Shown: positions 1 to 64,000 of the stretch, in pieces | Layout of the letters: each line of letters starts with the position of its first letter | How positions within the stretch are numbered: position 1 is the first letter of the stretch | Assembly (NCBI GenBank): GCA_029884335.1 | Contig: JAOUIA010000011.1 | Coordinates: forward strand, 1 to 64,000 | Length of the DNA stretch: 64,000 nt | Reading direction: 5' to 3' | Source: Betaproteobacteria bacterium | GTDB taxonomy: Bacteria > Pseudomonadota > Gammaproteobacteria > Burkholderiales > Casimicrobiaceae | Notes under the pieces: model-generated | What the model saw: the letters and a program-made list of their open reading frames with translations, nothing else | What the model was told of the DNA's origin: nothing | Database searches by the model: none | Translations under genes and position numbers: made by a program

Positions 1-145
1 CGGCGAGCGCGCGGAACAGGCCCAGCTGCGTGCCCAGGTCAATCAGGTGCATCGCGTTGAAGCCGCGGCGCCACTCGAAGATCTTCGCGACCTGCTCGTC
101 GGCGGTCGGCGCGGCGGGTGCGGCGTCGTTCGTTCCGGCAGCCAC
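1..145 (-). CDS. Partial gene: N-terminus of a probable SAM-dependent methyltransferase
   Basis: Only the first 48 codons are inside the window; the gene runs off the left edge. Reading from a GTG at 145, with a GAGGG-like ribosome site just upstream, the product starts with a short Ala/Thr-rich leader. An amphipathic helical stretch follows, with the core FNAMHLIDLGTQLGLFRAL at about residues 29-47. That pattern (a helix ending in LGLFxAL) is typical of the N-terminal helical or dimerisation region of class I SAM-dependent methyltransferases, but the SAM-binding motif would lie outside the window. It is read in the same direction as the racemase-like gene and begins 65 bases after it, so it could be the last gene of that operon. 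The assignment is tentative. Confidence 0.5.
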   Translation of the reverse strand, partial: MAAGTNDAAPAAPTADEQVAKIFEWRRGFNAMHLIDLGTQLGLFRALA

Positions 146-210
146 GGCCCTCTACCCTTCAGGCGATGTGCCGGATGGTGCCGCGAATGCGACGCGGCGG
201 CAATCGCCCG

Positions 211-1398
211 CTACCCGGACGGCCCCCGCACCACGCCGCGCGCGAGCAGGCCGGCGACCGCGTCCGCCGGCAGGCCGGCCTCGCGCAGGACCTCCGCGCC
301 GTGTTCGCCGTGCGCGGGCGCCTCGCGGCCCGGGACGAACGCCTGGCCGCCGATGCGAAACGGCGGCGCGCACTGCCGCATGCCGCCCACCTCCACGGGC
401 ATGCCGCGCGCGACGAACTGCTCGTCGGCGAGCGCCTCGTCGAGCGTGAGGACGGGCGTGACGCAGCAGTCGAGCGCGTCGAAGCGCCGCGTCCAGTCGG
501 CGAGCGTGCGCGCGCCGAAAACTTCCTGAAGCTCGCGGCGCACGCGAGCGCCCTCGACGCCGCGCGCCAGCCCGAACGGGACGAGGTCGTCGCGACCGAT
601 CGCCGCGCACAGCACGCGCCAGAACTTGTCCTCGAGCGCGCCGACCGCGAGCCAGCGGCCGTCGGCCGTGCCGTAGACGCCGTAGCACGGCACGCCGCCG
701 GTGAGCAGGTCCTCGCCGCGCGGCAGCGTGCGGCCGTGCTGCTCGAGGGCGTGCAGCGCGAAGACGTTGTGCGCGAGCGACGCGTCGGCCATCGCGACGT
801 CGACATACGCGCCGCGCCCGTTGCGCTGGGCGCCGACCAGCGCGGCGAGGATCGCGATCGCCGCGCTGGCCGCGCCGCCGAGCAGGTCGGCGATCTGCAG
901 GTTGCACAGCGCGGGCGGGCCGCCGGCGGCGCCGGTCTGGTCGAGCACCCCGGCGTAGCCCAGATAGTTGACGTCGTGCCCCGCCTTGCGTGCGCGCGGG
1001 CCGTCCTGCCCGTAGCCGCTGATCGACGCGCACACGACGCGCGGGTTCGCGGCCGCCAGCACCGCGTAGTCGAGCCGCAGCGACGCCATGACGCCGGGCC
1101 GGAAGCTCTCGACGACGACGTCGGCCGTGCGCGCGAGGGCGAGGAACGCCTCGCGGCCGGCCGCGTCCTTGAGGTCGATGGCCAGCGAGCGCTTGCCGCG
1201 GTTCACCGCGCGGTAGAACGCGCTGACCTGGCCCGGCCTCGCGTCCAGCGAGCGCGCGTAGTCGCCCGCGCCGGTGTCCTCGACCTTGATCACGTCGGCG
1301 CCCAGGTCCGCGAGGTAGAGCGTGCACACCGGGCCGGGCAGCAGGCGCGTGAGGTCGAGCACGCGCACGCCTGCCAGCAGGTTCGGTGCGTCCTTCAC
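211..1398 (-). CDS. CaiB/BaiF family protein, probably alpha-methylacyl-CoA racemase
   Basis: A 395-residue class III CoA-transferase fold protein. The N-terminus carries the family signatures LLPGP (19-23) and GADVIKVE (33-40), and SISGYGQDGP lies at 125-134. Family members act on acyl-CoA thioesters in the cytoplasm. Here His141 (GHDVNYL), Asp171 (NLQIAD) and Glu256 (GALEDKFW) fall with the same spacing as the catalytic His126, Asp156 and Glu241 of the mycobacterial racemase, which favours epimerising 2-methylacyl-CoAs over CoA transfer. The GTG start overlaps the purK stop (GTGA), so translation is coupled to purK. Purine synthesis gives no obvious reason for that placement. Family is certain; racemase activity is inferred from the residue match. 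Confidence 0.8.
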   Translation of the reverse strand: MKDAPNLLAGVRVLDLTRLLPGPVCTLYLADLGADVIKVEDTGAGDYARSLDARPGQVSAFYRAVNRGKRSLAIDLKDAAGREAFLALARTADVVVESFRPGVMASLRLDYAVLAAANPRVVCASISGYGQDGPRARKAGHDVNYLGYAGVLDQTGAAGGPPALCNLQIADLLGGAASAAIAILAALVGAQRNGRGAYVDVAMADASLAHNVFALHALEQHGRTLPRGEDLLTGGVPCYGVYGTADGRWLAVGALEDKFWRVLCAAIGRDDLVPFGLARGVEGARVRRELQEVFGARTLADWTRRFDALDCCVTPVLTLDEALADEQFVARGMPVEVGGMRQCAPPFRIGGQAFVPGREAPAHGEHGAEVLREAGLPADAVAGLLARGVVRGPSG

Positions 1399-2585
1399 CC
1401 GAACTCGCCCGCGCCGGGGATGCCGAGGTCGCGCTTGATCGCCGCCGCGACTGCGAGCGCCCCGGCAAGCGTGGGAGCGAGGCAGGTGACGTGGCCCATC
1501 TTGCGCCCGCGCCGCGGCTCGGCCTTGCCGTAGAGGTGCAGCTTCGCCTGCGGGTGCCTCAGCACGCACGTCCAGTCCGGCTCGCGCGGCGCGGCGGAGG
1601 CGCCCTCGAACCAGACGTCGCCCAGCAGGTTCACCATCACCGCGGGCTCGTGCTGGCGCGTGTCGCCGAGCGGCAGCCCCGCCAGCACGCGCGCCTGCTG
1701 CTCGAACTGCGAGGTGACGCAGGCGTCGATCGTGTAGTGCCCGCTGTTGTGCGGCCGCGGCGCCAGCTCGTTGACCAGCAGGGCGCCGTCGCGCGTCACG
1801 AACATCTCGACGCAGAGCACGCCGCGGTAGTCGAGCGCGGCTGCGACCCGCGTCGCGATCTCCCGCGCGCGCTCCGCCAGCGCGGCTTCGACGCGCGCCG
1901 GCACGATCGACACGTCCAGGATGCCCTCGCGGTGGCGGTTCTCCGCCACCGGCCAGGTCGTCGTCGCGCCCGCGTCGCTCCGCGCGACGATCACCGACAC
2001 CTCGCACGCGAGGTCGGCGAGCTTCTCCAGGACGCAGGGCACCTTGCCCATCGCGCGGAATGCGGCGACGACCTCGGCGGCGGTCGCCACGCGCGCCTGG
2101 CCCTTGCCGTCGTAGCCCAGCCGCGCGCTCTTCACGATGCCGGGGACGAGCGCGGGGTCGACGTCCGCAGCCTCGCGCTCTGAGCCGACCACGGCGAACG
2201 GCACGACCGCGAAGCCGTGGTCGCGCAGGAACGTCTTCTCGCGGATGCGGTCCTGCGCGATCGCGACGCTCGCGGCGGCGGGCGTGACACGCGCGCTGCG
2301 CGCGAGGTACTCGAGCGCGGCGGCCGGCACGTTCTCGAACTCGGTCGTCGCCGCGCGCGCCAGCGCGGCGAGCCGCGCAAGGCCCGCCGGCGCGAGGTAG
2401 TCGGCGTGGATGTGGCGGTCGGCCACGCTGCCCGCCGGGCTGTCCGCGCCCGGGTCGAGCACGGCGACCCTGTAGCCGAGGCTCTGCGCCGCCATGCAGA
2501 ACATGCGGCCGAGCTGCCCCCCGCCGAGCAGCCCCAGCCATTGCCCGGGCGGGATCGGCGCGTCGTCGGATCCCGGTCCCGCCAC
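1395..2585 (-). CDS. purK: N5-carboxyaminoimidazole ribonucleotide synthase
   Basis: An ATP-grasp enzyme that converts AIR, ATP and bicarbonate to N5-CAIR in purine synthesis, handing product to PurE. The product is 396 residues. The N-terminal pre-ATP-grasp loop GLLGGGQLGRM is at about 18-28, the ATP-grasp core includes TTEFENVP and RLGYDGKGQ, and the C-terminal part has ELAPRPHNSGH. I chose the GTG at 2585, three bases after the purE stop, because it places the glycine loop about 18 residues from the start as in other PurK proteins; longer readings would run back through purE. The length is slightly above the common 355-385. It is followed with a 4-base overlap by the racemase-like gene. 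Confidence 0.95.
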   Translation of the reverse strand: MAGPGSDDAPIPPGQWLGLLGGGQLGRMFCMAAQSLGYRVAVLDPGADSPAGSVADRHIHADYLAPAGLARLAALARAATTEFENVPAAALEYLARSARVTPAAASVAIAQDRIREKTFLRDHGFAVVPFAVVGSEREAADVDPALVPGIVKSARLGYDGKGQARVATAAEVVAAFRAMGKVPCVLEKLADLACEVSVIVARSDAGATTTWPVAENRHREGILDVSIVPARVEAALAERAREIATRVAAALDYRGVLCVEMFVTRDGALLVNELAPRPHNSGHYTIDACVTSQFEQQARVLAGLPLGDTRQHEPAVMVNLLGDVWFEGASAAPREPDWTCVLRHPQAKLHLYGKAEPRRGRKMGHVTCLAPTLAGALAVAAAIKRDLGIPGAGEFG

Positions 2586-2587
2586 GG

Positions 2588-3109
2588 CTATCCCGCCTTT
2601 CCGCCCTCCGGCGGCACGCGCATCGCCCGCGCCGTCGCGGTCTGTTTCAGGCGGAATGCGGCGAGCTTGCGCGCCACGACCGGATCGCCGAGCGCGATCA
2701 GCGCGGCCGCGAAGAGGCCGGCGTTCGCCGCGCCGGCCTCGCCGATGGCGAACGTGGCCACAGGGACGCCCTTCGGCATCTGCACGATCGACAGCAGCGA
2801 GTCCTCGCCGCGGAGGTACTTCGACGGCACGGGGACGCCGAGCACCGGAAGCGTGGTCTTCGCCGCGAGCATCCCCGGCAGGTGCGCGGCGCCGCCCGCG
2901 CCGGCGACGATGCAGCGCAAGCCGCGGGGCAGCGCATCCTCGGCGTACTCGAACATGTCGTCGGGCATGCGGTGCGCGGACAGCACGCGCGCCTCGTAGG
3001 CGATGCCGAACGCCTCGAGCTGCGCCGCCGCGTGGCGCATGACCTCCCAGTCGCTGTCGCTGCCCATGACCACGCCCACCAGCGGCGCCGCGGACTTGCG
3101 TTGTGGCAT
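2588..3109 (-). CDS. purE: N5-carboxyaminoimidazole ribonucleotide mutase, class I
   Basis: Rearranges N5-CAIR to CAIR, the step after PurK. The 173-residue product has all class I landmarks: GSDSDW (16-21) binding the phosphate, SAHRMP (44-49) with the catalytic histidine, and [11 protein letters not shown] (70-80). The ATG at 3109 follows a GAGGT ribosome site with good spacing. It is the first gene of purE-purK-racemase and is transcribed away from slt. The upstream region holds an extended -10 and a large perfect inverted repeat, described separately, that could bear on regulation. Confidence 0.97.
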
Positions 3110-3172
3110 CGGAATACCTCGCGTGGACGGGGCGCGCGCCGGAGCCGGGGCTTGCGCGCGAAGCGTGCGCCG

Positions 3173-3181
3173 ATTCTAGCA
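3173..3181 (-). promoter_or_regulatory. Probable purE promoter, extended -10
   Basis: Read on the minus strand, 3181-3173 is TGCTAGAAT, an extended -10 (TGn plus TAGAAT). No good -35 stands at 16-18 bases, which extended -10 promoters can tolerate. The purE start lies 64 bases downstream. The 16-bp inverted repeat begins 12 bases upstream and would cover the -35 region. Confidence 0.45.
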
Positions 3182-3192
3182 AAGCACCTCTG

Positions 3193-3241
3193 GCAACCGT
3201 GTTCGAGGCCAGCTATGCCGCTTGACCTCGAACACGGTTGC
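3193..3241. repeat. Perfect 16-bp inverted repeat between divergent purE and slt
   Basis: GCAACCGTGTTCGAGG at 3193-3208 is exactly reverse-complemented at 3226-3241, with a 17-base spacer. The repeat lies in the 225-bp gap between two divergently transcribed genes, so it is not a convergent terminator. It could be an operator spanning the purE -35 region, or a small mobile palindrome. No copy was found elsewhere in the window. Confidence 0.7.
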
Positions 3242-3334
3242 ATGCGGAACCTCTGCGCCGCCGTCCGGTCCTCCTTTGGAGCCGCCCGGCATGGTCCGGT
3301 TGTGGACCCCCGCCGCCTCGCGGAGAATAGGCAC

Positions 3335-5260
3335 GTGATCCGAACAGCCACCATCCTTGCGGCAACCCTGCTCGCCGTCGCGCCCGCGGCGGCGAGCGAT
3401 GCCGAATTCCTCGCCGCGAAGGCGGCATTCGAGAAGGGCGACGAGCGCGCGCTGGTCGCGTTGCAGCCGAAGGTCGCGGGCCACGACCTCGCGCCCTACG
3501 TCGAGTACTGGCGGCTCAAGCTCGGCCTCGCCGCGGCGGACGCGCAGGACGTCCGCGCGTTTCTCTCGCGCCACGCGGGCTCGCCGCTCGCGGAGCAGCT
3601 GCGCGCCGACTGGCTGAAAGCCCTCGGCCAGAAGGGCGAGTGGGCGCTGTTCGCGCAGGATTACGTCGCGACGGGCAGCGAGGACGCGGAGCTCGCGTGC
3701 CACACCGCGCAGTGGCGGCGCGGCAGCGAAGGCGACGCGGCGCTCGCAGCCGTGAAGCCGCTGTGGTTCAGCGGACGCGCGACGCCGGACGCGTGCGCAC
3801 CGCTCTTCGCCGCGCTGTTCGCGCGCGGGGAGCTCAAGGAGGCCGACCGCTGGGCGCGCGTGCGCCTCGCCACGGAGGCGGGCAGCGTGCGGCTGGCGCA
3901 GTCGCTCGCGGTCGAGGCCGGAGCTGCCGAGCGCGACTGGCGGCGCGTCGAGGGCAACCCGCTCGCCGCGCTGCAGTCGGCGGCGTTCGCGTGGCGGCAG
4001 CCGCAGGGCCGCGAGTCGGCGCTCTTCGCGCTGGAGCGCGCGGCGCGCAAGGACGCCGCTGCCGCGCGGGCGGCCTGGGTGCGCGTGCGCGCGCAGCTTC
4101 CCGAGTCCGACCGGCGCTACGGCGACGGGCGTCTCGCGTTCCACGCCGCGCGGTCGCACGTCGCGGAGGCGCACCTGTGGTTCCGCGAAGCCGGCGGGCG
4201 GCAGCTCAACGACGAGCAGCACGCGTGGCGCGTGCGCGCCGCGCTCCGCGCAGCGAGCTTCGAGGACGTGCTGCGCGCGATCGACGAGATGCCCCCTGCG
4301 CTCGCCGCCGAGCCGGCGTGGCGCTACTGGAAGGCGCGCGCGCTCGCGGCGCAGGGCAACGCCGACGAGGCGAAGGCGCTCTACGCCGGCCTCGCGCCCG
4401 CGTGGCACTTCTACGGCCTGCTTGCGGCGGAGGCCCTGGGCCTGCCGATCGAGCCCAGGAGCCAGCCGTTGCCCATCGGGGACGACGCGCTCGCGAAGTT
4501 CGGCGCACGCCCCGAGGTCCGGCGCGTGGTCAAGCTGGCCGAGCTCGACATGCGACCGGAGTCGCTGCGCGAGTGGCAGCCGGTGGTGCGCGGGCTCGAC
4601 GACGAGGCGCTGCTGCTCGCGTCCGAGTACGCGCGGCGCGCCGGGCTCAACGACCGCTCGATCAACACCGCCGAGCGCACCGCGGCGCGGCACGACTTCG
4701 CGCTGCGCTACCCGACGCCGTTCCGCCCGCACTTCGAGGCCGCAGCGAAGGCGCACGACGTCGACGCCGCGCTGCTCTTCGCCATCGCGCGCCAGGAGTC
4801 GCGCTTCGTGCCCGACATCGTGTCGTCGGCGGGCGCGCAGGGGCTGATGCAGCTGATGCCGGCCACCGCGCGCTGGGTGGCGCGGCAGCTCGGGCAGAAC
4901 GGCTATCGCAGCGCGCAGATCGCCGACGTCGAGACGAACACGAGCTTCGGCGCCTACTACTTCCGCTACTGGCTGGAGCGCCTCGACAGCCATCCGGCGC
5001 TCGCGGCCGCCGCCTACAACGCCGGCCCCGGCCGCGCGCAGGCGTGGCGTCCGGACGCGGCACTCGACGGCGCGGCGTGGGTCGAGACGATCCCGTTCAA
5101 CGAGACGCGCGACTACGTCAAGAAGGTGCTCGCCAACGCGATGCTCTACACGCGCGCGCTGGGGCAGGCGCACGTGCCGCTGACCGCGCGGCTGGCCACG
5201 GTCGGGCCGCGCAACGGCACGGCGTCGGCCGCTCCCGCCGGGCCGGTCGCCTCCAACTGA
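3335..5260 (+). CDS. slt: Soluble lytic murein transglycosylase
   Basis: A periplasmic enzyme that cleaves peptidoglycan between MurNAc and GlcNAc, forming 1,6-anhydro ends. The product is 641 residues, close to E. coli Slt70 (645). A signal peptide covers about residues 1-20 and ends near AAAS. A long superhelical alpha domain follows, and the C-terminal lysozyme-like domain begins near 465. The catalytic glutamate is Glu488 in ARQESRF, followed by GAQGLMQLMPATA and AAYNAGPGR, the standard family 1 transglycosylase motifs. I chose the GTG at 3335 because a GGAG lies 9 bases upstream and a clean signal peptide follows; the frame stays open further upstream without a sensible N-terminus. Confidence 0.95.
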   Translation: MIRTATILAATLLAVAPAAASDAEFLAAKAAFEKGDERALVALQPKVAGHDLAPYVEYWRLKLGLAAADAQDVRAFLSRHAGSPLAEQLRADWLKALGQKGEWALFAQDYVATGSEDAELACHTAQWRRGSEGDAALAAVKPLWFSGRATPDACAPLFAALFARGELKEADRWARVRLATEAGSVRLAQSLAVEAGAAERDWRRVEGNPLAALQSAAFAWRQPQGRESALFALERAARKDAAAARAAWVRVRAQLPESDRRYGDGRLAFHAARSHVAEAHLWFREAGGRQLNDEQHAWRVRAALRAASFEDVLRAIDEMPPALAAEPAWRYWKARALAAQGNADEAKALYAGLAPAWHFYGLLAAEALGLPIEPRSQPLPIGDDALAKFGARPEVRRVVKLAELDMRPESLREWQPVVRGLDDEALLLASEYARRAGLNDRSINTAERTAARHDFALRYPTPFRPHFEAAAKAHDVDAALLFAIARQESRFVPDIVSSAGAQGLMQLMPATARWVARQLGQNGYRSAQIADVETNTSFGAYYFRYWLERLDSHPALAAAAYNAGPGRAQAWRPDAALDGAAWVETIPFNETRDYVKKVLANAMLYTRALGQAHVPLTARLATVGPRNGTASAAPAGPVASN

Positions 5261-5267
5261 TGAAACG

Positions 5268-5338
5268 TCCCCCGCGCTCGCTTCGCTCGCTTCCCCCCAG
5301 GGGGGCGGGTCAGCGGCCAGGGACGGCCCGGCGCCGCT
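5268..5338. repeat. GC-rich palindromic spacer between slt and the epimerase gene
   Basis: This short gap is almost wholly self-complementary: CCCCCCAGGGGGG-type pairing near its middle and CAGCGGC paired with GCCGCTG at its right end. It resembles the proline-glycine-rich palindromes that litter Burkholderiales intergenic DNA. It may form an RNA hairpin between the two co-directional genes. Confidence 0.4.
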
Positions 5339-5341
5339 GAC

Positions 5342-6280
5342 ATGCCCCGCGACGTCCTCGTCCTCGGCGGCACCGGCTTCGTCGGCCGGCACGTCGTCGC
5401 CAAGCTCGCCGCGCAGGGCCACCGCGTCGTGGTGCCCACGCGCCGCCGCGACCGGGCGCGCGAGGTCGTGCTGCTGCCCACCGTCACCGTCGTCGAGGCC
5501 AGCGTGAGCGACTCGCGCCGGCTGGCGGAGCTGGTCGCTCGCGCGGACTGCGTGGTGAACCTGGTCGGCATCCTGCACGAGCAGGGACGCGAGACGTTCG
5601 CCGCCGCGCACGTCGAGCTGCCGCGCAGCGTGGTGGCGGCGTGCAAGTCGGCGGGCGTGCGCCGCCTGGTGCACATGAGCGCGCTCGGCGCGTCCGCCGA
5701 CGGGCCGTCGCGCTACCAGCGCAGCAAGGGGGAGGCCGAGGCGCTGGTGGCGGCGTCCGGCCTCGACTGGACGATCTTGCGGCCGAGCGTGATCTTCGGC
5801 CGCGGCGACTCGTTCCTCGCGATGTTCGCGAAGCTGCTCCGCCTGATGCCGGTGGTGGCGCTCGCCGCGCCGAACGCGCGCTTCCAGCCGGTGTGGATCG
5901 GCGACGTCGCGCACTGCTTCGCGCACAGCGTCGACGACGCGCGCACGATCGGGCAACGCTACGACCTCTGCGGGCCGCAGGTCTACACGCTGCGCGAGCT
6001 GGTCGCCTACGTCGGCCGGGTGAGCGGTCACCCGCGGCCGATCGTGCCGCTCGGCCCCGGCCTCTCGGCGCTGCAGGCGCGCCTCCTCGAGCTCCTGCCG
6101 GTCAAGCTGATGACGCGCGACAACCTCGCGTCGATGAGCCGCGACAACGTGAGCGACGCGCCGTTCCCGCCGGTGTTCGGCATCGAGCCCCGGGCCCTCG
6201 AGGCGATCGCGCCGGAGTACCTCGGCGCCGCGTCGGCCCGCAGCCGCTACGACGAGTTCCGCGCCCACGGCGGACGCTAG
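5342..6280 (+). CDS. NDUFA9-like NAD(P)-dependent epimerase/dehydratase (atypical SDR)
   Basis: A 312-residue Rossmann-fold protein. GGTGFVG at 9-15 is the nucleotide-binding loop. The downstream pattern (VNLVGILHEQG, HMSALGA, YQRSKGEAE, ILRPSVIFG, FQPVWIGDVA) matches the complex I NDUFA9 subfamily of atypical SDRs. The usual YxxxK catalytic pair survives as YQRSK. Bacterial members are soluble or membrane-associated and of uncertain substrate; links to quinone or lipid metabolism are suggested by their relation to NDUFA9 and, here, by coq7 two genes downstream, but that is inference. The ATG lacks a convincing ribosome site, and the spacer before it is strongly palindromic. Confidence 0.85.
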   Translation: MPRDVLVLGGTGFVGRHVVAKLAAQGHRVVVPTRRRDRAREVVLLPTVTVVEASVSDSRRLAELVARADCVVNLVGILHEQGRETFAAAHVELPRSVVAACKSAGVRRLVHMSALGASADGPSRYQRSKGEAEALVAASGLDWTILRPSVIFGRGDSFLAMFAKLLRLMPVVALAAPNARFQPVWIGDVAHCFAHSVDDARTIGQRYDLCGPQVYTLRELVAYVGRVSGHPRPIVPLGPGLSALQARLLELLPVKLMTRDNLASMSRDNVSDAPFPPVFGIEPRALEAIAPEYLGAASARSRYDEFRAHGGR

Positions 6281-6403
6281 CTGCGCGATGCAGGGCGACA
6301 TGGGCAACGCAGACGGGTGCGCGGTGCGCGCCGCTTCGTGCCGTTGCCGGCGAGCGCCCGACGGGCTGCCCCCGGGCCGGCCGCGCGATCCGTAGGCCCG
6401 CCG

Positions 6404-7591
6404 ATGCGCAAGCCGCTCCCGCAACCGGTGCGCGTCTATCGCGTCGGCGGCTCGGTGCGCGACGAGTTGCTAGGACTGCCCGTCGCGGATCGCGACTGGG
6501 TCGTCGTCGGCGCGACGCCCGAGATCATGGTCGCCTCGGGCTACCGCCCGGTGGGCCGCGACTTCCCGGTTTTCCTGCACCCGGAGACGCACGAGGAGTA
6601 CGCGCTCGCGCGCACCGAGCGCAAGTCGGGCGCCGGCTACCGCGGCTTCGCGTTCTTCGCCTCGCCCGAGGTGACGCTGGAGGACGACCTCGCGCGCCGC
6701 GACCTCACGATCAACGCGATGGCGCGCGCCGACGACGGAACGCTCGTCGATCCCTACGGCGGCGAGCGCGACTTGCGCGAGGGCGTGCTGCGCCACGTCT
6801 CGCCGGCGTTCGCCGAGGATCCGCTGCGCGTGCTGCGCGTCGCGCGCTTCGCCGCGCGCTTCGGCTTCCGCGTCGCGCCGGCGACCGCGAAGCTCATGCG
6901 GGCGATCGCCGCCGCGGGCGAGCTGCCGACGATCGCGCCCGAGCGCGTGTGGACGGAACTCGCGCGGGGGCTGATGGAGGCGCATCCGTCGCGCATGCTC
7001 GTGGTGCTCGAGCGTTGCGGCGCGCTCGACGCGCTGCTGCCCGGCGTCGGCGGCGGCCCGGGCGTCGCGCGTGCGCTGGACCATGGTGCGCGGCGCGGGT
7101 TCGCGCTGCCGGTGCGCTACGCGGTCCTCGCGAACGGATTCGGCGCGCCGGTGCCGGCGGACGCGCGCGCCCGCGTACGGCGTGCCGAGCGCATCTCGCG
7201 ACACCTGTGCGTGCCCGCCGACTGCCGCGAACTGGCACGGCTCGCCGCGCGTTGGCGCGACCGCGTGCAGGGAGCCTCCGGTCTGACGCCCGCGGCGTGG
7301 CTGCGCCTGTTCGACGCCGCCGACGCGCTGCGCCGGCCGGAGCGACTCGATGCGCTGGTGGACGCCTGCGAGTGCGACGCGCTCGCGCGTCCGGGCGCGC
7401 GCGGTCCCTATGCGCCGCGCCGGCTGGTGAACGAGGCGTTCGCTGCGACGCGCGGCGTCGACGCCGGCGCGATCGCGACGATGGTCATCGCGCGCGCGTC
7501 GGCGCGCGGCGAGCGCGCCGGGGGCGAGGCGATCGCGAAGGCGGTACGGGAGGCGCGGTTGCGCGCGTTGCGCGCGAGTCAGACCCGGTAG
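6404..7591 (+). CDS. cca: CCA-adding tRNA nucleotidyltransferase with degenerate HD domain
   Basis: Adds or repairs the 3' CCA end of tRNA. The 395-residue product has [10 protein letters not shown] (15-24), the metal-binding DRD (29-31) and [10 protein letters not shown] (98-107), so the class II nucleotidyltransferase core is intact. The C-terminal half aligns with the HD domain of the E. coli enzyme. Where that enzyme has ALVHDLGKG, this one reads VLANGFGA at about 241-248, so both metal ligands are missing. The phosphohydrolase activities (2',3'-cyclic phosphodiesterase and phosphatase) should be lost. The ATG at 6404 was chosen because the conserved core follows at once. Its 3' end overlaps the convergent coq7 by 13 bases. 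Confidence 0.93.
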
Positions 7592-8226
7592 GCGACCGCC
7601 CGCATCACGTCGGCGGCGACGCGCATCAGTCCGCGCACCGGGAACGGCAGCGGCGCGCCGCCGGCGGCGAGCGCCATCGCGCCGTGGCGCGCCTCGTCGT
7701 CGCGCATCTGCTCGACGATCGCGCGGCTGCGCGCGTCGTGCGGCGGCAGCTTCTCCATGTGGCCGGTCAGGTGCTCCTCGACCTGCCGCTCGGTCTCGAC
7801 GACGAAGCCGAGGTTGACGGCGTCGCCGGCGACTCCGGCGGCGACGCCGATCGCGAACGACCCCGCGTACCAGAGCGGGTTGAGCAGCGAAGCGCGCGAG
7901 CCGAGCTCCTCGAGCCGGCTTCCGGTCCACGCGAGGTGCTCCTCCTCCTCGCGCGCGGCCTGCGCGAACTGCCCGCGGATCGCGGGATCGCGCGCCACGA
8001 GCGCCTGCGCCGCGTAGAGCGCCTGCGCGCACACCTCGCCGGTGTGGTTGACGCGCATGAGGCCCGCCGCGTGCAGCCTCTCGGCGTCGGACATCTCTGC
8101 GTCGGGAATGCCGGCGCCGGGCACCGGGCGCCCCGACGAAGCCACGCCGGCGAGCGTGCGCAGGCCGCGGTCGAAGCCGCCGATCAGCGCGTCGAGCGAA
8201 GGCAGCGCGGGAAGGCGAGGGCTCAC
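7579..8226 (-). CDS. coq7: 2-polyprenyl-3-methyl-6-methoxy-1,4-benzoquinone monooxygenase
   Basis: A di-iron hydroxylase of ubiquinone synthesis that performs the last ring hydroxylation in many betaproteobacteria in place of UbiF. The product is 215 residues. Iron ligands are seen in [37 protein letters not shown] and RDDEARHG, the repeated E and ExxH pattern of the Coq7 family. The central hydrophobic segment ([16 protein letters not shown]) fits membrane association. It starts at a GTG (8226) directly behind the porin stop at 8231 and converges on cca with a 13-base overlap. Confidence 0.95.
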
Positions 8227-8230
8227 GCTG

Positions 8231-9322
8231 TCAGAAGAAGTGGTATGCGCCGATCACCAGCCCCCGGAGCTTGAGGCCCGTGGGAGAGTCGTCGGCGTAG
8301 GGGTTGATGGCAAACGTGTAGGCGGCGTTGCGCTCGTTGTCGAGCCCCGTGAAGCCGGCGTAGAGGCTCGTGCGCGGCGACAGCGCGTAGGTGTAGGAGA
8401 CCTCGTACTGCCACGCGCCGCTGTCGGCCCCGGAGGCGAGGCCGCCGATGCGCACGCGCGGCGAGCCCTTGCCCTCGGCCGCGCGTCCGGCGAATGCGTA
8501 GATCGTGCCCGCGCCGAGCGGCACGGTGACGCTGCCGCCCCAGAAGTTGCGCGTGAGCCTTCCCTCGAACGTCTCGTAGCGCAGGTACTCGTAGACGCCG
8601 GCCACGCGTGCCGCGCCGAAGTTCCACGCGGCGCTCGCGGTGATCGCGTGATCGTCGAGGTCGGGGCCCCGCACCCGGCGGTTGAACTCGTAGGCGAAGC
8701 CTGCCTCGAGCGGGCCCCGGACCAGCGTCGCGCCCGCGCCGAACACGCCGGAGTTGTCCGCGTCCTCGCCCAGCGAGTACTGCACGCTGCCCTGCAGGCC
8801 GTCGAAGTCCGGGGAGTCGTAGCGCAGCGAGTTGGGCAGCCTGCGGTCGAAGCCGCCGCTGGTCTTGGCCACGCTGCCCTGCGCCCAGAGCGCCGCGGTC
8901 GACAGGATCGAGGTCGTCAGCGTCGGCGCGTTGCCGAAGATGGGCAGCACGTCGTCGTAGGGGGTGAGGAAGATGCCGGCCCGGACGCGGCCGAGGTCGC
9001 CCTCCAGCGCGACGTAGCTCTCGCGCGAGGCGAGCGCACCGCCGCCGGTGTCGGCCGCGAAGCCTGACTCGAGCTGCCAGGAAGCCAGCAGTCCGTTGCC
9101 GACGTACTCGGCTCCGCGCAGGCCGAAGCGCGAGGCGTTGGACGACAGGTGCTGCGAAGAGGGCGGGTCGCGGTCCGGCGCGCGCGCGTTCAGGAAGTCC
9201 AGCGAGAGGTGCAGCTGGCCGTAGACGAACGCGTTGACGCCGTCCGCGCGCGCGGGCGCGGTCGAGCCCAACGCCACGAGGGCGGCGAGGGCGAGTCCGG
9301 TGAAGTGCTTCCGCGGCGTCAC
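8231..9322 (-). CDS. Gram-negative porin (copy 2 of a tandem pair)
   Basis: An outer-membrane trimeric porin for passive diffusion of small solutes. Of 363 residues, the first 26 form a signal peptide cleaved near ARA-D. The mature part shows the porin landmarks: [22 protein letters not shown], the loop-3 region with [22 protein letters not shown], and a C-terminal phenylalanine (AYHFF), the outer-membrane insertion signal. Start is GTG. It is a diverged paralogue of the next gene upstream and lies downstream of that gene's terminator, so it probably has its own promoter in the 179-bp gap. Co-directional coq7 follows after 4 bases. Confidence 0.92.
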
Positions 9323-9501
9323 GTTTTCGTCAGGCTGCGATGCGTCCGGTCGAGTCCGGATGTTACTTGATGCGCCAGGGATCGGCGGTCTCGAGGGGGC
9401 CGACCGGACCGTCTTCGCAGGCGAGGTGCGGGATCGGATCCGGCTGTCGTGTGCAGGCGCGCGGCTCCCGACGGCCCCGGGGCGAAGGCCGCGGCCACGC
9501 G

Positions 9502-9530
9502 AAAAAAAACGGGCGCCCGAGGGCGCCCGT
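9502..9530 (-). terminator. Intrinsic terminator of the first porin gene
   Basis: On the minus strand the 10-base stem ACGGGCGCCC (9530-9521) pairs with its complement at 9518-9509 and is followed by a run of eight U residues (9509-9502). It starts 28 bases after the stop codon of the porin at 9558-10670. Confidence 0.92.
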
Positions 9531-9557
9531 GAGGCTGTTGGTCCTGCCTTACGCGAA

Positions 9558-10670
9558 TCAGAAGTTGTGGACCGCGCCGATCGCGAAGCCGTTGTACGTC
9601 AGGCCGACGGGGCCGTTGGCGCCCGCAGGCGCCGCCACACCCTGGCGATACGAGCCGACCGAGTAGTTGTAGGCCGCGCGGCCGTCGTTGTCGAGGCGCG
9701 AATAGCCGAAGTAGACGGCCGTGCGCTTCGACAGCGGGTAGTTGTACGTCGCCGCGATCTGGTAGACGCCAGTGTCGCCACCGCCGGTGATGCCGCCGAT
9801 GTAGGTGGCCGAGTTGCCCTTCGCGTCGCGGCCCTGCTGGTAGGCGACGTGCCACGTGCCCGGACCCAGCGCGCCGTCGGCGAACACGCCCCACATGTCG
9901 CGCTTCAGGCTGCCCAGCGGCGTGTCGTAGTCGACGCGCTCCCACAGGCCGCCGACACGAACCGGGCCGAAATTCCAGGAACCGGTCACCGTGAACGCCC
10001 AGTCGTCGAGGCCGTCGGCGCGGACGTCGCGGTTCGCTTCGTACGCGAGGCCGCCCTGGAACGGGCCGTTGCGGTAGATGCCGGCCATCGACAGGATCCA
10101 CGCGTCGCGAGCGCTACCCGCACCCGCGTCGTCCCACAGCGAGATCTGGATGCCGCCCGTGAAGCCGGCGATGTTCGCCGTGTCGTAGCGCAGCGAGTTC
10201 GGCAGGCGGTCGTCGAACGTGCCGGTGCCCTTGCCGCCGCCGCCGTTGTTCGCCCAGATCGCGGTCGTCGACATGAGGCCGGTCAGGTACGCCGGGCCGT
10301 TGCCGAAGATGCCGTGCATGTCGTCGTACGGGGCCAGGAAGTTGCCGAAGCGAACCGTGCCCCAGCTGCCCTGGAAGCCGACGAACGAGTCGCGGCCGGC
10401 CAGCGCGCCGCCGCTCGCATCCCAGCCCACCGAGCCGTTCTCGAGCTGGAAGATGGCGTTGAGGCCACCACCGAGCGACTCGACGCCGCGGAGGCCGAAG
10501 CGCGACGAGTTCGAGGTCAGGCGCGTGACGTCCGGTGCGGAACCGCTGGCGCTGATGTACTCGAGGTCCAGGTTGACGCGACCGTACAGCGTCACGTTCG
10601 CGGTCTGCGCCTGCGCCATCGGCGCGGCCAGAAGGGCAGCGACGGCGACGGCGACGAGCTTCTTGTTCAT
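9558..10670 (-). CDS. Gram-negative porin (copy 1 of a tandem pair)
   Basis: A 370-residue outer-membrane porin. Signal peptide 1-21 ends at AQA-Q. The mature start ANVTLYGRVNLDLEYI is the classic first strand of Burkholderiales porins, followed by NSSRFGLRGVESLGGG, PYDDMHGIFGN in the constriction loop, [11 protein letters not shown] and a terminal phenylalanine (GAVHNF). It begins at an ATG behind a GAGAGA ribosome site. A strong intrinsic terminator directly follows, so this gene is probably transcribed alone and at high level. The long upstream region has two TTTGGCACAA repeats that could be regulatory. Confidence 0.95.
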   Translation of the reverse strand: MNKKLVAVAVAALLAAPMAQAQTANVTLYGRVNLDLEYISASGSAPDVTRLTSNSSRFGLRGVESLGGGLNAIFQLENGSVGWDASGGALAGRDSFVGFQGSWGTVRFGNFLAPYDDMHGIFGNGPAYLTGLMSTTAIWANNGGGGKGTGTFDDRLPNSLRYDTANIAGFTGGIQISLWDDAGAGSARDAWILSMAGIYRNGPFQGGLAYEANRDVRADGLDDWAFTVTGSWNFGPVRVGGLWERVDYDTPLGSLKRDMWGVFADGALGPGTWHVAYQQGRDAKGNSATYIGGITGGGDTGVYQIAATYNYPLSKRTAVYFGYSRLDNDGRAAYNYSVGSYRQGVAAPAGANGPVGLTYNGFAIGAVHNF

Positions 10671-10774
10671 GAAGTCTCTCCTCTGACGGATAGAATTGGC
10701 GAAGTGCGCGCGCGGTGTTCTGCCCCGTGCCCCGCCATCGAAGCCTTCTCAGGGAAGTCGAGAAGTTGAAGTGA

Positions 10775-10851
10775 TTGTGCCAAACGGCCCCTGCCCAAGG
10801 AAGCGGGATCGGCGCAAGCCTCCGGACGCCCCGCGCGCCTGTTGTGCCAAA
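10775..10851 (-). promoter_or_regulatory. Two direct repeats TTTGGCACAA upstream of the porin
   Basis: On the minus strand TTTGGCACAA occurs at 10784-10775 and 10851-10842, 67 bases apart. TGGCAC is the -24 half of a sigma-54 promoter. In the upstream copy a GC stands at the expected -12 distance; in the downstream copy the -12 GC is absent. They could be sigma-54 elements or sites for a porin regulator. Confidence 0.3.
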
Positions 10852-11002
10852 GCAACATGAACGGCTCGACGGGAAGCGCAGTCGCGCCGGACCCTCTTGG
10901 AAAGGGGCTTCCAACCCCATGATCGGGCAGGAAAACCTTGCGCGGCGGCGGCAATTCCGCGTCGCGGGCGCGGCGTGCCGCGATTTGGTGAGTTTCCTCT
11001 CG

Positions 11003-11031
11003 TTGGCGGGGTCCGTGTATACGCATATACA
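11003..11031 (+). promoter_or_regulatory. Sigma-70-type promoter of the WbpL/WbpM-like operon
   Basis: TTGGCG at 11003-11008 and TATACA at 11026-11031 are separated by 17 bases, in a short AT-rich island. Transcription would start near 11038, giving a leader of about 18 bases before the TTG start at 11056. This supports that unusual start. Confidence 0.6.
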
Positions 11032-11055
11032 TACGGTTCGGGCGGGGCGGGGCCT

Positions 11056-12027
11056 TTGACTCCGGCGATCTTCGTCGTGGCCGCGCTGGTCCTCTCCGCA
11101 GCGGTCGTCGCGCTGCTGCTGCGCGCGGCGCACCGCCTGCCGCACGCCCATCCCGGCGAACGCATGCTGCACGACCGCCCGGTGCCGCGGGTGGGCGGGC
11201 TCGCGATCCTCGCGGGCGCGCTGCCCGCCGCGGTGCTCGACCCGCCCCACCTGCCCGGCGCCGGCGCGGCGTGGCTCGCGTGCCTTGGCGCGGTCGCGAT
11301 CGTCTCGCTGGCCGACGACGTTCGCGGCGTGCCCGCACCCGTGCGGCTCGCGGTGCACGGCGCGGCAGCGGCCGTCGCCGCGTGGCTCGCGTTCGGCGCG
11401 ACGGCCGGGGCTCTCGTCGCGGCGCTGGCCGTCGCCTGGAGCGCGAACCTCTTCAACTTCATGGACGGCAGCGACGGCCTTGCGGGCGCCATGGCGCTGG
11501 CGGGATTCGGCGCCTACGCAGCCGTCGCCGCGCACGCGGGCGCGCCGTGGGTCGCCTGCGCGGCGGTCGCGGCCGCCACCGCGCCCTTCCTCGCCGCGAA
11601 CCTCCCGCCGGCGGCGATCTTCATGGGCGACGTGGGAGCGGTGCCGCTCGGCTTCGCCGCCGGCGCCGTCGGCGCGGCAGGTGTCGCCTCCGGGCTGTGG
11701 CCGGCGTGGTTCCCGCTGCTCGCGTTCCTTCCCTTCGTCGCCGACGCGACCGTGACGCTCGCGCTGCGCGCGCTCGCCGGCGAGCGCGTGTGGCAGGCGC
11801 ACCGCAGCCACTTCTACCAGCGGCTCAACCTCGCGGGCTTCGGTCACCGCGGCACGCTTGCGGCCTACGCCGCCGCGATGCTCGCCTGCGCGCTCGTCGC
11901 CGTGGCGTGCGCCACGCGGTGGCCCGGGCATGGGTGGGCGGCGCTGGCGGCGGCCGCGCTGCTGCACGCGATCGGCTTCCTGGCGATCGACTATCATGCG
12001 CGGAGCAAAGCGCGCGGAACGCGATGA
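11056..12027 (+). CDS. MraY/WecA/WbpL-type undecaprenyl-phosphate sugar-1-phosphate transferase
   Basis: A polytopic inner-membrane enzyme (323 residues, about ten hydrophobic segments) of glycosyltransferase family 4. Members load a HexNAc-1-phosphate onto undecaprenyl phosphate to start O-antigen or capsule synthesis. Family motifs are clear: VPRVGGLAI, the magnesium site SLADDVRG, NLFNFMDGSDGLAG, FMGDVGAVPLG and the cytoplasmic HRSHFYQRL with the conserved histidine. No ATG or GTG in frame leaves the first membrane helix intact except a TTG at 11056, which sits 25 bases behind a good promoter. The stop overlaps the next start (ATGA). The neighbour is WbpM-like, as in Pseudomonas aeruginosa wbpL-wbpM, so N-acetylfucosamine-type precursors are plausible. 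Confidence 0.85.
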   Translation: MTPAIFVVAALVLSAAVVALLLRAAHRLPHAHPGERMLHDRPVPRVGGLAILAGALPAAVLDPPHLPGAGAAWLACLGAVAIVSLADDVRGVPAPVRLAVHGAAAAVAAWLAFGATAGALVAALAVAWSANLFNFMDGSDGLAGAMALAGFGAYAAVAAHAGAPWVACAAVAAATAPFLAANLPPAAIFMGDVGAVPLGFAAGAVGAAGVASGLWPAWFPLLAFLPFVADATVTLALRALAGERVWQAHRSHFYQRLNLAGFGHRGTLAAYAAAMLACALVAVACATRWPGHGWAALAAAALLHAIGFLAIDYHARSKARGTR

Positions 12028-13931
12028 AAGCGGTGTCCAACTGGCGCGCCTGGCTCGCGTTCGCCCACGACGTCGTGGCCGCCGCGGTCGCCTGGGCGTC
12101 GATCTACTGGCTGCGGGCCACGCTCGACGCCGACCTGCCCTGGCGCGGCGAGATGCTCGCCTCGCTCGCGCTGATCCTGCCGCTGCAGGCGACGATCTTC
12201 CTCATCTTCGGCCTCTACCGGGGCCTGTGGCGCTTCGCCAGCCTGGTGGACCTCAAGCGCATCGTGCTCGCGGCAGCGCTGGGCGCGGTGCTGATCCCGC
12301 TGGTGCTGATGATGCTGCGGCTCGAGACGATCGTGCCGCGCAGCGTGCTGATCCTCTACCCGCTCGTGCTGATCTTCCTGATGGCGGGCAGCCGCTTCGC
12401 CTACCGCATCTGGAAGGAGCACCGCCTCTACTCGCCGCTTGCCGCGCTCGGCGAGCCGGTGCTCGTCGTCGGCGCCGGCGACGCCGGAGCGCGGCTCACG
12501 AAGGAGCTCGAGCGCAGCCGGCAGTGGCGGGTGGTCGGCCTGCTCGACGACGACCCCGGCAAGCGCGGCCGGCGACTGCGCGACGTCGCGGTGGTCGGGC
12601 CGATCGCCGAGCTCTCCCGCTGGGCCGACCACTACGGCGTGCGCAAGGTGATCATCGCGCTGCCGTCGACCAACCACGTCGTGCGCCGCCGCGTCGCCGA
12701 GCTCTGCGCGAAGGCGGGCGTCGAGGCGCTCACCGTCCCCTCCTACGAGGACCTGATCAGCGGCCGCTCGGCGCTCTCCGCGATCCGCAACGTCGAGCTC
12801 GACGACCTCCTCGGCCGCGACCCCGTCGTGCTCGACAACGAGGGGCTGGCCGAGTGGCTGGGCAACCGCGTGGTCATGGTCACGGGCGCCGGCGGCTCGA
12901 TCGGCTCGGAGCTCTGCAGGCAGATCGCGCGCTTCCGGCCGGCCAAGCTCGTGCTGTTCGACGTCTCGGAGGCTGCGCTCTACGAGATCGTCACGGCGCT
13001 CGACGACGCGTTCCCGCTGCTGCCGGTGGCGAGCGTGGTCGGCGACGTCAAGCACGCGGCGCTCGTCGAGGACGTCCTTGCCCGCGAGCGGCCGCAGGCG
13101 ATCATCCACGCCGCGGCGTACAAGCACGTGCCGCTGATGGAGGAGGCCAACGCCTGGCAGGCGGTGCGCAACAACGCCTGGGGAACCTGGGTGCTGGCCC
13201 GGGCGGCGGTCGCGGCGAAGGTCGAGAAGTTCGTCCTCGTGTCCACCGACAAGGCGGTCAACCCGACCTCGGTGATGGGGGCGTCCAAGCGCATGGCCGA
13301 GCTCGTCTGCCAGCAGCTCGCCGGCGGCCCCACGCAGTTCGTCATCGTGCGCTTCGGCAACGTGTTCGGCAGCGCAGGCAGCGTGATCCCGCGCTTCGCC
13401 GAGCAGATCGCGCGCGGCGGCCCGGTCACGGTCACGCACCCCGAGATCACGCGCTTCTTCATGTCGATCCCGGAGGCCACGCAGCTCCTGCTGCAGGCCG
13501 GGCTGCAGGGGGCGAGCGGCGAGATCCTCGTGCTCGACATGGGCGAGCCGGTGCGCATCGTCGACCTCGCGCGCGACATGATCAAGCTCTCCGGCGCCGA
13601 TCCCGAGCGCATCGACGTCGTGTTCACCGGCCTGCGCCCCGGCGAGAAGCTGTTCGAGGAGCCGCTCGCCTCGGACGAGGCCATGAAGCCCACGCGGCAC
13701 CCGAAGCTGTTCGTGGCGAGCGTGCGCGAGGCGAACGAGGACACCGTGCGGCAGATGGTGGCTTGGTGCGAGCGCGACCGCCCCGCCGACGAGGCCGAGG
13801 TGCGCGCGCGCCTCGCGGCGTGGATTCCCGAGTACGCTCCGCCTGCCGGCGCGCCGGTCGCGCCGCTGCCCACCGGCAGTGCCGACGACGCCCACGCGCC
13901 GGTGCCGCTGCGCGCGCCCCGACGGCAATAG
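12024..13931 (+). CDS. WbpM/CapD-type membrane-bound nucleoside-diphosphate sugar epimerase/dehydratase
   Basis: The 635-residue protein has four membrane helices in the first 115 residues, a first Rossmann domain starting at VLVVGAGDAGARL (about 148), and a catalytic SDR domain with TGAGGSIGSE at 287-296. The active-site segment is SVMGASKRMAEL, the SMK-type triad of 4,6-dehydratases such as WbpM and FlaA1 in which methionine replaces the usual tyrosine. Such enzymes convert UDP-GlcNAc to UDP-4-keto-6-deoxy sugars at the inner membrane. The ATG overlaps the stop of the transferase gene, so the two are coupled. The acidic and proline-rich last 35 residues look disordered. Confidence 0.93.
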   Translation: MKAVSNWRAWLAFAHDVVAAAVAWASIYWLRATLDADLPWRGEMLASLALILPLQATIFLIFGLYRGLWRFASLVDLKRIVLAAALGAVLIPLVLMMLRLETIVPRSVLILYPLVLIFLMAGSRFAYRIWKEHRLYSPLAALGEPVLVVGAGDAGARLTKELERSRQWRVVGLLDDDPGKRGRRLRDVAVVGPIAELSRWADHYGVRKVIIALPSTNHVVRRRVAELCAKAGVEALTVPSYEDLISGRSALSAIRNVELDDLLGRDPVVLDNEGLAEWLGNRVVMVTGAGGSIGSELCRQIARFRPAKLVLFDVSEAALYEIVTALDDAFPLLPVASVVGDVKHAALVEDVLARERPQAIIHAAAYKHVPLMEEANAWQAVRNNAWGTWVLARAAVAAKVEKFVLVSTDKAVNPTSVMGASKRMAELVCQQLAGGPTQFVIVRFGNVFGSAGSVIPRFAEQIARGGPVTVTHPEITRFFMSIPEATQLLLQAGLQGASGEILVLDMGEPVRIVDLARDMIKLSGADPERIDVVFTGLRPGEKLFEEPLASDEAMKPTRHPKLFVASVREANEDTVRQMVAWCERDRPADEAEVRARLAAWIPEYAPPAGAPVAPLPTGSADDAHAPVPLRAPRRQ

Positions 13932-13949
13932 GTCGGGCTCGAAGGCCTG

Positions 13950-15197
13950 CTACGTGTCCGGAGGCGTCCGGACACGCAGCTCGCGCTCGCGCAGCACCGC
14001 CGCGCCGAGCAGCGTCGCGTGGACGGCGAACAGGAGCTTCGCGTTGGCGCGGAAGAAGAAGTCGTCGGTCAGGTTCTTGACCACGAACGCGGCGAGCACG
14101 GCGAGGCCGAGCGCGCCCAGGCGCCGCAGCGTGTCGTCGTTGCTGCGCACCATGCCGGTGTAGCGCGCTGCCAGCGCGCCGAGCAGCGTCACGAGCAGCG
14201 CGAGGCCCACCGCGCCCGTCTGCAGCGCCTGGCTCACGAACATGTTGTGGGCGTGCGTGAGCAGGTAGTCGCCGGTGTCCGCGCGCAGCTCGTCCTTGAG
14301 GATCAGGCGACCGTAGCCGTAGCCGGTGAGCGGCCGCTCGCGAAGTCGCTCCGCGGCGTGGCGCCAGATGGCGAGCCGCGGGTCGCGCGCGAGCGTCTCT
14401 CCGACGGTGGTCCGCGGCGGATAGACCTCGCGCGCGCGGTCGCGCATCGCGTCGGCGAACAGCGCGCCGAACGCTGCAAGGGCCAGCGCAGCGACGAGCG
14501 CGGCGCGAGCGCGCGAGCCGCTGCGCGGCGCGGCGACGGCGAGCACGACGACCGCGGCGCCGAACGCGAGCCACACGATGCGGTTGTCCGTGAGCCGCGC
14601 CGTGACGACGACGAGCGCGAGCACCAGCGCGCCGGCGGCCGGCGCCGTCCAGCGCGCGTTCCAGCCGAGCGGAGGCGGCCAGGCGAGCAGCAGCAGCAGC
14701 GGCGCCACCGTCGCGAGGTAGGTGGAGTACGCGGCCACGCCCATGTGCGCGAGGCGGGCGTTCCAGCCGACCGGCGAGAGCGCGAAGCCGGCGGCGAGCG
14801 CGGGCCAGAACGCGAGCCCCGCGAGCATCGCCGCGAGCAGCACCCGCGACGCTCCGGCGAGCGTCGCGACGTAGAACGCGATCGCCGTGAGCGCGCCCCA
14901 CGCGAGCTCGCTCCTGAGCTCGGAGAGCGTGAGCGCGGGATCGATCGACCAGGCGCAGGAGGCTGCCGCCCAGAGGGACCATGCGGCGAACGCGCCGACG
15001 ATCGCGCGGCCGGGAGAAGCCAGACGCGGCGCGCCGCCTCGCAGGGCGGCGGACGCGAGCGCGAGCGCGAGGAGGGCGGCCGCGCCGAACGCGAGCGAGC
15101 GCCAGAAGGAGATCGCGTTGGACGGCAGCAGCGCGACGTAGGCGGCGGCCGCAACGGCGAGCCCGCGGCGGCAGCGGTCGAGCAGTGCGGGCTTCAT
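13950..15197 (-). CDS. O-antigen ligase family protein (WaaL/Wzy_C)
   Basis: A polytopic membrane protein of 415 residues with at least ten hydrophobic segments. The long periplasmic loop contains RERPLTGYGYGRL and THAHNMFVSQALQTG; the HxHN-type motif there is characteristic of Wzy_C/O-antigen ligases that transfer undecaprenyl-linked glycans to lipid A-core. The large loop and the following DDFFFRANAK are also typical. It starts at an ATG (15197) 24 bases behind a TACAAT hexamer and is divergent from the glycosyltransferase gene at 15382. A function as Wzy polymerase cannot be excluded from sequence alone. Confidence 0.85.
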   Translation of the reverse strand: MKPALLDRCRRGLAVAAAAYVALLPSNAISFWRSLAFGAAALLALALASAALRGGAPRLASPGRAIVGAFAAWSLWAAASCAWSIDPALTLSELRSELAWGALTAIAFYVATLAGASRVLLAAMLAGLAFWPALAAGFALSPVGWNARLAHMGVAAYSTYLATVAPLLLLLAWPPPLGWNARWTAPAAGALVLALVVVTARLTDNRIVWLAFGAAVVVLAVAAPRSGSRARAALVAALALAAFGALFADAMRDRAREVYPPRTTVGETLARDPRLAIWRHAAERLRERPLTGYGYGRLILKDELRADTGDYLLTHAHNMFVSQALQTGAVGLALLVTLLGALAARYTGMVRSNDDTLRRLGALGLAVLAAFVVKNLTDDFFFRANAKLLFAVHATLLGAAVLRERELRVRTPPDT

Positions 15198-15220
15198 CGG
15201 CGGCGCCAGAGGGGCGGCCG

Positions 15221-15269
15221 ATTGTACCGGAGCGCAACGCCGGGCGCCGCGCGCGCGACCTGCTAAAGT
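15221..15269. promoter_or_regulatory. Divergent -10 elements between ligase and glycosyltransferase genes
   Basis: Minus strand: TACAAT at 15226-15221, 24 bases from the ligase ATG. Plus strand: TGCTAAAGT at 15261-15269, an extended -10 (TGn plus TAAAGT) with a leader of about 105 bases to the start at 15382. Neither has a good -35. Confidence 0.4.
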
Positions 15270-15381
15270 GTCGGCCGCCGCCGGATCCGGGCGCGCGCAA
15301 GGCCGCCTGCCCGCACGAGCGGCCGTCGCGGCGATCCCGCCGCGGACCGCTTCCCATCCCAGCCCGCAGCGCCTCCGGTCC

Positions 15382-16473
15382 ATGCCCACGCTCACGTTCG
15401 TCGCCGGCACCCGCTGCGCGGCCTGGAGCGATCTCGACGCGTGGTCCGACGACGACATCGACCGCAACGCGGTGCGCTTCCGCAGCGGCATCGACGTGTG
15501 GATCGTCCAGACCTACCTGCACGTGCGCGACGCGCTCGCCGCGGAGGGCTGGAGCGTGTCGCTCGTGCCCGACTTCGTGCCCGGGTCGATCGCGGTGGCG
15601 CACTGGGACGAACTGCACCGGCTGCGCTGGCGCGCGCCGCTCGCCTACCTCATCGGCGTGCGCGCCGACCGGCCGCCGCTGTGCGTCGCGGACAAGGTGG
15701 TGCGGCAGAACACGCTGGTGCCCGACGACGCGCACCAGGTCGGCATCCCGCTGTGGCCGCAGCCCGGCATCAAGGCGCGCCGGCCCGAGCGCGGCGACCG
15801 CGTCCGCCGCATCGGTTACTTCGGCCGGCTGGCGATGGAGCCGCGGTTCTTCTCCGACCCCGCGTTCCACGCCGAGATCGCCGCGCTCGGCCTCGAGTTC
15901 GTGCCGAGCGAGCACGACTGGCAGGACTACCGCGACGTCGACGTCGTGATCGCGTTCCGCACGGCGCCGCCGTCCGTGCTGCGCCACAAGCCGGTGACGA
16001 AGCTCTCCAATGCGTGGCTGGCCGGCGTGCCGGCAATCGTCGGCCCCGAGCCCGCGTACCTGCAGCTGCGGCGCGACGAGTACGACATGTGCGTGGCCGA
16101 CGACGCGGCCGGCGTGCTCGCTGCGCTCACGCGCCTCACCCGCGAGCCCGGCTTCTATCCGGCGATGCGCGCCCGCGCGGCGGCGCGGGCGCCCGAGTTC
16201 GACGTGCCGGCGATCCGCTCGCGCTGGCTCGATTTCTTCCGCGAGCGCGTCGCGCCGGCGTTCGCGCAGTGGCAGGCGCGCCACGACTCGCCGCTCGCGC
16301 GCTACCCGTGGTACTTCCGGCAGCTTCTCGCCGAGCGCCTCGCGGCGAAGCGCTACCGCGCGCAGGCCCGCGGGGAACAGCAGGCGATGGGCGCGCACGC
16401 CTCGGCGCCCGCCGCCGGGCTCGCGACCATCGACGCCAGGACTCAGACGCCCGCGCGCCCGCCCCTGAGGTAG
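15382..16473 (+). CDS. Putative glycosyltransferase of the LPS cluster (GT-B-like)
   Basis: A 363-residue cytoplasmic protein without signal peptide. The C-terminal half contains [25 protein letters not shown] (about 195-220), a pattern of GT-B glycosyltransferases in which a Lys/Asn-rich loop and a Glu-Pro pair bind the nucleotide sugar. The centre has [15 protein letters not shown], the usual start of the second Rossmann domain. It lacks a recognisable E-x7-E motif, so it is not a standard GT4 enzyme. I used the ATG at 15382, where a natural beta-strand (PTLTFVAG) begins; an in-frame start at 15268 would add a low-complexity leader. Its last 31 bases overlap the convergent DUF4254 gene. The acceptor is unknown. 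Confidence 0.7.
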
Positions 16474-17057
16474 GGGTTGAGGCCGGGGTCGTTGTACATC
16501 TTGAACTGCCGGTAGACGCGCCAGTACGCGCGGCCGGCGGCCGCCGCGGCGAGCAGCGCGTCGTAGCAGCGCGCGAGGTCCTCGCGCTGCAGCGCGAGCC
16601 GCGCGAGCTTCGCCTCGCAGGCCGCGCGGTGCTCCGCGGTCGCGCCGGCGGCGTGCGCGGCGAGCCCCATGTGGTGCAACCGCAGCGAGAGGATCGACAG
16701 GCGGTCGGCCATCGAGCCCGCGGTCTCCGAGTTGTGCCACGCGCCGGCGGCGGGCGCGACCCCGGCCAGCCGCGCGAGCAGCGCCTCGTCGATGCGCTCG
16801 ATTGCGTCGTTGCGCGCCTGGTTGTGGCGGTCGATCGCGCGCTTGGCGGCGACGATGTCGGCGTCGGGCACGTCGGTGCGCCGCGCCCGGTCCTCGGCGT
16901 CCCACAGCAGGACGTTGCGCCGGTGGTTCTCCTCGATCGCCGCCCACGCGCCTTCGGCGTGAGCCGCCGAGCGCGTCGCGAAGCCGGCGTCGGCCACGCC
17001 GGCGTCGTGGAATGCCACGAGGACGGTCGCGCGAACGTCGGCGAACGACGCGCTCAC
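16443..17057 (-). CDS. DUF4254 domain-containing protein
   Basis: A 204-residue, all-helical, cytoplasmic protein of unknown function. It shows the DUF4254 signatures: [19 protein letters not shown] near 40-60, [18 protein letters not shown] near 80-97, and [22 protein letters not shown] near 108-130. The many conserved Asn, Glu, Arg and His residues suggest binding of a charged ligand. Family members commonly occur within LPS or glycosyltransferase clusters. Here the GTG start overlaps the stop of a GT4 glycosyltransferase (GTGA), so the two are made together, which ties it to LPS assembly. Its 3' end overlaps the convergent glycosyltransferase gene by 31 bases. Confidence 0.85.
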
Positions 17058-18193
17058 CGCGAGCGCGCTCCGGCGTCGGCGATCGCGCGACGGAACGCGC
17101 CCTCCATGCGGTCGAGCATCCGCTCGATGCCGTAGCGCGGCGCGACGAACGCGAACGCGCGGCCGGCCTGCGCCGCGCCGCGCGCGGGATCGTCCAGCAG
17201 CGCGTCGAGCGCGGCGGCGAGCGCCGCAGGACTCTCGCGGGGGACGACCGTCGCGGTGTCGCCGTCGCGCGCGATCTCGGGAATCGCGCCCGCGTCGGTG
17301 GTGACGACGGGGACGCGGGCGAACATCGCCTGCAGCAGCGCCTGCGGCACACCCTCGTTGGCGTACGACGGCAGCGCGACCACGTCGAGCGCGGCGAGCC
17401 AGGGCGCGACGTCGTGCTGCTGGCCGGCGAAGGTCACGCGGTCGCCGAGGCCGAGCGAGCGCACCTGCGCCTCGAGCGCCTCGCGCTGCGGCCCGTCGCC
17501 GACGACGACGAGCCGCGCATCGCCGCGGCGCATGCGCGACAGCGCCTCGACGAGGTGGCGGTGGCCCTTCCAGCTGCGCAGCGTGGCGACGATGCCCACC
17601 AGCGGCGCGTCGGCGGGAAGGCCGAGCGCCCGCCGCGCGTCACGCTTCGCGATGGAGCCGTAGCGCGCCGCGTCGATGCCCGTCGGCACCGACTCGACGC
17701 GATCCGGATCGAGGCCGTTGTCGCGCACGAGCTGCTCGCGCAGCGCCTCACCGGTGGTGATCGTGCGCACCGTCGCGCGGCGGTAGAGCCAGCGCGTCGC
17801 CGGGTCGTCGGGCACCGCGACCGACACGTGGCGCGTGCGGACCAGCGCAGGTGCGCGGCGCCCGCGCGCGCGCAGCCACGCGCAGGCCAGCGCGGCGAGC
17901 CAGCTGTCGGTCGAGCTGTGCGCGTTGACGACGTCGAACTGCCCTTGCGCCAGCGCGCGCGTCATGGCGACGAGGCCGGCAGGGCGCTTGCGGCCGATCG
18001 GCAGCGCGGTGACGGGCACGCGAAAGCGCGGCGCCTCCTCGACGATGCGCGAGCCTGCCGCCGCCAGCAGCACGACGTCGTGGCCGCGCGCGCGCATGCC
18101 GGCCGCTTCGGTGAGGATGCGGATCTCCTGGCCGCCCCAGCCCGCGGACGCCTCGGTGTGTGCCACCGACAGCGGCGGCGACGCCGGCCCCAC
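17054..18193 (-). CDS. GT4-family glycosyltransferase
   Basis: A 379-residue GT-B enzyme. The N-terminal domain carries the acceptor-side glycine motif WGGQEIRI (19-26) and [12 protein letters not shown]. The C-terminal domain has [24 protein letters not shown] and [30 protein letters not shown], where Glu and the following helix are the nucleotide-sugar site (E-x7 type). It probably adds a sugar to the LPS core or a lipid-linked glycan at the inner face of the membrane. The GTG start lies 3 bases after the msbA stop and the gene is coupled to DUF4254 downstream. Confidence 0.88.
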
Positions 18194-18196
18194 CGC

Positions 18197-19957
18197 CTAC
18201 CCGGGCGCGTCGGCGCCGTAGCTTTCGCCTGCCGCGCCGAACTGGATGCGGTGGAGGCGCGCGTAGAGGCCGCCGCGCGCGAGGAGCTCGGCGTGCGTGC
18301 CCTGCTCGACGACGCGGCCGGCGTCGAGCACGACGATGCGGTCGGCGTGCTCGATGGTGGACAGCCGGTGCGCGATCACGAGCGTGGTGCGCCCCCGCAT
18401 CAACCCGTCGAGCGCCTCCTGCACCTGCCGCTCCGACTCGGAGTCGAGCGCGGAGGTGGCCTCGTCGAGGATGAGGATAGGCGCGTCCTTGAGGATCGCG
18501 CGCGCGATCGCGATGCGCTGGCGCTGGCCGCCCGACAGGCGCACGCCCTGCTCGCCGACCATTGTCGCGAAGCCCTCCGGCAGCTCGCGGATGAAGTCGA
18601 GCGCGTGCGCCGCCTCCGCCGCGCGCTCGATCGCCTCCTGCGGCGCGCCGGCCATGGCGCCGTAGGCGATGTTCGCCGCGATCGTGTCGTCGAACAGCAG
18701 CACGTCCTGCGACACCAGCGCGATCTGCGCGCGCAGCGACGCGGTGGTGAGCGTCGTGACGTCGTGGCCGTCGACGAACAGGCGGCCGGCGGTGGGCTCG
18801 TAGAAGCGCGGCAGCAGCATGACGAGCGAGCTCTTGCCGCTGCCCGAAGGCCCGACGAGCGCGACGGTCTCCCCGGGGGCGATGCCGAGCGTGACGTCGG
18901 TCAGCGCCTCGCGCTCGAGGCCGGGGTAGCGCATCGACACGCGGTCGAAGCGCAGCGCGCCCTTCGCGCGCCCGAGGTCGACCGTTCCCTCGTCGCGCTC
19001 CTCCTCGCGGTCGAGCAGGCCGAACAGGCTCTCGGCGGCGGCGAGCCCGCGCTGGATCTGCGCGTTGATGCCGGAGAGCGACTTCAGCCGCTCGAGCAGC
19101 GTGACCAGCGCCACCGTGTACGAGGCGAACGTGGCGAAGTCGAGCGCGCCCGCCTCGCTTTGCGCCAGCGCCGCCCAGACGATGAAGCCGACGGCCAGCG
19201 CGGCGAGGATCTGGGTGATCGGCGAGCTCGCTGCGCCCGCCGACGACTGCTTGGTCATCGAGTTGCGCAACCGGTTGGCCGCCGCCACCGCGCGCTCGCG
19301 CTCGTAGGCTTCGCCGCCGAAGACGCGCACGACGCGGTGGCCGCCGATCATCTCCTCGAGGACGTGCGTCAGCGAGCCGGTGCGCGACTGGATGTCGCGC
19401 GCGAGCCGGCGCAGCCGCTTGCTGAAGTAGCGGATGACCACGCCCACGATCGGCAGGACGACCAGCGTGAACAGCGTGAGCTGCCAGTTGAGCCACATCA
19501 TCCAGCCGAAGCTCGCGGCGATGGCGAGCGAGCTGCGAATGGCCACCGTGATCGTGCCGGAGGCCGCGCTGGCGAGCTGGTGCGCGTCGAACGTCACCTT
19601 CGACTGCACGACGCCGGACGCGTTCTGGTCGTAGTAGCTCGTCGGCAGCCGGAGCAGCTTGTCGATCAGCTCGCGGCGCAGGTCGAACACCACGCGGTGG
19701 CCGGTCCACGCCATGCCGTACTCGGAGACGTACGAGCCGACGCCGCGGAAGACGAACACCGCCACCACCGCGAGCGGCAGGTAGCGCGTCATCTCCGAGT
19801 CGGGGTTCTGGAAGTTGCGGATGATCGGGATGACGAGCCAGGCCATGACGAGGTCGCCGGCGGCGACGATCACCATGCCGGCGAAGGCGATCGCGAACGC
19901 CCACCAGTACGGGCGCACGTAGCGCAGCAGGCGGCGGTAGAGGTGCGCTCCGGCCAT
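18197..19957 (-). CDS. msbA: Lipid A-core flippase, ABC transporter
   Basis: A half-transporter of 586 residues (E. coli MsbA has 582) that flips lipid A-core across the inner membrane. Six transmembrane helices fill about residues 20-320. The nucleotide-binding domain has Walker A GPSGSGKSS near 365-375, Q-loop VSQDVLLF, signature LSGGQRQRIAIARA, Walker B ILILDEATSALDSESE and the switch histidine IAHRLST. The ATG at 19957 gives a conventional N-terminus. It lies in the middle of a run of LPS glycosyltransferase genes with gaps of 3-8 bases, so one transcript is likely. Confidence 0.95.
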   Translation of the reverse strand: MAGAHLYRRLLRYVRPYWWAFAIAFAGMVIVAAGDLVMAWLVIPIIRNFQNPDSEMTRYLPLAVVAVFVFRGVGSYVSEYGMAWTGHRVVFDLRRELIDKLLRLPTSYYDQNASGVVQSKVTFDAHQLASAASGTITVAIRSSLAIAASFGWMMWLNWQLTLFTLVVLPIVGVVIRYFSKRLRRLARDIQSRTGSLTHVLEEMIGGHRVVRVFGGEAYERERAVAAANRLRNSMTKQSSAGAASSPITQILAALAVGFIVWAALAQSEAGALDFATFASYTVALVTLLERLKSLSGINAQIQRGLAAAESLFGLLDREEERDEGTVDLGRAKGALRFDRVSMRYPGLEREALTDVTLGIAPGETVALVGPSGSGKSSLVMLLPRFYEPTAGRLFVDGHDVTTLTTASLRAQIALVSQDVLLFDDTIAANIAYGAMAGAPQEAIERAAEAAHALDFIRELPEGFATMVGEQGVRLSGGQRQRIAIARAILKDAPILILDEATSALDSESERQVQEALDGLMRGRTTLVIAHRLSTIEHADRIVVLDAGRVVEQGTHAELLARGGLYARLHRIQFGAAGESYGADAPG

Positions 19958-19965
19958 GGCCCTGC

Positions 19966-21267
19966 TCAGTCGCGCGGCTTCCCGCCGTCGCCGGGCGTTG
20001 CCGCGGGCGGCGCTTCGGCCTGCTCCGCAGGCGGCGCGGGCGCAGGCGCGTCGGGCTCCCCGCGCGGGGCGACCTGCTCGGCCCACGCCTTGCGGTGCGC
20101 GGCGAGCTTGCGCTCGGAGTCGCTCTTCTGCTGGCGCACGCTCGACTCGAGCAGCTCCTTGTAGATCAGCACCAGCTCCAGCGTCATCGCGTCCGGCGTG
20201 AGCGGCAGCGCGGCCGCCCGCGCGTTCGCCCCCATGCGCGCGCGCGTGTCGGCGTCGAGCAGCGTGCGCATCTCCTGCGCGAGCAGCGGCGCGCTGCCGG
20301 CCGGGCAGGCGAAGCCGGCGCCCTTCGGCACGACGAGCTCGGCGGCGCCGGACTTCGTGCTGGTCACGACCGGCAGCCCGCAGGCCATCGCCTCGAGCGC
20401 GGCGTTCGGGAACGGGTCGTAGAGCGTGGGCAGCACGAACGCGTCGGCGGCGCCGAAGTAGGGCTTGGGGTCGGCCTGCGCTCCGGCCAGCGTGACGCGC
20501 CCGCCGACGCCCAGCCGCTGCGCCAGCGCGCGGTAGCGCTCGAGGTGCTTGTCGCGGCCGACGACGACGAGGTGCGCCGGCGGCGGCAGCTCGGCGAGGG
20601 CCTCGATCGCCGTGGCGACCCCCTTGCGTTCGTAACCCGAGCCGACGAGCAGGAACACGACGGCCTCGGGCGCGATGCCGAGCTTCTCGCGCAGCGGCGC
20701 GCGGTGCACGGCGAGCGCCGGGCTGAACGCCTTCGCGTCGACGGCGTTGTAGACGACGCGCAGCTTCTCGTCGGGCACGGCGAAGCGAGCGCGGATCTCG
20801 TCGCGCACCATCGCCGAGTTGCAGATCACCGCCTGCAGCCACGGGCTGGAGAAGAGCGCTCGCTCGGTCGCCAGCACGTAGCGGTGCCAGGGACTGAGGC
20901 GCATCGCCAGCCGCTGCAGCGCACCGGCGCGGCGCGAGCGCTCCTCCAGCCAGACCGCGTGCACGCCGTCGCCGGCGCGGTAGACGTCGCAGCACAGCAC
21001 GCGCTCGTGCGACTGCACGAGGTCGAGCTTGGCGCGTCCGACTTCGCGCGTGACCGCGCGCGCGAAACCCCAGTCGCGCCACAGCCGGCCGACGTGGAAC
21101 GGGTCGACGATGTGCGGCTCGATCAGCTGCAGGCGCGTCTTCGGCCACTCGCGCGTGTACAGCGTGATCGCGACGTTGCGCTCGAGCAGCGCTTCGAGCG
21201 CGCCTTCGACGAAGCGCTCCGCCCCGCCGAACGGCGTGTAGCGCTGGCGGATGATGGCGAGCCGCAT
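19966..21267 (-). CDS. WaaG-like GT4 glycosyltransferase of LPS core
   Basis: A 433-residue glycosyltransferase similar to LPS core glucosyltransferases. The N-terminus MRLAIIRQRYTPFGGAERF has the acceptor glycine motif of the WaaG group. The donor site includes LLVGSGYERKG, VVGRDKHLERY and DPFPNAALEAMACGLPVVTS with the expected Glu. After the catalytic fold ends (about residue 375) there is a Lys/Arg-rich helical stretch and a Pro/Ala/Glu-rich tail of about 40 residues that looks disordered and is unusual for WaaG. Start is the ATG three bases after the heptosyltransferase stop; a GTG six bases earlier is possible. Confidence 0.88.
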   Translation of the reverse strand: MRLAIIRQRYTPFGGAERFVEGALEALLERNVAITLYTREWPKTRLQLIEPHIVDPFHVGRLWRDWGFARAVTREVGRAKLDLVQSHERVLCCDVYRAGDGVHAVWLEERSRRAGALQRLAMRLSPWHRYVLATERALFSSPWLQAVICNSAMVRDEIRARFAVPDEKLRVVYNAVDAKAFSPALAVHRAPLREKLGIAPEAVVFLLVGSGYERKGVATAIEALAELPPPAHLVVVGRDKHLERYRALAQRLGVGGRVTLAGAQADPKPYFGAADAFVLPTLYDPFPNAALEAMACGLPVVTSTKSGAAELVVPKGAGFACPAGSAPLLAQEMRTLLDADTRARMGANARAAALPLTPDAMTLELVLIYKELLESSVRQQKSDSERKLAAHRKAWAEQVAPRGEPDAPAPAPPAEQAEAPPAATPGDGGKPRD

Positions 21268-21269
21268 CG

Positions 21270-23433
<2,164 letters not shown>

Positions 23434-23462
23434 CGGGCCCGCCAGCCGAGCCGGGGGCGGCC

Positions 23463-24032
23463 ATGGGCGCGAAGCCAGGCGAGCGCAGGGTCCAGATCCT
23501 GCGCACACTCGCGACGATGCTCGAGAGCCCGCGCGGCGAGAAGATCACGACCGCCGCGCTCGCGGCGCGCCTCGACGTCTCCGAGGCGGCGCTCTATCGC
23601 CACTTCGCCAGCAAGGCGCAGATGTACGAGGGGCTGATCGAGTTCATCGAGACCACGGTCTTCTCGCTGGTCAACAAGATCCAGGCCGAGGGCACCGACG
23701 GCGCGGCGCAGGCCGAGCAGATCGTCGCGATGCTGCTCGGCTTCGCCGAGCGCAACCCCGGCATGACGCGGGTGCTGATCGGCGACGCGCTGGTCAACGA
23801 GGACGAGCGCCTGCAGGCGCGCATGAACCAGCTCTACGACAAGCTGGAGGCGAGCCTGCGCCAGTCGATCCGCGTGGCGCAGATGGCCAACGGCTGGCGC
23901 GGCGACGCGAACGCCGACGCCGCGGTGCTGTTCGCGTTCGTCATGGGCCGCTGGCAGCTCTACGCCAAGTCCGGCTTCAAGCGCCTGCCGCAGGACGGCT
24001 GGGACCTGGCGCGCAAGTTCCTGTTTGCGTGA
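23463..24032 (+). CDS. slmA: Nucleoid occlusion factor SlmA (TetR family)
   Basis: A DNA-binding protein that blocks FtsZ assembly over the nucleoid. The 189-residue product has the TetR helix-turn-helix ITTAALAARLDVSEAALYRHFASKAQMYEGLIEF at about 25-60, followed by the SlmA ligand domain ending in WDLARKFLF. Alignment by eye to E. coli SlmA is good along the full length. It lies behind argB, its usual place in betaproteobacteria. Its stop overlaps the GTG of a secreted hypothetical protein. Confidence 0.93.
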   Translation: MGAKPGERRVQILRTLATMLESPRGEKITTAALAARLDVSEAALYRHFASKAQMYEGLIEFIETTVFSLVNKIQAEGTDGAAQAEQIVAMLLGFAERNPGMTRVLIGDALVNEDERLQARMNQLYDKLEASLRQSIRVAQMANGWRGDANADAAVLFAFVMGRWQLYAKSGFKRLPQDGWDLARKFLFA

Positions 24033-25009
24033 CGCACGTGGGCCGCATCGCGCGATTGCTGCTCTTCGCCGCCGTTGCGCCGTGGTGCGGCGAGGCGCTC
24101 GCGCAGGCGCGCGCCGGCGACGCGGACGCGGTCGCGCCCTCGCCGCACGCAGCGGCGTTCGCGCGCCTCGAGGAGGCGGTCGCGCAGAAGGTGGTCGGCG
24201 CCGACGACGCGCCGAGCCGCTACGTCTCCGGCCGGCTGTCCGGCTTCGACGTCGGCGCGCAGGCGCGCGACTACGCCGCGGCGCTCGCGCTCGCGCCGAA
24301 GGAGCCGCTGTACATGGCGAGCCTCGCCGACGCCTGCATGCGCCCCGCGTCGCCGCAGCCGGACCAGTGCGGCGGCCGCGATCCGGTGGCGTACTTCGCC
24401 TCGCGCGATGCCGACAACGCGGTGCCGTGGCTGCTGCAGGCGGAGCGCGCGCGGCGGCGCAACGCCGCGGGCGCGCTCGCCGACAACCTCGAGCGCGCCG
24501 CGCGCTCGTCGCGCTACGACGACTACGGCGGCCGGGCGGGGGCGATCTGGTGGACGGTGCTCTCTCGCGTGGCCGGCCCCGCCGACCGCGCGGCGGCGGC
24601 GCTCTACGCGATGACGGTGCCGTCGGGCAGCGGCACGCTGTCGGCGCTCGAGGCGGCCTGCGCGCCGACCACGCGACCGCTGGACGCGCGCATCGCGCCC
24701 GCCTGCGTTCGCCTCGGGGCGCTGATGGCGGAGCGCGCGACGTCGTTCGCCGACCGGCGGGCCGGAGCGCAGATCGCGCAGTCCGCCTCGCCGTCCGATT
24801 CCGGCCGCGCGCTCGCGCAGGCGAGCGCGCGCGAGGTCGTCGCGGCGCAGGAGCGCTGTCGCGACGCGCGCGTCGCGCTGGAGAGGCTCGCCGCGGGCGA
24901 CGCCGCTGCGCAGTCGCGCGCGGCATCCGCTGCCGAGCGCTTCCTCGTCGAGCGCGCGCGCGGCGGCGAGTCCGCGGCCTGCGACGCGCTCGCAGCAGCT
25001 CTCCGTTAG
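24029..25009 (+). CDS. Hypothetical secreted protein
   Basis: I do not recognise this 326-residue protein. It has an N-terminal signal peptide (hydrophobic core about 8-24, cleavage likely at ALA-Q). The mature part is Ala/Arg-rich and helical, with short repeats spaced like TPR or Sel1 units (AALALAPKEPLYMASLADACM, VPWLLQAERARRRN) and several cysteines that may form disulfides in the periplasm (CMRPASPQPDQC, ACAPTTRPLDARIAPAC). The GTG start overlaps the slmA stop by 4 bases. Its stop codon TAG lies on the left end of the MITE-like element. Confidence 0.7.
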   Translation: MTHVGRIARLLLFAAVAPWCGEALAQARAGDADAVAPSPHAAAFARLEEAVAQKVVGADDAPSRYVSGRLSGFDVGAQARDYAAALALAPKEPLYMASLADACMRPASPQPDQCGGRDPVAYFASRDADNAVPWLLQAERARRRNAAGALADNLERAARSSRYDDYGGRAGAIWWTVLSRVAGPADRAAAALYAMTVPSGSGTLSALEAACAPTTRPLDARIAPACVRLGALMAERATSFADRRAGAQIAQSASPSDSGRALAQASAREVVAAQERCRDARVALERLAAGDAAAQSRAASAAERFLVERARGGESAACDALAAALR

Positions 25010-25197
25010 TGTCCCGTACCGGAAGTTCCTTGCACAAGGACGAACGAGAAATGACGCGCTGCATTGTTGCCGGTCTTGCGGGTATTCGCGATACCCGCTG
25101 CGCCCGGCGTCGCGCAGCGCGCCATTTTCGTCGTCCTTGCGCGAGCGCAGGTGGTTGCTGCGCTGCGATGTGGCAAGGAACTTCCGGTACGGGACAC
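25009..25197. mobile_element. MITE-like element, copy 1 (about 189 bp)
   Basis: A non-coding element with perfect terminal inverted repeats of 25 bases beginning GTGTCCCGTACCGG, flanked on both sides by TA (25007-25008 and 25198-25199). A TA duplication is what IS630/Tc1-mariner-type transposition leaves. The middle holds a second palindrome, GCGGGTAT paired with ATACCCGC. The left TA plus the element's first G forms the TAG stop codon of the gene at 24029; the next gene starts 11 bases past the right TIR. A second copy lies at 51652-51841 in the same arrangement. The open frames inside it are not real genes. Confidence 0.8.
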
Positions 25198-25208
25198 TAG
25201 CCGCTCGC

Positions 25209-25688
25209 GTGGCTGCGCCCGACGGATCGCCGCTCGCCGGCGTCCACGCATTCCGCTTCGAGGTGACGAGCGCGTCGATCGACGGCAACGGCCACGTCAA
25301 CAACCTCGAGTACCTGCGCTGGATGCAGGAGGTGGCCATCGCGCACTCCGCGGCGGCCGGCTGGCCGATGGATCGCTACGCCGCCGAGGGCACGGCGTGG
25401 GTCGTGCGCAAGCACGCGATCGAGTACGTGCGCCCGGCGTTCGCCGGCGAGCGGCTCGTCGCGCTGACCTGGGTCGAGGGCTTCCGCGCGCACGTCTCGC
25501 CGCGCGGCTACCTGTTCTGGCGCGAGCGCGACCGCGCGGTCGTCGCGAAGGCGCAGACGCTGTGGGTCTACGTCGACGCCGCGACCGGGCGTCCGGCGAA
25601 GGTCCCCGCGGCGTTCCGGGAATGCTTCGACCTCGTGCGCGGCGAGGACGCGGTGCTGGACGCGCTTGCGGCCTGGAGTCCGGGCTAG
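25209..25688 (+). CDS. Acyl-CoA thioesterase, hotdog fold (4HBT)
   Basis: A 159-residue single hotdog-domain protein. The signature DGNGHVNNLEYLRWMQE (about 22-38) is the 4HBT pattern in which the Asn/His and the helix bind the acyl thioester. WVVRKHAIEYVRPAF and TLWVYVDAATGRP are the expected strands. It probably hydrolyses acyl-CoA or acyl-ACP in the cytoplasm; the chain length is not predictable. The GTG start at 25209 has no ordinary ribosome site; only GGGAC inside the MITE end stands 14 bases upstream. The gene is bracketed by the MITE and a REP-type repeat. Confidence 0.85.
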   Translation: MAAPDGSPLAGVHAFRFEVTSASIDGNGHVNNLEYLRWMQEVAIAHSAAAGWPMDRYAAEGTAWVVRKHAIEYVRPAFAGERLVALTWVEGFRAHVSPRGYLFWRERDRAVVAKAQTLWVYVDAATGRPAKVPAAFRECFDLVRGEDAVLDALAAWSPG

Positions 25689-25838
25689 TTGTGAAGTTTC
25701 AGGACGTTGTTTCCGCCCGGCAGGATCTGTCCGCATGAGCGAATCGTCGTCCCCGCGAAGGCGGGGACCCAGCGTCTCGTACGCTCGCAGGTCGCCCTGA
25801 ATGGACGTCACTGGGTCCCCGCCTTCGCGGGGACGACG
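25689..25838. repeat. Composite REP-type inverted repeat, copy 1
   Basis: Arms of 28 bases (25745-25772 and 25811-25838) are perfect reverse complements, beginning CGTCGTCCCCGCG, around a 38-base loop. The stretch before them, starting at the thioesterase stop codon (TTGTGAAGTTTCAGG), is matched in the other orientation next to copy 2. The element would give a very stable RNA hairpin between the thioesterase and the convergent moeB and may end transcription from both sides. Confidence 0.8.
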
Positions 25839-25915
25839 ATGTGTTGTGCCCGTGCCGGTACGTTGCGTTCGTTGCAGGTCGACGTACTACGCCGCGGGGA
25901 GCCCGCCGCAGCGAC

Positions 25916-26680
25916 TCACGCCGGCGCGCCGGGCCGATGCGCGCAGACGGGGCACTGCGGGTCGCGCGGCACGCGCAGTTCGCGCCACTGCGACGACAGC
26001 GCGTCGAACACGAGGAGCCGCCCGGCGAGCGTGCGCCCGGTCCCCGCGATCAGCTTGAGCGCCTCCGCCGCCTGCATGGCGCCGACCACGCCCACCAGCG
26101 GCGCGAACACGCCCATCGTCGCGCAGCGCGTCTCCGCGAGTTCCTCGCCTTCGCCGAACAGGCAGTGGTAGCAAGGCGCGGCGGGGTCGCGCGTGTCGAA
26201 CACGGCGACCTGGCCGTCGAAGCGGACCGCGGCGCCCGACACCAGCGGCTTCGCGGCGGCGACGCACGCGCGATTGATGGCGTGGCGCGTGGAGAAGTTG
26301 TCGGTGCAGTCGAGCACGACGTCGGCTGCGGCCGCGAGAGCGCCCAGCTCGTCCGCGCCCACGCGCCGGCGCAGCGGGACGATGCGTATCGTCGGATTGA
26401 CGGCCGCAAGGCGCCGCGCGGCAGCCTCGACCTTCGGGACCCCGACGTCGGCCAGCGCGAAGAGCAGCTGGCGCTGGAGGTTCGTGAGGTCGACTTCGTC
26501 GTCGTCGACCAGCGTCAGCGTGCCCACGCCCGCGCTGGCGAGGAACTGCGCCGCCGGATTCCCCAGCCCTCCGGCGCCGACGACCAGCGCGTGCGCGGCG
26601 GCGAATCGCTCCTGCGCATCCGTTCCCAGCTCGTCGAGAAGCAGGTGGCGGCTGTAGCGGAGGAGGTGCGAGTCGTCCAT
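25916..26680 (-). CDS. moeB: MoeB/ThiF/HesA-type adenylyltransferase
   Basis: An E1-like enzyme that adenylates the C-terminal glycine of a sulfur-carrier protein such as MoaD or ThiS. The 254-residue product begins MDDSHLLRYSRHLLL like E. coli MoeB (249). It has the ATP loop GAGGLGNP (35-42), DDDEVDLTNLQRQ, DCTDNFSTRHAIN, a catalytic cysteine in ETRCATMG, and two zinc-binding CxxC pairs (CYHC, CPVC). No MoaD, ThiS or other molybdopterin gene is nearby, so which carrier it serves is open. The ATG at 26680 fits the family; 26704 is an alternative. Confidence 0.88.
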   Translation of the reverse strand: MDDSHLLRYSRHLLLDELGTDAQERFAAAHALVVGAGGLGNPAAQFLASAGVGTLTLVDDDEVDLTNLQRQLLFALADVGVPKVEAAARRLAAVNPTIRIVPLRRRVGADELGALAAAADVVLDCTDNFSTRHAINRACVAAAKPLVSGAAVRFDGQVAVFDTRDPAAPCYHCLFGEGEELAETRCATMGVFAPLVGVVGAMQAAEALKLIAGTGRTLAGRLLVFDALSSQWRELRVPRDPQCPVCAHRPGAPA

Positions 26681-26869
26681 CGGGCGCCGGCGTTGCCCGG
26701 GCATTATCGCCCGAACGCTCCCGCGAGGGAGACGCGTTTACCTCGCCGCGCACCGCGCGTTGGACAGCCGGGCGCCGAAGGTTCATCATTTTACGTTGCG
26801 CAGTTTGCGCGGGAGAGTGCGGTCGGGCTCGCGCGCGGGATGCGCAATCGACATCAACGGGGGGTGGTC

Positions 26870-28279
26870 GTGCACATTTCGTGGATCTCCTCGCTGCGGC
26901 GGCTCGCCGCGGCGTTCCTGTTCGCGGTGCCGGTGCTCGCATCGGCGCAGGGCGCGGGCAAGCAGTTCACCAACGAGCAGCTGGACCAGATGCTGGCCCA
27001 GGTCGCCTTGTATCCGGATGCGCTGCTGTCGCAGGTGCTCATGGCCTCGACCTATCCGGACGAGTTCCAGCAGGCGGTCGCCTGGTCGAAGGCCAATCCC
27101 GACGCCAAGGGCGACTCGGCCGTGACGATGGTCGAGAGCAAGGATTGGGACCCGTCCGTCGCCTCGCTGGTCGCGTTCCCCGAGGTGCTGATCACGCTCG
27201 GCGAGAAGCCAGACTACGTGAAGAGCCTCGGCGACGCGTTCCTCGCGCAGCCCGAGGACGTGATGGTGTCGGTGCAGCGATTGCGCGCGGCTGCGCAAAA
27301 GGCCGGCAACCTGCAGTCCAACGAGCAGATCAAGGTCTCGGTCGATCCGACGCCCCCGCTCCAAGAGGCCGCGAGCCCGCCGTCGACGACCACCGTGGTG
27401 CAGGCGCCCCCGGTCACCCAGACGATAATCATCGAGCCCGCCCAACCGCAGGTCGTCTACGTTCCCCAGTACAACCCTACGGTCGTCTACGGGCCCTGGT
27501 GGTACCCGGCGTATCCGCCCTACTACTACCCGCCGCCGCCCGGCTACTGGTGGTCGCCGGTGGGAGGCGCGTTCGCACGGGGCATCGCGTGGGGCGCCGG
27601 TTTCGCCGTCGGCAACGCGCTCTGGGGTGGCTGCAACTGGGGCCGCGGCGACGTCGACATCAACGTCAACCGCTACAACAACATCAACGTCAACAAACGC
27701 ATCGAGGGTGGGGGCAACCGGTCGAACTGGAGCCACAACACGAATCACCGGCAGACCGCGTACCGCGGCGGCGAGGGGCAACGCCAGAACCTGCAGAACA
27801 AGGCCGCTTCGACCAGCCGCCAGCAGTACCGCGGCAAGGAGGGCGGGGCGAGCCGCGACGCGAGCCGCGCGCAGGCGCAGCAGGCATTGCAGCAACGCGG
27901 CGTGGACCCGGGCTCGGGCAGCGCGCGCGAGCGTGCGCAGAGCGTCGATCGCAGCCAGGTGGACCGTGCGCAAGCCCAGCAGCGCGCACAGAGTGCCGAC
28001 CGCAGCGCAGCGCAGCAGCGCGCCCAGTCCGCCTCGCGCGACAACGCATTGCGCGGCGCCGACAGCTCGCAGGCGCGGGCGCAGCAGGCCCGTGGCGCGG
28101 CCAGCAACGCGTCCGCGCAGCGTGCCTCGAGCGGCGGCGCGTCGCGCCCCAGCGGCGGCGGCGCATCGCGCCCCAGCGGCGGCGGGGCGTCGCGTCCCAG
28201 TGGCGGCGGAGGAGGAGCGCGCGCAGGCGGTGGCGGTGGTGGTGGCGCGCGTGGCGGTGGCGGCGGACGCGGACGATAA
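26870..28279 (+). CDS. DUF3300 domain-containing exported protein
   Basis: A 469-residue exported protein of unknown function. A signal peptide ends near residue 24 (ASAQG). The DUF3300 domain follows: NEQLDQMLAQVALYPDALLSQVLMASTYP, DPSVASLVAFPEVL, then a Pro/Tyr/Trp-rich segment (VYVPQYNPTVVYGPWWYPAYPPYYYP) and a hydrophobic glycine stretch that may touch the membrane. The last 170 residues are low complexity: Gln/Arg/Ala/Ser repeats such as AQQRAQSADRS, then three tandem GGASRPSG units and a Gly/Arg tail. The GTG at 26870 follows a G-rich ribosome site; an in-frame ATG at 26840 is possible. DUF2950 follows 15 bases later, a pairing seen in many proteobacteria. Confidence 0.85.
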   Translation: MHISWISSLRRLAAAFLFAVPVLASAQGAGKQFTNEQLDQMLAQVALYPDALLSQVLMASTYPDEFQQAVAWSKANPDAKGDSAVTMVESKDWDPSVASLVAFPEVLITLGEKPDYVKSLGDAFLAQPEDVMVSVQRLRAAAQKAGNLQSNEQIKVSVDPTPPLQEAASPPSTTTVVQAPPVTQTIIIEPAQPQVVYVPQYNPTVVYGPWWYPAYPPYYYPPPPGYWWSPVGGAFARGIAWGAGFAVGNALWGGCNWGRGDVDINVNRYNNINVNKRIEGGGNRSNWSHNTNHRQTAYRGGEGQRQNLQNKAASTSRQQYRGKEGGASRDASRAQAQQALQQRGVDPGSGSARERAQSVDRSQVDRAQAQQRAQSADRSAAQQRAQSASRDNALRGADSSQARAQQARGAASNASAQRASSGGASRPSGGGASRPSGGGASRPSGGGGGARAGGGGGGGARGGGGGRGR

Positions 28280-28294
28280 CGGGAGCGCACGAAC

Positions 28295-29206
28295 ATGAGG
28301 AAAACGAACATCGACTCCATTCGCCCGCTGCGCGCGGCCATGGCCGCGCTCGTCCTCGCCGCAACGTTGGCGGCACCCTCCGCGCTCGCGCAGAAGGCGT
28401 TCGCCTCGCCGCAGGAAGCGGCTGACGCGCTGATCGACGGCATCGCGCGGCACGATCCCGACCAGGTCAGGACCGTGCTCGGCGCGGACTACAAGCGCTA
28501 CATCCCGGTCGACGACGCGACGGCCGAGGACCGCACCAACTTCCTCGCAGCCTGGGCGCGCGGTCACAAGATCGTCGGCGCGGGCGGCGACAGGGCGATG
28601 GTCGAGGTGGGTACGCGCGGCTGGACGATGCCGATTCCGTTGGTGAAGACGGCCGCGGGCTGGCAGTTCGACACGCGCGCGGCGGCCGAGGAGATGCGCG
28701 TGCGCCGCATCGGGCGCAACGAACTGGCGGCGATGCAGGTCTCGCTCGCCTACGTCGACGCGCAGCTCGAGTACGCGGCACGCGATTGGGACGGCGACGG
28801 AGTGAAGGCGTTCGCCATGCGCGCGCTGTCGACGCCGGGCAAGCGCGACGGGCTGTACTGGGCGTCGCTTCCCGGCGAGCCGGAAGCCCCGCTCGGCGCG
28901 CAGTTCGCTGACGCGAAGCTGAGCCAACCGTTCCATGGCTACGTCTACCGCATCCTCACCGCGCAGGGCAAGAACGCGCCGGGCGGGGCGAAGAGCTACG
29001 TGAAGAACGGCCGCATGACGGAGGGCTTCGCACTGCTCGCCACGCCCGCGAAGTACGGCGACACCGGCGTGATGTCCTTCATCGTGAACCAGGACGGCGT
29101 GGTGTACGAGAAGGACCTCGGGCCGAACACTTCGGCCGCCGCTGCCGGCATCAAGGCGTTCGATCCCGACTCGTCCTGGCAGAAGGCGGTGCCGCCGAAG
29201 TCCTAG
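28295..29206 (+). CDS. DUF2950 family exported protein
   Basis: A 303-residue protein with a signal peptide (1-33, cleavage ALA-Q). The body matches DUF2950: ASPQEAADALIDGIARHD, GWQFDTRAAAEEMRVRRIGRNELAAMQVSLAYVDAQ, DGLYWASLPGEPEAPLG, PFHGYVYRILTAQG and YEKDLGPNT near the end. The FHGYxYRIL core recurs in this family; no enzymatic activity is established. A GGGAG ribosome site precedes the ATG. It forms a tight unit with DUF3300 upstream and a membrane protein downstream, which suggests a shared envelope role. Confidence 0.88.
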   Translation: MRKTNIDSIRPLRAAMAALVLAATLAAPSALAQKAFASPQEAADALIDGIARHDPDQVRTVLGADYKRYIPVDDATAEDRTNFLAAWARGHKIVGAGGDRAMVEVGTRGWTMPIPLVKTAAGWQFDTRAAAEEMRVRRIGRNELAAMQVSLAYVDAQLEYAARDWDGDGVKAFAMRALSTPGKRDGLYWASLPGEPEAPLGAQFADAKLSQPFHGYVYRILTAQGKNAPGGAKSYVKNGRMTEGFALLATPAKYGDTGVMSFIVNQDGVVYEKDLGPNTSAAAAGIKAFDPDSSWQKAVPPKS

Positions 29207-29231
29207 GCGGTCGTCAAAGGAGCGCCGCGCG

Positions 29232-30419
29232 ATGAGCCGGCCGGCGACAAGCGAAGAGGCCGTCCCCGCGGGGGCGGCCTTTTCGCCCGTGGACAACGAG
29301 GCTCCGCTGCGCTGGTGGCGACGGTTGCGGCTGGTGCCGGGCGGCGATCTCGGCACGGGGCGGCGCGCGGCGATCCTCGCCGCGATCGCGTGGCTGCCGA
29401 TCGCGCTGTGGTCGTTGCTGCAGGGCCGGCTGCTCGGCGTCGATGCGGGAGAGCCGCTGCTCCAGCACTACGGCGTCCACGTCCGCTGCCTGATAGCGAT
29501 CCCGCTGCTGGTCCTCGCCGAGTCGGCGCTGCACCGCAAGGGCGCCTCGCTCGCGCGCCGCTTCGTGGCCAGCGGCGCCGTCGACGCGGCAACGCGGCCG
29601 GCGTTCGACGCCGTCCTGCGCGACGTGACGCGGCTTCGCGACGCGGCGCTGCCGTGGGTGCTCGCGTTGGGCGCAGCGGTCGCGTGGGCGCTGGCCGACC
29701 GGCCGGACCCGGGCGACGACGCGCTGTCGTGGGCAACGGACGCAGGCGGCCGCCTCGGCTTCGGGGGCTGGTGGTTCATGTGGGTGGCGCGAGCGATCTA
29801 CGTCGCGCTGCTGCTCGGCTGGATCTGGCGGATCGGGCTGGTGACGTACTGGATGTGGCGCGTCGGGCGCCTGCGCCTCGCGCTCGTCCCGACGCATCCC
29901 GACCGCACGGGCGGCATCGCGTTCGTCGAGACGCTGCCCAATGCATTCACGCTGGTGACGTTGGCGCTGGCCGCGGTGCTGGCGTCGCGCTGGGCGCACG
30001 AGGCCGTCCATCACGGCGCGACGCTGGCGTCGTTCCGCGTGCCGGCGCTGGCCTTCGCGGCCGGCTGGACGCTTCTGCTGCTGCTGCCGCTGCTCGCGCT
30101 CGCGCCGGTCCTGCGCGCGACGCGCAAGGCCGCGCTGCCCGCGTACTCGGCACTGGCGGGTGCTCAGGGGCGCGCGGTCCACCGGCGCTGGATCGAGCGC
30201 TCCGACGCGGACGCCGAGATGCTGGAGCCCGCAGGCATCGGGCCGCTCGCCGACGCCGCGGCCGCCTTCGAAGCGTCGCGGAAGCTGCGTTCGGTCCCGA
30301 TCAGCAGGAAGGCGGTCACCGCCATCCTCGTGCCGATGGCGCTGCCGTTCGTCGCCCTCGCCGCCACCCAGGTGCCGCTCAAGGAGCTGCTGATCAAGGT
30401 CCTGAAGGTCCTCGTCTGA
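29232..30419 (+). CDS. Hypothetical multipass inner-membrane protein
   Basis: I do not recognise a named family in this 395-residue protein. Hydrophobic segments lie at roughly 45-63, 85-100, 135-152, 178-205, 232-250, 275-300 and 355-375, giving about six or seven transmembrane helices. A cytoplasmic-looking loop at 300-350 is charged. A conserved-looking stretch, LVPTHPDRTGGIAFV, sits between helices. AAGGAG (29217-29222) gives a good ribosome site for the ATG. It begins 25 bases after DUF2950 and probably completes that operon. Confidence 0.75.
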   Translation: MSRPATSEEAVPAGAAFSPVDNEAPLRWWRRLRLVPGGDLGTGRRAAILAAIAWLPIALWSLLQGRLLGVDAGEPLLQHYGVHVRCLIAIPLLVLAESALHRKGASLARRFVASGAVDAATRPAFDAVLRDVTRLRDAALPWVLALGAAVAWALADRPDPGDDALSWATDAGGRLGFGGWWFMWVARAIYVALLLGWIWRIGLVTYWMWRVGRLRLALVPTHPDRTGGIAFVETLPNAFTLVTLALAAVLASRWAHEAVHHGATLASFRVPALAFAAGWTLLLLLPLLALAPVLRATRKAALPAYSALAGAQGRAVHRRWIERSDADAEMLEPAGIGPLADAAAAFEASRKLRSVPISRKAVTAILVPMALPFVALAATQVPLKELLIKVLKVLV

Positions 30420-30579
30420 CCGCGGGGTCGGGGCGCGGCGGCGGAGGCGTGCTCGCGCGACGGAGGTGCCCGGGAACGCATGGTTGATGCAGATCAGCGC
30501 ATGCGGATTCTCCGGTCGCCCGTCCGGAAATGTCCATCCGGTGTCGTGTTTTGCATGGCGGCCCCAGGTGGCCGCGGTG

Positions 30580-30627
30580 GATAATTACCTTTGAGATGGC
30601 AGGTGCGAGACCTCCCCTGAGGGGGGT
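30580..30627 (+). promoter_or_regulatory. Possible promoter and leader hairpin of the 30.7-kb barrel gene
   Basis: GATAAT at 30580-30585 resembles a -10 but lacks a good -35 at standard spacing. Downstream, ACCTCCCC and GGGGGGT (30610-30627) can form a short hairpin in the leader, about 80 bases before the start codon. The rest of the gap from 30420 shows nothing clear. Confidence 0.3.
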
Positions 30628-30704
30628 AGCTCGGGCCGAGCGCGTCGTCGGCCCCACCCGCTGGCGTGGTCGGCCGAATCCCGATCAATCGTGAAGGAAT
30701 GCCC

Positions 30705-31523
30705 ATGATCCGTCGCATGACAGCAGTGGCCGGTGCATCGCTCGTCGCATTCGCTGCGCTCACGCCCACGCTGGCCGTGGCGCAGCCCTCGGACCAATGG
30801 CAGTTCGGCGCCCAGCTCTACGGCTACTTCCCCACGATCGACGGCAAGACCAATTTCCCGCCGTCCGGGAACTCGCCCAGCGTCGAGGTCGACGTCGACA
30901 AGATCCTCGACAACCTCAAGTTCGTCTTCATGGGCTCGTTCGAAGCGAAGAAGGGGCGCTGGGGCGGCTTCACCGACGTGATGTATCTCAACATCGGCTC
31001 GAACCGGTCGGGCACGCGCGACTTCACGATCGGCGGCATCCAGATCCCGGCCACCGCGGAGGCCAGCATCAACTACGACCTCAAGGGCTGGGTCTGGACG
31101 CTCGCGGGCGAGTACGCGCTGGTGGCGCAGCCCAGCGCGACGATGGATGCCTTCCTCGGCGCGCGCATGGTCGACCTCGAGCAGACGATCGACTGGGGGC
31201 TGACGGGCGACATCGGCGGCATTCCGGCGGCCGGCCGCACGGGCGGCTCGTCGGTCAGCCGCACCAACTGGGACGCCATCGTCGGCGCGAAGGGCCGCTG
31301 GTACTTCACCGGCGACCGCCGCTGGTTCGTGCCCTGGTACGTCGACGTCGGCACGGGCGACTCCGACCTCACGTGGCAGGCCATGGGGGGCATCGGCTAC
31401 TCGTGGGGTTCGATTGACGCCGTCCTGGCGTACCGGTACCTCGACTACGACTTCGGTTCCGGCAAGCCGTTCCAGGAGCTGAACCTGAGCGGCCCGTCGA
31501 TCGCCGTCGTGTTCCGCTGGTAG
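30705..31523 (+). CDS. Outer-membrane beta-barrel protein, uncharacterised
   Basis: A 272-residue exported protein. Signal peptide 1-27 ends AVA-Q. The mature chain alternates polar and aromatic residues in strands (QWQFGAQLYGYFPTI, KFVFMGSFEAKKGRWGGFTDVMYLNIG, GWVWTLAGEYALV, WDAIVGAKGRWYF, WQAMGGIGYSWGSIDAVLAYRYLDYDF) and ends VVFRW, an aromatic C-terminus close to the usual barrel signal. Eight to ten strands fit. The ATG at 30705 stands behind AAGGA; an ATG at 30699 is also in frame. It comes directly before the DUF3604 gene and could be its outer-membrane partner, but that is inference. Confidence 0.75.
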   Translation: MIRRMTAVAGASLVAFAALTPTLAVAQPSDQWQFGAQLYGYFPTIDGKTNFPPSGNSPSVEVDVDKILDNLKFVFMGSFEAKKGRWGGFTDVMYLNIGSNRSGTRDFTIGGIQIPATAEASINYDLKGWVWTLAGEYALVAQPSATMDAFLGARMVDLEQTIDWGLTGDIGGIPAAGRTGGSSVSRTNWDAIVGAKGRWYFTGDRRWFVPWYVDVGTGDSDLTWQAMGGIGYSWGSIDAVLAYRYLDYDFGSGKPFQELNLSGPSIAVVFRW

Positions 31524-31828
31524 CTGAACACGAATCCCCTCCTGCCGCCGACGAGTGCGCGAAGCGCACGTCGGTCGTGACGTTGGCATTGCGGCCATTC
31601 GCCACGGGTTGGCGCGCCTCCTCGGTCAGCCAACCTGCGGCCAGTGGCAACCACGATGCGGGCAGGCCGGGCGACGGCGTGCCCGGTTTCGCCGAACGTC
31701 CGGCAACGCTTCGGCACCAACTGTGTCCGACCGGCGCGTTGTCGGAGCGACTGCATGCCGCCGCCGGCTTCCGATCGCCGCGGCCGCCGATCCTGATGCC
31801 GTCGCGACAAGAGAGGAGATCCCGTTCC
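31524..31828. other. 305-bp intergenic region between barrel and DUF3604 genes
   Basis: No gene is supported. A short perfect hairpin, GTGCGC-GAA-GCGCAC, lies near 31556-31570 and may be part of a terminator, though no U-run follows. A strong GAGAGGAG ribosome site for DUF3604 stands at 31811-31818. I see no clear promoter. Confidence 0.5.
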
Positions 31829-33772
31829 ATGAAGCGCTTCCCGACGTCTCCGTGGCTTGGCGTCCTCGTCGCCGCCATGTCAGCCGCATGCGCCGTCCCT
31901 TCAGCGTTCGCGAGCGACGCGGGCGACCTCGACAAGGAAAAGGCCGCGAAGGTCCACGCCGCGAAGCCGGCCTATTCACCCTACGCCGGTCGCACGTACC
32001 CGGTGCGGCCCTACTTCGGCGACACCCACCTGCACACCGGTTTCTCCATGGACGCGGGCGCGTTCGGCGCGCGCCTGACGCCGAAGGACGCCTACCGCTT
32101 CGCCCGCGGCGAGGAGGTGACCTCCAACTCGGGGCAGCCGGTGAAGCTCTCGCGCCCGCTCGACTTCCTCGTGGTGGCCGATCACTCCGACGGCATGGGC
32201 TTCTTCCCGCAGCTCATGGGCGGCGACGCCGAGTTGCTCGCCACCCCGCAGGGTCGCAAGTGGTACGAAGAGATCCGCGGCGGCAAAGGCGCTGAAGCGG
32301 CGATGGACATCATCGTCAGCTTCGGCAAGGGCCAGATGCCCAAGGGGTTTCCCGTTCCTGGCACCACGTCCTACCGAAATGCCTGGCAGGAGACGATCAA
32401 GGCAGCGGAGGCGTACAACGATCCGGGGCGCTTCACCGCGTTCATCGGCTACGAGTGGACCTCGAACACCGGCGGCAACAACCTGCACCGCAACGTGATC
32501 TTCCGCGGCAACGGCGCGCAGGCTTCGCTCGTCGAGCCGTTCACGACGATGCCGCCGCTGGGCAGCGACAACCCCGTGGACCTGTGGAAGTGGATGGCGG
32601 CCACCGAGCAGAAGACCGGCAGCGAGGTGCTCGCCATCGCCCACAACGGCAACGTCTCCAACGGCCGCATGTTCCCGGTCGTCGAGGCGTTCGGCAAGCC
32701 GGTGGACCGCGACTACGCCCGCACGCGCGCGCGCTGGGAGCCGCTCTACGAGGTGACGCAGACCAAGGGCACGGGCGAGGCGCATCCTTTCCTCTCGCCC
32801 AACGACGAGTTCGCGAACTTCGAGCTGTGGGACAAGGGGAACCTCGACGGGACCGTGGCGAAGACGAACGACATGCTCGAGTTCGAGTACGCCCGCGCGG
32901 CCTACCGCAATGGCCTTTCGCTCGAGGCGAAGCTCGGGACGAACCCGTTCAAGTTCGGCCTGATCGGCAGCAGCGACGCGCACACGGGACTCGCCGCGAT
33001 GGAGGAGGACAACTTCTTCGGCAAGACCGCGCCGCAGGAGCCCAGCCCGGAACGGCTGACGGCGACGTTCGTGAACAACGCGAAGACCGGCGTGCGGATC
33101 ATGGACTGGGAGGTGGGCGCCGCGGGATACGCGGCGGTGTGGGCGACGGAGAACACGCGCGAGGCGATCTTCGACGCGATGAAGCGCCGCGAGACGTATG
33201 CGACGACCGGCTCGCGGATGGTCGTGCGCTTCTTCGGCGGCTACGACTTCGTGGGCGCCGACGCCGGCAACCGCATGCCGGCCTCCGTGGGCTACTCGAA
33301 GGGCGTGCCGATGGGCGGCGAGCTGCCCGCCGCGGCGAACGGCAAGGCGCCGACGTTCCTCGTCGCGGCGCTCAAGGACCCGATCGGCGCGAACCTCGAC
33401 CGCATCCAGGTGATCAAGGGCTGGACGACCGCGGACGGCAAGACGCAGGAGCGCGTCTACGACGTCGCGGTGTCGGGCGGCAGGAAGATCGACGCCGACG
33501 GCCGCAGCCGGACGCCGGTCGGCAGCACGGTGGACGTCGCCAACGCGACCTACACGAACACGATCGGCTCGCCCGAGCTGATCGCGGTCTGGAAGGACCC
33601 CGCGTTCGACCCGAAGCAGCGCGCGTTCTACTACGTGCGAGTGCTGGAGATCCCGACGCCGCGCTGGACCGCCTACGACGCGAAGCGCTTCGGCAACAAG
33701 CCGCTGCCGGGCACGTCGATGACGCTGCAGGAGCGCGCCTACACCTCGCCGATCTGGTACACGCCGGGCTAG
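31829..33772 (+). CDS. DUF3604 domain-containing exported PHP-like metallohydrolase
   Basis: A 647-residue exported protein with a signal peptide of about 28 residues. It has the metal-binding motifs of the PHP-type fold that DUF3604 resembles: GDTHLHTG (Asp65, His67, His69), VVADHSD (Asp118, His119), AIAHNGN (His272) and SSDAHTG (Asp383, His385). These would hold two or three divalent metals for hydrolysis, perhaps of a phosphoester, in the periplasm. The substrate is unknown. GAGAGGAG gives a strong ribosome site for the ATG at 31829. A REP-type hairpin begins at its stop codon, and the HupE/PpiC operon converges from the other side. Confidence 0.88.
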   Translation: MKRFPTSPWLGVLVAAMSAACAVPSAFASDAGDLDKEKAAKVHAAKPAYSPYAGRTYPVRPYFGDTHLHTGFSMDAGAFGARLTPKDAYRFARGEEVTSNSGQPVKLSRPLDFLVVADHSDGMGFFPQLMGGDAELLATPQGRKWYEEIRGGKGAEAAMDIIVSFGKGQMPKGFPVPGTTSYRNAWQETIKAAEAYNDPGRFTAFIGYEWTSNTGGNNLHRNVIFRGNGAQASLVEPFTTMPPLGSDNPVDLWKWMAATEQKTGSEVLAIAHNGNVSNGRMFPVVEAFGKPVDRDYARTRARWEPLYEVTQTKGTGEAHPFLSPNDEFANFELWDKGNLDGTVAKTNDMLEFEYARAAYRNGLSLEAKLGTNPFKFGLIGSSDAHTGLAAMEEDNFFGKTAPQEPSPERLTATFVNNAKTGVRIMDWEVGAAGYAAVWATENTREAIFDAMKRRETYATTGSRMVVRFFGGYDFVGADAGNRMPASVGYSKGVPMGGELPAAANGKAPTFLVAALKDPIGANLDRIQVIKGWTTADGKTQERVYDVAVSGGRKIDADGRSRTPVGSTVDVANATYTNTIGSPELIAVWKDPAFDPKQRAFYYVRVLEIPTPRWTAYDAKRFGNKPLPGTSMTLQERAYTSPIWYTPG

Positions 33773-33999
33773 GCGTCATCTGTCAAGACGTTGTTGCTGC
33801 AAGGCATGCGCTGCTCGCATCCATGAGTCGTCGTCCCCGCGAAGGCGGGGACCCAGCGTCTCGCCGCTTCGACAAGCTGGCTGGCACGAAAGACACTGGG
33901 TCCCCGCCCCCCGACTGCAGTCCTCGGGGGCAGGCTTCGCGGGGACGACGCATGAACTGAATTCATGGATCGGCGAAACATCGCATTGAAATTTCACAG
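33773..33999. repeat. Composite REP-type inverted repeat, copy 2, with nested hairpin
   Basis: The left arm 33829-33856 is identical to that of copy 1. The right arm is split: its two halves (from about 33895 and ending near 33950) are separated by about 26 bases that are themselves palindromic (CCCCCGA...TCGGGGG). The outer right flank, read on the minus strand from the stop codon at 34000, starts CTGTGAAATTTCAAT and parallels the sequence that follows the thioesterase stop in copy 1. The element lies between convergent genes. Confidence 0.75.
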
Positions 34000-34593
34000 T
34001 TAGGCGCGCAGCAGCCAGCCCACCATCAGCAAGCCGGCAGCGGCGATCCAGCTGCCGGCCACGCGCACCGCGATGCGCGGCCAGCCGGCGGGCAGCGCGC
34101 TCACCTCGGCGGCGAGGATCGCGGTCGCGCAGAACACCGCGGTGACCGCGCCGGCGAGCGCGAGCGGCGTCGCGCCGCCCGGCGCCATCGTCGCGCCATT
34201 GACCAGGCCGTGCAGCAATCCCGCGACGACAGCCAGCACGGCGACGCCGGCGTCACGCAGCTTGGCGTTCGCGGCGACGAGCGCGCCCGCCATTGCGAAC
34301 GTGAGCGTCGTCCACAGCGGCCACGCAACCAAGCCCTGCCAGCGCGCGCCGACGATGCCGCCGGCGAGCCACGCGAGCGGCAGCGCGAAGAGCGCGAGCC
34401 GTGCAGCGCGGCTGCCGCGCTGCCCCGCCAGCAGCGCGACGGCGACGACGACCAGCAGGTCCGCCGGCGTGACCGCGACGTGCGCGAGCCCGTCGTAGAA
34501 CGCGCCGAAGCCCGTCTCGACGAGGTGCGCGTGCGCCGGCGCCGCGGCGAGCCCCGCGAGCACGGTGATGCTGCAGCGCGCGGCAGCAGTCAT
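34000..34593 (-). CDS. HupE/UreJ-like membrane protein (third of three)
   Basis: A 197-residue polytopic membrane protein with an N-terminal signal-like helix (cleavage near AHA-H) and about five further helices. Histidines occur at positions typical of HupE/UreJ metal permeases: HLVETGFGAFYDGLAHVAVTP at the mature N-terminus and GLLHGLVNGATM in a later helix. It is the weakest family match of the three neighbours and may be a diverged paralogue. The ATG overlaps the stop of the upstream hupE (ATGA). It is the last gene of the operon that starts at 37696. Confidence 0.65.
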   Translation of the reverse strand: MTAAARCSITVLAGLAAAPAHAHLVETGFGAFYDGLAHVAVTPADLLVVVAVALLAGQRGSRAARLALFALPLAWLAGGIVGARWQGLVAWPLWTTLTFAMAGALVAANAKLRDAGVAVLAVVAGLLHGLVNGATMAPGGATPLALAGAVTAVFCATAILAAEVSALPAGWPRIAVRVAGSWIAAAGLLMVGWLLRA

Positions 34594-35198
34594 GCGATCG
34601 CCCGCCACAGGAAGAAGAGGCCGGCGAGCGCGACGCCGCCTCCGGCAACGCGCACCGCGTGCCGCCCCGCTGCCCACCGGTGCGCAACACCGAGCAGGAT
34701 GCCGGTCGCGTGCAGCAGGCCCGTCGCAACGACGAAGCCGAGGCTGTAGAGCAGCGCGCTCGTCCCCGGCGGCAGCTCGCGTCCGTGCGCGTGGCCGTGG
34801 AAGATCGCGAAGAACGCGACGATCGCGGCGGCCGCCCACAGCGGCGGGCGGGCCTCCAGCAGCACCATCGCGCCCAGCACGATCGCCGACAGCGCAATGC
34901 CGATCTCGACGCCCGGCACCGGCATCCCGGCGAGACCCAGGAAGCCGCCCACCGCCATCACCAGCGGAAAGGCGACCGGCAGCACCCAGATGGCAGGCGC
35001 GCCGAGCACCGCACCCCACAGGCCGACGCTGATCATCGCGAGCACGTGATCCATGCCCGACACCGGGTGCGCGAGTCCGGCGAGGAAGCCCGCGGCCTGG
35101 CCGGTCTCCTCGTGCGCGAGCGCGGCAGCGGGAAGAAGCGCGAGGGCCGCGGCGGCGCGCCGCAGCAGGCCGGCAACCGCGATCGCGCTCACGCTCAC
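34590..35198 (-). CDS. HupE/UreJ family metal permease (second of three)
   Basis: A 202-residue protein with a signal-like N-terminus (to about ALAHE) and six membrane helices. The family motifs are HPVSGMDHVLAMISVGLWG, with His and Asp in the first helix, AIFHGHAHGREL and LLHATGILLG. HupE and UreJ proteins are thought to pass nickel or cobalt for hydrogenase or urease; no hydrogenase or urease gene is in this window, so another metal or use is likely. The GTG start overlaps the stop of the upstream HupE-like gene (GTGA). Confidence 0.85.
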   Translation of the reverse strand: MSVSAIAVAGLLRRAAAALALLPAAALAHEETGQAAGFLAGLAHPVSGMDHVLAMISVGLWGAVLGAPAIWVLPVAFPLVMAVGGFLGLAGMPVPGVEIGIALSAIVLGAMVLLEARPPLWAAAAIVAFFAIFHGHAHGRELPPGTSALLYSLGFVVATGLLHATGILLGVAHRWAAGRHAVRVAGGGVALAGLFFLWRAIA

Positions 35199-36217
35199 GC
35201 TAGCCCTCGCAAGAGAATGGCGACGCGCTGGATCGTCCAGTAGGCGCCCAGGGTGCCGACCACGTAGCCCGGCAGCCGCTCCACGAGCGGGGGCCACCGG
35301 ATCGCCAGCAGCCGGAACGCGCGCAGGAGCAGCAGCACGGCGAGCACGAACGCGAGTTGCCCGACCTCGACGCCGACGTTGAACAACAGGAGCGCGAGCG
35401 GGATCTCGTCCTTCGGCAGGCCCAGCAGCGCGAGCCCGCTGGCGAAGCCGAAGCCGTGCAGCAGGCCGAACGCGAACGCGACCACCCACGGGTGACGGAT
35501 GGTGAAGCTCGTCTCGCCGCGCCACACGCGCACGATCTCGGGACCGAGGAAGAGGATCGACAGCGCGATCGCCGCGTTGAGCGGGGCCGCGGCGACCTTC
35601 GCGACGCCGAACGTCGCGACCGCCAGCGTGATGCTGTGCGCGACGGTGAACGCGGTGATCGTCTTCACCAGCGTCCAGCGGTCGCGGACGATGAGCAGCA
35701 GGCCCAGCACGAAGAGCAGGTGGTCGACGCCGAGCAGGATGTGCTCGATGCCGAGGTAGAGGTAGGCGCCCGCGCCGCGCCGCGTGTCGCCCGCGCTGCG
35801 CAGCTTCACCGCGGGCGCCGCCGGCTTCAGCACGTGCGTCTCCACGCCGCCGTCGGCGTGCTGCACGCGCACCAGCACGTCGGTCGCGAAGCTCTCCAGC
35901 CCCTCGACGGCGAGCGTCTGCCCGGCGAGCCCGCCCTTGCACTCGATCTTCGCCGTGAACAGCCACGCCGTGCCGGCGCGCTCGGTGCGCGCCTCGCCGA
36001 GCTGGCGGCAGGACTCCGGGAAGACCGGCACCATCGGCATGCGCACGTCGCCGCCCTCGCCGAGCGAGGGCAGCTTCCACAGCACGTCGAAGCGCCCCGG
36101 CGCGGCCTCGCGCAGCTCCAGGAACCCGGGCTGCAGCTCGTGCGCGCGCAGCGGCGCGCACGCGAGTGCCGCCGCCATCGCGGCCAGCGCGAGTGCGCAG
36201 CGGGCGAGCGCGGTCAC
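35195..36217 (-). CDS. HupE/UreJ_2-type membrane protein with extracytoplasmic domain
   Basis: A 340-residue protein in two parts. After a signal peptide (to about residue 24, LRAHE) comes a periplasmic beta-rich domain of about 140 residues. The membrane part then holds about six helices, with GIEHILLGVDHLLFVLG, TVAHSITLAVATFG and FGLLHGFGFASGL. The paired histidines and aspartate in the first helix match the HupE/UreJ_2 family. The GTG start overlaps the PpiC stop (GTGA), and it overlaps the next gene the same way. A metal-transport role is inferred from family membership only. Confidence 0.8.
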   Translation of the reverse strand: MTALARCALALAAMAAALACAPLRAHELQPGFLELREAAPGRFDVLWKLPSLGEGGDVRMPMVPVFPESCRQLGEARTERAGTAWLFTAKIECKGGLAGQTLAVEGLESFATDVLVRVQHADGGVETHVLKPAAPAVKLRSAGDTRRGAGAYLYLGIEHILLGVDHLLFVLGLLLIVRDRWTLVKTITAFTVAHSITLAVATFGVAKVAAAPLNAAIALSILFLGPEIVRVWRGETSFTIRHPWVVAFAFGLLHGFGFASGLALLGLPKDEIPLALLLFNVGVEVGQLAFVLAVLLLLRAFRLLAIRWPPLVERLPGYVVGTLGAYWTIQRVAILLRGLA

Positions 36218-37071
36218 GGCCTGCCCGGCTCCGGCATCTGCACAGTCACCTTGTACTTGGCGCGCAGCTTGTCGTAGAACGCCTTCGAGACCTCCTGCCG
36301 GCGCGCGTTGGACCACTCGCGCTCGAGCAGCGGCCGCACCTCGTCGACCGTGGGCAGGCGCCCCGGCACGAGCGCATCGACCCTGACGAGATGCGCTCCA
36401 TAGCCGGATGCCACCGGCCCCGACCAGCGTCCCTGCGGCTGCTTCACGAGGTCCGCGGCGAACTCCTGCCCGAACTGGCGCGCGACGTCGGCCTGCGGCG
36501 CGTCCTCGTAGCGCGGCTCGAGCAGCGCGAGGCCGTCGCCGAGCGCGGACGGATCCGAGGGCGCCCGCGTGCCGTTGAGGACGTCGAGCAGGCGCCTCGC
36601 GTCGGCGTCGAGCGCGCCGCCGCGCTTGCGCGGGTCGAGGAAGACCTGGCGGAACGTGACGCGAGGCGGGATGCGGAACGCGTCCGCGTGGTCGGCGAGG
36701 TACTTCGCGAGGTCCTGTTCGGCGGGCTTGGCGAGGGCGGCCGCCTCCTCGGAGACGAACTCCACCTTCTGCTGCAGCCGGCGGCGGATGACGGCATCGT
36801 CGCGGTCGAGGCCGAGCGCGAGCGCTTCGCGGTAGAGGATCTCCTCGCGCACGTGCGAGGCGACGAGGCCCTCGAGCTCGGCGGCGGAGGGCGGCCGCTG
36901 CCAGGTACGGCGGAAGTTCTGGGCCAGCGAGCGAATGCGGGCCTCGCCGACCACGATCTCGGTCGATCCGGCGGGCGCGCTCGCGGGACGCAGCCAGGCG
37001 TCGGCGGCGAAGAGCGCCGCGCCGAGCAGCAGGAAGTGCACGAGCGGCTCGCGCAGGACAGACTTCAGCAT
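36214..37071 (-). CDS. Membrane-anchored peptidyl-prolyl cis-trans isomerase (PpiC/parvulin type)
   Basis: A 285-residue protein with one N-terminal membrane helix (about 8-25) and a periplasmic body. Residues 40-110 form a SurA-like helical region (VASHVREEILYREALALGLDRDD). The parvulin domain follows at about 125-235, recognisable from VTFRQVFLDP, FGQEFAADLVKQPQGRWSGPVASGYGAHLVRVDA. Such proteins assist folding of exported or outer-membrane proteins. Translation is coupled to the HupE-type gene downstream, so its client may be one of the neighbouring exported proteins. Confidence 0.85.
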   Translation of the reverse strand: MLKSVLREPLVHFLLLGAALFAADAWLRPASAPAGSTEIVVGEARIRSLAQNFRRTWQRPPSAAELEGLVASHVREEILYREALALGLDRDDAVIRRRLQQKVEFVSEEAAALAKPAEQDLAKYLADHADAFRIPPRVTFRQVFLDPRKRGGALDADARRLLDVLNGTRAPSDPSALGDGLALLEPRYEDAPQADVARQFGQEFAADLVKQPQGRWSGPVASGYGAHLVRVDALVPGRLPTVDEVRPLLEREWSNARRQEVSKAFYDKLRAKYKVTVQMPEPGRP

Positions 37072-37081
37072 GACGACGCGT

Positions 37082-37696
37082 TCAGGGTTGCGCGACGAGC
37101 CAGGCCCGCGCCGCGGCGACGGTCTCGTCGGCGCCGTACAGCCGCGCGACGCGCCGCTCCAGCGCGACTGCGAACGTGAGGTCCCCGCGCACGATCGCCT
37201 CGACGACCGCCGCCTCGGTGACGACGACGACGTCGCCGAACTCGGGCCCCGGCGCGTGGAAGCTCGCGACGACCTTGCCCTCCTGCGCCGTGAAGCGCGT
37301 CCACAGCACCGGGCCGATCAGCACGACGGCCAGCCGCGGATTGGCGCGCCGCGCCTGCTCGTCGTCGAGCCGCGCGGCCAGCTGGCGCATCAGCGCGTTG
37401 GCCTTGAACAGGCGCAGCGTCGCGCGCGCCTCGGGAGCGAGGTCGTCGCGCTGCAGCAGTTCGTCGCGCGGCAGCGTCCCGGCGGCCTGCGCCTGCCACA
37501 CGGCGGTGCCCACGTGCAGCGCATCGGGGAACGCCATGTTGAGCGCCCCGCGCATCGAGGAGATCGACGAGGGGTCCTCGAGGCCGCACGCCGGCGCTGC
37601 GGTCGCGGCAGCCAGGAAGGCGACGGCGACGGCGCGCGCCAAGCGGCGGCGAAAGCGCGCGCGGGTTGCACCGATCGGGGCGGGAAGCGCCTGCAT
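37082..37696 (-). CDS. Hypothetical exported protein
   Basis: A 204-residue protein I cannot place in a family. A long positively charged N-terminus and a hydrophobic core (about 20-36, ending APACG) form a signal peptide; the cysteine there is close to a lipobox but the preceding residues (TAAPAC) are only a fair match. The mature part is mixed alpha/beta with VVLIGPVLWTRF and FGDVVVVTEAAVVEAIVRGDLTF. It is the first gene of the five-gene PpiC/HupE operon, and divergent from the multihaem cytochrome 80 bases away. Confidence 0.65.
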   Translation of the reverse strand: MQALPAPIGATRARFRRRLARAVAVAFLAAATAAPACGLEDPSSISSMRGALNMAFPDALHVGTAVWQAQAAGTLPRDELLQRDDLAPEARATLRLFKANALMRQLAARLDDEQARRANPRLAVVLIGPVLWTRFTAQEGKVVASFHAPGPEFGDVVVVTEAAVVEAIVRGDLTFAVALERRVARLYGADETVAAARAWLVAQP

Positions 37697-37776
37697 GGTT
37701 GTTAGGATATCGTGCCGGTGCTGCGCGGGCGTGACGCCGCTTACCGGAACGCCCCCCTGGCCGCGCCTCCATCCCG

Positions 37777-40065
37777 ATGACGCCGATGCGAACCGTCCTT
37801 CTTGCCGTCCTCGCGGCGAGCATCCTGCTCGCCGGTCACGCGCTCGCGCAGCCGGCGCCGACGTACGCCGGCACCGCGACGTGCGCGGGCTGCCACGCGA
37901 AGGAGCACCAGGCGTGGCGAGGCTCGCACCACGACCGCGCGATGGAGGAGGCGAGCGGGCAGACCGTGCTCGGCGACTTCGCCGACGCGCGGTTCACGCA
38001 CCGCGGCGTGACGACGCGCTTCTTCCGCCGCGACGGCCGCTACTTCGTCAGCACCGACGGGCCGGACGGCAGGCTCGCCGACTTCCCGATCCGCTACACG
38101 TTCGGCTTCTACCCGCTGCAGCAGTACCTCGTCGAGCTGCCCGGCGGACGCCTGCAGGCGCTGGGCATCGCGTGGGACGCGCGGCCGAAGACGCAGGGCG
38201 GACAGCGCTGGTTCCACCTCTATCCCGACCGCAAGCTCAAGGCCGGCGAAGCGCTGCACTGGACGGGCATCGACCAGACGTGGAACTACCAGTGCGCCGA
38301 CTGCCACTCGACGAACCTGCGCAAGAACTACGACGCGGCGAGCGGAACGTACAAGACGACGTGGTCGGAGATCGACGTCGGCTGCGAGGCGTGCCACGGC
38401 CCGGGGTCGGCTCACGTCGCGTGGGCGAGACGCGAGCCCGCCGCGAGGGGTGCGGACGCGTCGAAGGGGCTGACCGTCGCGCTGGATGAGCGCCGCGGCG
38501 TGACGTGGCCCATCGACGCCGTGTCGGGCAACGCGTCGCGTTCCGCGACGCGCGGCTCGAGCCGCGAGACCGAAACGTGCGCGCGCTGCCACGCGCGGCG
38601 CGGCCAGTTCGACGACGCGTGGCACCCGGGCAGGCCGCTGGGCGACGCCTTCCGCGTGGCGACGATCGACCCGGGCCTCTACCACGCCGACGGGCAGCAG
38701 CGTGAAGAGGTCTACGACCACGGCTCGTTCCTGCAGAGCCGCATGCACGCGAAGGGCGTGACCTGCAGCGACTGCCACGACCCGCACTCGCAGAAGCTGC
38801 GCGCTCCCGGCAACGCGGTGTGCGCGCAGTGCCACGCGCCGTCGCGCTTCGACGTCGCGGCGCACCACCGCCACAAGCAGGGCTCGCCCGGCGCCGCGTG
38901 CGCCGCGTGCCACATGCCGACGACGACGTACATGGTCGTCGATCCGCGTCACGACCACTCGATGCGCATCCCGCGACCCGACCGCAGCGTCGCGCTGGGC
39001 ACGCCCAACGCGTGCGGCAGCTGCCACGCGAAGCAGGGGGCGAAGTGGGCGGCCGACGCGGTGGCGCGCTGGTACCCGCAGCGCAAGCCAGGCGCGCAGG
39101 GCTTCGCCGAGGCTTTCCACGCCGCGGATCGCGGCGCTCCCGGCGGCCGGCAGGCGCTTGCCGCGATCGTCGCGGATGCCGCGCAGCCTCCGATCGTGCG
39201 GGCGAGCGCGATCCCGCGGCTCGCGAACTACCCCGCGCGCGACGGCGGCGCCTTGCTGGCGAAGGCGCTCGACGACGGCGACCCGATGGTTCGCGCCGCG
39301 GCCGTGCGCGGCCTGCGCGATGCCGATCCGGCGTTGCGCGCGCGGCTGCTGCCGCGCCTGCTCGCCGATCCGTCGCGCGGCGTGCGCATGGAGGCCGCGC
39401 GCGCGCTGGCGGGCCCGCCCGAGCGCCGGATGGCCGAGGCCGACCGCTCGCGCTTCGACGCCGCGCTCGCCGAGTACGAGGCGTCGCTGCGCTTCAACGC
39501 CGACCGTCCCGAGGCGCACACCGAGCTCGGCGGCCTGCAGCTCGCGCGCGGCCGGCCGGATGCCGCGGTCGATTCGTTCCGCAGGGCGCTCTCGCTCGAT
39601 GCCACCTACGCGCCGGCGTCGGTCAACCTCGCGGACTACTACCGCAGCCGCGGCCTCGAGCGCGAGGCGCAGGACACGCTGGCCGCCGCGGTGAAGGCGG
39701 ATCCCGGCGCGGCCGGCGCGCGCCACGCGCTCGGGCTGTCGTATGCGCGACAGAAGCGCATGAGCGAGGCGCTCGCCGAACTGGGCGCGGCCGCGAGGCT
39801 CGCGCCCGACAGCGCGCGCTACGCCTACGTGCACGGCGTCGCGCTGCACGACGCGGGCAGGCGTGCGGAAGCGCTGAAGGCGCTCGAGGGCGTGCTCGCG
39901 CGTCATCCCTACGACCGCGACGTCCTCTTCGCGCTGGCGAGCTACGAGCGCGAGAAGGGCGACGTGGCGAAGGCCGCGCAGCGCGCGAAGCTGCTGCTCG
40001 AGATCGATCCCGACGACGCGGAGCTGGCGCGCTTCGCGCGGGAGCTCGCGGCGCCGCGACGCTAA
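37777..40065 (+). CDS. Eight-haem c-type cytochrome fused to HEAT and TPR repeats
   Basis: A 762-residue periplasmic protein. A signal peptide (1-24, cleavage LAQ-P) is followed by eight CxxCH haem sites starting at Cys36, 173, 203, 268, 330, 349, 375 and 413. From about 470 to 545 come HEAT-like repeats (DGDPMVRAAAVRGLRDADP, DPSRGVRMEAARALAG), and from about 555 to the end TPR repeats (PEAHTELGGLQLARGRPDAAVDSFRRALSLD and later units). It should carry electrons or reduce a small oxidised compound while docking partners through its repeats. Family relatives are annotated as multihaem or TPR cytochromes of unknown role. An ATG at 37786 is an alternative start. Confidence 0.88.
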   Translation: MTPMRTVLLAVLAASILLAGHALAQPAPTYAGTATCAGCHAKEHQAWRGSHHDRAMEEASGQTVLGDFADARFTHRGVTTRFFRRDGRYFVSTDGPDGRLADFPIRYTFGFYPLQQYLVELPGGRLQALGIAWDARPKTQGGQRWFHLYPDRKLKAGEALHWTGIDQTWNYQCADCHSTNLRKNYDAASGTYKTTWSEIDVGCEACHGPGSAHVAWARREPAARGADASKGLTVALDERRGVTWPIDAVSGNASRSATRGSSRETETCARCHARRGQFDDAWHPGRPLGDAFRVATIDPGLYHADGQQREEVYDHGSFLQSRMHAKGVTCSDCHDPHSQKLRAPGNAVCAQCHAPSRFDVAAHHRHKQGSPGAACAACHMPTTTYMVVDPRHDHSMRIPRPDRSVALGTPNACGSCHAKQGAKWAADAVARWYPQRKPGAQGFAEAFHAADRGAPGGRQALAAIVADAAQPPIVRASAIPRLANYPARDGGALLAKALDDGDPMVRAAAVRGLRDADPALRARLLPRLLADPSRGVRMEAARALAGPPERRMAEADRSRFDAALAEYEASLRFNADRPEAHTELGGLQLARGRPDAAVDSFRRALSLDATYAPASVNLADYYRSRGLEREAQDTLAAAVKADPGAAGARHALGLSYARQKRMSEALAELGAAARLAPDSARYAYVHGVALHDAGRRAEALKALEGVLARHPYDRDVLFALASYEREKGDVAKAAQRAKLLLEIDPDDAELARFARELAAPRR

Positions 40066-40073
40066 CCCCGGCG

Positions 40074-41063
40074 CTACGCGACTCTCGTCGGCGCGGCGTG
40101 GCGTGCCGGCCGCGCGCCGCCCAGCCAGCGCTTGCGCAGAGCCGACTCGGCCGCGTGCGCGCCGCGGTCCGCCTCGACGATGGCGCGCGCGAGGTCGTCC
40201 GCGATCCGCGGCAGCGAGCGGCCGGAGACACGGGCGATGGCGAAGTTCGCGGCGAGCCGCGGGTCGGCCAGCGGAAGCGCGGCGAGCTCGCCGCGCTCGA
40301 GCTCGGGCGCGAAGATCGACAGCGTCGCAAAGAGCACGTGGTCGGTCGCGACGACGGCGGCCTTCAGCATCGCCATCGATTCGCAGCCGACGTCGGGGAT
40401 CGGCCGAGCGGCGTCGCGGCGCGCGCGCGCCGCCAGCAGGCGCTCCGTGATGGCCGGGCCGAGGCGAACCGTCGAGGCGATCGGATAGGCCGCGACGTCG
40501 GCGAGCGCGAGGGCGCCGTTGCCCAGCAGGGGATGGCCCTTGCGCACGATGAACGCTGCCTGCCACTCGGAGAGCGGCGTCAGGTCGAGTCCGGCAGCCT
40601 CGTCGCGCGGGACCAGCCCGATCACCGCCAGGTCGAGCTCGCGGCGCAGCAGCGACATGACGAGGCTCGCCCAGTTGTCGTTGGCCACGCGTATGGACAC
40701 GCCGGGGTTCGCGCGGAGGAACCTGCCCACCGCCTCCCCCATGAACAGCGCGGTCGGGAACGTCCCCGCGCCGACGTTGAGCCGGCCGGTGCCCGTGCCG
40801 CGCAGCAGCGTCAGCTCGCGGTCGAACGCCTCGGCGCGGTCGAGAAGCTCGCGCGAACGCTCGAGGAACAGCCGCCCGAGCTCGGTGGGAACGACCCGGC
40901 CCTTGCCGCGCTCGAAGATCGCGATCCCCGTGCGCCGCTCGAGCTGCTGGATGCTGCGCGACAGGGCGGGCTGCGTGATGTGCAGCGCGCGCGCTGCCCG
41001 CGCGAAGCTGCCTTCCTCCGCCAGCGCGCGCGCGTGGGCGAGGAACCGGAGGTCGAAGTCCAT
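40074..41063 (-). CDS. LysR-family transcriptional regulator
   Basis: A 329-residue regulator. The helix-turn-helix occupies residues 18-50 (GSFARAARALHITQPALSRSIQQLE), followed by FERGKGRVVPTELG. The effector domain has two lobes of the periplasmic-binding type, starting at LNVGAGTFPTALF. It is divergent from the arylsulfatase gene, the usual arrangement for a LysR protein and its target, so control of the sulfatase cluster is likely. The effector is unknown. Its 3' end converges on the multihaem cytochrome gene with an 8-base gap. Confidence 0.92.
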   Translation of the reverse strand: MDFDLRFLAHARALAEEGSFARAARALHITQPALSRSIQQLERRTGIAIFERGKGRVVPTELGRLFLERSRELLDRAEAFDRELTLLRGTGTGRLNVGAGTFPTALFMGEAVGRFLRANPGVSIRVANDNWASLVMSLLRRELDLAVIGLVPRDEAAGLDLTPLSEWQAAFIVRKGHPLLGNGALALADVAAYPIASTVRLGPAITERLLAARARRDAARPIPDVGCESMAMLKAAVVATDHVLFATLSIFAPELERGELAALPLADPRLAANFAIARVSGRSLPRIADDLARAIVEADRGAHAAESALRKRWLGGARPARHAAPTRVA

Positions 41064-41187
41064 GCGCAGATGTTATCAAAGCCATGAGGGGATTCGAATG
41101 GACAGCGTGGCCCCGCTTCGGGCAGACTCGCGCACCGTCCGGCGCCTCCCGCGCCGCTTCGTCCCCGACCCCGAGGAAACGCCAGCC
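41064..41187. promoter_or_regulatory. Divergent LysR/arylsulfatase promoter region
   Basis: This 124-bp gap should hold both promoters and the LysR-binding site. On the minus strand a GATAAC hexamer lies about 10 bases from the LysR start. The AT-rich segment around 41068-41085 contains a short dyad of T-N11-A spacing. GAGGAA at 41173-41178 is the sulfatase ribosome site. Confidence 0.4.
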
Positions 41188-42783
41188 ATGCTTCGACAAG
41201 CCGTGAACCGCATCGCCGCCCTAGCGTGCGCGTCGGCACTCGCGCTCGCCGCGACCGCCGCCCACGCGCAGGCCAAGCCCAACATCCTCGTCATGTTCGG
41301 CGACGATGTCGGCTACTGGAACGTCAGCGCCTACAACCGCGGGCAGATGGGCTACCGCACGCCGAACATCGACCGCATCGCCAAGGAAGGCGCCCTTTTC
41401 ACGGATGCCTACGCGCAGCAGAGCTGCACGGCCGGCCGCGCGGCGTTCATCACCGGCCAGTCGCCGATGCGCACGGGTCTCACGAAGGTCGGCCTGCCGG
41501 GCGCGCCGGAAGGGCTGTCGGCGAAGGACCCCACGCTCGCTGAGCTGCTGAAGGCGCAGGGCTACATGACTGCCCAATTCGGCAAGAACCACCTCGGCGA
41601 CCGCAACGAGTTTTTCCCGACGGTGCACGGCTTCGACGAGTTCATGGGCAACTTCTACCACCTCAACGCCGAGGAGGAGCCCGAGAACGAGGACTATCCG
41701 AAGAACCCCGAGTTCAAGGCGAAGTTCGGTCCGCGCGGTGTGTTCAAGTGCGTCGCGACGACCACGGTCAGCACGCTGCCCGACGACCCGCGCTTCGGCA
41801 AGTGGGGCAAGCAGAAGTGCGAGGACACGGGACCGCTCAACCGCAAGCGCATGGAGACGATCGACTACGAGGTGACGGATGCCTCGATGGACTTCATGTC
41901 GCGGGCGACGAAGGCCGGCAAGCCGTTCTTCCTGTGGTTCAACACGTCCCGCATGCACATCTGGACGCACCTGCGGCCCGAGTCGAAGGGCAAGACCGGG
42001 CTGGGCGTCTATCCCGACGGCATGGTCGAGCACGACAATCACATCGGGATGATGCTGAAGAAGCTCGAAGACCTCGGCATCGCGAACAACACGATCGTGA
42101 TCTGGACGACGGACAACGGCGCCGAGGTGATGAGCTGGCCCGACGGCGGCACGACCCCGTTCCGCGGCGAGAAGAACACGAACTGGGAGGGCGGCTACCG
42201 TGTGCCGTTCGTGATGCGCTGGCCCGGCGTGATCCAGCCGGGCACCGAGATCAACGAGATCGTCTCGCACGAGGACTGGCTGCCGACGCTCATGGCGGCC
42301 GTGGGCCAGCCGAACGTCAAGGACCAGCTCAAGGCCGGCGCGACGATCGGCGGCGTGCCGTACAAGGTGCACGTCGACGGCTACAACCTGATGCCGGCGC
42401 TCAAGGGCGAGACGAAGGAGTGGCCGCGCAAGGAGTTCCTCTACTGGACCGACGACGGCAACCTCGCGGGCCTGCGCTACCAGCAGTACAAGATCGCGTT
42501 CCTGGAGCAGCGCGCGCACGGGTTCGACGTCTGGGAGGAGCCGATGGTGCCGCTGCGCTTGCCCAAGCTCTTCAACCTGCGCTCGGACCCGTTCGAGCGC
42601 GCCGACCACGAGGGCATGGGCTACCAGCGCTGGCGCATCGATCGCGCATTCGTGCTGGTTCCGGCGCAGACCTACGTCGGACAGTGGCTGACGAGCTTCA
42701 AGGACTTCCCGCCGCGCCAGAAGCCGGGCAGCTTCAGCATCGGCGACGCGATGGAGAAGCTCTCCAAACCTTCCAGCAACTGA
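41188..42783 (+). CDS. Periplasmic arylsulfatase, formylglycine type
   Basis: A 531-residue sulfatase with a signal peptide of about 27 residues (AHAQA). The alkaline-phosphatase fold is marked by the metal aspartates in FGDDVGYW (39-40), the formylglycine site CTAGR (Cys80 to Arg84, the CxAxR variant), the conserved Lys and His in GKNHLGD, and WTTDNGAE. Cys80 must be oxidised to formylglycine by a maturase; none is encoded here. It would release sulfate from organic sulfate esters, or act on a related phosphonate or phosphate ester. The ATG at 41188 was chosen for its GAGGAA site; an upstream ATG (41098) would add a charged leader ahead of the signal peptide. Confidence 0.92.
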   Translation: MLRQAVNRIAALACASALALAATAAHAQAKPNILVMFGDDVGYWNVSAYNRGQMGYRTPNIDRIAKEGALFTDAYAQQSCTAGRAAFITGQSPMRTGLTKVGLPGAPEGLSAKDPTLAELLKAQGYMTAQFGKNHLGDRNEFFPTVHGFDEFMGNFYHLNAEEEPENEDYPKNPEFKAKFGPRGVFKCVATTTVSTLPDDPRFGKWGKQKCEDTGPLNRKRMETIDYEVTDASMDFMSRATKAGKPFFLWFNTSRMHIWTHLRPESKGKTGLGVYPDGMVEHDNHIGMMLKKLEDLGIANNTIVIWTTDNGAEVMSWPDGGTTPFRGEKNTNWEGGYRVPFVMRWPGVIQPGTEINEIVSHEDWLPTLMAAVGQPNVKDQLKAGATIGGVPYKVHVDGYNLMPALKGETKEWPRKEFLYWTDDGNLAGLRYQQYKIAFLEQRAHGFDVWEEPMVPLRLPKLFNLRSDPFERADHEGMGYQRWRIDRAFVLVPAQTYVGQWLTSFKDFPPRQKPGSFSIGDAMEKLSKPSSN

Positions 42784-42906
42784 GCCCGCGGTTCGCGCGC
42801 CAGGGGCCGCTCCGGCGAGTCGGGGCGGCCCCTTGCACATTGCTGGCGAGCGCGGCGCACGACTATTGAACATCCGGAGATGCGGTGACGCTGCGATTCG
42901 ATTCAT

Positions 42907-42983
42907 CGTCGTCCCCGCGAAAGCGGGGACCCAGCGTCTTTGTCAATCAGCGACGCTGGATTCCCGCCTGCGCGGGAATGACG
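42907..42983. repeat. REP-type inverted repeat, copy 3 (hybrid arms)
   Basis: The left arm (42907-42934) differs by one base from that of copies 1 and 2. The right arm (42956-42983) starts CTGGATTCCCGCC and ends GGGAATGACG, a different variant, so the hairpin is imperfect. It lies between the arylsulfatase and HAD genes and may stabilise or end the sulfatase mRNA. Confidence 0.75.
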
Positions 42984-43038
42984 AAGTGAAAGGACCCGCC
43001 GTCACTCACTTTCCGAAGTGTCAATAGAAGGTCGTTCC

Positions 43039-44040
43039 GTGACGTGGAATTCCGCCGGCTGCCGCCTTTTCGCGATCGTCGCGCTGCTGCTCGCGCTGCC
43101 GGCCGGCGCGGCCCAGGCCGCGGAAGCGCTGGCGTCGTGGAACGACGGCCCGGCCAAGCAGCGCATCGTTTCCTTCGTCAAGGCGGTCACCGACAAGCGC
43201 AGCAAGGACTACGTCGCGCCCGTCGATCGCATCGCCGTGTTCGACAACGACGGCACGCTGTGGTCCGAGCAGCCGGTGTACTTCCAGCTGGCGTTCGCGC
43301 TCGACCGCGTGAAGGCTCTTGCGCCCTCGCGCCCGCACTGGGCCACGACGCAACCGTTCAAGGCGGCGTTGGAGGGCGACGTCGCGACGCTGGCGGCCGG
43401 CGGGGAGCGCGCGCTTGCCGAGCTCGTCATGGCCACGCACGCGGGCACCACGGCCGAGGAGTTCGCGCAGATCGTTCGCGACTGGGCGAAGACCGCGGTG
43501 CATCCCACGCTGAAGCGCCGCTACGTCGAGCTCACCTACAAGCCGATGCGCGAGCTGCTCGATTACCTGCGCGCGAACGGCTTTTCGACCTACATAGTCT
43601 CCGGCGGTGGCGTCGAGTTCCTGCGCACCATGTCGCAGGAGCTCTACGGCATCCCGCCCGGGCAGGTGATCGGCTCGAGCATCCGCACGAAATACGAGCT
43701 GCGCGACGGCAAGCCGGCGATCGTGCGCCTGCCCGAGATCGACTTCATCGACGACAAGGCCGGCAAGCCGGTGGGCATCCACAAGTTCATCGGCCGCCGG
43801 CCGATCGCCGCGTTCGGCAATTCCGACGGCGACTTCGAGATGCTCGAGTACGTGACCGCCGGCCCGGGTGCGCGGCTCGGGTTGATCGTGCACCACGACG
43901 ACGCCAGGCGCGAGTTCGCGTACGATCGCGACTCGCACGTCGGCCGCCTTGCGCGGGGCCTCGACGAGGCCGGCGGGCGGGGCTGGCTCGTGGTGAGCAT
44001 GAAGAACGACTGGCGCGTCGTGCACGCGCCGCCGCGCTGA
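43039..44040 (+). CDS. Exported HAD-superfamily phosphatase
   Basis: A 333-residue protein with a signal peptide (about 1-28, AQAAE). The HAD motif I is VFDNDGTLW with nucleophile Asp69 and Asp71. Motif II is YIVSGGGVEF, the motif III lysine is probably in KPVGIHKFIG, and motif IV is AAFGNSDGDFEM. The Asn between the two aspartates is seen in a subset of exported HAD acid phosphatases. It probably releases phosphate from an organic phosphate in the periplasm. The GTG at 43039 follows AGAAGG with good spacing, which decides it over a GTG at 43018. It is flanked by sulfatase and barrel genes. Confidence 0.88.
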   Translation: MTWNSAGCRLFAIVALLLALPAGAAQAAEALASWNDGPAKQRIVSFVKAVTDKRSKDYVAPVDRIAVFDNDGTLWSEQPVYFQLAFALDRVKALAPSRPHWATTQPFKAALEGDVATLAAGGERALAELVMATHAGTTAEEFAQIVRDWAKTAVHPTLKRRYVELTYKPMRELLDYLRANGFSTYIVSGGGVEFLRTMSQELYGIPPGQVIGSSIRTKYELRDGKPAIVRLPEIDFIDDKAGKPVGIHKFIGRRPIAAFGNSDGDFEMLEYVTAGPGARLGLIVHHDDARREFAYDRDSHVGRLARGLDEAGGRGWLVVSMKNDWRVVHAPPR

Positions 44041-44098
44041 AGCCCTCCGCCGGCTGCGCCCTGGCGCAACCCGCTTCGCAACCCTGAAGGCGAATACG

Positions 44099-44902
44099 AT
44101 GCGAACGATTGCAGGACTCGCGGCTTGCGCGATCGGCCTCGGATTCAACGGAGCTTCCGCCGCCCAGGACAGCGCCGAGGACCTGGCAAAGAAGCTCGCC
44201 AATCCGATCGCAGCGCTGATCAGCGTCCCGTTCCAGCTCAACTACGACCGCGGCATCGGCCCCGTCGACGACGGCTCGCGCTGGCTGCTCAACGTCCAGC
44301 CGGTCGTCCCGATGTCGCTCGACGCGGACTGGAACGTGATCTCGCGCACGATCCTGCCGGTGGTGCAGCAGGAGGACGTCTTCCCCGGAGCGGGCAGCCA
44401 GTTCGGGCTGGGCGACACCGTGCAGAGCTTCTTCTTCTCGCCGAAGAAGCCGACGGCGAACGGCGTGATCTGGGGCGTGGGCCCGGTGCTGCTGCTGCCC
44501 ACCGCCACCGACGACCTGCTGGGCGCGGAGAAGTGGGGCCTCGGTCCGACCGCGGTTGCGCTCAAGCAGGACGGCCCGTGGACCTACGGGCTCCTGTTCA
44601 ACCACCTCTGGTCGGTCGCGGGCACCAGCTCGCGCCCCGACCTCAGCACCACGTTCCTGCAGCCGTTCCTCTCGTACACGACGAAGGACGCGTGGACTTT
44701 CACGCTGCAGACGGAGACGACCTACGACTGGAAGGGCGAGCAGTGGACGGTCCCGGTCAACGCGCTGGTGAGCAAGGTGGCGAAGGTCGGCGACCAGCTG
44801 GTGAGCTTCGGGGCCGGTGCGCGCTACTGGGCCGAGGGCCCGCAGTCGGCGCCGCATGGCTGGGGCCTGCGCTTCCTCGTCACGCTCCTCTTCCCCCGAT
44901 GA
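44099..44902 (+). CDS. Outer-membrane transporter-like protein (MetA/phenol-degradation type barrel)
   Basis: A 267-residue exported protein with signal peptide 1-22 (ASAAQ). The body reads as antiparallel beta-strands (SVPFQLNYDRGIG, RWLLNVQPVVPMSLD, NVISRTILPVVQQED, WGVGPVLLLPTATDDLLGAEKWGLGPTAVAL, YGLLFNHLWSVAG, FTLQTETTYDWKGEQWTVPVNALVSK). The layout fits the family of barrels annotated as neuromodulin-like or MetA-pathway transporters, thought to admit hydrophobic or aromatic compounds. It follows the HAD gene by 58 bases and is probably in the same transcript. The substrate is unknown. Confidence 0.75.
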   Translation: MRTIAGLAACAIGLGFNGASAAQDSAEDLAKKLANPIAALISVPFQLNYDRGIGPVDDGSRWLLNVQPVVPMSLDADWNVISRTILPVVQQEDVFPGAGSQFGLGDTVQSFFFSPKKPTANGVIWGVGPVLLLPTATDDLLGAEKWGLGPTAVALKQDGPWTYGLLFNHLWSVAGTSSRPDLSTTFLQPFLSYTTKDAWTFTLQTETTYDWKGEQWTVPVNALVSKVAKVGDQLVSFGAGARYWAEGPQSAPHGWGLRFLVTLLFPR

Positions 44903-44903
44903 C

Positions 44904-44952
44904 CTGATCGCGCCCGCGAGCGGCCGCGGCGCTCCGTGGATCGGGCGATCAG
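44904..44952. terminator. Possible bidirectional hairpin between convergent genes
   Basis: CTGATCGC (44904-44911) pairs with GCGATCAG (44945-44952) across a GC-rich loop that can pair further. It lies between the barrel gene and the convergent HipH-type gene and overlaps the latter's stop codon. No U-run is present. Confidence 0.35.
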
Positions 44953-46370
44953 ACCTTGCCCGCGATGTCGTCGAGCGACTCGGCGTTGCGCCGGCAGGTG
45001 TCGCGAAACGGTTCGCTGATGCGGGTGTCGGCCGCAGCTGCCGACCAGAATTCGATGGCGGCGGCGCAGGCGGCAAGCCACGTCGCTCGCTGCGCTGGCA
45101 ACGGCAGCGCAGGCGCGAAATCGCGTGCCGGCACCTCGCCGCCGGGAAGCGGCGCGTACATCATCGGCAGCATGTCGTACGTCGGCGCGAGGCGCAGCGG
45201 CTCTCCTACACGGAAGCTCAGGTTGCCGAGGTGCATGTCGGTGTTCGCGATCAGGCGGCCGTACCACCACAGGTGATCCACGGCCGCTGCGGCATCGGGC
45301 TCGATGAGCTTCATGCCCTGCAGCCGCCCGGCGATGTCCGGCCACGCCGTCGTGCGCGAGCCCACGAACGCGCCCTGCAGGGACTCGAGGTCGCACACGG
45401 GCAGTCGCCCGTGCTCGCCGATGCGGTCGAAGCGCTCGACCTCGATGAACGTGCGTCCGGCGTGCTCCAGCAAGCGCGAACGTGCGGGCCCGGGTCCGGG
45501 CAATCGTGCCGAGCTGGCGAGGGCAAGGTGCTCGCAGGCGAGCAGGTCCGCCCACCGTCGCTCCGCGGCGGAACCGGCGGCCCCCGAGAACTTGACGAGG
45601 ACGTGCGGTGTCGTCGCGCCCGCCTGCTCGCGCGCCGCGGTGAACTTGGGGAATTCGCCGGCCGCGCTCGAGCCGCCGCCGGCAAGTGCGACGGCGTCTT
45701 CGGCGCGTGCGGCGTAGGCGACGGGAATCTCGCGCTCATGCAACGGCGCCGGCGGCCGGACCTTCGCTTCCAGCCAGCGTTCGTACGCGGAGTCGCCGAC
45801 GATCAGGTTGCCCGGCGCATCCGCGCCACGCTGGCTCAGCACCCAGACGACGTCGTCGTCGCTCCACTCCTCGGGGTCAGGGGCCACGCCGAGCGCACGA
45901 TGCTCGGCGCGGGCGAATTGGCGTCCGAGGTAGCCCTGCGGGCGTATCGCGAGCACCGGGTACGGCAGGCCGTCCCACCAGCCGTCCCGGGACACGGCCG
46001 GTACGGGCCAGCCGGCTTCCGCCAGCGACATGAGGCTGCCCTGCGGAGCGGCCAGCGCAAGCGTCGCCAGCGGTGCCGCGCTCCCACTCCGATCGACCTG
46101 GTAGACGGGGATGTCGGTCAGCGTGCCGCGCAGCGGCCGGCGCAGGGCGTAGCGCGCGCGCCGCGTGCGACCGGCAGCGAGCACCGACCCTTCGGGCAGG
46201 TCCCCCAGCAGGCGCCGGACCGACTGGCTGCTGACGCCGAGCGCAGTCGCAAGTTCAGCTGTGCCTTGCCGCGGCCGGAGTCGAAGGATCCGGACGAGGT
46301 TCTCGGAGAGCAGGGCGGTGGCGGCGCGCACGACTCGTTGCGTTGCTAAACGTGTTGCTAAACATCGCAC
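44949..46370 (-). CDS. HipA-family kinase of the solitary HipH/YjjJ type
   Basis: A 473-residue protein with an N-terminal winged helix (about 20-60: LRPRQGTAELATALGVSSQSVRRLL) joined to a HipA-like Ser/Thr kinase. Kinase landmarks are FPKFTA (ATP lysine), LIANTDMHLGNLSF (catalytic loop with Asp and metal Asn) and PTYDMLPMMY (the DFG-like Asp). The layout matches E. coli YjjJ (HipH), a toxin kinase without a HipB partner; no HipB-like gene adjoins. HipA proteins phosphorylate aminoacyl-tRNA synthetases to stop growth. The given start is GTG 46370, but the first 13 codons lie over tandem repeats; GTG 46331 may be the true start. Confidence 0.82.
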   Translation of the reverse strand: MRCLATRLATQRVVRAATALLSENLVRILRLRPRQGTAELATALGVSSQSVRRLLGDLPEGSVLAAGRTRRARYALRRPLRGTLTDIPVYQVDRSGSAAPLATLALAAPQGSLMSLAEAGWPVPAVSRDGWWDGLPYPVLAIRPQGYLGRQFARAEHRALGVAPDPEEWSDDDVVWVLSQRGADAPGNLIVGDSAYERWLEAKVRPPAPLHEREIPVAYAARAEDAVALAGGGSSAAGEFPKFTAAREQAGATTPHVLVKFSGAAGSAAERRWADLLACEHLALASSARLPGPGPARSRLLEHAGRTFIEVERFDRIGEHGRLPVCDLESLQGAFVGSRTTAWPDIAGRLQGMKLIEPDAAAAVDHLWWYGRLIANTDMHLGNLSFRVGEPLRLAPTYDMLPMMYAPLPGGEVPARDFAPALPLPAQRATWLAACAAAIEFWSAAAADTRISEPFRDTCRRNAESLDDIAGKV

Positions 46371-46434
46371 AAAAAGTGCAGATTTTCAATATTGTAAGCA
46401 CATGTACCAGTGAAAGCTGTTGCCAATATTGGCA
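46342..46434 (-). promoter_or_regulatory. AT-rich promoter/operator region of the HipH-type gene
   Basis: Two direct repeats GTTGCTAAAC (46342-46351 and 46354-46363) lie 12 bases apart. Upstream are two CAATATTG palindromes, at 46387-46394 and at 46424-46431; the second is the core of TGCCAATATTGGCA. Their centres are 37 bases apart. The region is much more AT-rich than the surrounding DNA. Its own winged-helix domain makes autoregulation plausible. Confidence 0.5.
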
Positions 46435-46501
46435 GCAATACGACATCGCGTGAACGATGGGCAGAAGAGCAGCCGCCCATGGCCTATGTGCAGACAGCAA
46501 C

Positions 46502-46523
46502 AAGCCCGGCCTGGGCCGGGCTT
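46502..46523 (-). terminator. Hairpin terminator of ctpA
   Basis: AAGCCCGGCC (46502-46511) pairs perfectly with GGCCGGGCTT (46514-46523). On the minus strand it follows the ctpA stop by 23 bases. The tail is GTTGCTGT rather than a clean U-run, so termination may be partial. Confidence 0.6.
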
Positions 46524-46546
46524 GCGCTTGGGCCGGACAGCCGGGA

Positions 46547-48001
46547 CTACTTCACGGCCGCCGGCTTGTCCTTGGCGGGTGCCGCCAGGCTGGACGGCGT
46601 GGTCGCGGCCGCCGACTGCGTGCGGTTCGAGGCGACGACGGGCTCGCCCTTCAGGTGGTTGATGGCCTGACGGAGCTGGAAGTCCTCGGCCGGCGCGCCG
46701 AACTCGAAGCGCGGCGGCGGCGCCTGCTTCTCGTCCTTGTCCTGCGGCGAGGGGCGGGCGCTCGCTCCGGGAGGCGGCGTCGCGGCCGCGCCCGGCTTGT
46801 TCGTCTCGAGGTGGCGCTCGAGGTTCGCCTCGCGGATGCGGTTGGGCGAGTCGCGGCCGTCGTCGATGGCCACGTCCGGCTCGATGCCCTTGGCCTGGAT
46901 CGAGCGGCCCGACGGCGTGTAGTAGCGCGCCGTGGTCAGCTTGAGGCCGGCGCTGCTGCCAAGCGGCAGGATCGTCTGCACCGAGCCCTTGCCGAACGTG
47001 CCCATCCCCATGACCGTCGCGCGCTTGTGGTCCTGCAACGCGCCGGCGACGATCTCGGAGGCCGAGGCCGTGCCGCCGTCGACCAGCACGACCAGCGGGA
47101 CCTTCTTGACGCCCGCGGGCAGGTCGCGCAGGTAGTCCTCGCCGCGGCCGCGCATGTAGTGCTCGCGCGACGCGGTGAGGCGCATGCGCGCGTCCGGCGT
47201 GCGCCCGTCGGTGTAGACGACCAGCGCGTCCTTCGGCAGGAACGCCGCGGACACCGCCACGGCCTGGTTGAGCAGGCCGCCCGGGTCGCTGCGCACGTCG
47301 AGCACGAGGCCCTTGAGCTCGCCCTGCTTGTAGAAATCGCGCAGCGCCTTGGCCAGATCCTCGCCGGTGCGCTCCTGGAAATTGCGCACGCGGATGTAGC
47401 CGTAGCCCGGCTCGAGCATCTTCGCGCGCACGCTCTTGACGCTGATCTCCTCGCGCGTGAGCGTCACCGTGATCAACGCGTCCGCGCCCTTGCGCTGCAG
47501 CGTCAGCACCACCTCGGTGCCCGGCTTGCCGCGCATCTTCTCGACCGCCTTGGACAGCGGCATGCCCCGCGTGGCGGTGTCGTCGATCTTGACGATCAGG
47601 TCGCCGGCCTGGACGCCGGCGCGGAACGCGGGCGTGTCCTCGATCGGCGAGACCACGCGGATGAAGCCGTCCTCGACGCCCACCTCGATGCCGAGCCCGC
47701 CGAAGCGGCCCTGCGTGCTGACCTGCAATTCCTTGAACGCGTCGGCGTCGAGGAAGTCGGAGTGCGGGTCGAGCCCCCGCACCATCCCGTGGATCGCTTC
47801 CTTGATCAGCTTCTCGTCGCTGACCTGCTCGACGTAGTCGCTCTTGATCTTGCCGAAGACCGCCGACAGGAGCTGCAGGTCCTCGTAGGGGATCGGCAGC
47901 TTGGCCTCGCGCTGGGCGACCGCGCTGAAGTTGAGGGACAGCAGCACCCCCAGCACCGTGCCCAGGCCGATCAGGCCCGCTTTCTTCCATCCGTCGCGCA
48001 T
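46547..48001 (-). CDS. ctpA: C-terminal processing protease, S41 family
   Basis: A periplasmic Ser-Lys protease of 484 residues. A signal-anchor helix covers about 8-28. A PDZ domain spans about 85-165 (FGGLGIEVGVEDGFIRVVSPIEDTPAFRAGVQAGD). The catalytic domain has GGTASASEIVAGALQDHKRA and GTFGKGSVQ; by alignment to E. coli Prc the nucleophile is Ser313, with Asp324 and the general base Lys338. The last 90 residues are Pro/Ala/Lys-rich with one conserved-looking block (EFGAPAEDFQLRQAINHLKG). Substrates in other bacteria include penicillin-binding proteins and murein hydrolases. The 219-bp gap to gpmI shows no gene. Confidence 0.93.
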   Translation of the reverse strand: MRDGWKKAGLIGLGTVLGVLLSLNFSAVAQREAKLPIPYEDLQLLSAVFGKIKSDYVEQVSDEKLIKEAIHGMVRGLDPHSDFLDADAFKELQVSTQGRFGGLGIEVGVEDGFIRVVSPIEDTPAFRAGVQAGDLIVKIDDTATRGMPLSKAVEKMRGKPGTEVVLTLQRKGADALITVTLTREEISVKSVRAKMLEPGYGYIRVRNFQERTGEDLAKALRDFYKQGELKGLVLDVRSDPGGLLNQAVAVSAAFLPKDALVVYTDGRTPDARMRLTASREHYMRGRGEDYLRDLPAGVKKVPLVVLVDGGTASASEIVAGALQDHKRATVMGMGTFGKGSVQTILPLGSSAGLKLTTARYYTPSGRSIQAKGIEPDVAIDDGRDSPNRIREANLERHLETNKPGAAATPPPGASARPSPQDKDEKQAPPPRFEFGAPAEDFQLRQAINHLKGEPVVASNRTQSAAATTPSSLAAPAKDKPAAVK

Positions 48002-48220
48002 CGCTCTTCTTTCCTTTGCCGCCCTGCGGGCAAGTATGCGGGAATCGCTTCCCGATCGAAAGCGCCGGCCGCTCGCTGCGTGGCGCCGCCGGACGGGTCT
48101 TCCGCCGTCCGCGGGGCGCCTCCCGTCGTGGGGCCACGCGGATTGGTCCGCGTCCCGTAGACGGAGTTCCCCGGTCGGAGAAATTCCCCGGCGGGCCGCG
48201 TCTGGGGCGATAGCGAACGC

Positions 48221-49798
48221 TTACTGTCCGAACTGGACAAGCGAGCGCCCGGTCATCTCTGCCGGCTGCGGCAGTTCCATCATGGCCAGCAGCGTGGGCG
48301 CGACGTCCTGCAGCGCGCCGCCGGAGCGCACCCGCGCGCCCGGGCGGCCCACGTAGATGAACGGCACGACGTTGAGCGTGTGCGCGGTGTGCGCCTGCTG
48401 CGTGGCGTCGTCGCGCATTTTCTCCGCGTTGCCGTGGTCGGCGGTGATCACGACTTCGCCGCCGGCCTCGCGCGCCGCCGCCACGACGCGGCCGACGCAG
48501 GCGTCGAGCGCCTCGATGGCCCTGACCGCCGCCGCGAAGTCGCCGGTGTGCCCGACCATGTCGCCGTTGGCGTAGTTGCACACGATGGCGTCGTACTTGC
48601 CCGAGCGGATCGCCTCGACGAGGCGGTCCGTCACCTCCGGCGCGCTCATCTCGGGCTTCTGGTCGTAGGTGGCGACCTTCGGCGAAGGCACGAGGATGCG
48701 GTCCTCGCCGGGGTAGGGCGCCTCGTTGCCGCCGTTGAAGAAGTAGGTGACGTGCGCGTACTTCTCCGTCTCGGCGATCCGCAGCTGCGTGAGGCCCTGC
48801 CGCGAGACGATCTCGCCGAAGCCGTTGGCGAGCGTCTGCGGTGCGAACGCGACGGGCAGGCGGGCGAACTCCTCGCCGTAGCCGGCGAGGCAGACGAAGC
48901 GGGCGAGGCGCGGCACGCGTGCGCGCGGGAAGCCGTCGAACGCGGGGTCGGTGAGGGCGCGCGTCAGCTGCCGCGCGCGATCGGCGCGGAAGTTCATGAA
49001 CACGACGACGTCGCCGTCCTCCATGCGCGCGGGGTTGCCGTCGGCATCGAGGATCGCGGTGGCGCCGACGAACTCGTCGTTCTCGCCGCGCACGTAGGCG
49101 GCATCGAGCGCCTCTTGCGCCGAGCATGCCGCGTACCCCGCCGCCCCGTCGACCAGCAGCGCATACGCGGGCGCGACGCGCTCCCAGCGCTTGTCGCGAT
49201 CCATCGCGTAGTAGCGGCCGCAGATCGAGGCGACGCGCGCGCGTGCGCCGCGGGCCGCCGCCTTCGCGCAGGCCTCTTCCATGAGCGCGAGCGAGGCCGC
49301 GGCGCTGCGCGGCGGCGTGTCGCGGCCGTCGAGGAACGCGTGCACGTGGATCGTTGCGACGCCCTTGCGCGCGGCGAGGTCGACGAGCGCCGCCAGGTGG
49401 CGCTCGTGGCTGTGCACCCCGCCCGGCGAGGCGAGGCCGAGCACGTGCAGCGCCTTGCCGCCAGCCTTCGCGGCATCGAGCGCGTCGAGGATCGCCGGAT
49501 TGCGGTCGAACTCGCCGCTCGCGATCGCCTGGTCGATGCGCGTGTAGTCCTGGTAGACGACGCGGCCCGCGCCGATGTTGAGGTGGCCGACCTCGGAGTT
49601 GCCCATCTGCCCGCCGGGCAAGCCTACGTGGAGCTCCGACGCGTCGATCGTCGCGTGCGGGCAGTTCGCGCGCAATTCGTCGAAGTGCGGCGTGCGCGCG
49701 CGCGCGATCGCGTTGTCGGGCGCGTCGGGGCGCTCGCCGAAGCCGTCGAGGATGACCAGCACGACGGGACGCACGGCGGGGCGGAAGGGAGGAGGCAT
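48221..49798 (-). CDS. gpmI: 2,3-bisphosphoglycerate-independent phosphoglycerate mutase
   Basis: Interconverts 3- and 2-phosphoglycerate in glycolysis, with two manganese ions. The 525-residue product has the alkaline-phosphatase-like core: [10 protein letters not shown] (Asp18), [12 protein letters not shown] with the phosphoserine Ser68, [14 protein letters not shown], the [10 protein letters not shown] loop, [12 protein letters not shown] and [11 protein letters not shown]. The length is typical (about 510-550). A GGGAGGAGG ribosome site precedes the ATG. It is divergent from the rhodanese gene and runs toward ctpA. Confidence 0.96.
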
Positions 49799-49866
49799 GC
49801 TTCGCTTGGGCGGGGCGCCGGGTCGCGGGCAGGACCTCGACGGGGAGGGCGCGGCGGCGGTTCGGC

Positions 49867-49872
49867 TATCAT
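49867..49872 (+). promoter_or_regulatory. -10 element of the rhodanese-grxC-secB operon
   Basis: TATCAT at 49867-49872 in an AT-rich patch (CTATCATTTTAC) 27 bases before the rhodanese ATG. The -35 region is GC-rich without a clear hexamer. Confidence 0.4.
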
Positions 49873-49899
49873 TTTACTTTGCCGCCCGCGAATCGACCG

Positions 49900-50313
49900 A
49901 TGCCGTTCCTCCAGGAAAACTGGCTGCTGATCCTCGTCGCCTTCGTCTCCGGCGCGATGCTCGTCTGGCCGCTCGTGCAGAAGCGCTTCTCGCCGATGAA
50001 GGAGCTGGGCACGCTCGGCGCGACGCACCTCCTCAACCAGCAGGACGCGGTGCTCCTCGACGTGCGCGAGACGAAGGAATACGAGGGCGGGCGCGCGCCG
50101 CAGGCCGTGCACATTCCGCTCTCGCAGCTCGAAGCGCGCGCGGGCGAGCTCGCGAAGCACGCCGGCCGCCCGGTGATCGCCTACTGCGCGACGGGCAGCC
50201 GCTCGCGCATGGCCGGCGCGGCGCTGGCGAAGGCGGGCTTCAAGGACATCTACAACCTGAACGGCGGCTTCCGCGCCTGGAAGGACGCAGGCCTGCCGGT
50301 GGAGAAGTCATGA
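49900..50313 (+). CDS. Membrane-anchored rhodanese-like sulfurtransferase
   Basis: A 137-residue protein with one N-terminal transmembrane helix (about 7-26) and a single rhodanese domain. The active-site loop is CATGSRS with Cys96, and DVRETKEYEGG and NLNGGFRAWKDAGLPV are the usual flanking motifs. It would carry a persulfide on the cysteine; partner and membrane side are uncertain. This gene before grxC and secB is the common order in betaproteobacteria. The stop overlaps the grxC start (ATGA). I chose the ATG at 49900 over an upstream TTG. Confidence 0.9.
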   Translation: MPFLQENWLLILVAFVSGAMLVWPLVQKRFSPMKELGTLGATHLLNQQDAVLLDVRETKEYEGGRAPQAVHIPLSQLEARAGELAKHAGRPVIAYCATGSRSRMAGAALAKAGFKDIYNLNGGFRAWKDAGLPVEKS

Positions 50314-50606
50314 CCGCGCAGGAAGCGCCGCCGGGCGGGGTGGCGATGCCGCCGGTGACGATGTACACGACGGCCGTGTGCCCGTTCTGCCTGCAGGCGG
50401 AGCGGCTGCTCGCGAGCCGCGGCGTCACCGCGATCGACAAGATCCGCGTCGACCAGGACCCCGGGCGGCGCGCGGAGATGATGGCGCGCACCGGCCGGCG
50501 CACGGTGCCGCAGATCTACATCGGCGAGGCGCACGTCGGCGGCTACGACGACCTGGTCGCGCTCGAGCGCTCGGGCAAGCTCGCCGCGCTGCTCGCGCCG
50601 CGCTGA
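50310..50606 (+). CDS. grxC: Glutaredoxin 3
   Basis: A glutathione-dependent thiol-disulfide oxidoreductase of 98 residues. The redox site CPFC is at residues 24-27, preceded by VTMYTTAV. RTVPQIYIGEAHVGGYDDL carries the cis-proline and glutathione-binding residues. The ATG overlaps the rhodanese stop; an internal ATG (50346) would give a more typical 86-residue protein and follows a G-rich site, so the first 12 residues may not be made. It sits between rhodanese and secB. Confidence 0.92.
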   Translation: MTAQEAPPGGVAMPPVTMYTTAVCPFCLQAERLLASRGVTAIDKIRVDQDPGRRAEMMARTGRRTVPQIYIGEAHVGGYDDLVALERSGKLAALLAPR

Positions 50607-50682
50607 CGCCGGTCGTCGCGGCGGCCCGCCGGGCCGGGGCGGAGTAAAATCGGTCGTTTTGACCTTTTCCCAGGGAAGCCCC

Positions 50683-51168
50683 ATGGCCGAGCAGCAACCC
50701 GCCCCCGCGGGCGAGCAGAACGTGGTGCAGTTCAGCGTCGACCGCATCTACGTCAAGGATCTCTCGCTCGAGAACCCCGGCTCGCCGCAGTCGTTCCAGA
50801 TGACCGAGCCGCCGCAGGTCGAGGTCGGCCTGCGCTCGCGCACCGACGTGCTCGCGCCGGACGTCTACGAGTGCGTGCTCACGGTCACCGTGACGGCGAA
50901 GGCGGGCGACCGCACGATCTTCCTCGCCGAGGCGGCGCAGGCGGGCATCTTCACCATCAAGGGCGTGCCGGCCGACCAGATGCAGCCGGTCATCGCGATC
51001 CACTGCCCGACCGTGCTCTTCCCGTACGTGCGCGAGACGATCGCCGACGCGACGCTGCGCGCAGGCTACCCGCCGGTGCACCTGCAGCCGATCAACTTCG
51101 AGTCGCTGTACGCGCAGCAGGTCGCGCAGATGCAGGCGCAACCGGCGGCAGCGGCCAGCGTCAACTGA
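50683..51168 (+). CDS. secB: Protein-export chaperone SecB
   Basis: A tetrameric cytoplasmic chaperone that keeps precursors unfolded for SecA. The 161-residue product (E. coli 155) has FSVDRIYVKDLSLENPGSP, QVEVGLRSR, the PxxLFPYVRETIADATLRAGYPP block and QPINFESLYAQQ. A CAGGGAAG ribosome site precedes the ATG. It may share the promoter of the rhodanese-grxC genes, although TAAAAT at about 50645 could be a -10 of its own. Confidence 0.96.
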   Translation: MAEQQPAPAGEQNVVQFSVDRIYVKDLSLENPGSPQSFQMTEPPQVEVGLRSRTDVLAPDVYECVLTVTVTAKAGDRTIFLAEAAQAGIFTIKGVPADQMQPVIAIHCPTVLFPYVRETIADATLRAGYPPVHLQPINFESLYAQQVAQMQAQPAAAASVN

Positions 51169-51175
51169 GCCGGCG

Positions 51176-51652
51176 ATGCGGCAGGCGCTCGCGCGCTGCA
51201 CGCGCCTCGCCGCTGTGGCGTTCGCGCTGACCGCGACTGTGGCGACGGGCGCGGAGTACCGCGTCACCGCCGAGCAGCCGACGGTCCTCTACGACGGGCC
51301 GTCGACGAAGTCGAATCCGCAGTTCCTCTACGGCCGCGACGTGCCGGTCGAGGTGATCGTCAGCGTCGAGGGCTGGGCGAAGGTGCGCGACGCCGGCGGC
51401 ACGATCGGCTGGATCGAGCGCAAGGCGCTCGCCGAGCGGCGGATGCTGATGGTGCGCGTCCCGCTCGCGGAGGTGCGTGAGCGCGCCGACGACGCCGCAC
51501 CGGTCGCCTTCCGCGCGGAGCAGAACGTACTGCTCGAGCTGGCCGAGCCGGCGACCTCCGCGGCGACGGCGACGAATCCCGGCTGGCTCAAGGTGCGCCA
51601 CCGCGACGGCGCGAGCGGCTTCGTGCGCATCGCGCAGGTCTTCGGGCTCTAG
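51176..51652 (+). CDS. Exported SH3-domain protein
   Basis: A 158-residue protein with signal peptide 1-25 (ATGAE). Two SH3b-like beta modules follow: YRVTAEQPTVLYDGPSTKSNPQFLYGRDVPVEVIVSVEGWAKVRDAGG, and a second half with GWLKVRHRDGASGFVRIAQVFG. Bacterial SH3 proteins of this kind are periplasmic and thought to bind cell-wall material. It begins 7 bases after secB and precedes gpsA, a conserved order in Burkholderiales. Its TAG stop is formed at the left edge of the second MITE-like element. Confidence 0.88.
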   Translation: MRQALARCTRLAAVAFALTATVATGAEYRVTAEQPTVLYDGPSTKSNPQFLYGRDVPVEVIVSVEGWAKVRDAGGTIGWIERKALAERRMLMVRVPLAEVRERADDAAPVAFRAEQNVLLELAEPATSAATATNPGWLKVRHRDGASGFVRIAQVFGL

Positions 51653-51841
51653 CGTCCCGCACCGGAAGTTCCTTTGCACAAGGACGGGCGAGAAGTGACG
51701 CGCTGCATTGTTGCCGGCCTTGCGGGTATTGGCGATACCCGCTGCGACCGGCGTCGCGCAGCGCGCCATTTTCGTCGTCCTTGTTCGGGCGGCGGTGGTT
51801 GCTGCGCTGCGACAAGGCAAGGAACCTCCGGTACGGGACGC
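51652..51841. mobile_element. MITE-like element, copy 2 (about 190 bp)
   Basis: Matches copy 1 along its whole length, with roughly nine in ten positions identical by eye. The terminal inverted repeats start GCGTCCCG and have two internal mismatches plus one extra T. The left flank is TA and the right flank TT, so the target duplication is decayed or imperfect. As in copy 1, TA plus the first G makes the stop codon of the upstream gene (SH3 protein), and the next start codon (gpsA) follows 11 bases after the right end. Confidence 0.8.
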
Positions 51842-51852
51842 TTGCAATTCCC

Positions 51853-52851
51853 GTGAAGGTCGGCATCGCCGGCGCGGGCGCCTGGGGAACCGCGCTGGCG
51901 GTGCACCTCGTCGCGCGCGCCGCGGTCACGCCGCGCGTCGCGCTGTGGGCGCGCGACGGAGGCCGGGCAGCCGAGATCGACGTGGCGCGCGAAAACGCGC
52001 GCTACCTGCCGGGGATTGCGCTGCCGGCCGCGCTCGAGGTGACTGCCGACATGTCCCCGCTCGTTGCGGCCGACCTCGTGATCGTCGCGACGCCGATGGC
52101 CGCGCTGGTCGCGACGGTGCAGCGCCTCGCCTCCGCCGGCGTGCGCACTCCGCTCGTGTGGCTGTCGAAGGGCTTCGTGGCCGATGAGGACGGGGTTGCG
52201 CTTGCGCACCAACGCATCGCGCCGCGCTGGAGCGAGGCGGTCGGCGTGGTGTCGGGGCCGAGCTTCGCCGAGGAGGTCGCCCGCGGCCTGCCCACCGCGC
52301 TCACCGTCGCGGCAACGGCGCCCGCGCTCGCCGCCGACGTCGCGGCGCTGCTGCGCGGCGACACGCTGCGTGCCTACGAGAGCGACGACATTGCCGGCGT
52401 CGAGACCGGCGGCGCGGTCAAGAACGTGCTGGCGATCGCTGCCGGCGCGAGCGACGCGCTGGGCTTCGGCCACAACGCGCGCGCGGCGCTGATCACGCGC
52501 GGGCTCGCCGAGACCGGGCGGCTCGCGGCCGCGCTGGGCGGCCGCCGCGAGACGCTGATGGGGCTGGCCGGCCTGGGAGACCTCGTGCTCACCTGCACGG
52601 GCGACCTGTCGCGCAACCGGCGCGTCGGCATGGCGCTCGCGAAGGGGGAGGCGCTGCCGCAGATCCTCGCCGACCTCGGCCACGTGGCCGAGGGCGTGGG
52701 CGCCGCGCGCGCGGTGCGGCGGCTCGCCGAGCAGCACGGCGTCGACATGCCTATCTGCGAGGCCGTCGACCGCGCGCTGCACGAGGGCCTGCCGGTGCGC
52801 GACGCAGTGGCCGAACTGCTGCGGCGCGAGCCGCGTCCGGAGGTGCACTGA
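51853..52851 (+). CDS. gpsA: NAD(P)-dependent glycerol-3-phosphate dehydrogenase
   Basis: Reduces dihydroxyacetone phosphate to sn-glycerol 3-phosphate for phospholipid synthesis. The 332-residue product has the dinucleotide loop GAGAWGTALA (7-16), VSGPSFAEEVARGLPTA, the catalytic lysine in GGAVKNVLAIAAG, and GLAGLGDLVLTC. The GTG at 51853 gives the exact family N-terminus (VKVGIAGAGAWG). No ordinary ribosome site precedes it, because the MITE ends 11 bases upstream; GGGAC in the element's end is the only candidate. The MITE may therefore affect its expression. Confidence 0.95.
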   Translation: MKVGIAGAGAWGTALAVHLVARAAVTPRVALWARDGGRAAEIDVARENARYLPGIALPAALEVTADMSPLVAADLVIVATPMAALVATVQRLASAGVRTPLVWLSKGFVADEDGVALAHQRIAPRWSEAVGVVSGPSFAEEVARGLPTALTVAATAPALAADVAALLRGDTLRAYESDDIAGVETGGAVKNVLAIAAGASDALGFGHNARAALITRGLAETGRLAAALGGRRETLMGLAGLGDLVLTCTGDLSRNRRVGMALAKGEALPQILADLGHVAEGVGAARAVRRLAEQHGVDMPICEAVDRALHEGLPVRDAVAELLRREPRPEVH

Positions 52852-52855
52852 GGCA

Positions 52856-52994
52856 AAATGAGGGCCAGAGTGGAGTTTCCGCTGCGGCCGTCGGGTCTTG
52901 CCGGGCGCCTCCCCGGAAACTCCACTCTGACCCTCACTTCCCCTGAGCTTCACTTTCCCATCGCCGGAAATTCGACTCTGACCCTCATTTCCCC
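52856..52994. repeat. REP-like repeat cluster behind gpsA (one inverted pair plus a direct copy)
   Basis: Three related units of about 26-30 bases: 52856-52881 on the minus strand, 52914-52943 and 52965-52994 on the plus strand. The shared core reads ACTCTGACCCTCA on the plus-strand copies. The first two form a long hairpin of about 20 paired bases. Similar units accompany REP-associated tyrosine transposases (RAYTs) in other proteobacteria, but no such gene is in the window. The hairpin may terminate the secB-gpsA transcript. Confidence 0.7.
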
Positions 52995-53129
52995 TGCGGG
53001 ACTTCCCGGGCAGCGCCGCGCTGTTTGTCCAGCCTTCGCGCGGAACCGCCGGGGCACACTGCGGACCAACCAACGGATCACGCCGAGGAACCGCCGCGGC
53101 GCCGACAACTCCAGCGGAGCCTCCTTCTC

Positions 53130-54047
53130 ATGCCTTGCCACTCATTGCCGTCCGTGCGGCATGCGGTCCTGCTCATCGCTCTTGCCTCCGCCGGTCCGGC
53201 CATCGCCCAGCGCGACCTGCCCAGCGGCACCGTCGTCTCCGGCGGCGTCTCGGCCTACCACCAGTTCGACACGGATCGCGACGGCGGCGGGGACTTCAAC
53301 GTGACGGGCGCGCTCGGCAGCATCGATGTGCTGCACCCGTTCTCCCCGCAGCTGCGCGTCGGCCTGTCGCTTCGCTACGACTACGAGAACTGGGACTTCT
53401 CGGGGGGCAGCCAGACATTCGCGCGGGGTCCGTGGGACGACGTCAATCGGGTGGGCACGGGCATCCCGTTCCTCTACACGCCGTCGCCGGACTGGCTCGT
53501 CGCGTTCGTGCCGACGGCGCAGTGGGCGTTCGAGTCCGGCGCGTCCACCGGGGACGCGTTGATCGCAGGCGCGACGCTCTTCGCCGCCAAGACGTTCTCG
53601 CCGGACCTGACGCTGGGCCTCGGAGTGGGTGCCTTCGACGAGCTGGAGGAGACGCGCGCCTTTCCGTTTGTCGTCGTTCGCTGGCAGATCAATGAGCGGC
53701 TTCTTCTGGCCAACCCGTTCCGCGCGGGACCGGCAGGCGGGGCCGGCCTCGAGCTGTCCTATCGTGCCGACGATGCCTGGGAATTCGCGGCAGGGGGCAC
53801 CTGGCGCAGCTACCGGTTCCGGCTCGACCGGGACGGCCCGTACCCAGGAGGAATCGGGGAGTCGCGGTCGGTGCCGCTCTTCGCGCGCGCGTCGTGGGCG
53901 CCGACGAAGGACACGCGCGTCGACTTCCACGCCGGCGTGCTCGTCGGGGGCAAGCTCAAGGTCATGGACCGCGACGGCAACGACATTGCCAGCGAAGGCT
54001 ACGACGCGGCGCCGATGGTCGGGATCACCTGGCGGACACGTCTCTGA
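53130..54047 (+). CDS. Exported outer-membrane beta-barrel protein, uncharacterised
   Basis: A 305-residue protein with a signal peptide (about 1-28, AIAQR). The mature part consists of amphipathic strands: GGVSAYHQFDTDRDGGGDFNVTGALG, LRVGLSLRYDYENWDF, WLVAFVPTAQWAFESG, LTLGLGVGAFDEL and FPFVVVRWQINERLLLAN. Length and pattern resemble the DUF6268-type barrels, though I am not certain of the family. Start ATG 53130 with GCGGAG upstream. It lies alone between the REP cluster and the convergent trmL. Confidence 0.72.
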   Translation: MPCHSLPSVRHAVLLIALASAGPAIAQRDLPSGTVVSGGVSAYHQFDTDRDGGGDFNVTGALGSIDVLHPFSPQLRVGLSLRYDYENWDFSGGSQTFARGPWDDVNRVGTGIPFLYTPSPDWLVAFVPTAQWAFESGASTGDALIAGATLFAAKTFSPDLTLGLGVGAFDELEETRAFPFVVVRWQINERLLLANPFRAGPAGGAGLELSYRADDAWEFAAGGTWRSYRFRLDRDGPYPGGIGESRSVPLFARASWAPTKDTRVDFHAGVLVGGKLKVMDRDGNDIASEGYDAAPMVGITWRTRL

Positions 54048-54115
54048 CGTTGCGCGACCGGGGTCGCTCGCGCGAGCGGCAGGCGGCCTCCGCAGGCCGG
54101 GCGGAGCGATCGGCG

Positions 54116-54592
54116 CTACTTGCCGCCGGAAAAGCCGTGCTGCCGCCATGCCTCGTAGACCGCCACGGCAACGGCGTTGGAGAGATTGAGGCTGCGCATG
54201 CCGGCGACCATCGGGATGCGCAACTGCTCGTGCGGCGCAAATCGCTCGAGCACCGCCGGCTCGAGACCCGTCGACTCGCGCCCGAACACCAGCACGTCCC
54301 CCGGCTCGAAACGCGCCTCGTGGAGCGAAGTGTCCGCCTGCGCGGTGAACGCCCACCAGCGACGGCCGGGCGCCGCCGCATCGAGCGCGCTGCGGCAGGC
54401 GGCGAAGTCGCGGTGCACGCGCACGCGCGCGTATTCGTGGTAGTCGAGCCCGGCGCGCTTCAGTTCGCGGTCGTCCATGCGGAAGCCGAGCGGCTCGACG
54501 AGGTGGAGGTCGGTGGCCGTGTTCGCCGTCAGGCGAATCACGTTGCCGGCGTTGGGCGGAATCTCCGGATGCACGAGAACCACCGCGAACAT
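54116..54592 (-). CDS. trmL: tRNA (cytidine(34)-2'-O)-methyltransferase
   Basis: A SPOUT-class methyltransferase that 2'-O-methylates the wobble base of tRNA-Leu isoacceptors. The 158-residue product is of normal size. Motifs are HPEIPPNAGNVIRL near the start, VFGRESTGLEP in the middle, and the knot MRSLNLSNAVAVAVYEAW. The ATG overlaps the last base of the comF stop (TGATG), so the two are coupled. Confidence 0.95.
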   Translation of the reverse strand: MFAVVLVHPEIPPNAGNVIRLTANTATDLHLVEPLGFRMDDRELKRAGLDYHEYARVRVHRDFAACRSALDAAAPGRRWWAFTAQADTSLHEARFEPGDVLVFGRESTGLEPAVLERFAPHEQLRIPMVAGMRSLNLSNAVAVAVYEAWRQHGFSGGK

Positions 54593-55287
54593 CACGCGCC
54601 TCCGGGCGGCAGCGCGCGCGCGACGACCCACGCGTCGACGCGCGCCGCGCCGGCCGCGAGCAGCGCCGCGGCCGCCGCGTCGATCGTCGCGCCGGTCGTC
54701 ATCACGTCGTCGACGATCGCCACGTGCCGTCCCGTCGCGGGGGCGACCGCCGCGAACGCCCCGCGCACGTTGGCGCGCCTCTCGTGCCACGCGAGCGAGG
54801 CCTGCGCGGGCCTGTCGAGCGGACGCGCGAGCGCGTGCAGCAGCGGGATGCGCGTGCGGCGCGACACCACGCGCGCGATCTCGACCGCCTGGTTGAAGCC
54901 GCGCTGGCGCTGCCTGGCGCGCGCCAGCGGCATCGGGACCAGCGCGTCGGGCCGCGGCAGCGAAGGCGGCGCTCGCAGCGCCATGGCGGCGAGCGCGTCG
55001 CCCAGCGGGACGGCGAGCGCGAGCCGACGGCCGTACTTGAACGCCTGCACCAGCCGGTCGAGCGGGAACGCGTAGACGCACGGCGCGAGCGTGGCGGCGA
55101 CCCTCGGCGGTTGCCTCAGGCAGCGCCCGCACACCGCTGCGCCGGGCGAAGGCAGCGCGCAGACGGGACAGGCCGGAGGCAGCGGCGGCAGCGCGTTCAT
55201 GCACGGCGCGCACAGCAGCGACGCGTCGGCCGCGTCGCCGCACAACGTGCAGCTCGCCGGGAGCACGCGGACGAGTGCTGCGAGCAC
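54592..55287 (-). CDS. comF: ComF family phosphoribosyltransferase-like protein
   Basis: A 231-residue ComF/GntX protein. The N-terminal half has CxxC zinc-finger pairs (CTLCG, CAPC, CPVC, CGRC), followed by FKYGRRLALAVPLGDALA and RQRGFNQAVEIARVV. The C-terminal half has the PRPP-binding loop VAIVDDVMTTGATIDAAA. In naturally competent bacteria ComF helps DNA uptake; in others the role is unclear. I chose GTG 55287 because it places the first zinc finger 12 residues in and leaves the 55290-55319 inverted repeat non-coding. An ATG at 55341 in the same frame would extend it by 18 residues. Confidence 0.9.
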   Translation of the reverse strand: MLAALVRVLPASCTLCGDAADASLLCAPCMNALPPLPPACPVCALPSPGAAVCGRCLRQPPRVAATLAPCVYAFPLDRLVQAFKYGRRLALAVPLGDALAAMALRAPPSLPRPDALVPMPLARARQRQRGFNQAVEIARVVSRRTRIPLLHALARPLDRPAQASLAWHERRANVRGAFAAVAPATGRHVAIVDDVMTTGATIDAAAAALLAAGAARVDAWVVARALPPGGA

Positions 55288-55289
55288 GC

Positions 55290-55319
55290 TGTCAAATTTC
55301 CGCGCGCCGCGATTTGACA
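55290..55319. promoter_or_regulatory. Inverted repeat in the comF-bioB divergent region, possible BirA operator
   Basis: TGTCAAAT (55290-55297) and ATTTGACA (55312-55319) are perfect 8-base arms separated by 14 bases. The general form resembles the BirA operator of E. coli (TGTAAACC with a 16-base gap), and the position before bioB fits biotin-responsive control. TTGACA within the right arm could also be a -35 for bioB. Confidence 0.4.
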
Positions 55320-55397
55320 ACTCGTTTAGGCTAGCCCGCATTCCACAGCCATTCTAGAGGTCCGGCGGATGCGCAGCGGATCGTCCCTTCGGCCGAG

Positions 55398-56396
55398 GTG
55401 CGCTTGACCATCGCCGCGCAGGCCGGCGTGGCGGCGAGCCGCGCGCAGCCGCGCGCGCGATGGACGGTCGACGCCGTCGCGGCGCTGTTCGACCTGCCGT
55501 TCCCCGAGCTCCTCTGGCGCGCGCAGGGCGTGCACCGCGACCATCACCCGCCCGGCCGCGTGCAGCTCGCAACGCTGCTGTCGATCAAGACCGGCGGCTG
55601 TCCCGAAGACTGCGGCTACTGCCCGCAGGCGGCGCGCTACCACACGGCGGTCGAGGAGAGCGAGCTGCTCGATGCCGGCGCGGTGCGCGCCGCGGCGCAG
55701 GCCGCGAAGGCGGCCGGGGCGACGCGCTTCTGCATGGGTGCGGCGTGGCGCGGCCCGAAGCAGCGCGACCTCGAGCCCGTGCTCGCGATGGTGCGCGAGG
55801 TGAAGGCGCTGGGACTGGAGGCCTGCTGCACGCTGGGCATGCTGAAGGAGGGGCAGGCCGAGCAGCTGAAGCAGGCGGGCCTCGACTACTACAACCACAA
55901 CCTCGACACCGCGCCGGAGTTCTACGGCGAGGTCGTGACCACGCGCGACTACCAGGATCGCCTGGCGACGCTCGAGCGCGTGCGCGACGCCGGGATAGCC
56001 GTGTGCTGCGGCGGCATCGTCGGCATGGGCGAGTCGCGCCGGCAGCGCGCCGCGCTGATCGCGCAGCTCGCCAATCTCGACCCGCCGCCCGAGTCGGTGC
56101 CGATCAACCACCTCGTGCAGGTCGAGGGCACGCCGCTCGCGGAGCGCTTCGGCGGCGCGAGCGCGCTCGATCCGCTGGAGTTCGTGCGCACGGTCGCGGT
56201 GGCGCGCATCACGATGCCGGCCTCGACCGTGCGGCTCTCGGCCGGCCGGCGCGAGCTCGGCGAGGCGGTGCAGGCGCTTTGCTTCACCGCCGGCGCCAAC
56301 TCGATCTTCTACGGCGACCGGCTGCTCACGACGGGCAACCCCGACGTGGCGGCGGACCAGGCGCTGCTCGCCAGGCTCGGCCTCTCCCCCGCCTAG
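55398..56396 (+). CDS. bioB: Biotin synthase
   Basis: A radical SAM enzyme that inserts sulfur into dethiobiotin. The 332-residue product has the SAM iron-sulfur cluster motif CPEDCGYC (Cys68, Cys72, Cys75), and [28 protein letters not shown] and the auxiliary-cluster arginine region ([13 protein letters not shown]). The GTG at 55398 follows GGCCGAG; it is a fair but not certain start. It is the first gene of bioB-bioF-bioH-bioC-bioD. bioA is not in the window. Confidence 0.96.
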
Positions 56397-56407
56397 CCTG
56401 GGCCGCG

Positions 56408-57586
56408 ATGTCCACGACGCTGATCGGCGCGCTCGAGCGCGAGCTTGCCGAGCGGCGCGAGTCGGGCCGATGGCGCGTGCGCCGCACGCTCGCCTCGCCG
56501 CAGGGGCCGCGCGCGATCGTCGACGGCGCGCCGGTCGTCGCCTTTGCCAGCAACGACTACCTCGGCCTCGCCAACGATCCCGCGGTGATCGATGCGGCGC
56601 GCGAAGGGGCGTCGCGATGGGGCGCGGGCGCGGGCGCGGCGCACCTCGTCTGCGGCCACCAGGAGCCGCACGCCGAGCTCGAGCGCGCGCTCGCGGAATT
56701 CGTCGCGCCCTGCGCCGGAGCGCGGGCGCTGCTGTTCTCGTCGGGCTATCTCGCCAACCTCGCGATCGTCACTGCGCTTGTCGGCCGCGGCGATGCGGTG
56801 TTCGCCGACCGGCTCAACCACGCGTGCCTCAACGACGGCGCGCTGCTCGCGCGCGCCGATCTCGTGCGCTATCCCCACCTCGACGCGGAGGCGTTGGCGC
56901 AGCGACTGGCGGCGTCGCGCGCGCCGCGCAAGCTCATCGCCACCGACGCGGTGTTCTCGATGGACGGCGACATCGCGCCGCTCGCCCGCCTCCTCGAGCT
57001 GGCCGAAGCGCACGACGCGTGGCTCGTGGCCGACGACGCGCACGGCTTCGGCGTGCGGGGGGAGGGGCGCGGCAGCGTCGCCGCGGCCGGGCTCGCGAGC
57101 GAGCGCATCGTCGTCATGGGCACGCTCGGCAAGGCCGCGGGCGTGGCCGGCGCGTTCGTCGCCGCGCACCCGGCGGTGATCGAGACGATCGTCCAGGGCG
57201 CGCGGGCCTACGTCTACACAACGGCCGCTCCCGCGATGCTCGCGTGCGCGCTCGCCGTCTCGCTCGCGGCGATTCGCGACGGGCACGAGCGGCGGGCGCG
57301 GCTCGCGGCGCGCATCGCGCAGTTTCGCGCCGGCGCCCAAGCGCTGCGATGGGACTTGCTGCCTTCGTCGACGCCGATCCAGCCGCTCGTCGTCGGCGGC
57401 GACGCCGAAGCGGTGGCACTGTCCCGGGCGCTGCTTGCGCGCGGAGTGTTCGTGCCGGCGATCCGCCCGCCGACGGTGCCCGAAGGCTCCGCGCGGCTGC
57501 GCATTTCGCTCTCCGCCGCGCACGAAGCCGCCGACGTCGACCTGCTGCTCGCCGCGCTGCGCGAGGCGGAAGGTCGGGCGGCGTGA
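56408..57586 (+). CDS. bioF: 8-amino-7-oxononanoate synthase
   Basis: A PLP enzyme that condenses pimeloyl-ACP with alanine. The 392-residue product has FASNDYLGLANDP, the PLP-stacking DRLNHACLNDG, VADDAHGFGV and the Schiff-base lysine Lys242 in GTLGKAAG. The family length is 380-395. It begins 11 bases after bioB and its stop overlaps bioH (GTGA). Confidence 0.96.
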   Translation: MSTTLIGALERELAERRESGRWRVRRTLASPQGPRAIVDGAPVVAFASNDYLGLANDPAVIDAAREGASRWGAGAGAAHLVCGHQEPHAELERALAEFVAPCAGARALLFSSGYLANLAIVTALVGRGDAVFADRLNHACLNDGALLARADLVRYPHLDAEALAQRLAASRAPRKLIATDAVFSMDGDIAPLARLLELAEAHDAWLVADDAHGFGVRGEGRGSVAAAGLASERIVVMGTLGKAAGVAGAFVAAHPAVIETIVQGARAYVYTTAAPAMLACALAVSLAAIRDGHERRARLAARIAQFRAGAQALRWDLLPSSTPIQPLVVGGDAEAVALSRALLARGVFVPAIRPPTVPEGSARLRISLSAAHEAADVDLLLAALREAEGRAA

Positions 57587-58371
57587 CGTCGGCGCAACCC
57601 GCGGCGCTGCACGTCGAGTCGGCCGGCCGCGGCCGTCCGCTCGTGCTGCTGCACGGCTGGGCGCTGCACGCGGGGCTGTTCACGCCGCTCATGCCGGCGC
57701 TCGCGCAGCGTCACCGCGTGCTGGCGGCGGACTTGCCGGGGCACGGCCACAGCCCGCCGCTGCCGCGCTGGTCCCTCGCCACGGTCGTCGCGGCGCTTGC
57801 CGACGCCTTCGGCGGCGAAGCCGAACCGCCCGACGTGCTCGGCTGGTCGCTCGGGGGGCTGATCGCGCTCGCGTGGGCGCGCGCGCACCCGGCGCAGGTG
57901 CGCCGGCTGGTCCTGGTCGGCGCGACGCCGAAATTCGTCGCCGGCGACGACTGGCCGCACGCGATGGGCGAGACGGCGATGCACCGCTTCGCCGACGAGC
58001 TTCGCGTGGCCTACCGTCCGACGCTGCAGCGCTTCCTCACGCTGCAGGTGCAGGGGAGCGCGGAGGGCCGCGCCACGCTGGCGGCGCTGCGTCACGCGCT
58101 GCACGCGCGCGATGCGCCCGACCCGTCGACGCTGTCCGACGCGCTCGCGGTGCTGGCGGAGACCGACGTCCGCTCGCTCGTCGCGTCGATCCGCCACCCC
58201 GCGCTGGCGATTGCCGGCGAGCGCGACACGCTCGTGCCGCCGCTGGCCACGGCGTGGCTCGCGCGCGCGCTGCCCGACGCGCGCCTCAAGGTGATCACGG
58301 GAGCGGGGCACGCGCCGTTCCTCTCGCACCGCGAAGCGTTCCTCGACGCCGTCGACGAGTTCCTGGCATGA
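57583..58371 (+). CDS. bioH: Pimeloyl-ACP methyl ester carboxylesterase
   Basis: An alpha/beta hydrolase that removes the methyl ester that BioC put on, releasing pimeloyl-ACP for BioF. The 262-residue product has LLHGWALHAG (oxyanion loop), the nucleophile elbow GWSLGG with Ser89, the acid in AGERDTLVPP and the histidine in GAGHAPFLSH. It is coupled to bioF by a GTGA overlap. Its TGA stop is the first part of the 87-bp tandem repeat. Confidence 0.94.
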   Translation: MTSAQPAALHVESAGRGRPLVLLHGWALHAGLFTPLMPALAQRHRVLAADLPGHGHSPPLPRWSLATVVAALADAFGGEAEPPDVLGWSLGGLIALAWARAHPAQVRRLVLVGATPKFVAGDDWPHAMGETAMHRFADELRVAYRPTLQRFLTLQVQGSAEGRATLAALRHALHARDAPDPSTLSDALAVLAETDVRSLVASIRHPALAIAGERDTLVPPLATAWLARALPDARLKVITGAGHAPFLSHREAFLDAVDEFLA

Positions 58372-58580
58372 GCGCCGCAGGGCCGTCCCAAGGCGCTCAT
58401 TGCGCCCCCTTCGGGGGCAGCGCAGCTGCGCCAGCAGCAAGCGTGGGGGTCGTCAGGAGCGCCGCAGGGCCGTCCCAAGGCGCTCATTGCGCCCCCTTCG
58501 GGGGCAGCGCAGCTGCGCCAGCAGCAAGCGTGGGGGTCGTCAGGAGCGCCGCAGGGCCGTCCCAAGGCGCTCATTGCGCC
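58370..58580. repeat. 87-bp tandem repeat between bioH and bioC (2.4 copies)
   Basis: Units start at 58370, 58457 and 58544; the first two are apparently identical and the third stops after about 37 bases. Each full unit holds two palindromes, CCCCCTTCGGGGG and GCGCAGCTGCGC. The array starts within the bioH stop codon. A single diverged copy of the unit's second half lies at 58698-58745, just before bioC. Confidence 0.9.
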
Positions 58581-58747
58581 GGCCTCATTGAGCGGGCGCG
58601 GCTTGCATGGGTCTGCATGTCGGCCGGTGCGGCGATTCGCCTTGGCGTCGATCCCCACGCTGCGCGCGGGGCCCCTCGCCGCAGGGCGAACGCCACTCCC
58701 CCCAGGGGCAGCGCAGCTGCGCCGGCAGCAAGCGTGGGGGTCGTCCG
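58581..58747. other. Spacer between tandem repeat and bioC with a diverged repeat half
   Basis: Together with the repeat array this makes a gene-free stretch of 376 bases (58372-58747). Positions 58698-58745 repeat the second half of the 87-bp unit with a few changes, including GCGCAGCTGCGC and GCAAGCGTGGGGGTCGTC. GGGGGT in that copy is the only candidate ribosome site for the bioC GTG. Confidence 0.7.
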
Positions 58748-59662
58748 GTGAGCGACGCCCCCGACCCGCGCGAAGTCGATCCCGCCGTCGTGAAGCGCGC
58801 TTTCGGTCGTGCCGCCGCGACCTACGACGCTTCGGCGGTGCTGCAGCGCGAGGTGGGCAGGCGACTCGCAGCGCGGCTGGACGTCGTCCGCCTCGAGCCG
58901 GCGCGCGTGCTCGACATCGGCTGCGGCACCGGCGAGGCGACCGCGGAGCTCGTCGCGCGCTACCCGCGGGCGCACGTCGTGGGCCTCGACCTCGCCTGGC
59001 CGATGGCGAGGGCCGCAAGCGATCGGCTGGGGCGCGGACGCTCGCTCTACCGGCGCCTGCTCGCGCCGCTGGCGGGCGACGGCGGGAGCAATGCGCACGT
59101 CGTGTGCGGCGACGCGCTCGCGCTGCCGCTGTCAGGGGTGTGCGTCGACCTCGTCTTCTCCAACCTCGCGCTGCAGTGGGTGAACGACCTCCCGCGCGCC
59201 TTCGCCGAGATGCGGCGCGTGCTGCGCGTCGGCGGGCTCGCGACGTTCACCACGTTCGGCCCGGACACGCTGCGCGAGCTGCGCGCGGCATTCGCCCGCG
59301 CCGACGGGCACACGCACGTCGGCCGCTTCGCCGACATGCACGACGTCGGCGACATGCTGGTGCGCGCGGGCTTCGCCGACCCGGTGATGGACGCCGAGAC
59401 GTTCTGCCTCGAGTACCCGTCGCCGAGGGCGCTGATGCTCGACCTGCGGGCCATCGGGGCGACGAACGCGACGCGCGGTCGCCCGCGCGCCCTCACCGGC
59501 AAGGGGCGCATGGCGCGCGTGTACCGCGAGCTCGAGCGGATGATGCGCGACTCGCGCCTGCCGGCCACGTTCGAGGTCGTGTACGGGCACGCGTGGAAGG
59601 GCGAGCCGCGGGCGACGGACGCCGGCCTGCCGATAGTGAAGCTCGAGCGGAGGCCGCGATGA
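58748..59662 (+). CDS. bioC: Malonyl-ACP O-methyltransferase
   Basis: A SAM-dependent enzyme that methylates malonyl-ACP to start pimelate synthesis. The 304-residue product has KRAFGRAAATYDASAVLQREV near the start, typical of BioC, then motif I DIGCGTGEA (56-64), VGLDLAWPM and FSNLALQWVNDLPRAFAEMRRVL. The GTG at 58748 is supported by the BioC-type start (VSDAPDPREVDPAVVKRAF). A 17-residue insert (LYRRLLAPLAGDGGSNA) before VVCGDALALPL is longer than in E. coli. The stop overlaps bioD (ATGA). Confidence 0.94.
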   Translation: MSDAPDPREVDPAVVKRAFGRAAATYDASAVLQREVGRRLAARLDVVRLEPARVLDIGCGTGEATAELVARYPRAHVVGLDLAWPMARAASDRLGRGRSLYRRLLAPLAGDGGSNAHVVCGDALALPLSGVCVDLVFSNLALQWVNDLPRAFAEMRRVLRVGGLATFTTFGPDTLRELRAAFARADGHTHVGRFADMHDVGDMLVRAGFADPVMDAETFCLEYPSPRALMLDLRAIGATNATRGRPRALTGKGRMARVYRELERMMRDSRLPATFEVVYGHAWKGEPRATDAGLPIVKLERRPR

Positions 59663-60318
59663 CGCGCGGCTTCTTCGTCACGGGCACCGACACCGGCGTG
59701 GGCAAGACCGTCGCGGCGAGCGCGCTGCTGCGGGCCTGCGCCGCCCGCGGCCTGCGCGCGGTCGGCATGAAGCCGGTCGCGGCAGGCATCGAGCCGGGAG
59801 CGGTTGTCAACGCGGACGTGGCCGCGCTGGCGGCCGCGGGCAACGTCGACGCGCCGCTCGCCGACCGCAATCCCTATGCGTTCTCCGATGCCGTCGCGCC
59901 GCACCTCGCGGCGGCGCGTGCCGGTGTGACCATCGGGCTGGCGCCGATTACCGCGGCCTACGCGCGGCTCGCTGCGCGGGCCGACGTGGTCGTCGTCGAG
60001 GGAGCCGGCGGCGCGCTCGTCCCGCTCGGAACGGGGACCGACGTGCTGGACGTCCCGCGCGCGCTGGGCCTGCCGGTGCTGCTGGTAGTCGGGTTGCGGC
60101 TGGGATGCCTCAATCACGCCCGCTTGAGCGTGCTCGCGATCCGCGCGCGCGGCCTGGCGCTGGCCGGGTGGATCGCGTGCCGCATCGATCCCGCGATGGC
60201 GCTGGCCGACGAGAATCGCGAATGGCTCGCGCGCGAGCTGCCCGCCCCGCTGATCGCCGACCTCGCCGCGCCCGGAATCCTCGACGCCGGCGCGCTGGCG
60301 CGCCTGGGAATCGCCTGA
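59659..60318 (+). CDS. bioD: Dethiobiotin synthetase
   Basis: Closes the ureido ring of biotin using ATP and bicarbonate. The 219-residue product has the P-loop GTDTGVGKT (9-17), MKPVAAG, NPYAFSDAVAPHLAA and VVVEGAGGALVPLG. It is the last gene of the biotin run, coupled to bioC by ATGA. Confidence 0.96.
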   Translation: MTRGFFVTGTDTGVGKTVAASALLRACAARGLRAVGMKPVAAGIEPGAVVNADVAALAAAGNVDAPLADRNPYAFSDAVAPHLAAARAGVTIGLAPITAAYARLAARADVVVVEGAGGALVPLGTGTDVLDVPRALGLPVLLVVGLRLGCLNHARLSVLAIRARGLALAGWIACRIDPAMALADENREWLARELPAPLIADLAAPGILDAGALARLGIA

Positions 60319-60699
60319 CCGCACCGGGGATTCCGGCAAACGTGGACATCGGAGCGGCCCCGCGCGGTTCGCGGCGCGGACCCGGTGATCGCGGCAAGTT
60401 GCCGGGGATTCCCCATTCTTTGATCCATGTTAATATCCCGCGCCTTTGCGGCGGGCCGCTCGCAGGGTCGCGCGGGCCGTCGAAGAACGACGGCGGCCGC
60501 GGAAGAGCCGCCGCGACGCTGCAAGGCCCTCCCTGCCCAAGCCGCCTGCCGAATTGCCTCCGACGTACGCCATGACCGCCCTCACCGCAGCGCGCCGCAC
60601 CCGCGGCCCCGCGACGCGGGCGGGCGCATGAGCGGCGCGCGGCGAGCGGCGGCGGGGAAGCCGACAACCATCCAGCGCACGGACGCACTCGAGGTCAGC
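60319..60699. other. 381-bp intergenic region before coxB
   Basis: No gene is supported. CCGGGGATTCC occurs twice in the same orientation (60324-60334 and 60402-60412). An AT-rich patch with TAATAT at 60431-60436 could be the -10 for the oxidase operon, but no good -35 is visible. If so, the leader is about 260 bases long. GAGGT at 60691-60695 is the coxB ribosome site. Confidence 0.5.
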
Positions 60700-61830
60700 A
60701 TGGTTCGCTTTTCGCAAGGACGCCCACTCGCCGCCCGGCTTCTCGCCGGCCTCGCGGCGCTCCTGCCGGCCGCGGCGCACGCCGCGCGCGAGTGGAACTT
60801 CCAGCAGCCGGCGACCGACATCGCGCGCCAGCAGATCGATCTCCACAGCTTCATCATGTGGATCTGCGTGGCGATCTTCATCGGCGTGTTCGGCGTGATG
60901 TTCTACTCGATCTTCAGGCACCGGAAGTCGGTCGGTCACAAGGCCGCGCAGTTCCACGAGAACACGATGGTCGAGGTGGTCTGGACGGTCGTCCCGTTCC
61001 TGATCCTCCTGTTCATGATGTACCCGGCCACGAAGACCATCCTCGCCTACAAGGACACGTCGTCGCCCGACATGACGGTGAAGGTCACCGGGTACCAGTG
61101 GAAGTGGAGCTACGACTACCTGCAGGACGGGTTCGGCTTCTACTCGAACCTCAAGACGCCGCTTGCGCAGATCCAGAACCGCGAGGCCAAGGGCGAGCAC
61201 TACCTGCTCGAGGTCGACAACCCGCTCGTGGTGCCGGTCGACACGAAGGTGCGCCTGCTGATCACCGCGAACGACGTGATCCACGCGTTCTGGGTGCCGG
61301 CGTTCGGGCTCAAGCAGGACGCGATCCCCGGCTTCGTGCGCGACGGCTGGTTTCGCGCGGACCGCGTCGGTACCTACCGCGGCCAGTGCGCCGAGCTGTG
61401 CGGCAAGGAGCACGGCTTCATGCCGATCGTCGTCGAGGTCGTGTCGAAGGACGACTACGCGAAGTGGGCCGCGGCGCAGAAGACGAAGGCCGCCGCCGCG
61501 GGCGGCGACCCGGCGAAGGTCTGGACGCTGAACGAGTTGACCGCGCGCGGCGGCGACGTGTACGCGGCCAACTGCGCGGCGTGCCACCAGGCCAACGGCA
61601 AGGGCGTCCCCAACGCGTTCCCCGCGCTCGACGGCTCGAAGGTGGCGACCGGCCCGAAGGCGGACCAGATCGCCATCGTCCTCGAGGGCAAGGCGAACAC
61701 CGCAATGGCGGCGTTCAAGCAGCTGTCCGACGCCGACCTCGCCGCGGTCGTCACCTACACGCGCAATGCCTGGGGCAACGCCACGGGGGACGCGCTGCAG
61801 CCCGCCGAGATCAAGGCCGCGCGCAAGTGA
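60700..61830 (+). CDS. coxB: Cytochrome c oxidase subunit II with fused cytochrome c domain
   Basis: The 376-residue protein has a signal peptide (to about AAHAA), two membrane helices (about 50-70 and 90-112), a CuA domain with NDVIHAFWVP and CAELCGKEH (Cys230, Cys234, His238), and a C-terminal cytochrome c domain with CAACH (Cys292 to His296) and a methionine in NTAMAAF. It receives electrons from a cytochrome c and passes them to subunit I, so this is a caa3-type subunit. ATG 60700 follows GAGGT; an upstream ATG (60628) seems unlikely. ctaD follows after 55 bases. Confidence 0.95.
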   Translation: MVRFSQGRPLAARLLAGLAALLPAAAHAAREWNFQQPATDIARQQIDLHSFIMWICVAIFIGVFGVMFYSIFRHRKSVGHKAAQFHENTMVEVVWTVVPFLILLFMMYPATKTILAYKDTSSPDMTVKVTGYQWKWSYDYLQDGFGFYSNLKTPLAQIQNREAKGEHYLLEVDNPLVVPVDTKVRLLITANDVIHAFWVPAFGLKQDAIPGFVRDGWFRADRVGTYRGQCAELCGKEHGFMPIVVEVVSKDDYAKWAAAQKTKAAAAGGDPAKVWTLNELTARGGDVYAANCAACHQANGKGVPNAFPALDGSKVATGPKADQIAIVLEGKANTAMAAFKQLSDADLAAVVTYTRNAWGNATGDALQPAEIKAARK

Positions 61831-61885
61831 GCGCCGCGCGACGCACGAGCACGCCGCCGAAGACGATTCCAGCGAGGAGCACCCG

Positions 61886-63472
61886 ATGAGCAGCATCCCC
61901 CACGACCACGCCCCCGGGCACGACGGGCACCACCACCCGACCGGGCTCATGCGCTGGATCACCACGACCAACCACAAGGACATCGGCACGCTGTACCTGT
62001 GGTTCTCGTTCGCGATGTTCATGGTGGGCGGCGTGATGGCGCTCACGATCCGCGCCGAACTGTTCCAGCCGGGCCTGCAGGTCGTCGACCCGGAGTTCTT
62101 CAACTCGATGACGACGCTGCACGGGCTGATCATGGTGTTCGGCGCGATCATGCCCGCCGCGGTCGGGTTCGCGAACTGGATGATCCCGATGCTGATCGGC
62201 GCGCCGGACATGGCGTTCGCGCGCATGAACAACTGGAGCTTCTGGCTGCTGCCGCCGGCGGCGATCCTGCTCGTCACCTCGCTGTTCGTGCCGGGCGGCG
62301 CCGCCGCCGCCGGCTGGACGCTCTACCCGCCGCTCACGATCCAGGGCGGCATGGGCATGGACCTCACGATCTTCGCCGTCCACATCATGGGCGCGTCGTC
62401 GATCATGGGGTCGATCAACATCGTCACGACGATCCTGAACCTCCGCGCGCCCGGCATGACGCTGATGAAGATGCCGCTGTTCTGCTGGACGTGGCTGATC
62501 ACCGCCTACCTGCTGATCGCGGTGATGCCGGTGCTCGCGGGCGCGGTCACGATGCTGCTGACCGACCGCCACTTCGGCACGTCGTTCTTCAACGCGGCGG
62601 GCGGCGGCGACCCGGTGCTGTTCCAGCACGTGTTCTGGTTCTTCGGCCACCCGGAGGTCTACATCATCATCCTTCCGGCCTTCGGCATCGTGAGCCAGAT
62701 CATCCCGACGTTCGCGCGCAAGCCGCTGTTCGGCTACGCGTCGATGGTCTACGCCACCGCCGGCATCGCGATCCTGTCGTTCATCGTCTGGGCGCACCAC
62801 ATGTTCACCGTCGGCATGCCGACGGCCGGCGTGCTGTTCTTCATGTACGCGACCGCGCTGATCGCGGTGCCCACGGGCGTCAAGATCTTCAACTGGCTGG
62901 CGACGATGTGGCGCGGCTCGATGACGTTCGAGGCGCCGATGATGTTCGCGGTGGGCTTCCTCTTCCTGTTCACGATGGGCGGCTTCACCGGGCTGGTGCT
63001 GTCGATCGCGCCGATCGACATGCAGCTTCACGACACGTACTACGTGGTCGCCCACTTCCACTACGTGATGGTGGCGGGCAGCCTGTTCGCGTTCTTCGGC
63101 GGCATCTACTACTGGCTGCCGAAGTGGACGGGCACGATGTACGACGAGAAGGTCGCGCAGCTGCACTTCTGGGCGTCGCTGATCACGTTCAACGTCGCGT
63201 TCTTCCCGCAGCACTTCCTGGGGCTCGCCGGCATGCCGCGGCGCATCCCCGACTACGCGCAGCAGTTCGCCGACTGGAACATGCTGAGCTCGATCGGGGC
63301 GTTCGGCTTCGGCTTCTCGCAGCTCATCTTCCTCTACGCGGTGGTGAAGTGCGTCCGCGGCAACGGCGCGAAGGCGCCGGCCAGGCCGTGGGAGGGCGGT
63401 GACACGCTGGAGTGGACGCTGCCCTCGCCGGCGCCGTACCACACGTTCGAGACCCCTCCCGTCGTCAAGTGA
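61886..63472 (+). CDS. ctaD: Cytochrome c oxidase subunit I
   Basis: The haem-copper catalytic subunit of 528 residues with twelve membrane helices. Haem and copper ligands are visible: a His in TTLHGLIMVFG, FWFFGHPEVYIIILPAFGIVS with the His-Tyr crosslink pair, WAHHMFTVG with the two CuB histidines, and the paired histidines in YYVVAHFHYVM. The K-channel and D-channel residues appear as in A-type oxidases. GCGAGGAGC precedes the ATG. It follows coxB and precedes the assembly genes. Confidence 0.97.
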   Translation: MSSIPHDHAPGHDGHHHPTGLMRWITTTNHKDIGTLYLWFSFAMFMVGGVMALTIRAELFQPGLQVVDPEFFNSMTTLHGLIMVFGAIMPAAVGFANWMIPMLIGAPDMAFARMNNWSFWLLPPAAILLVTSLFVPGGAAAAGWTLYPPLTIQGGMGMDLTIFAVHIMGASSIMGSINIVTTILNLRAPGMTLMKMPLFCWTWLITAYLLIAVMPVLAGAVTMLLTDRHFGTSFFNAAGGGDPVLFQHVFWFFGHPEVYIIILPAFGIVSQIIPTFARKPLFGYASMVYATAGIAILSFIVWAHHMFTVGMPTAGVLFFMYATALIAVPTGVKIFNWLATMWRGSMTFEAPMMFAVGFLFLFTMGGFTGLVLSIAPIDMQLHDTYYVVAHFHYVMVAGSLFAFFGGIYYWLPKWTGTMYDEKVAQLHFWASLITFNVAFFPQHFLGLAGMPRRIPDYAQQFADWNMLSSIGAFGFGFSQLIFLYAVVKCVRGNGAKAPARPWEGGDTLEWTLPSPAPYHTFETPPVVK

Positions 63473-63499
63473 CGCCGCGCCGCGACCGCTGACGCCGCC

Positions 63500-63718
63500 A
63501 TGGCTCCCGCCCCTTCCCGCAACGACGACGGGCGCGTCCGCGCCGCCAACGTGCGCACGGCGCTGGCGCTGGCGTCGATCGCCGCCGTGTTCTTCGGCGG
63601 GGTGATCGCCGCGAAGTTCATGGGCGGCTGGACGACCGGGATGGGCGTCGTGGGCTTCGCAGTCCTGCTGTTCCTCGGGTTCGCGATCGGCCGCAACCTG
63701 TGGCGGGGCCGCCGGTGA
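63500..63718 (+). CDS. Cytochrome oxidase small assembly protein
   Basis: A 72-residue membrane protein: about 20 charged residues, then two hydrophobic stretches (ALASIAAVFFGGVIAAKFMGG and VVGFAVLLFLGFAIG) and a basic end. A small gene at this spot between ctaD and ctaG is normal in Burkholderiales and is annotated as an oxidase assembly protein. This one is longer than many, which have a single helix. Its stop overlaps the ctaG GTG (GTGA). Confidence 0.75.
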   Translation: MAPAPSRNDDGRVRAANVRTALALASIAAVFFGGVIAAKFMGGWTTGMGVVGFAVLLFLGFAIGRNLWRGRR

Positions 63719-64000
63719 ACGCCGCGCAACGCGCCGCCAACCGCGCGCTGCTGAAGCGCCTCGGCGTCGTCGTCGTGGGGATGTTCGCCTTCGGCTTCGC
63801 GCTCGTGCCGTTCTACGAGAAGATCTGCGAGGTCACCGGCATCCGCAACATCGACGGGCCGGCCCGCGCCATGCCGGCGAACACGCAGGTCGACACGTCG
63901 CGCACGGTGCGCATCGAGCTCGACGCGAACGTGCGCGCGATGGCGTGGACGTTCCGCCCCTCCGAGCCGGTGGTGAACGTCCACCCCGGCGAGCTGCGGC
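63715..64000 (+). CDS. ctaG: Partial gene: cytochrome c oxidase copper chaperone CtaG/Cox11
   Basis: Only the first 95 codons are in the window. The protein has one N-terminal membrane helix (VVVVGMFAFGFALVPFY, about 18-34) and then YEKICEVTGIRN, the Cox11 motif with the cysteine after the helix, and TVRIELDANV and MAWTFRPSEPVVNVHPGE, the start of the periplasmic copper-binding domain. Cox11 delivers copper to the CuB site of subunit I. The CFPC copper motif should lie past the window end. The GTG start is coupled to the small assembly gene. Confidence 0.93.
   Translation, partial: MNAAQRAANRALLKRLGVVVVGMFAFGFALVPFYEKICEVTGIRNIDGPARAMPANTQVDTSRTVRIELDANVRAMAWTFRPSEPVVNVHPGELR

Follow-up and report, generated by a model that had tools for sequence, protein, structure and literature searches.

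A putative IS630-type MITE at TAG stop codons of a Casimicrobiaceae genome and its likely CTAG target

The 189-bp repeat that separates two genes in the window (the whole stretch of DNA analysed, positions 1 to 64,000 of contig JAOUIA010000011.1) is very probably a non-autonomous element (MITE) from the IS630 branch of Tc1/mariner, with TA inside CTAG as its target, and with the same high confidence we take its placement in stop codons to follow from the distribution of CTAG in the genome. About half of its intact copies in the own genome end exactly at a TAG stop, as would be expected if CTAG, and not the stop codon, is what is recognised.

Copies in the window and beyond

The window holds two copies of the MITE, and also places of a second repeat family. 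The junctions of copy 1 were read from the sequence as ...CTCCGT TA/GTGTCCCGTACCGGAAGTTCCTTGC...(189 bp)...GCAAGGAACTTCCGGTACGGGACAC/TAG CCGCTCGC GTG, where slashes mark the ends of the element. Gene positions come from a purpose-built gene caller and not from a published tool. The features are as follows.

24029..25009, + strand: upstream gene, 326 aa, no Pfam family (gene call, Pfam search)
25007..25008, + strand: left TA, bases 1-2 of the stop codon and left copy of the presumed target TA duplication
25009..25197, + strand: MITE copy 1, probably IS630-type, 189 bp
25009..25033, + strand: left 25-bp terminal inverted repeat, GTGTCCCGTACCGGAAGTTCCTTGC
25173..25197, - strand: right 25-bp terminal inverted repeat, perfect complement of the left
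25198..25199, + strand: right TA, presumed right-hand copy of the target duplication, with G behind it
25209..25688, + strand: thioesterase-like downstream gene, GTG start, Pfam 4HBT_2 (gene call, Pfam search)
25686 to about 25889, about 33770-33970, and L327-L356: second repeat family of about 200 bp; core REP-like, CGTCGTCCCCGCGAAGGCGGGGACCCAG, ends CTA/GNTGT-like
51176..51652, + strand: gene hit by copy 2, protein ending RIAQVFGL before the stop, same end in relatives
51652..51841, + strand: MITE copy 2, 190 bp, in the TAG stop of gene 51176-51652
51853..52851, + strand: gpsA-like gene downstream of copy 2, GTG 11 bases past the MITE

The TAG stop of the upstream gene occupies 25007-25009, and its G is the first base of copy 1, which is palindromic and has perfect 25-bp terminal repeats. 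An initial annotation, made from the letters of the window, had described a MITE-like element of 189 bp that is inserted in a stop codon, starts with G directly after the TA and leaves the next start codon 11 bases from its right end; direct reading of the junctions bears this out in each respect (the 11 bases are 25198-25208, with the GTG at 25209). It had also held that the upstream gene keeps its length, and this agrees with the closest orthologue, in genome G015 (74% identical), which has no MITE behind it and ends ...ALADALR against ...DALAAALR in the own genome, i.e. at the same end residue, with TGA as its stop. Further relatives of this gene are just 33-39% identical, and their tails say little; for the downstream gene the genus offers only distant thioesterases (26-34% identical). 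A search of Rfam gave no family at the gathering score and two sub-gathering matches only, in 23500-26500, and a plasmid collection gave no match.

For copy 2, the gene downstream is taken to be gpsA-like from its sequence. Of 21 relative loci returned for the gene that was hit, 18 were examined, and in 17 of these the protein stops at the same place with ...[VI]FG[LF]; the stop is TGA, TAG or TAA, and the 45 bases behind the gene contain no MITE. At the 18th the gene was not found. Two other repeats of the window may be mentioned here. Right at the TGA that ends the gpsA-like gene is an imperfect 41-bp inverted repeat (52848-52947), which is matched in the rest of the genome by fragments of 32-35 bp only. 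At 58367-58744 there are four 87-nt repeats with a spacing of 87, 87 and 117, of which two are nearly identical and two 66% alike.

The own genome comprises 3.66 Mb in 120 contigs. A search of it and of relatives with the 189-bp element, proposed as a check in the initial annotation, brought up 24 copies in this genome, the full ones 90-98% identical to copy 1; the element is short and repeated, and it has no transposase gene. The similarity search scored the best 40 of 269 candidates and gave 59 match rows, from which rows matching one end of a palindrome to its other end, the further part of one copy that had been split, and a stub of 34 bp on contig C83 were left out; a scan for the end pattern arrived at an identical set, 19 copies with two ends and 5 with one. 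The 24 divide into 16 two-ended copies of near full length, 3 short two-ended copies, 4 cut by contig edges and 1 truncated. L017 measures 188 bp, and the bases of 14 copies differ from their consensus by about 3% per base. The short forms (L022, L023 and L024, 82-88 bp) keep both ends, with the inner hairpin absent. When 61 genomes were searched, the own one included, 7 had a match, and real elements beyond the own genome were found in G003, G015 and G019; the matches in G006, G025 and G038 (L034-L036) are 26-35 bp long and look like chance. G015 carries a divergent sister family of the same architecture. Over 30 copies from four genomes, each of a different species, 28 are 189 bp long, one 188 and one 190. 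At L042 in G015 a different palindrome (AGGGCCTGTCCACGCTA...TAGCGTGGACAGGCCCTAG) adjoins an IS630-type MITE at a CTAG.

Stop codons, CTAG sites and flanking bases

A TAG stop of a called gene lies exactly at an end in 11 of the 19 two-ended copies, on either strand (L001, L002, L005, L008, L009, L010, L013, L014, L016, L017 and L023), a count that excludes five one-ended or cut copies (L012 and L018-L021). None of the 24 copies is inside a called gene. It may be noted that the initial annotation had named two observations that would speak against it, most copies lying away from stops and the upstream genes ending differently in relatives free of the element. The first is not what the 11 of 19 show. 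In G003 and G015, 3 of the 4 copies of the same family are at a TAG stop as well, and at the fourth (L037) the end of the TAG precedes the MITE by one base. Ten more copies were measured, nine from the G015 sister family and one in G019; 4 are exactly at a stop and a fifth is one base off.

As to the second, the genes at stop copies include those which from their translations we take to be thyA, fadB-like, midA-like and nuoN-like genes and the gene before gpsA. The proteins of the first three run up to the stop with KAPVAV (thyA), GKPLRN (fadB-like) and HRL (midA-like), and relatives without the MITE have the same end residue in 4/4, 4/4 and 3/3 cases respectively. The nuoN-like protein is off by one residue, its orthologue in G015 being one residue shorter, and the orthologue in G009 differs more; the tails of a luxR-type gene and a hydratase gene vary among relatives and, together with the nuoN-like case, neither strongly support nor oppose the claim. 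Where tails are closely comparable, then, the MITE insertions have, to judge from these comparisons, left gene ends unchanged. The claim that insertion into TAA or TAG recreates TAG holds in so far as the stop is kept as TAG. Little was truly rebuilt, as the original third base of the stop, read from the far flank, is G in 10 of the 11 copies, whose stops were apparently TAG before, and A in one (L014). Only this one hit stop seems really to have changed, from TAA to TAG, going by its flanks.

The CTAG statistics were taken from 464 kb, i.e. the window plus 400 kb of sampled stretches of the own genome. In this sample CTAG is depleted five-fold (92 found against 476 expected from trinucleotides), and the 92 sites consist of 33 TAG stops, 41 intergenic and 18 coding sites. 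TAG stops therefore make up 33 of the 74 non-coding CTAG sites (about 45%), or 30/68 when the CTAGs at ends of both element families are left out. The stop share of the MITE (11/19) does not differ from 33/74 (binomial p 0.26), and it exceeds the 143 of 721 TA sites that are non-coding or in stops (p 0.0003). That about half of the copies are in stops is thus most likely explained by the rarity of CTAG in a GC-rich genome and by the large part of its non-coding CTAG sites that are TAG stops. In the same sample TAG accounts for 130 of 416 stops, and G precedes 84 of the 130.

The base before the stop points the same way. In the 11 hit stops it is C in 8, T in 2 and G in 1, against C in 33 and G in 84 of all 130 TAG stops (Fisher p 0.002 for C and 0.0004 for the G deficit), which indicates that CTAG is the target and not the stop. 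Among the non-stop copies, 15 of the 16 sides likewise have a C next to the TA position, on its outer side.

Flanks read C-TA-[G...C]-TA-G, often with one TA altered: of the 19 two-ended copies, 7 are flanked by TA left and right, and all 19 have it next to at least one end. At the non-CTAG targets L001 and L002 (TTAG) and L008 and L015 (CTAC) the inner G and C are kept at both ends, and at L014 (TTAG) the inner base fits at one end and is T instead of G at the other. The G and C therefore seem to be part of the element itself and the duplication to cover no more than the TA, a duplication at insertion that we infer from flanks in which mutation is possible. The TA is gone on 7 of 11 far sides of stop copies and on 5 of 16 sides of non-stop copies, and its loss on the far side is much more frequent than changes in MITE bases (about 3% per base); a general avoidance of CTAG in this genome may explain such quick decay. 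We also considered a donor TA carried on one flank with a target dinucleotide on the other, since 0/19 copies lack both TAs; under independent decay just about 2 such copies would be expected by our arithmetic, so that the idea does not follow from this count.

The second repeat family has no recognised similarity to the MITE and the same kind of ends, and in 12 of the 20 places examined (83 match rows) a gene stop falls at an end, the coincidence being judged partly by eye. A repeat that resembles the MITE in nothing recognised but its type of ends is thus placed in like manner. At L331, L338 and L348 the stops of two convergent genes lie at both ends. On pooling the two families of the own genome, 23 of 39 are at stops, which is slightly above the CTAG background (p 0.075); for either family alone the share shows no difference from it.

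IS630 relatives, fold and competing explanations

Genomes of several phyla contain the end pattern TAGTGTCCCGNNNCGGANGTT, in at least 111 stretches. Over 80 loci of these, C precedes 76 of 83 end matches; with one end tested per match, a called stop coincides with 17 of the 83, against 24 of 148 other non-coding CTAG sites, on either strand, at the same loci. One locus, L195, on a Sulfopaludibacter contig, is a 1.23-kb element that encodes a DDE_3 transposase (1.1e-17) between CTAG-TGTCCCGATTCGGAAGTT-type ends, DDE_3 being the Pfam domain of IS630. Its end GTGTCCCGATTCGGAAGTT and the MITE end GTGTCCCGTACCGGAAGTT are alike in 16 of 19 bases by eye, so that inverted repeats in common with a DDE_3-encoding element do exist, in an element from another genome. 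Of 64 genomes of the bacterial family, 13 carry loci with relatives of the L195 transposase. Ten of these loci were inspected, and all six elements with recognised ends, four in the genus (G007, G018, G011 and G014) and two in other genera of the family (G071 and G025), have the ends CTA/GTGT...ACAC/TAG; 3 of these 6 full-length IS630 elements, when measured, are at a TAG stop. A DDE_3 family was found in none of four genomes searched, the own included, and the own genome (G000; 95.6%, 120 contigs) has no match to the L195 transposase and no pair of MITE-type ends spaced more than 190 bp. An autonomous partner was thus not found there; it is not strictly required, and the assembly is incomplete, with 4 copies at contig edges.

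These observations would fit the following course of events. An IS630-type transposase, acting in trans, would excise the MITE and reinsert it at a TA with a strong preference for CTAG, and the TA would be duplicated to give C-TA-[G...C]-TA-G. Insertions in coding CTAG sites would be purged by selection, which would leave about half of the survivors in stops. Because both ends of the MITE begin with G, a stop that was hit would read TAG again and the protein would stay unchanged, while the second TA, on the far side, would be free of such constraint and would decay.

The spacer is strongly structured, as the initial annotation had supposed in speaking of roughly 190 bp. On the strand of copy 1 it folds at -134.6 kcal/mol, whereas shuffles average -76.3; this is about 12 sd lower, with 0 of 200 dinucleotide shuffles as good, and the fold is very stable on both strands (z -12 and -15). 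Between the MITE and the sister family, 16 of 56 consensus pairs have two-sided changes, the inner hairpin included; such covariation of inner pairs may reflect some function of the fold, or nothing more than common ancestry together with constraint by the transposase at the ends.

A reading in which the MITE seeks stop codons as such, or in which its CTAG choice and terminal G evolved for harmless landing, appears to us highly improbable. It would account for the stops hit in 11/19 copies of the own genome, in 3/4 of G003 and G015 and in 12/20 of the second family, and for the pooled 23/39 that is a little above background; yet TAG stops preceded by G, the majority at 84/130, are hit in 1 case of 11 while C precedes 8, non-stop copies carry the same outer C on 15/16 sides, and neither family alone departs from the CTAG background. 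We give equally little credence to another chemistry, i.e. a duplication of 4-6 bp including CTAG as in IS481- or IS5-like elements, or single-strand insertion behind a tetranucleotide as in REP/RAYT systems. Several copies do have CTAG at both ends, and CTAG or YTAA is the 4-nt target given for MITEPsy1 in passages of PMC3189936, as NCTAGN is for the IS481-type TnRErm46 in those of PMC6794481. But the TTAG and CTAC targets keep the inner G and C in 4 of 5 cases, L014 being the exception with a single T, and a 2-bp duplication agrees better with this; the transposases found with similar ends are IS630 proteins. A 4- or 6-bp repeat of the IS481 or IS5 type was not found either, and the flanks of L001, L002, L008 and L015 would need mutation to yield one; REP or REPIN elements moved by RAYT are disfavoured by the perfect 25-bp terminal repeats.

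It is unlikely, if less so than the two readings above, that the structured spacer is retained for a role in operons, as an RNase III site, an attenuator or an mRNA stabiliser behind the upstream gene. The very stable fold of both strands, the near-constant length (28/30 copies from four species) and the two-sided changes would suit such a role, and similar functions are reported for other bacterial MITEs in parts of PMC2229807 and PMC3049150. On the other side, the transposase by itself would lead one to expect covariation of terminal-repeat pairs, copies also occur between convergent and between divergent genes, the short forms do without the inner hairpin, and 24900-25400 has no promoter-like site and one terminator-like match (0.3 expected). 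An operon role is compatible with the account of an IS630-type MITE as to how the element arrived. Of the initial idea of a built-in way to enter operons without a frame break, what stands is that reading frames and lengths are kept in comparable genes. A dedicated stop or operon device is not supported: eight of the 19 copies lie away from stops, stops are hit about as often as their part in the non-coding CTAG sites would lead one to expect, and the preceding base shows a CTAG target. Full-length IS630 elements of the bacterial family are found at stops too, and entry into operons is merely one outcome, as four of the stop copies (L005, L008, L013 and L023) are between convergent genes.

Known elements and meaning

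Passages of PMC2170065 on ISY100 describe insertion at TA with duplication of the TA, and Tenzen and Ohtsubo 1991, cited there, names in its title the preference of IS630 for a TA within 5'-CTAG-3'. The IS630 family (IS630 of Shigella sonnei, ISY100), as far as these sources describe it, resembles the MITE in its TA target, its CTAG preference and end sequences common with DDE_3 elements; the MITE differs in being 189 bp long, without a transposase gene and without a partner found in its own genome. RUP, Correia/NEMIS and ERIC, which we liken to it by description (PMC2229807), are also 100-200 bp long with terminal repeats, TA ends and a strong fold, and mostly intergenic; RUP is thought to be mobilised by IS630-Spn1, and placement in stop codons is absent from the account of these elements in that source. 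TnRErm46 of Rhodococcus equi, as described in parts of PMC6794481, shares the CTAG target, and the TAG is the stop of some of its target genes, which are left uninterrupted; it differs in its transposase family (IS481-type), its 6-bp NCTAGN repeat and in being a 6.9-kb transposon that carries genes. MITEPsy1 of Pseudomonas syringae is likewise a MITE that inserts at CTAG or YTAA, and differs, in the passages of PMC3189936, by IS5-like ends, a 4-bp duplication, a length of 100 bp and 2 of 6 copies that interrupt loci. CTAG targeting by IS630 and a CTAG element that spares stops (the IS481-type TnRErm46) are therefore already published, and the MITE is not a new type of system. In the open-licence literature, covered by titles or passages, no paper was found on IS630-type MITEs in stop codons.

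It is doubtful, though somewhat less remote than stop seeking, that the terminal G and the choice of CTAG are together an adaptation of the IS630 group that makes TAG (and TAA) stops safe landing sites. If this were true, MITEs and full elements could colonise the 3' ends of essential genes and split convergent pairs that share one CTAG. The account by CTAG distribution offers a simple quantitative reason for transposons lying exactly in stops: a word that the host avoids inside genes persists mainly at gene ends, and element ends that supply the missing base leave the protein intact. Tetranucleotide statistics of a genome could then serve to predict its insertion maps, and for annotators an odd spacer of 190 bases, or a gene start within one, may be a MITE.
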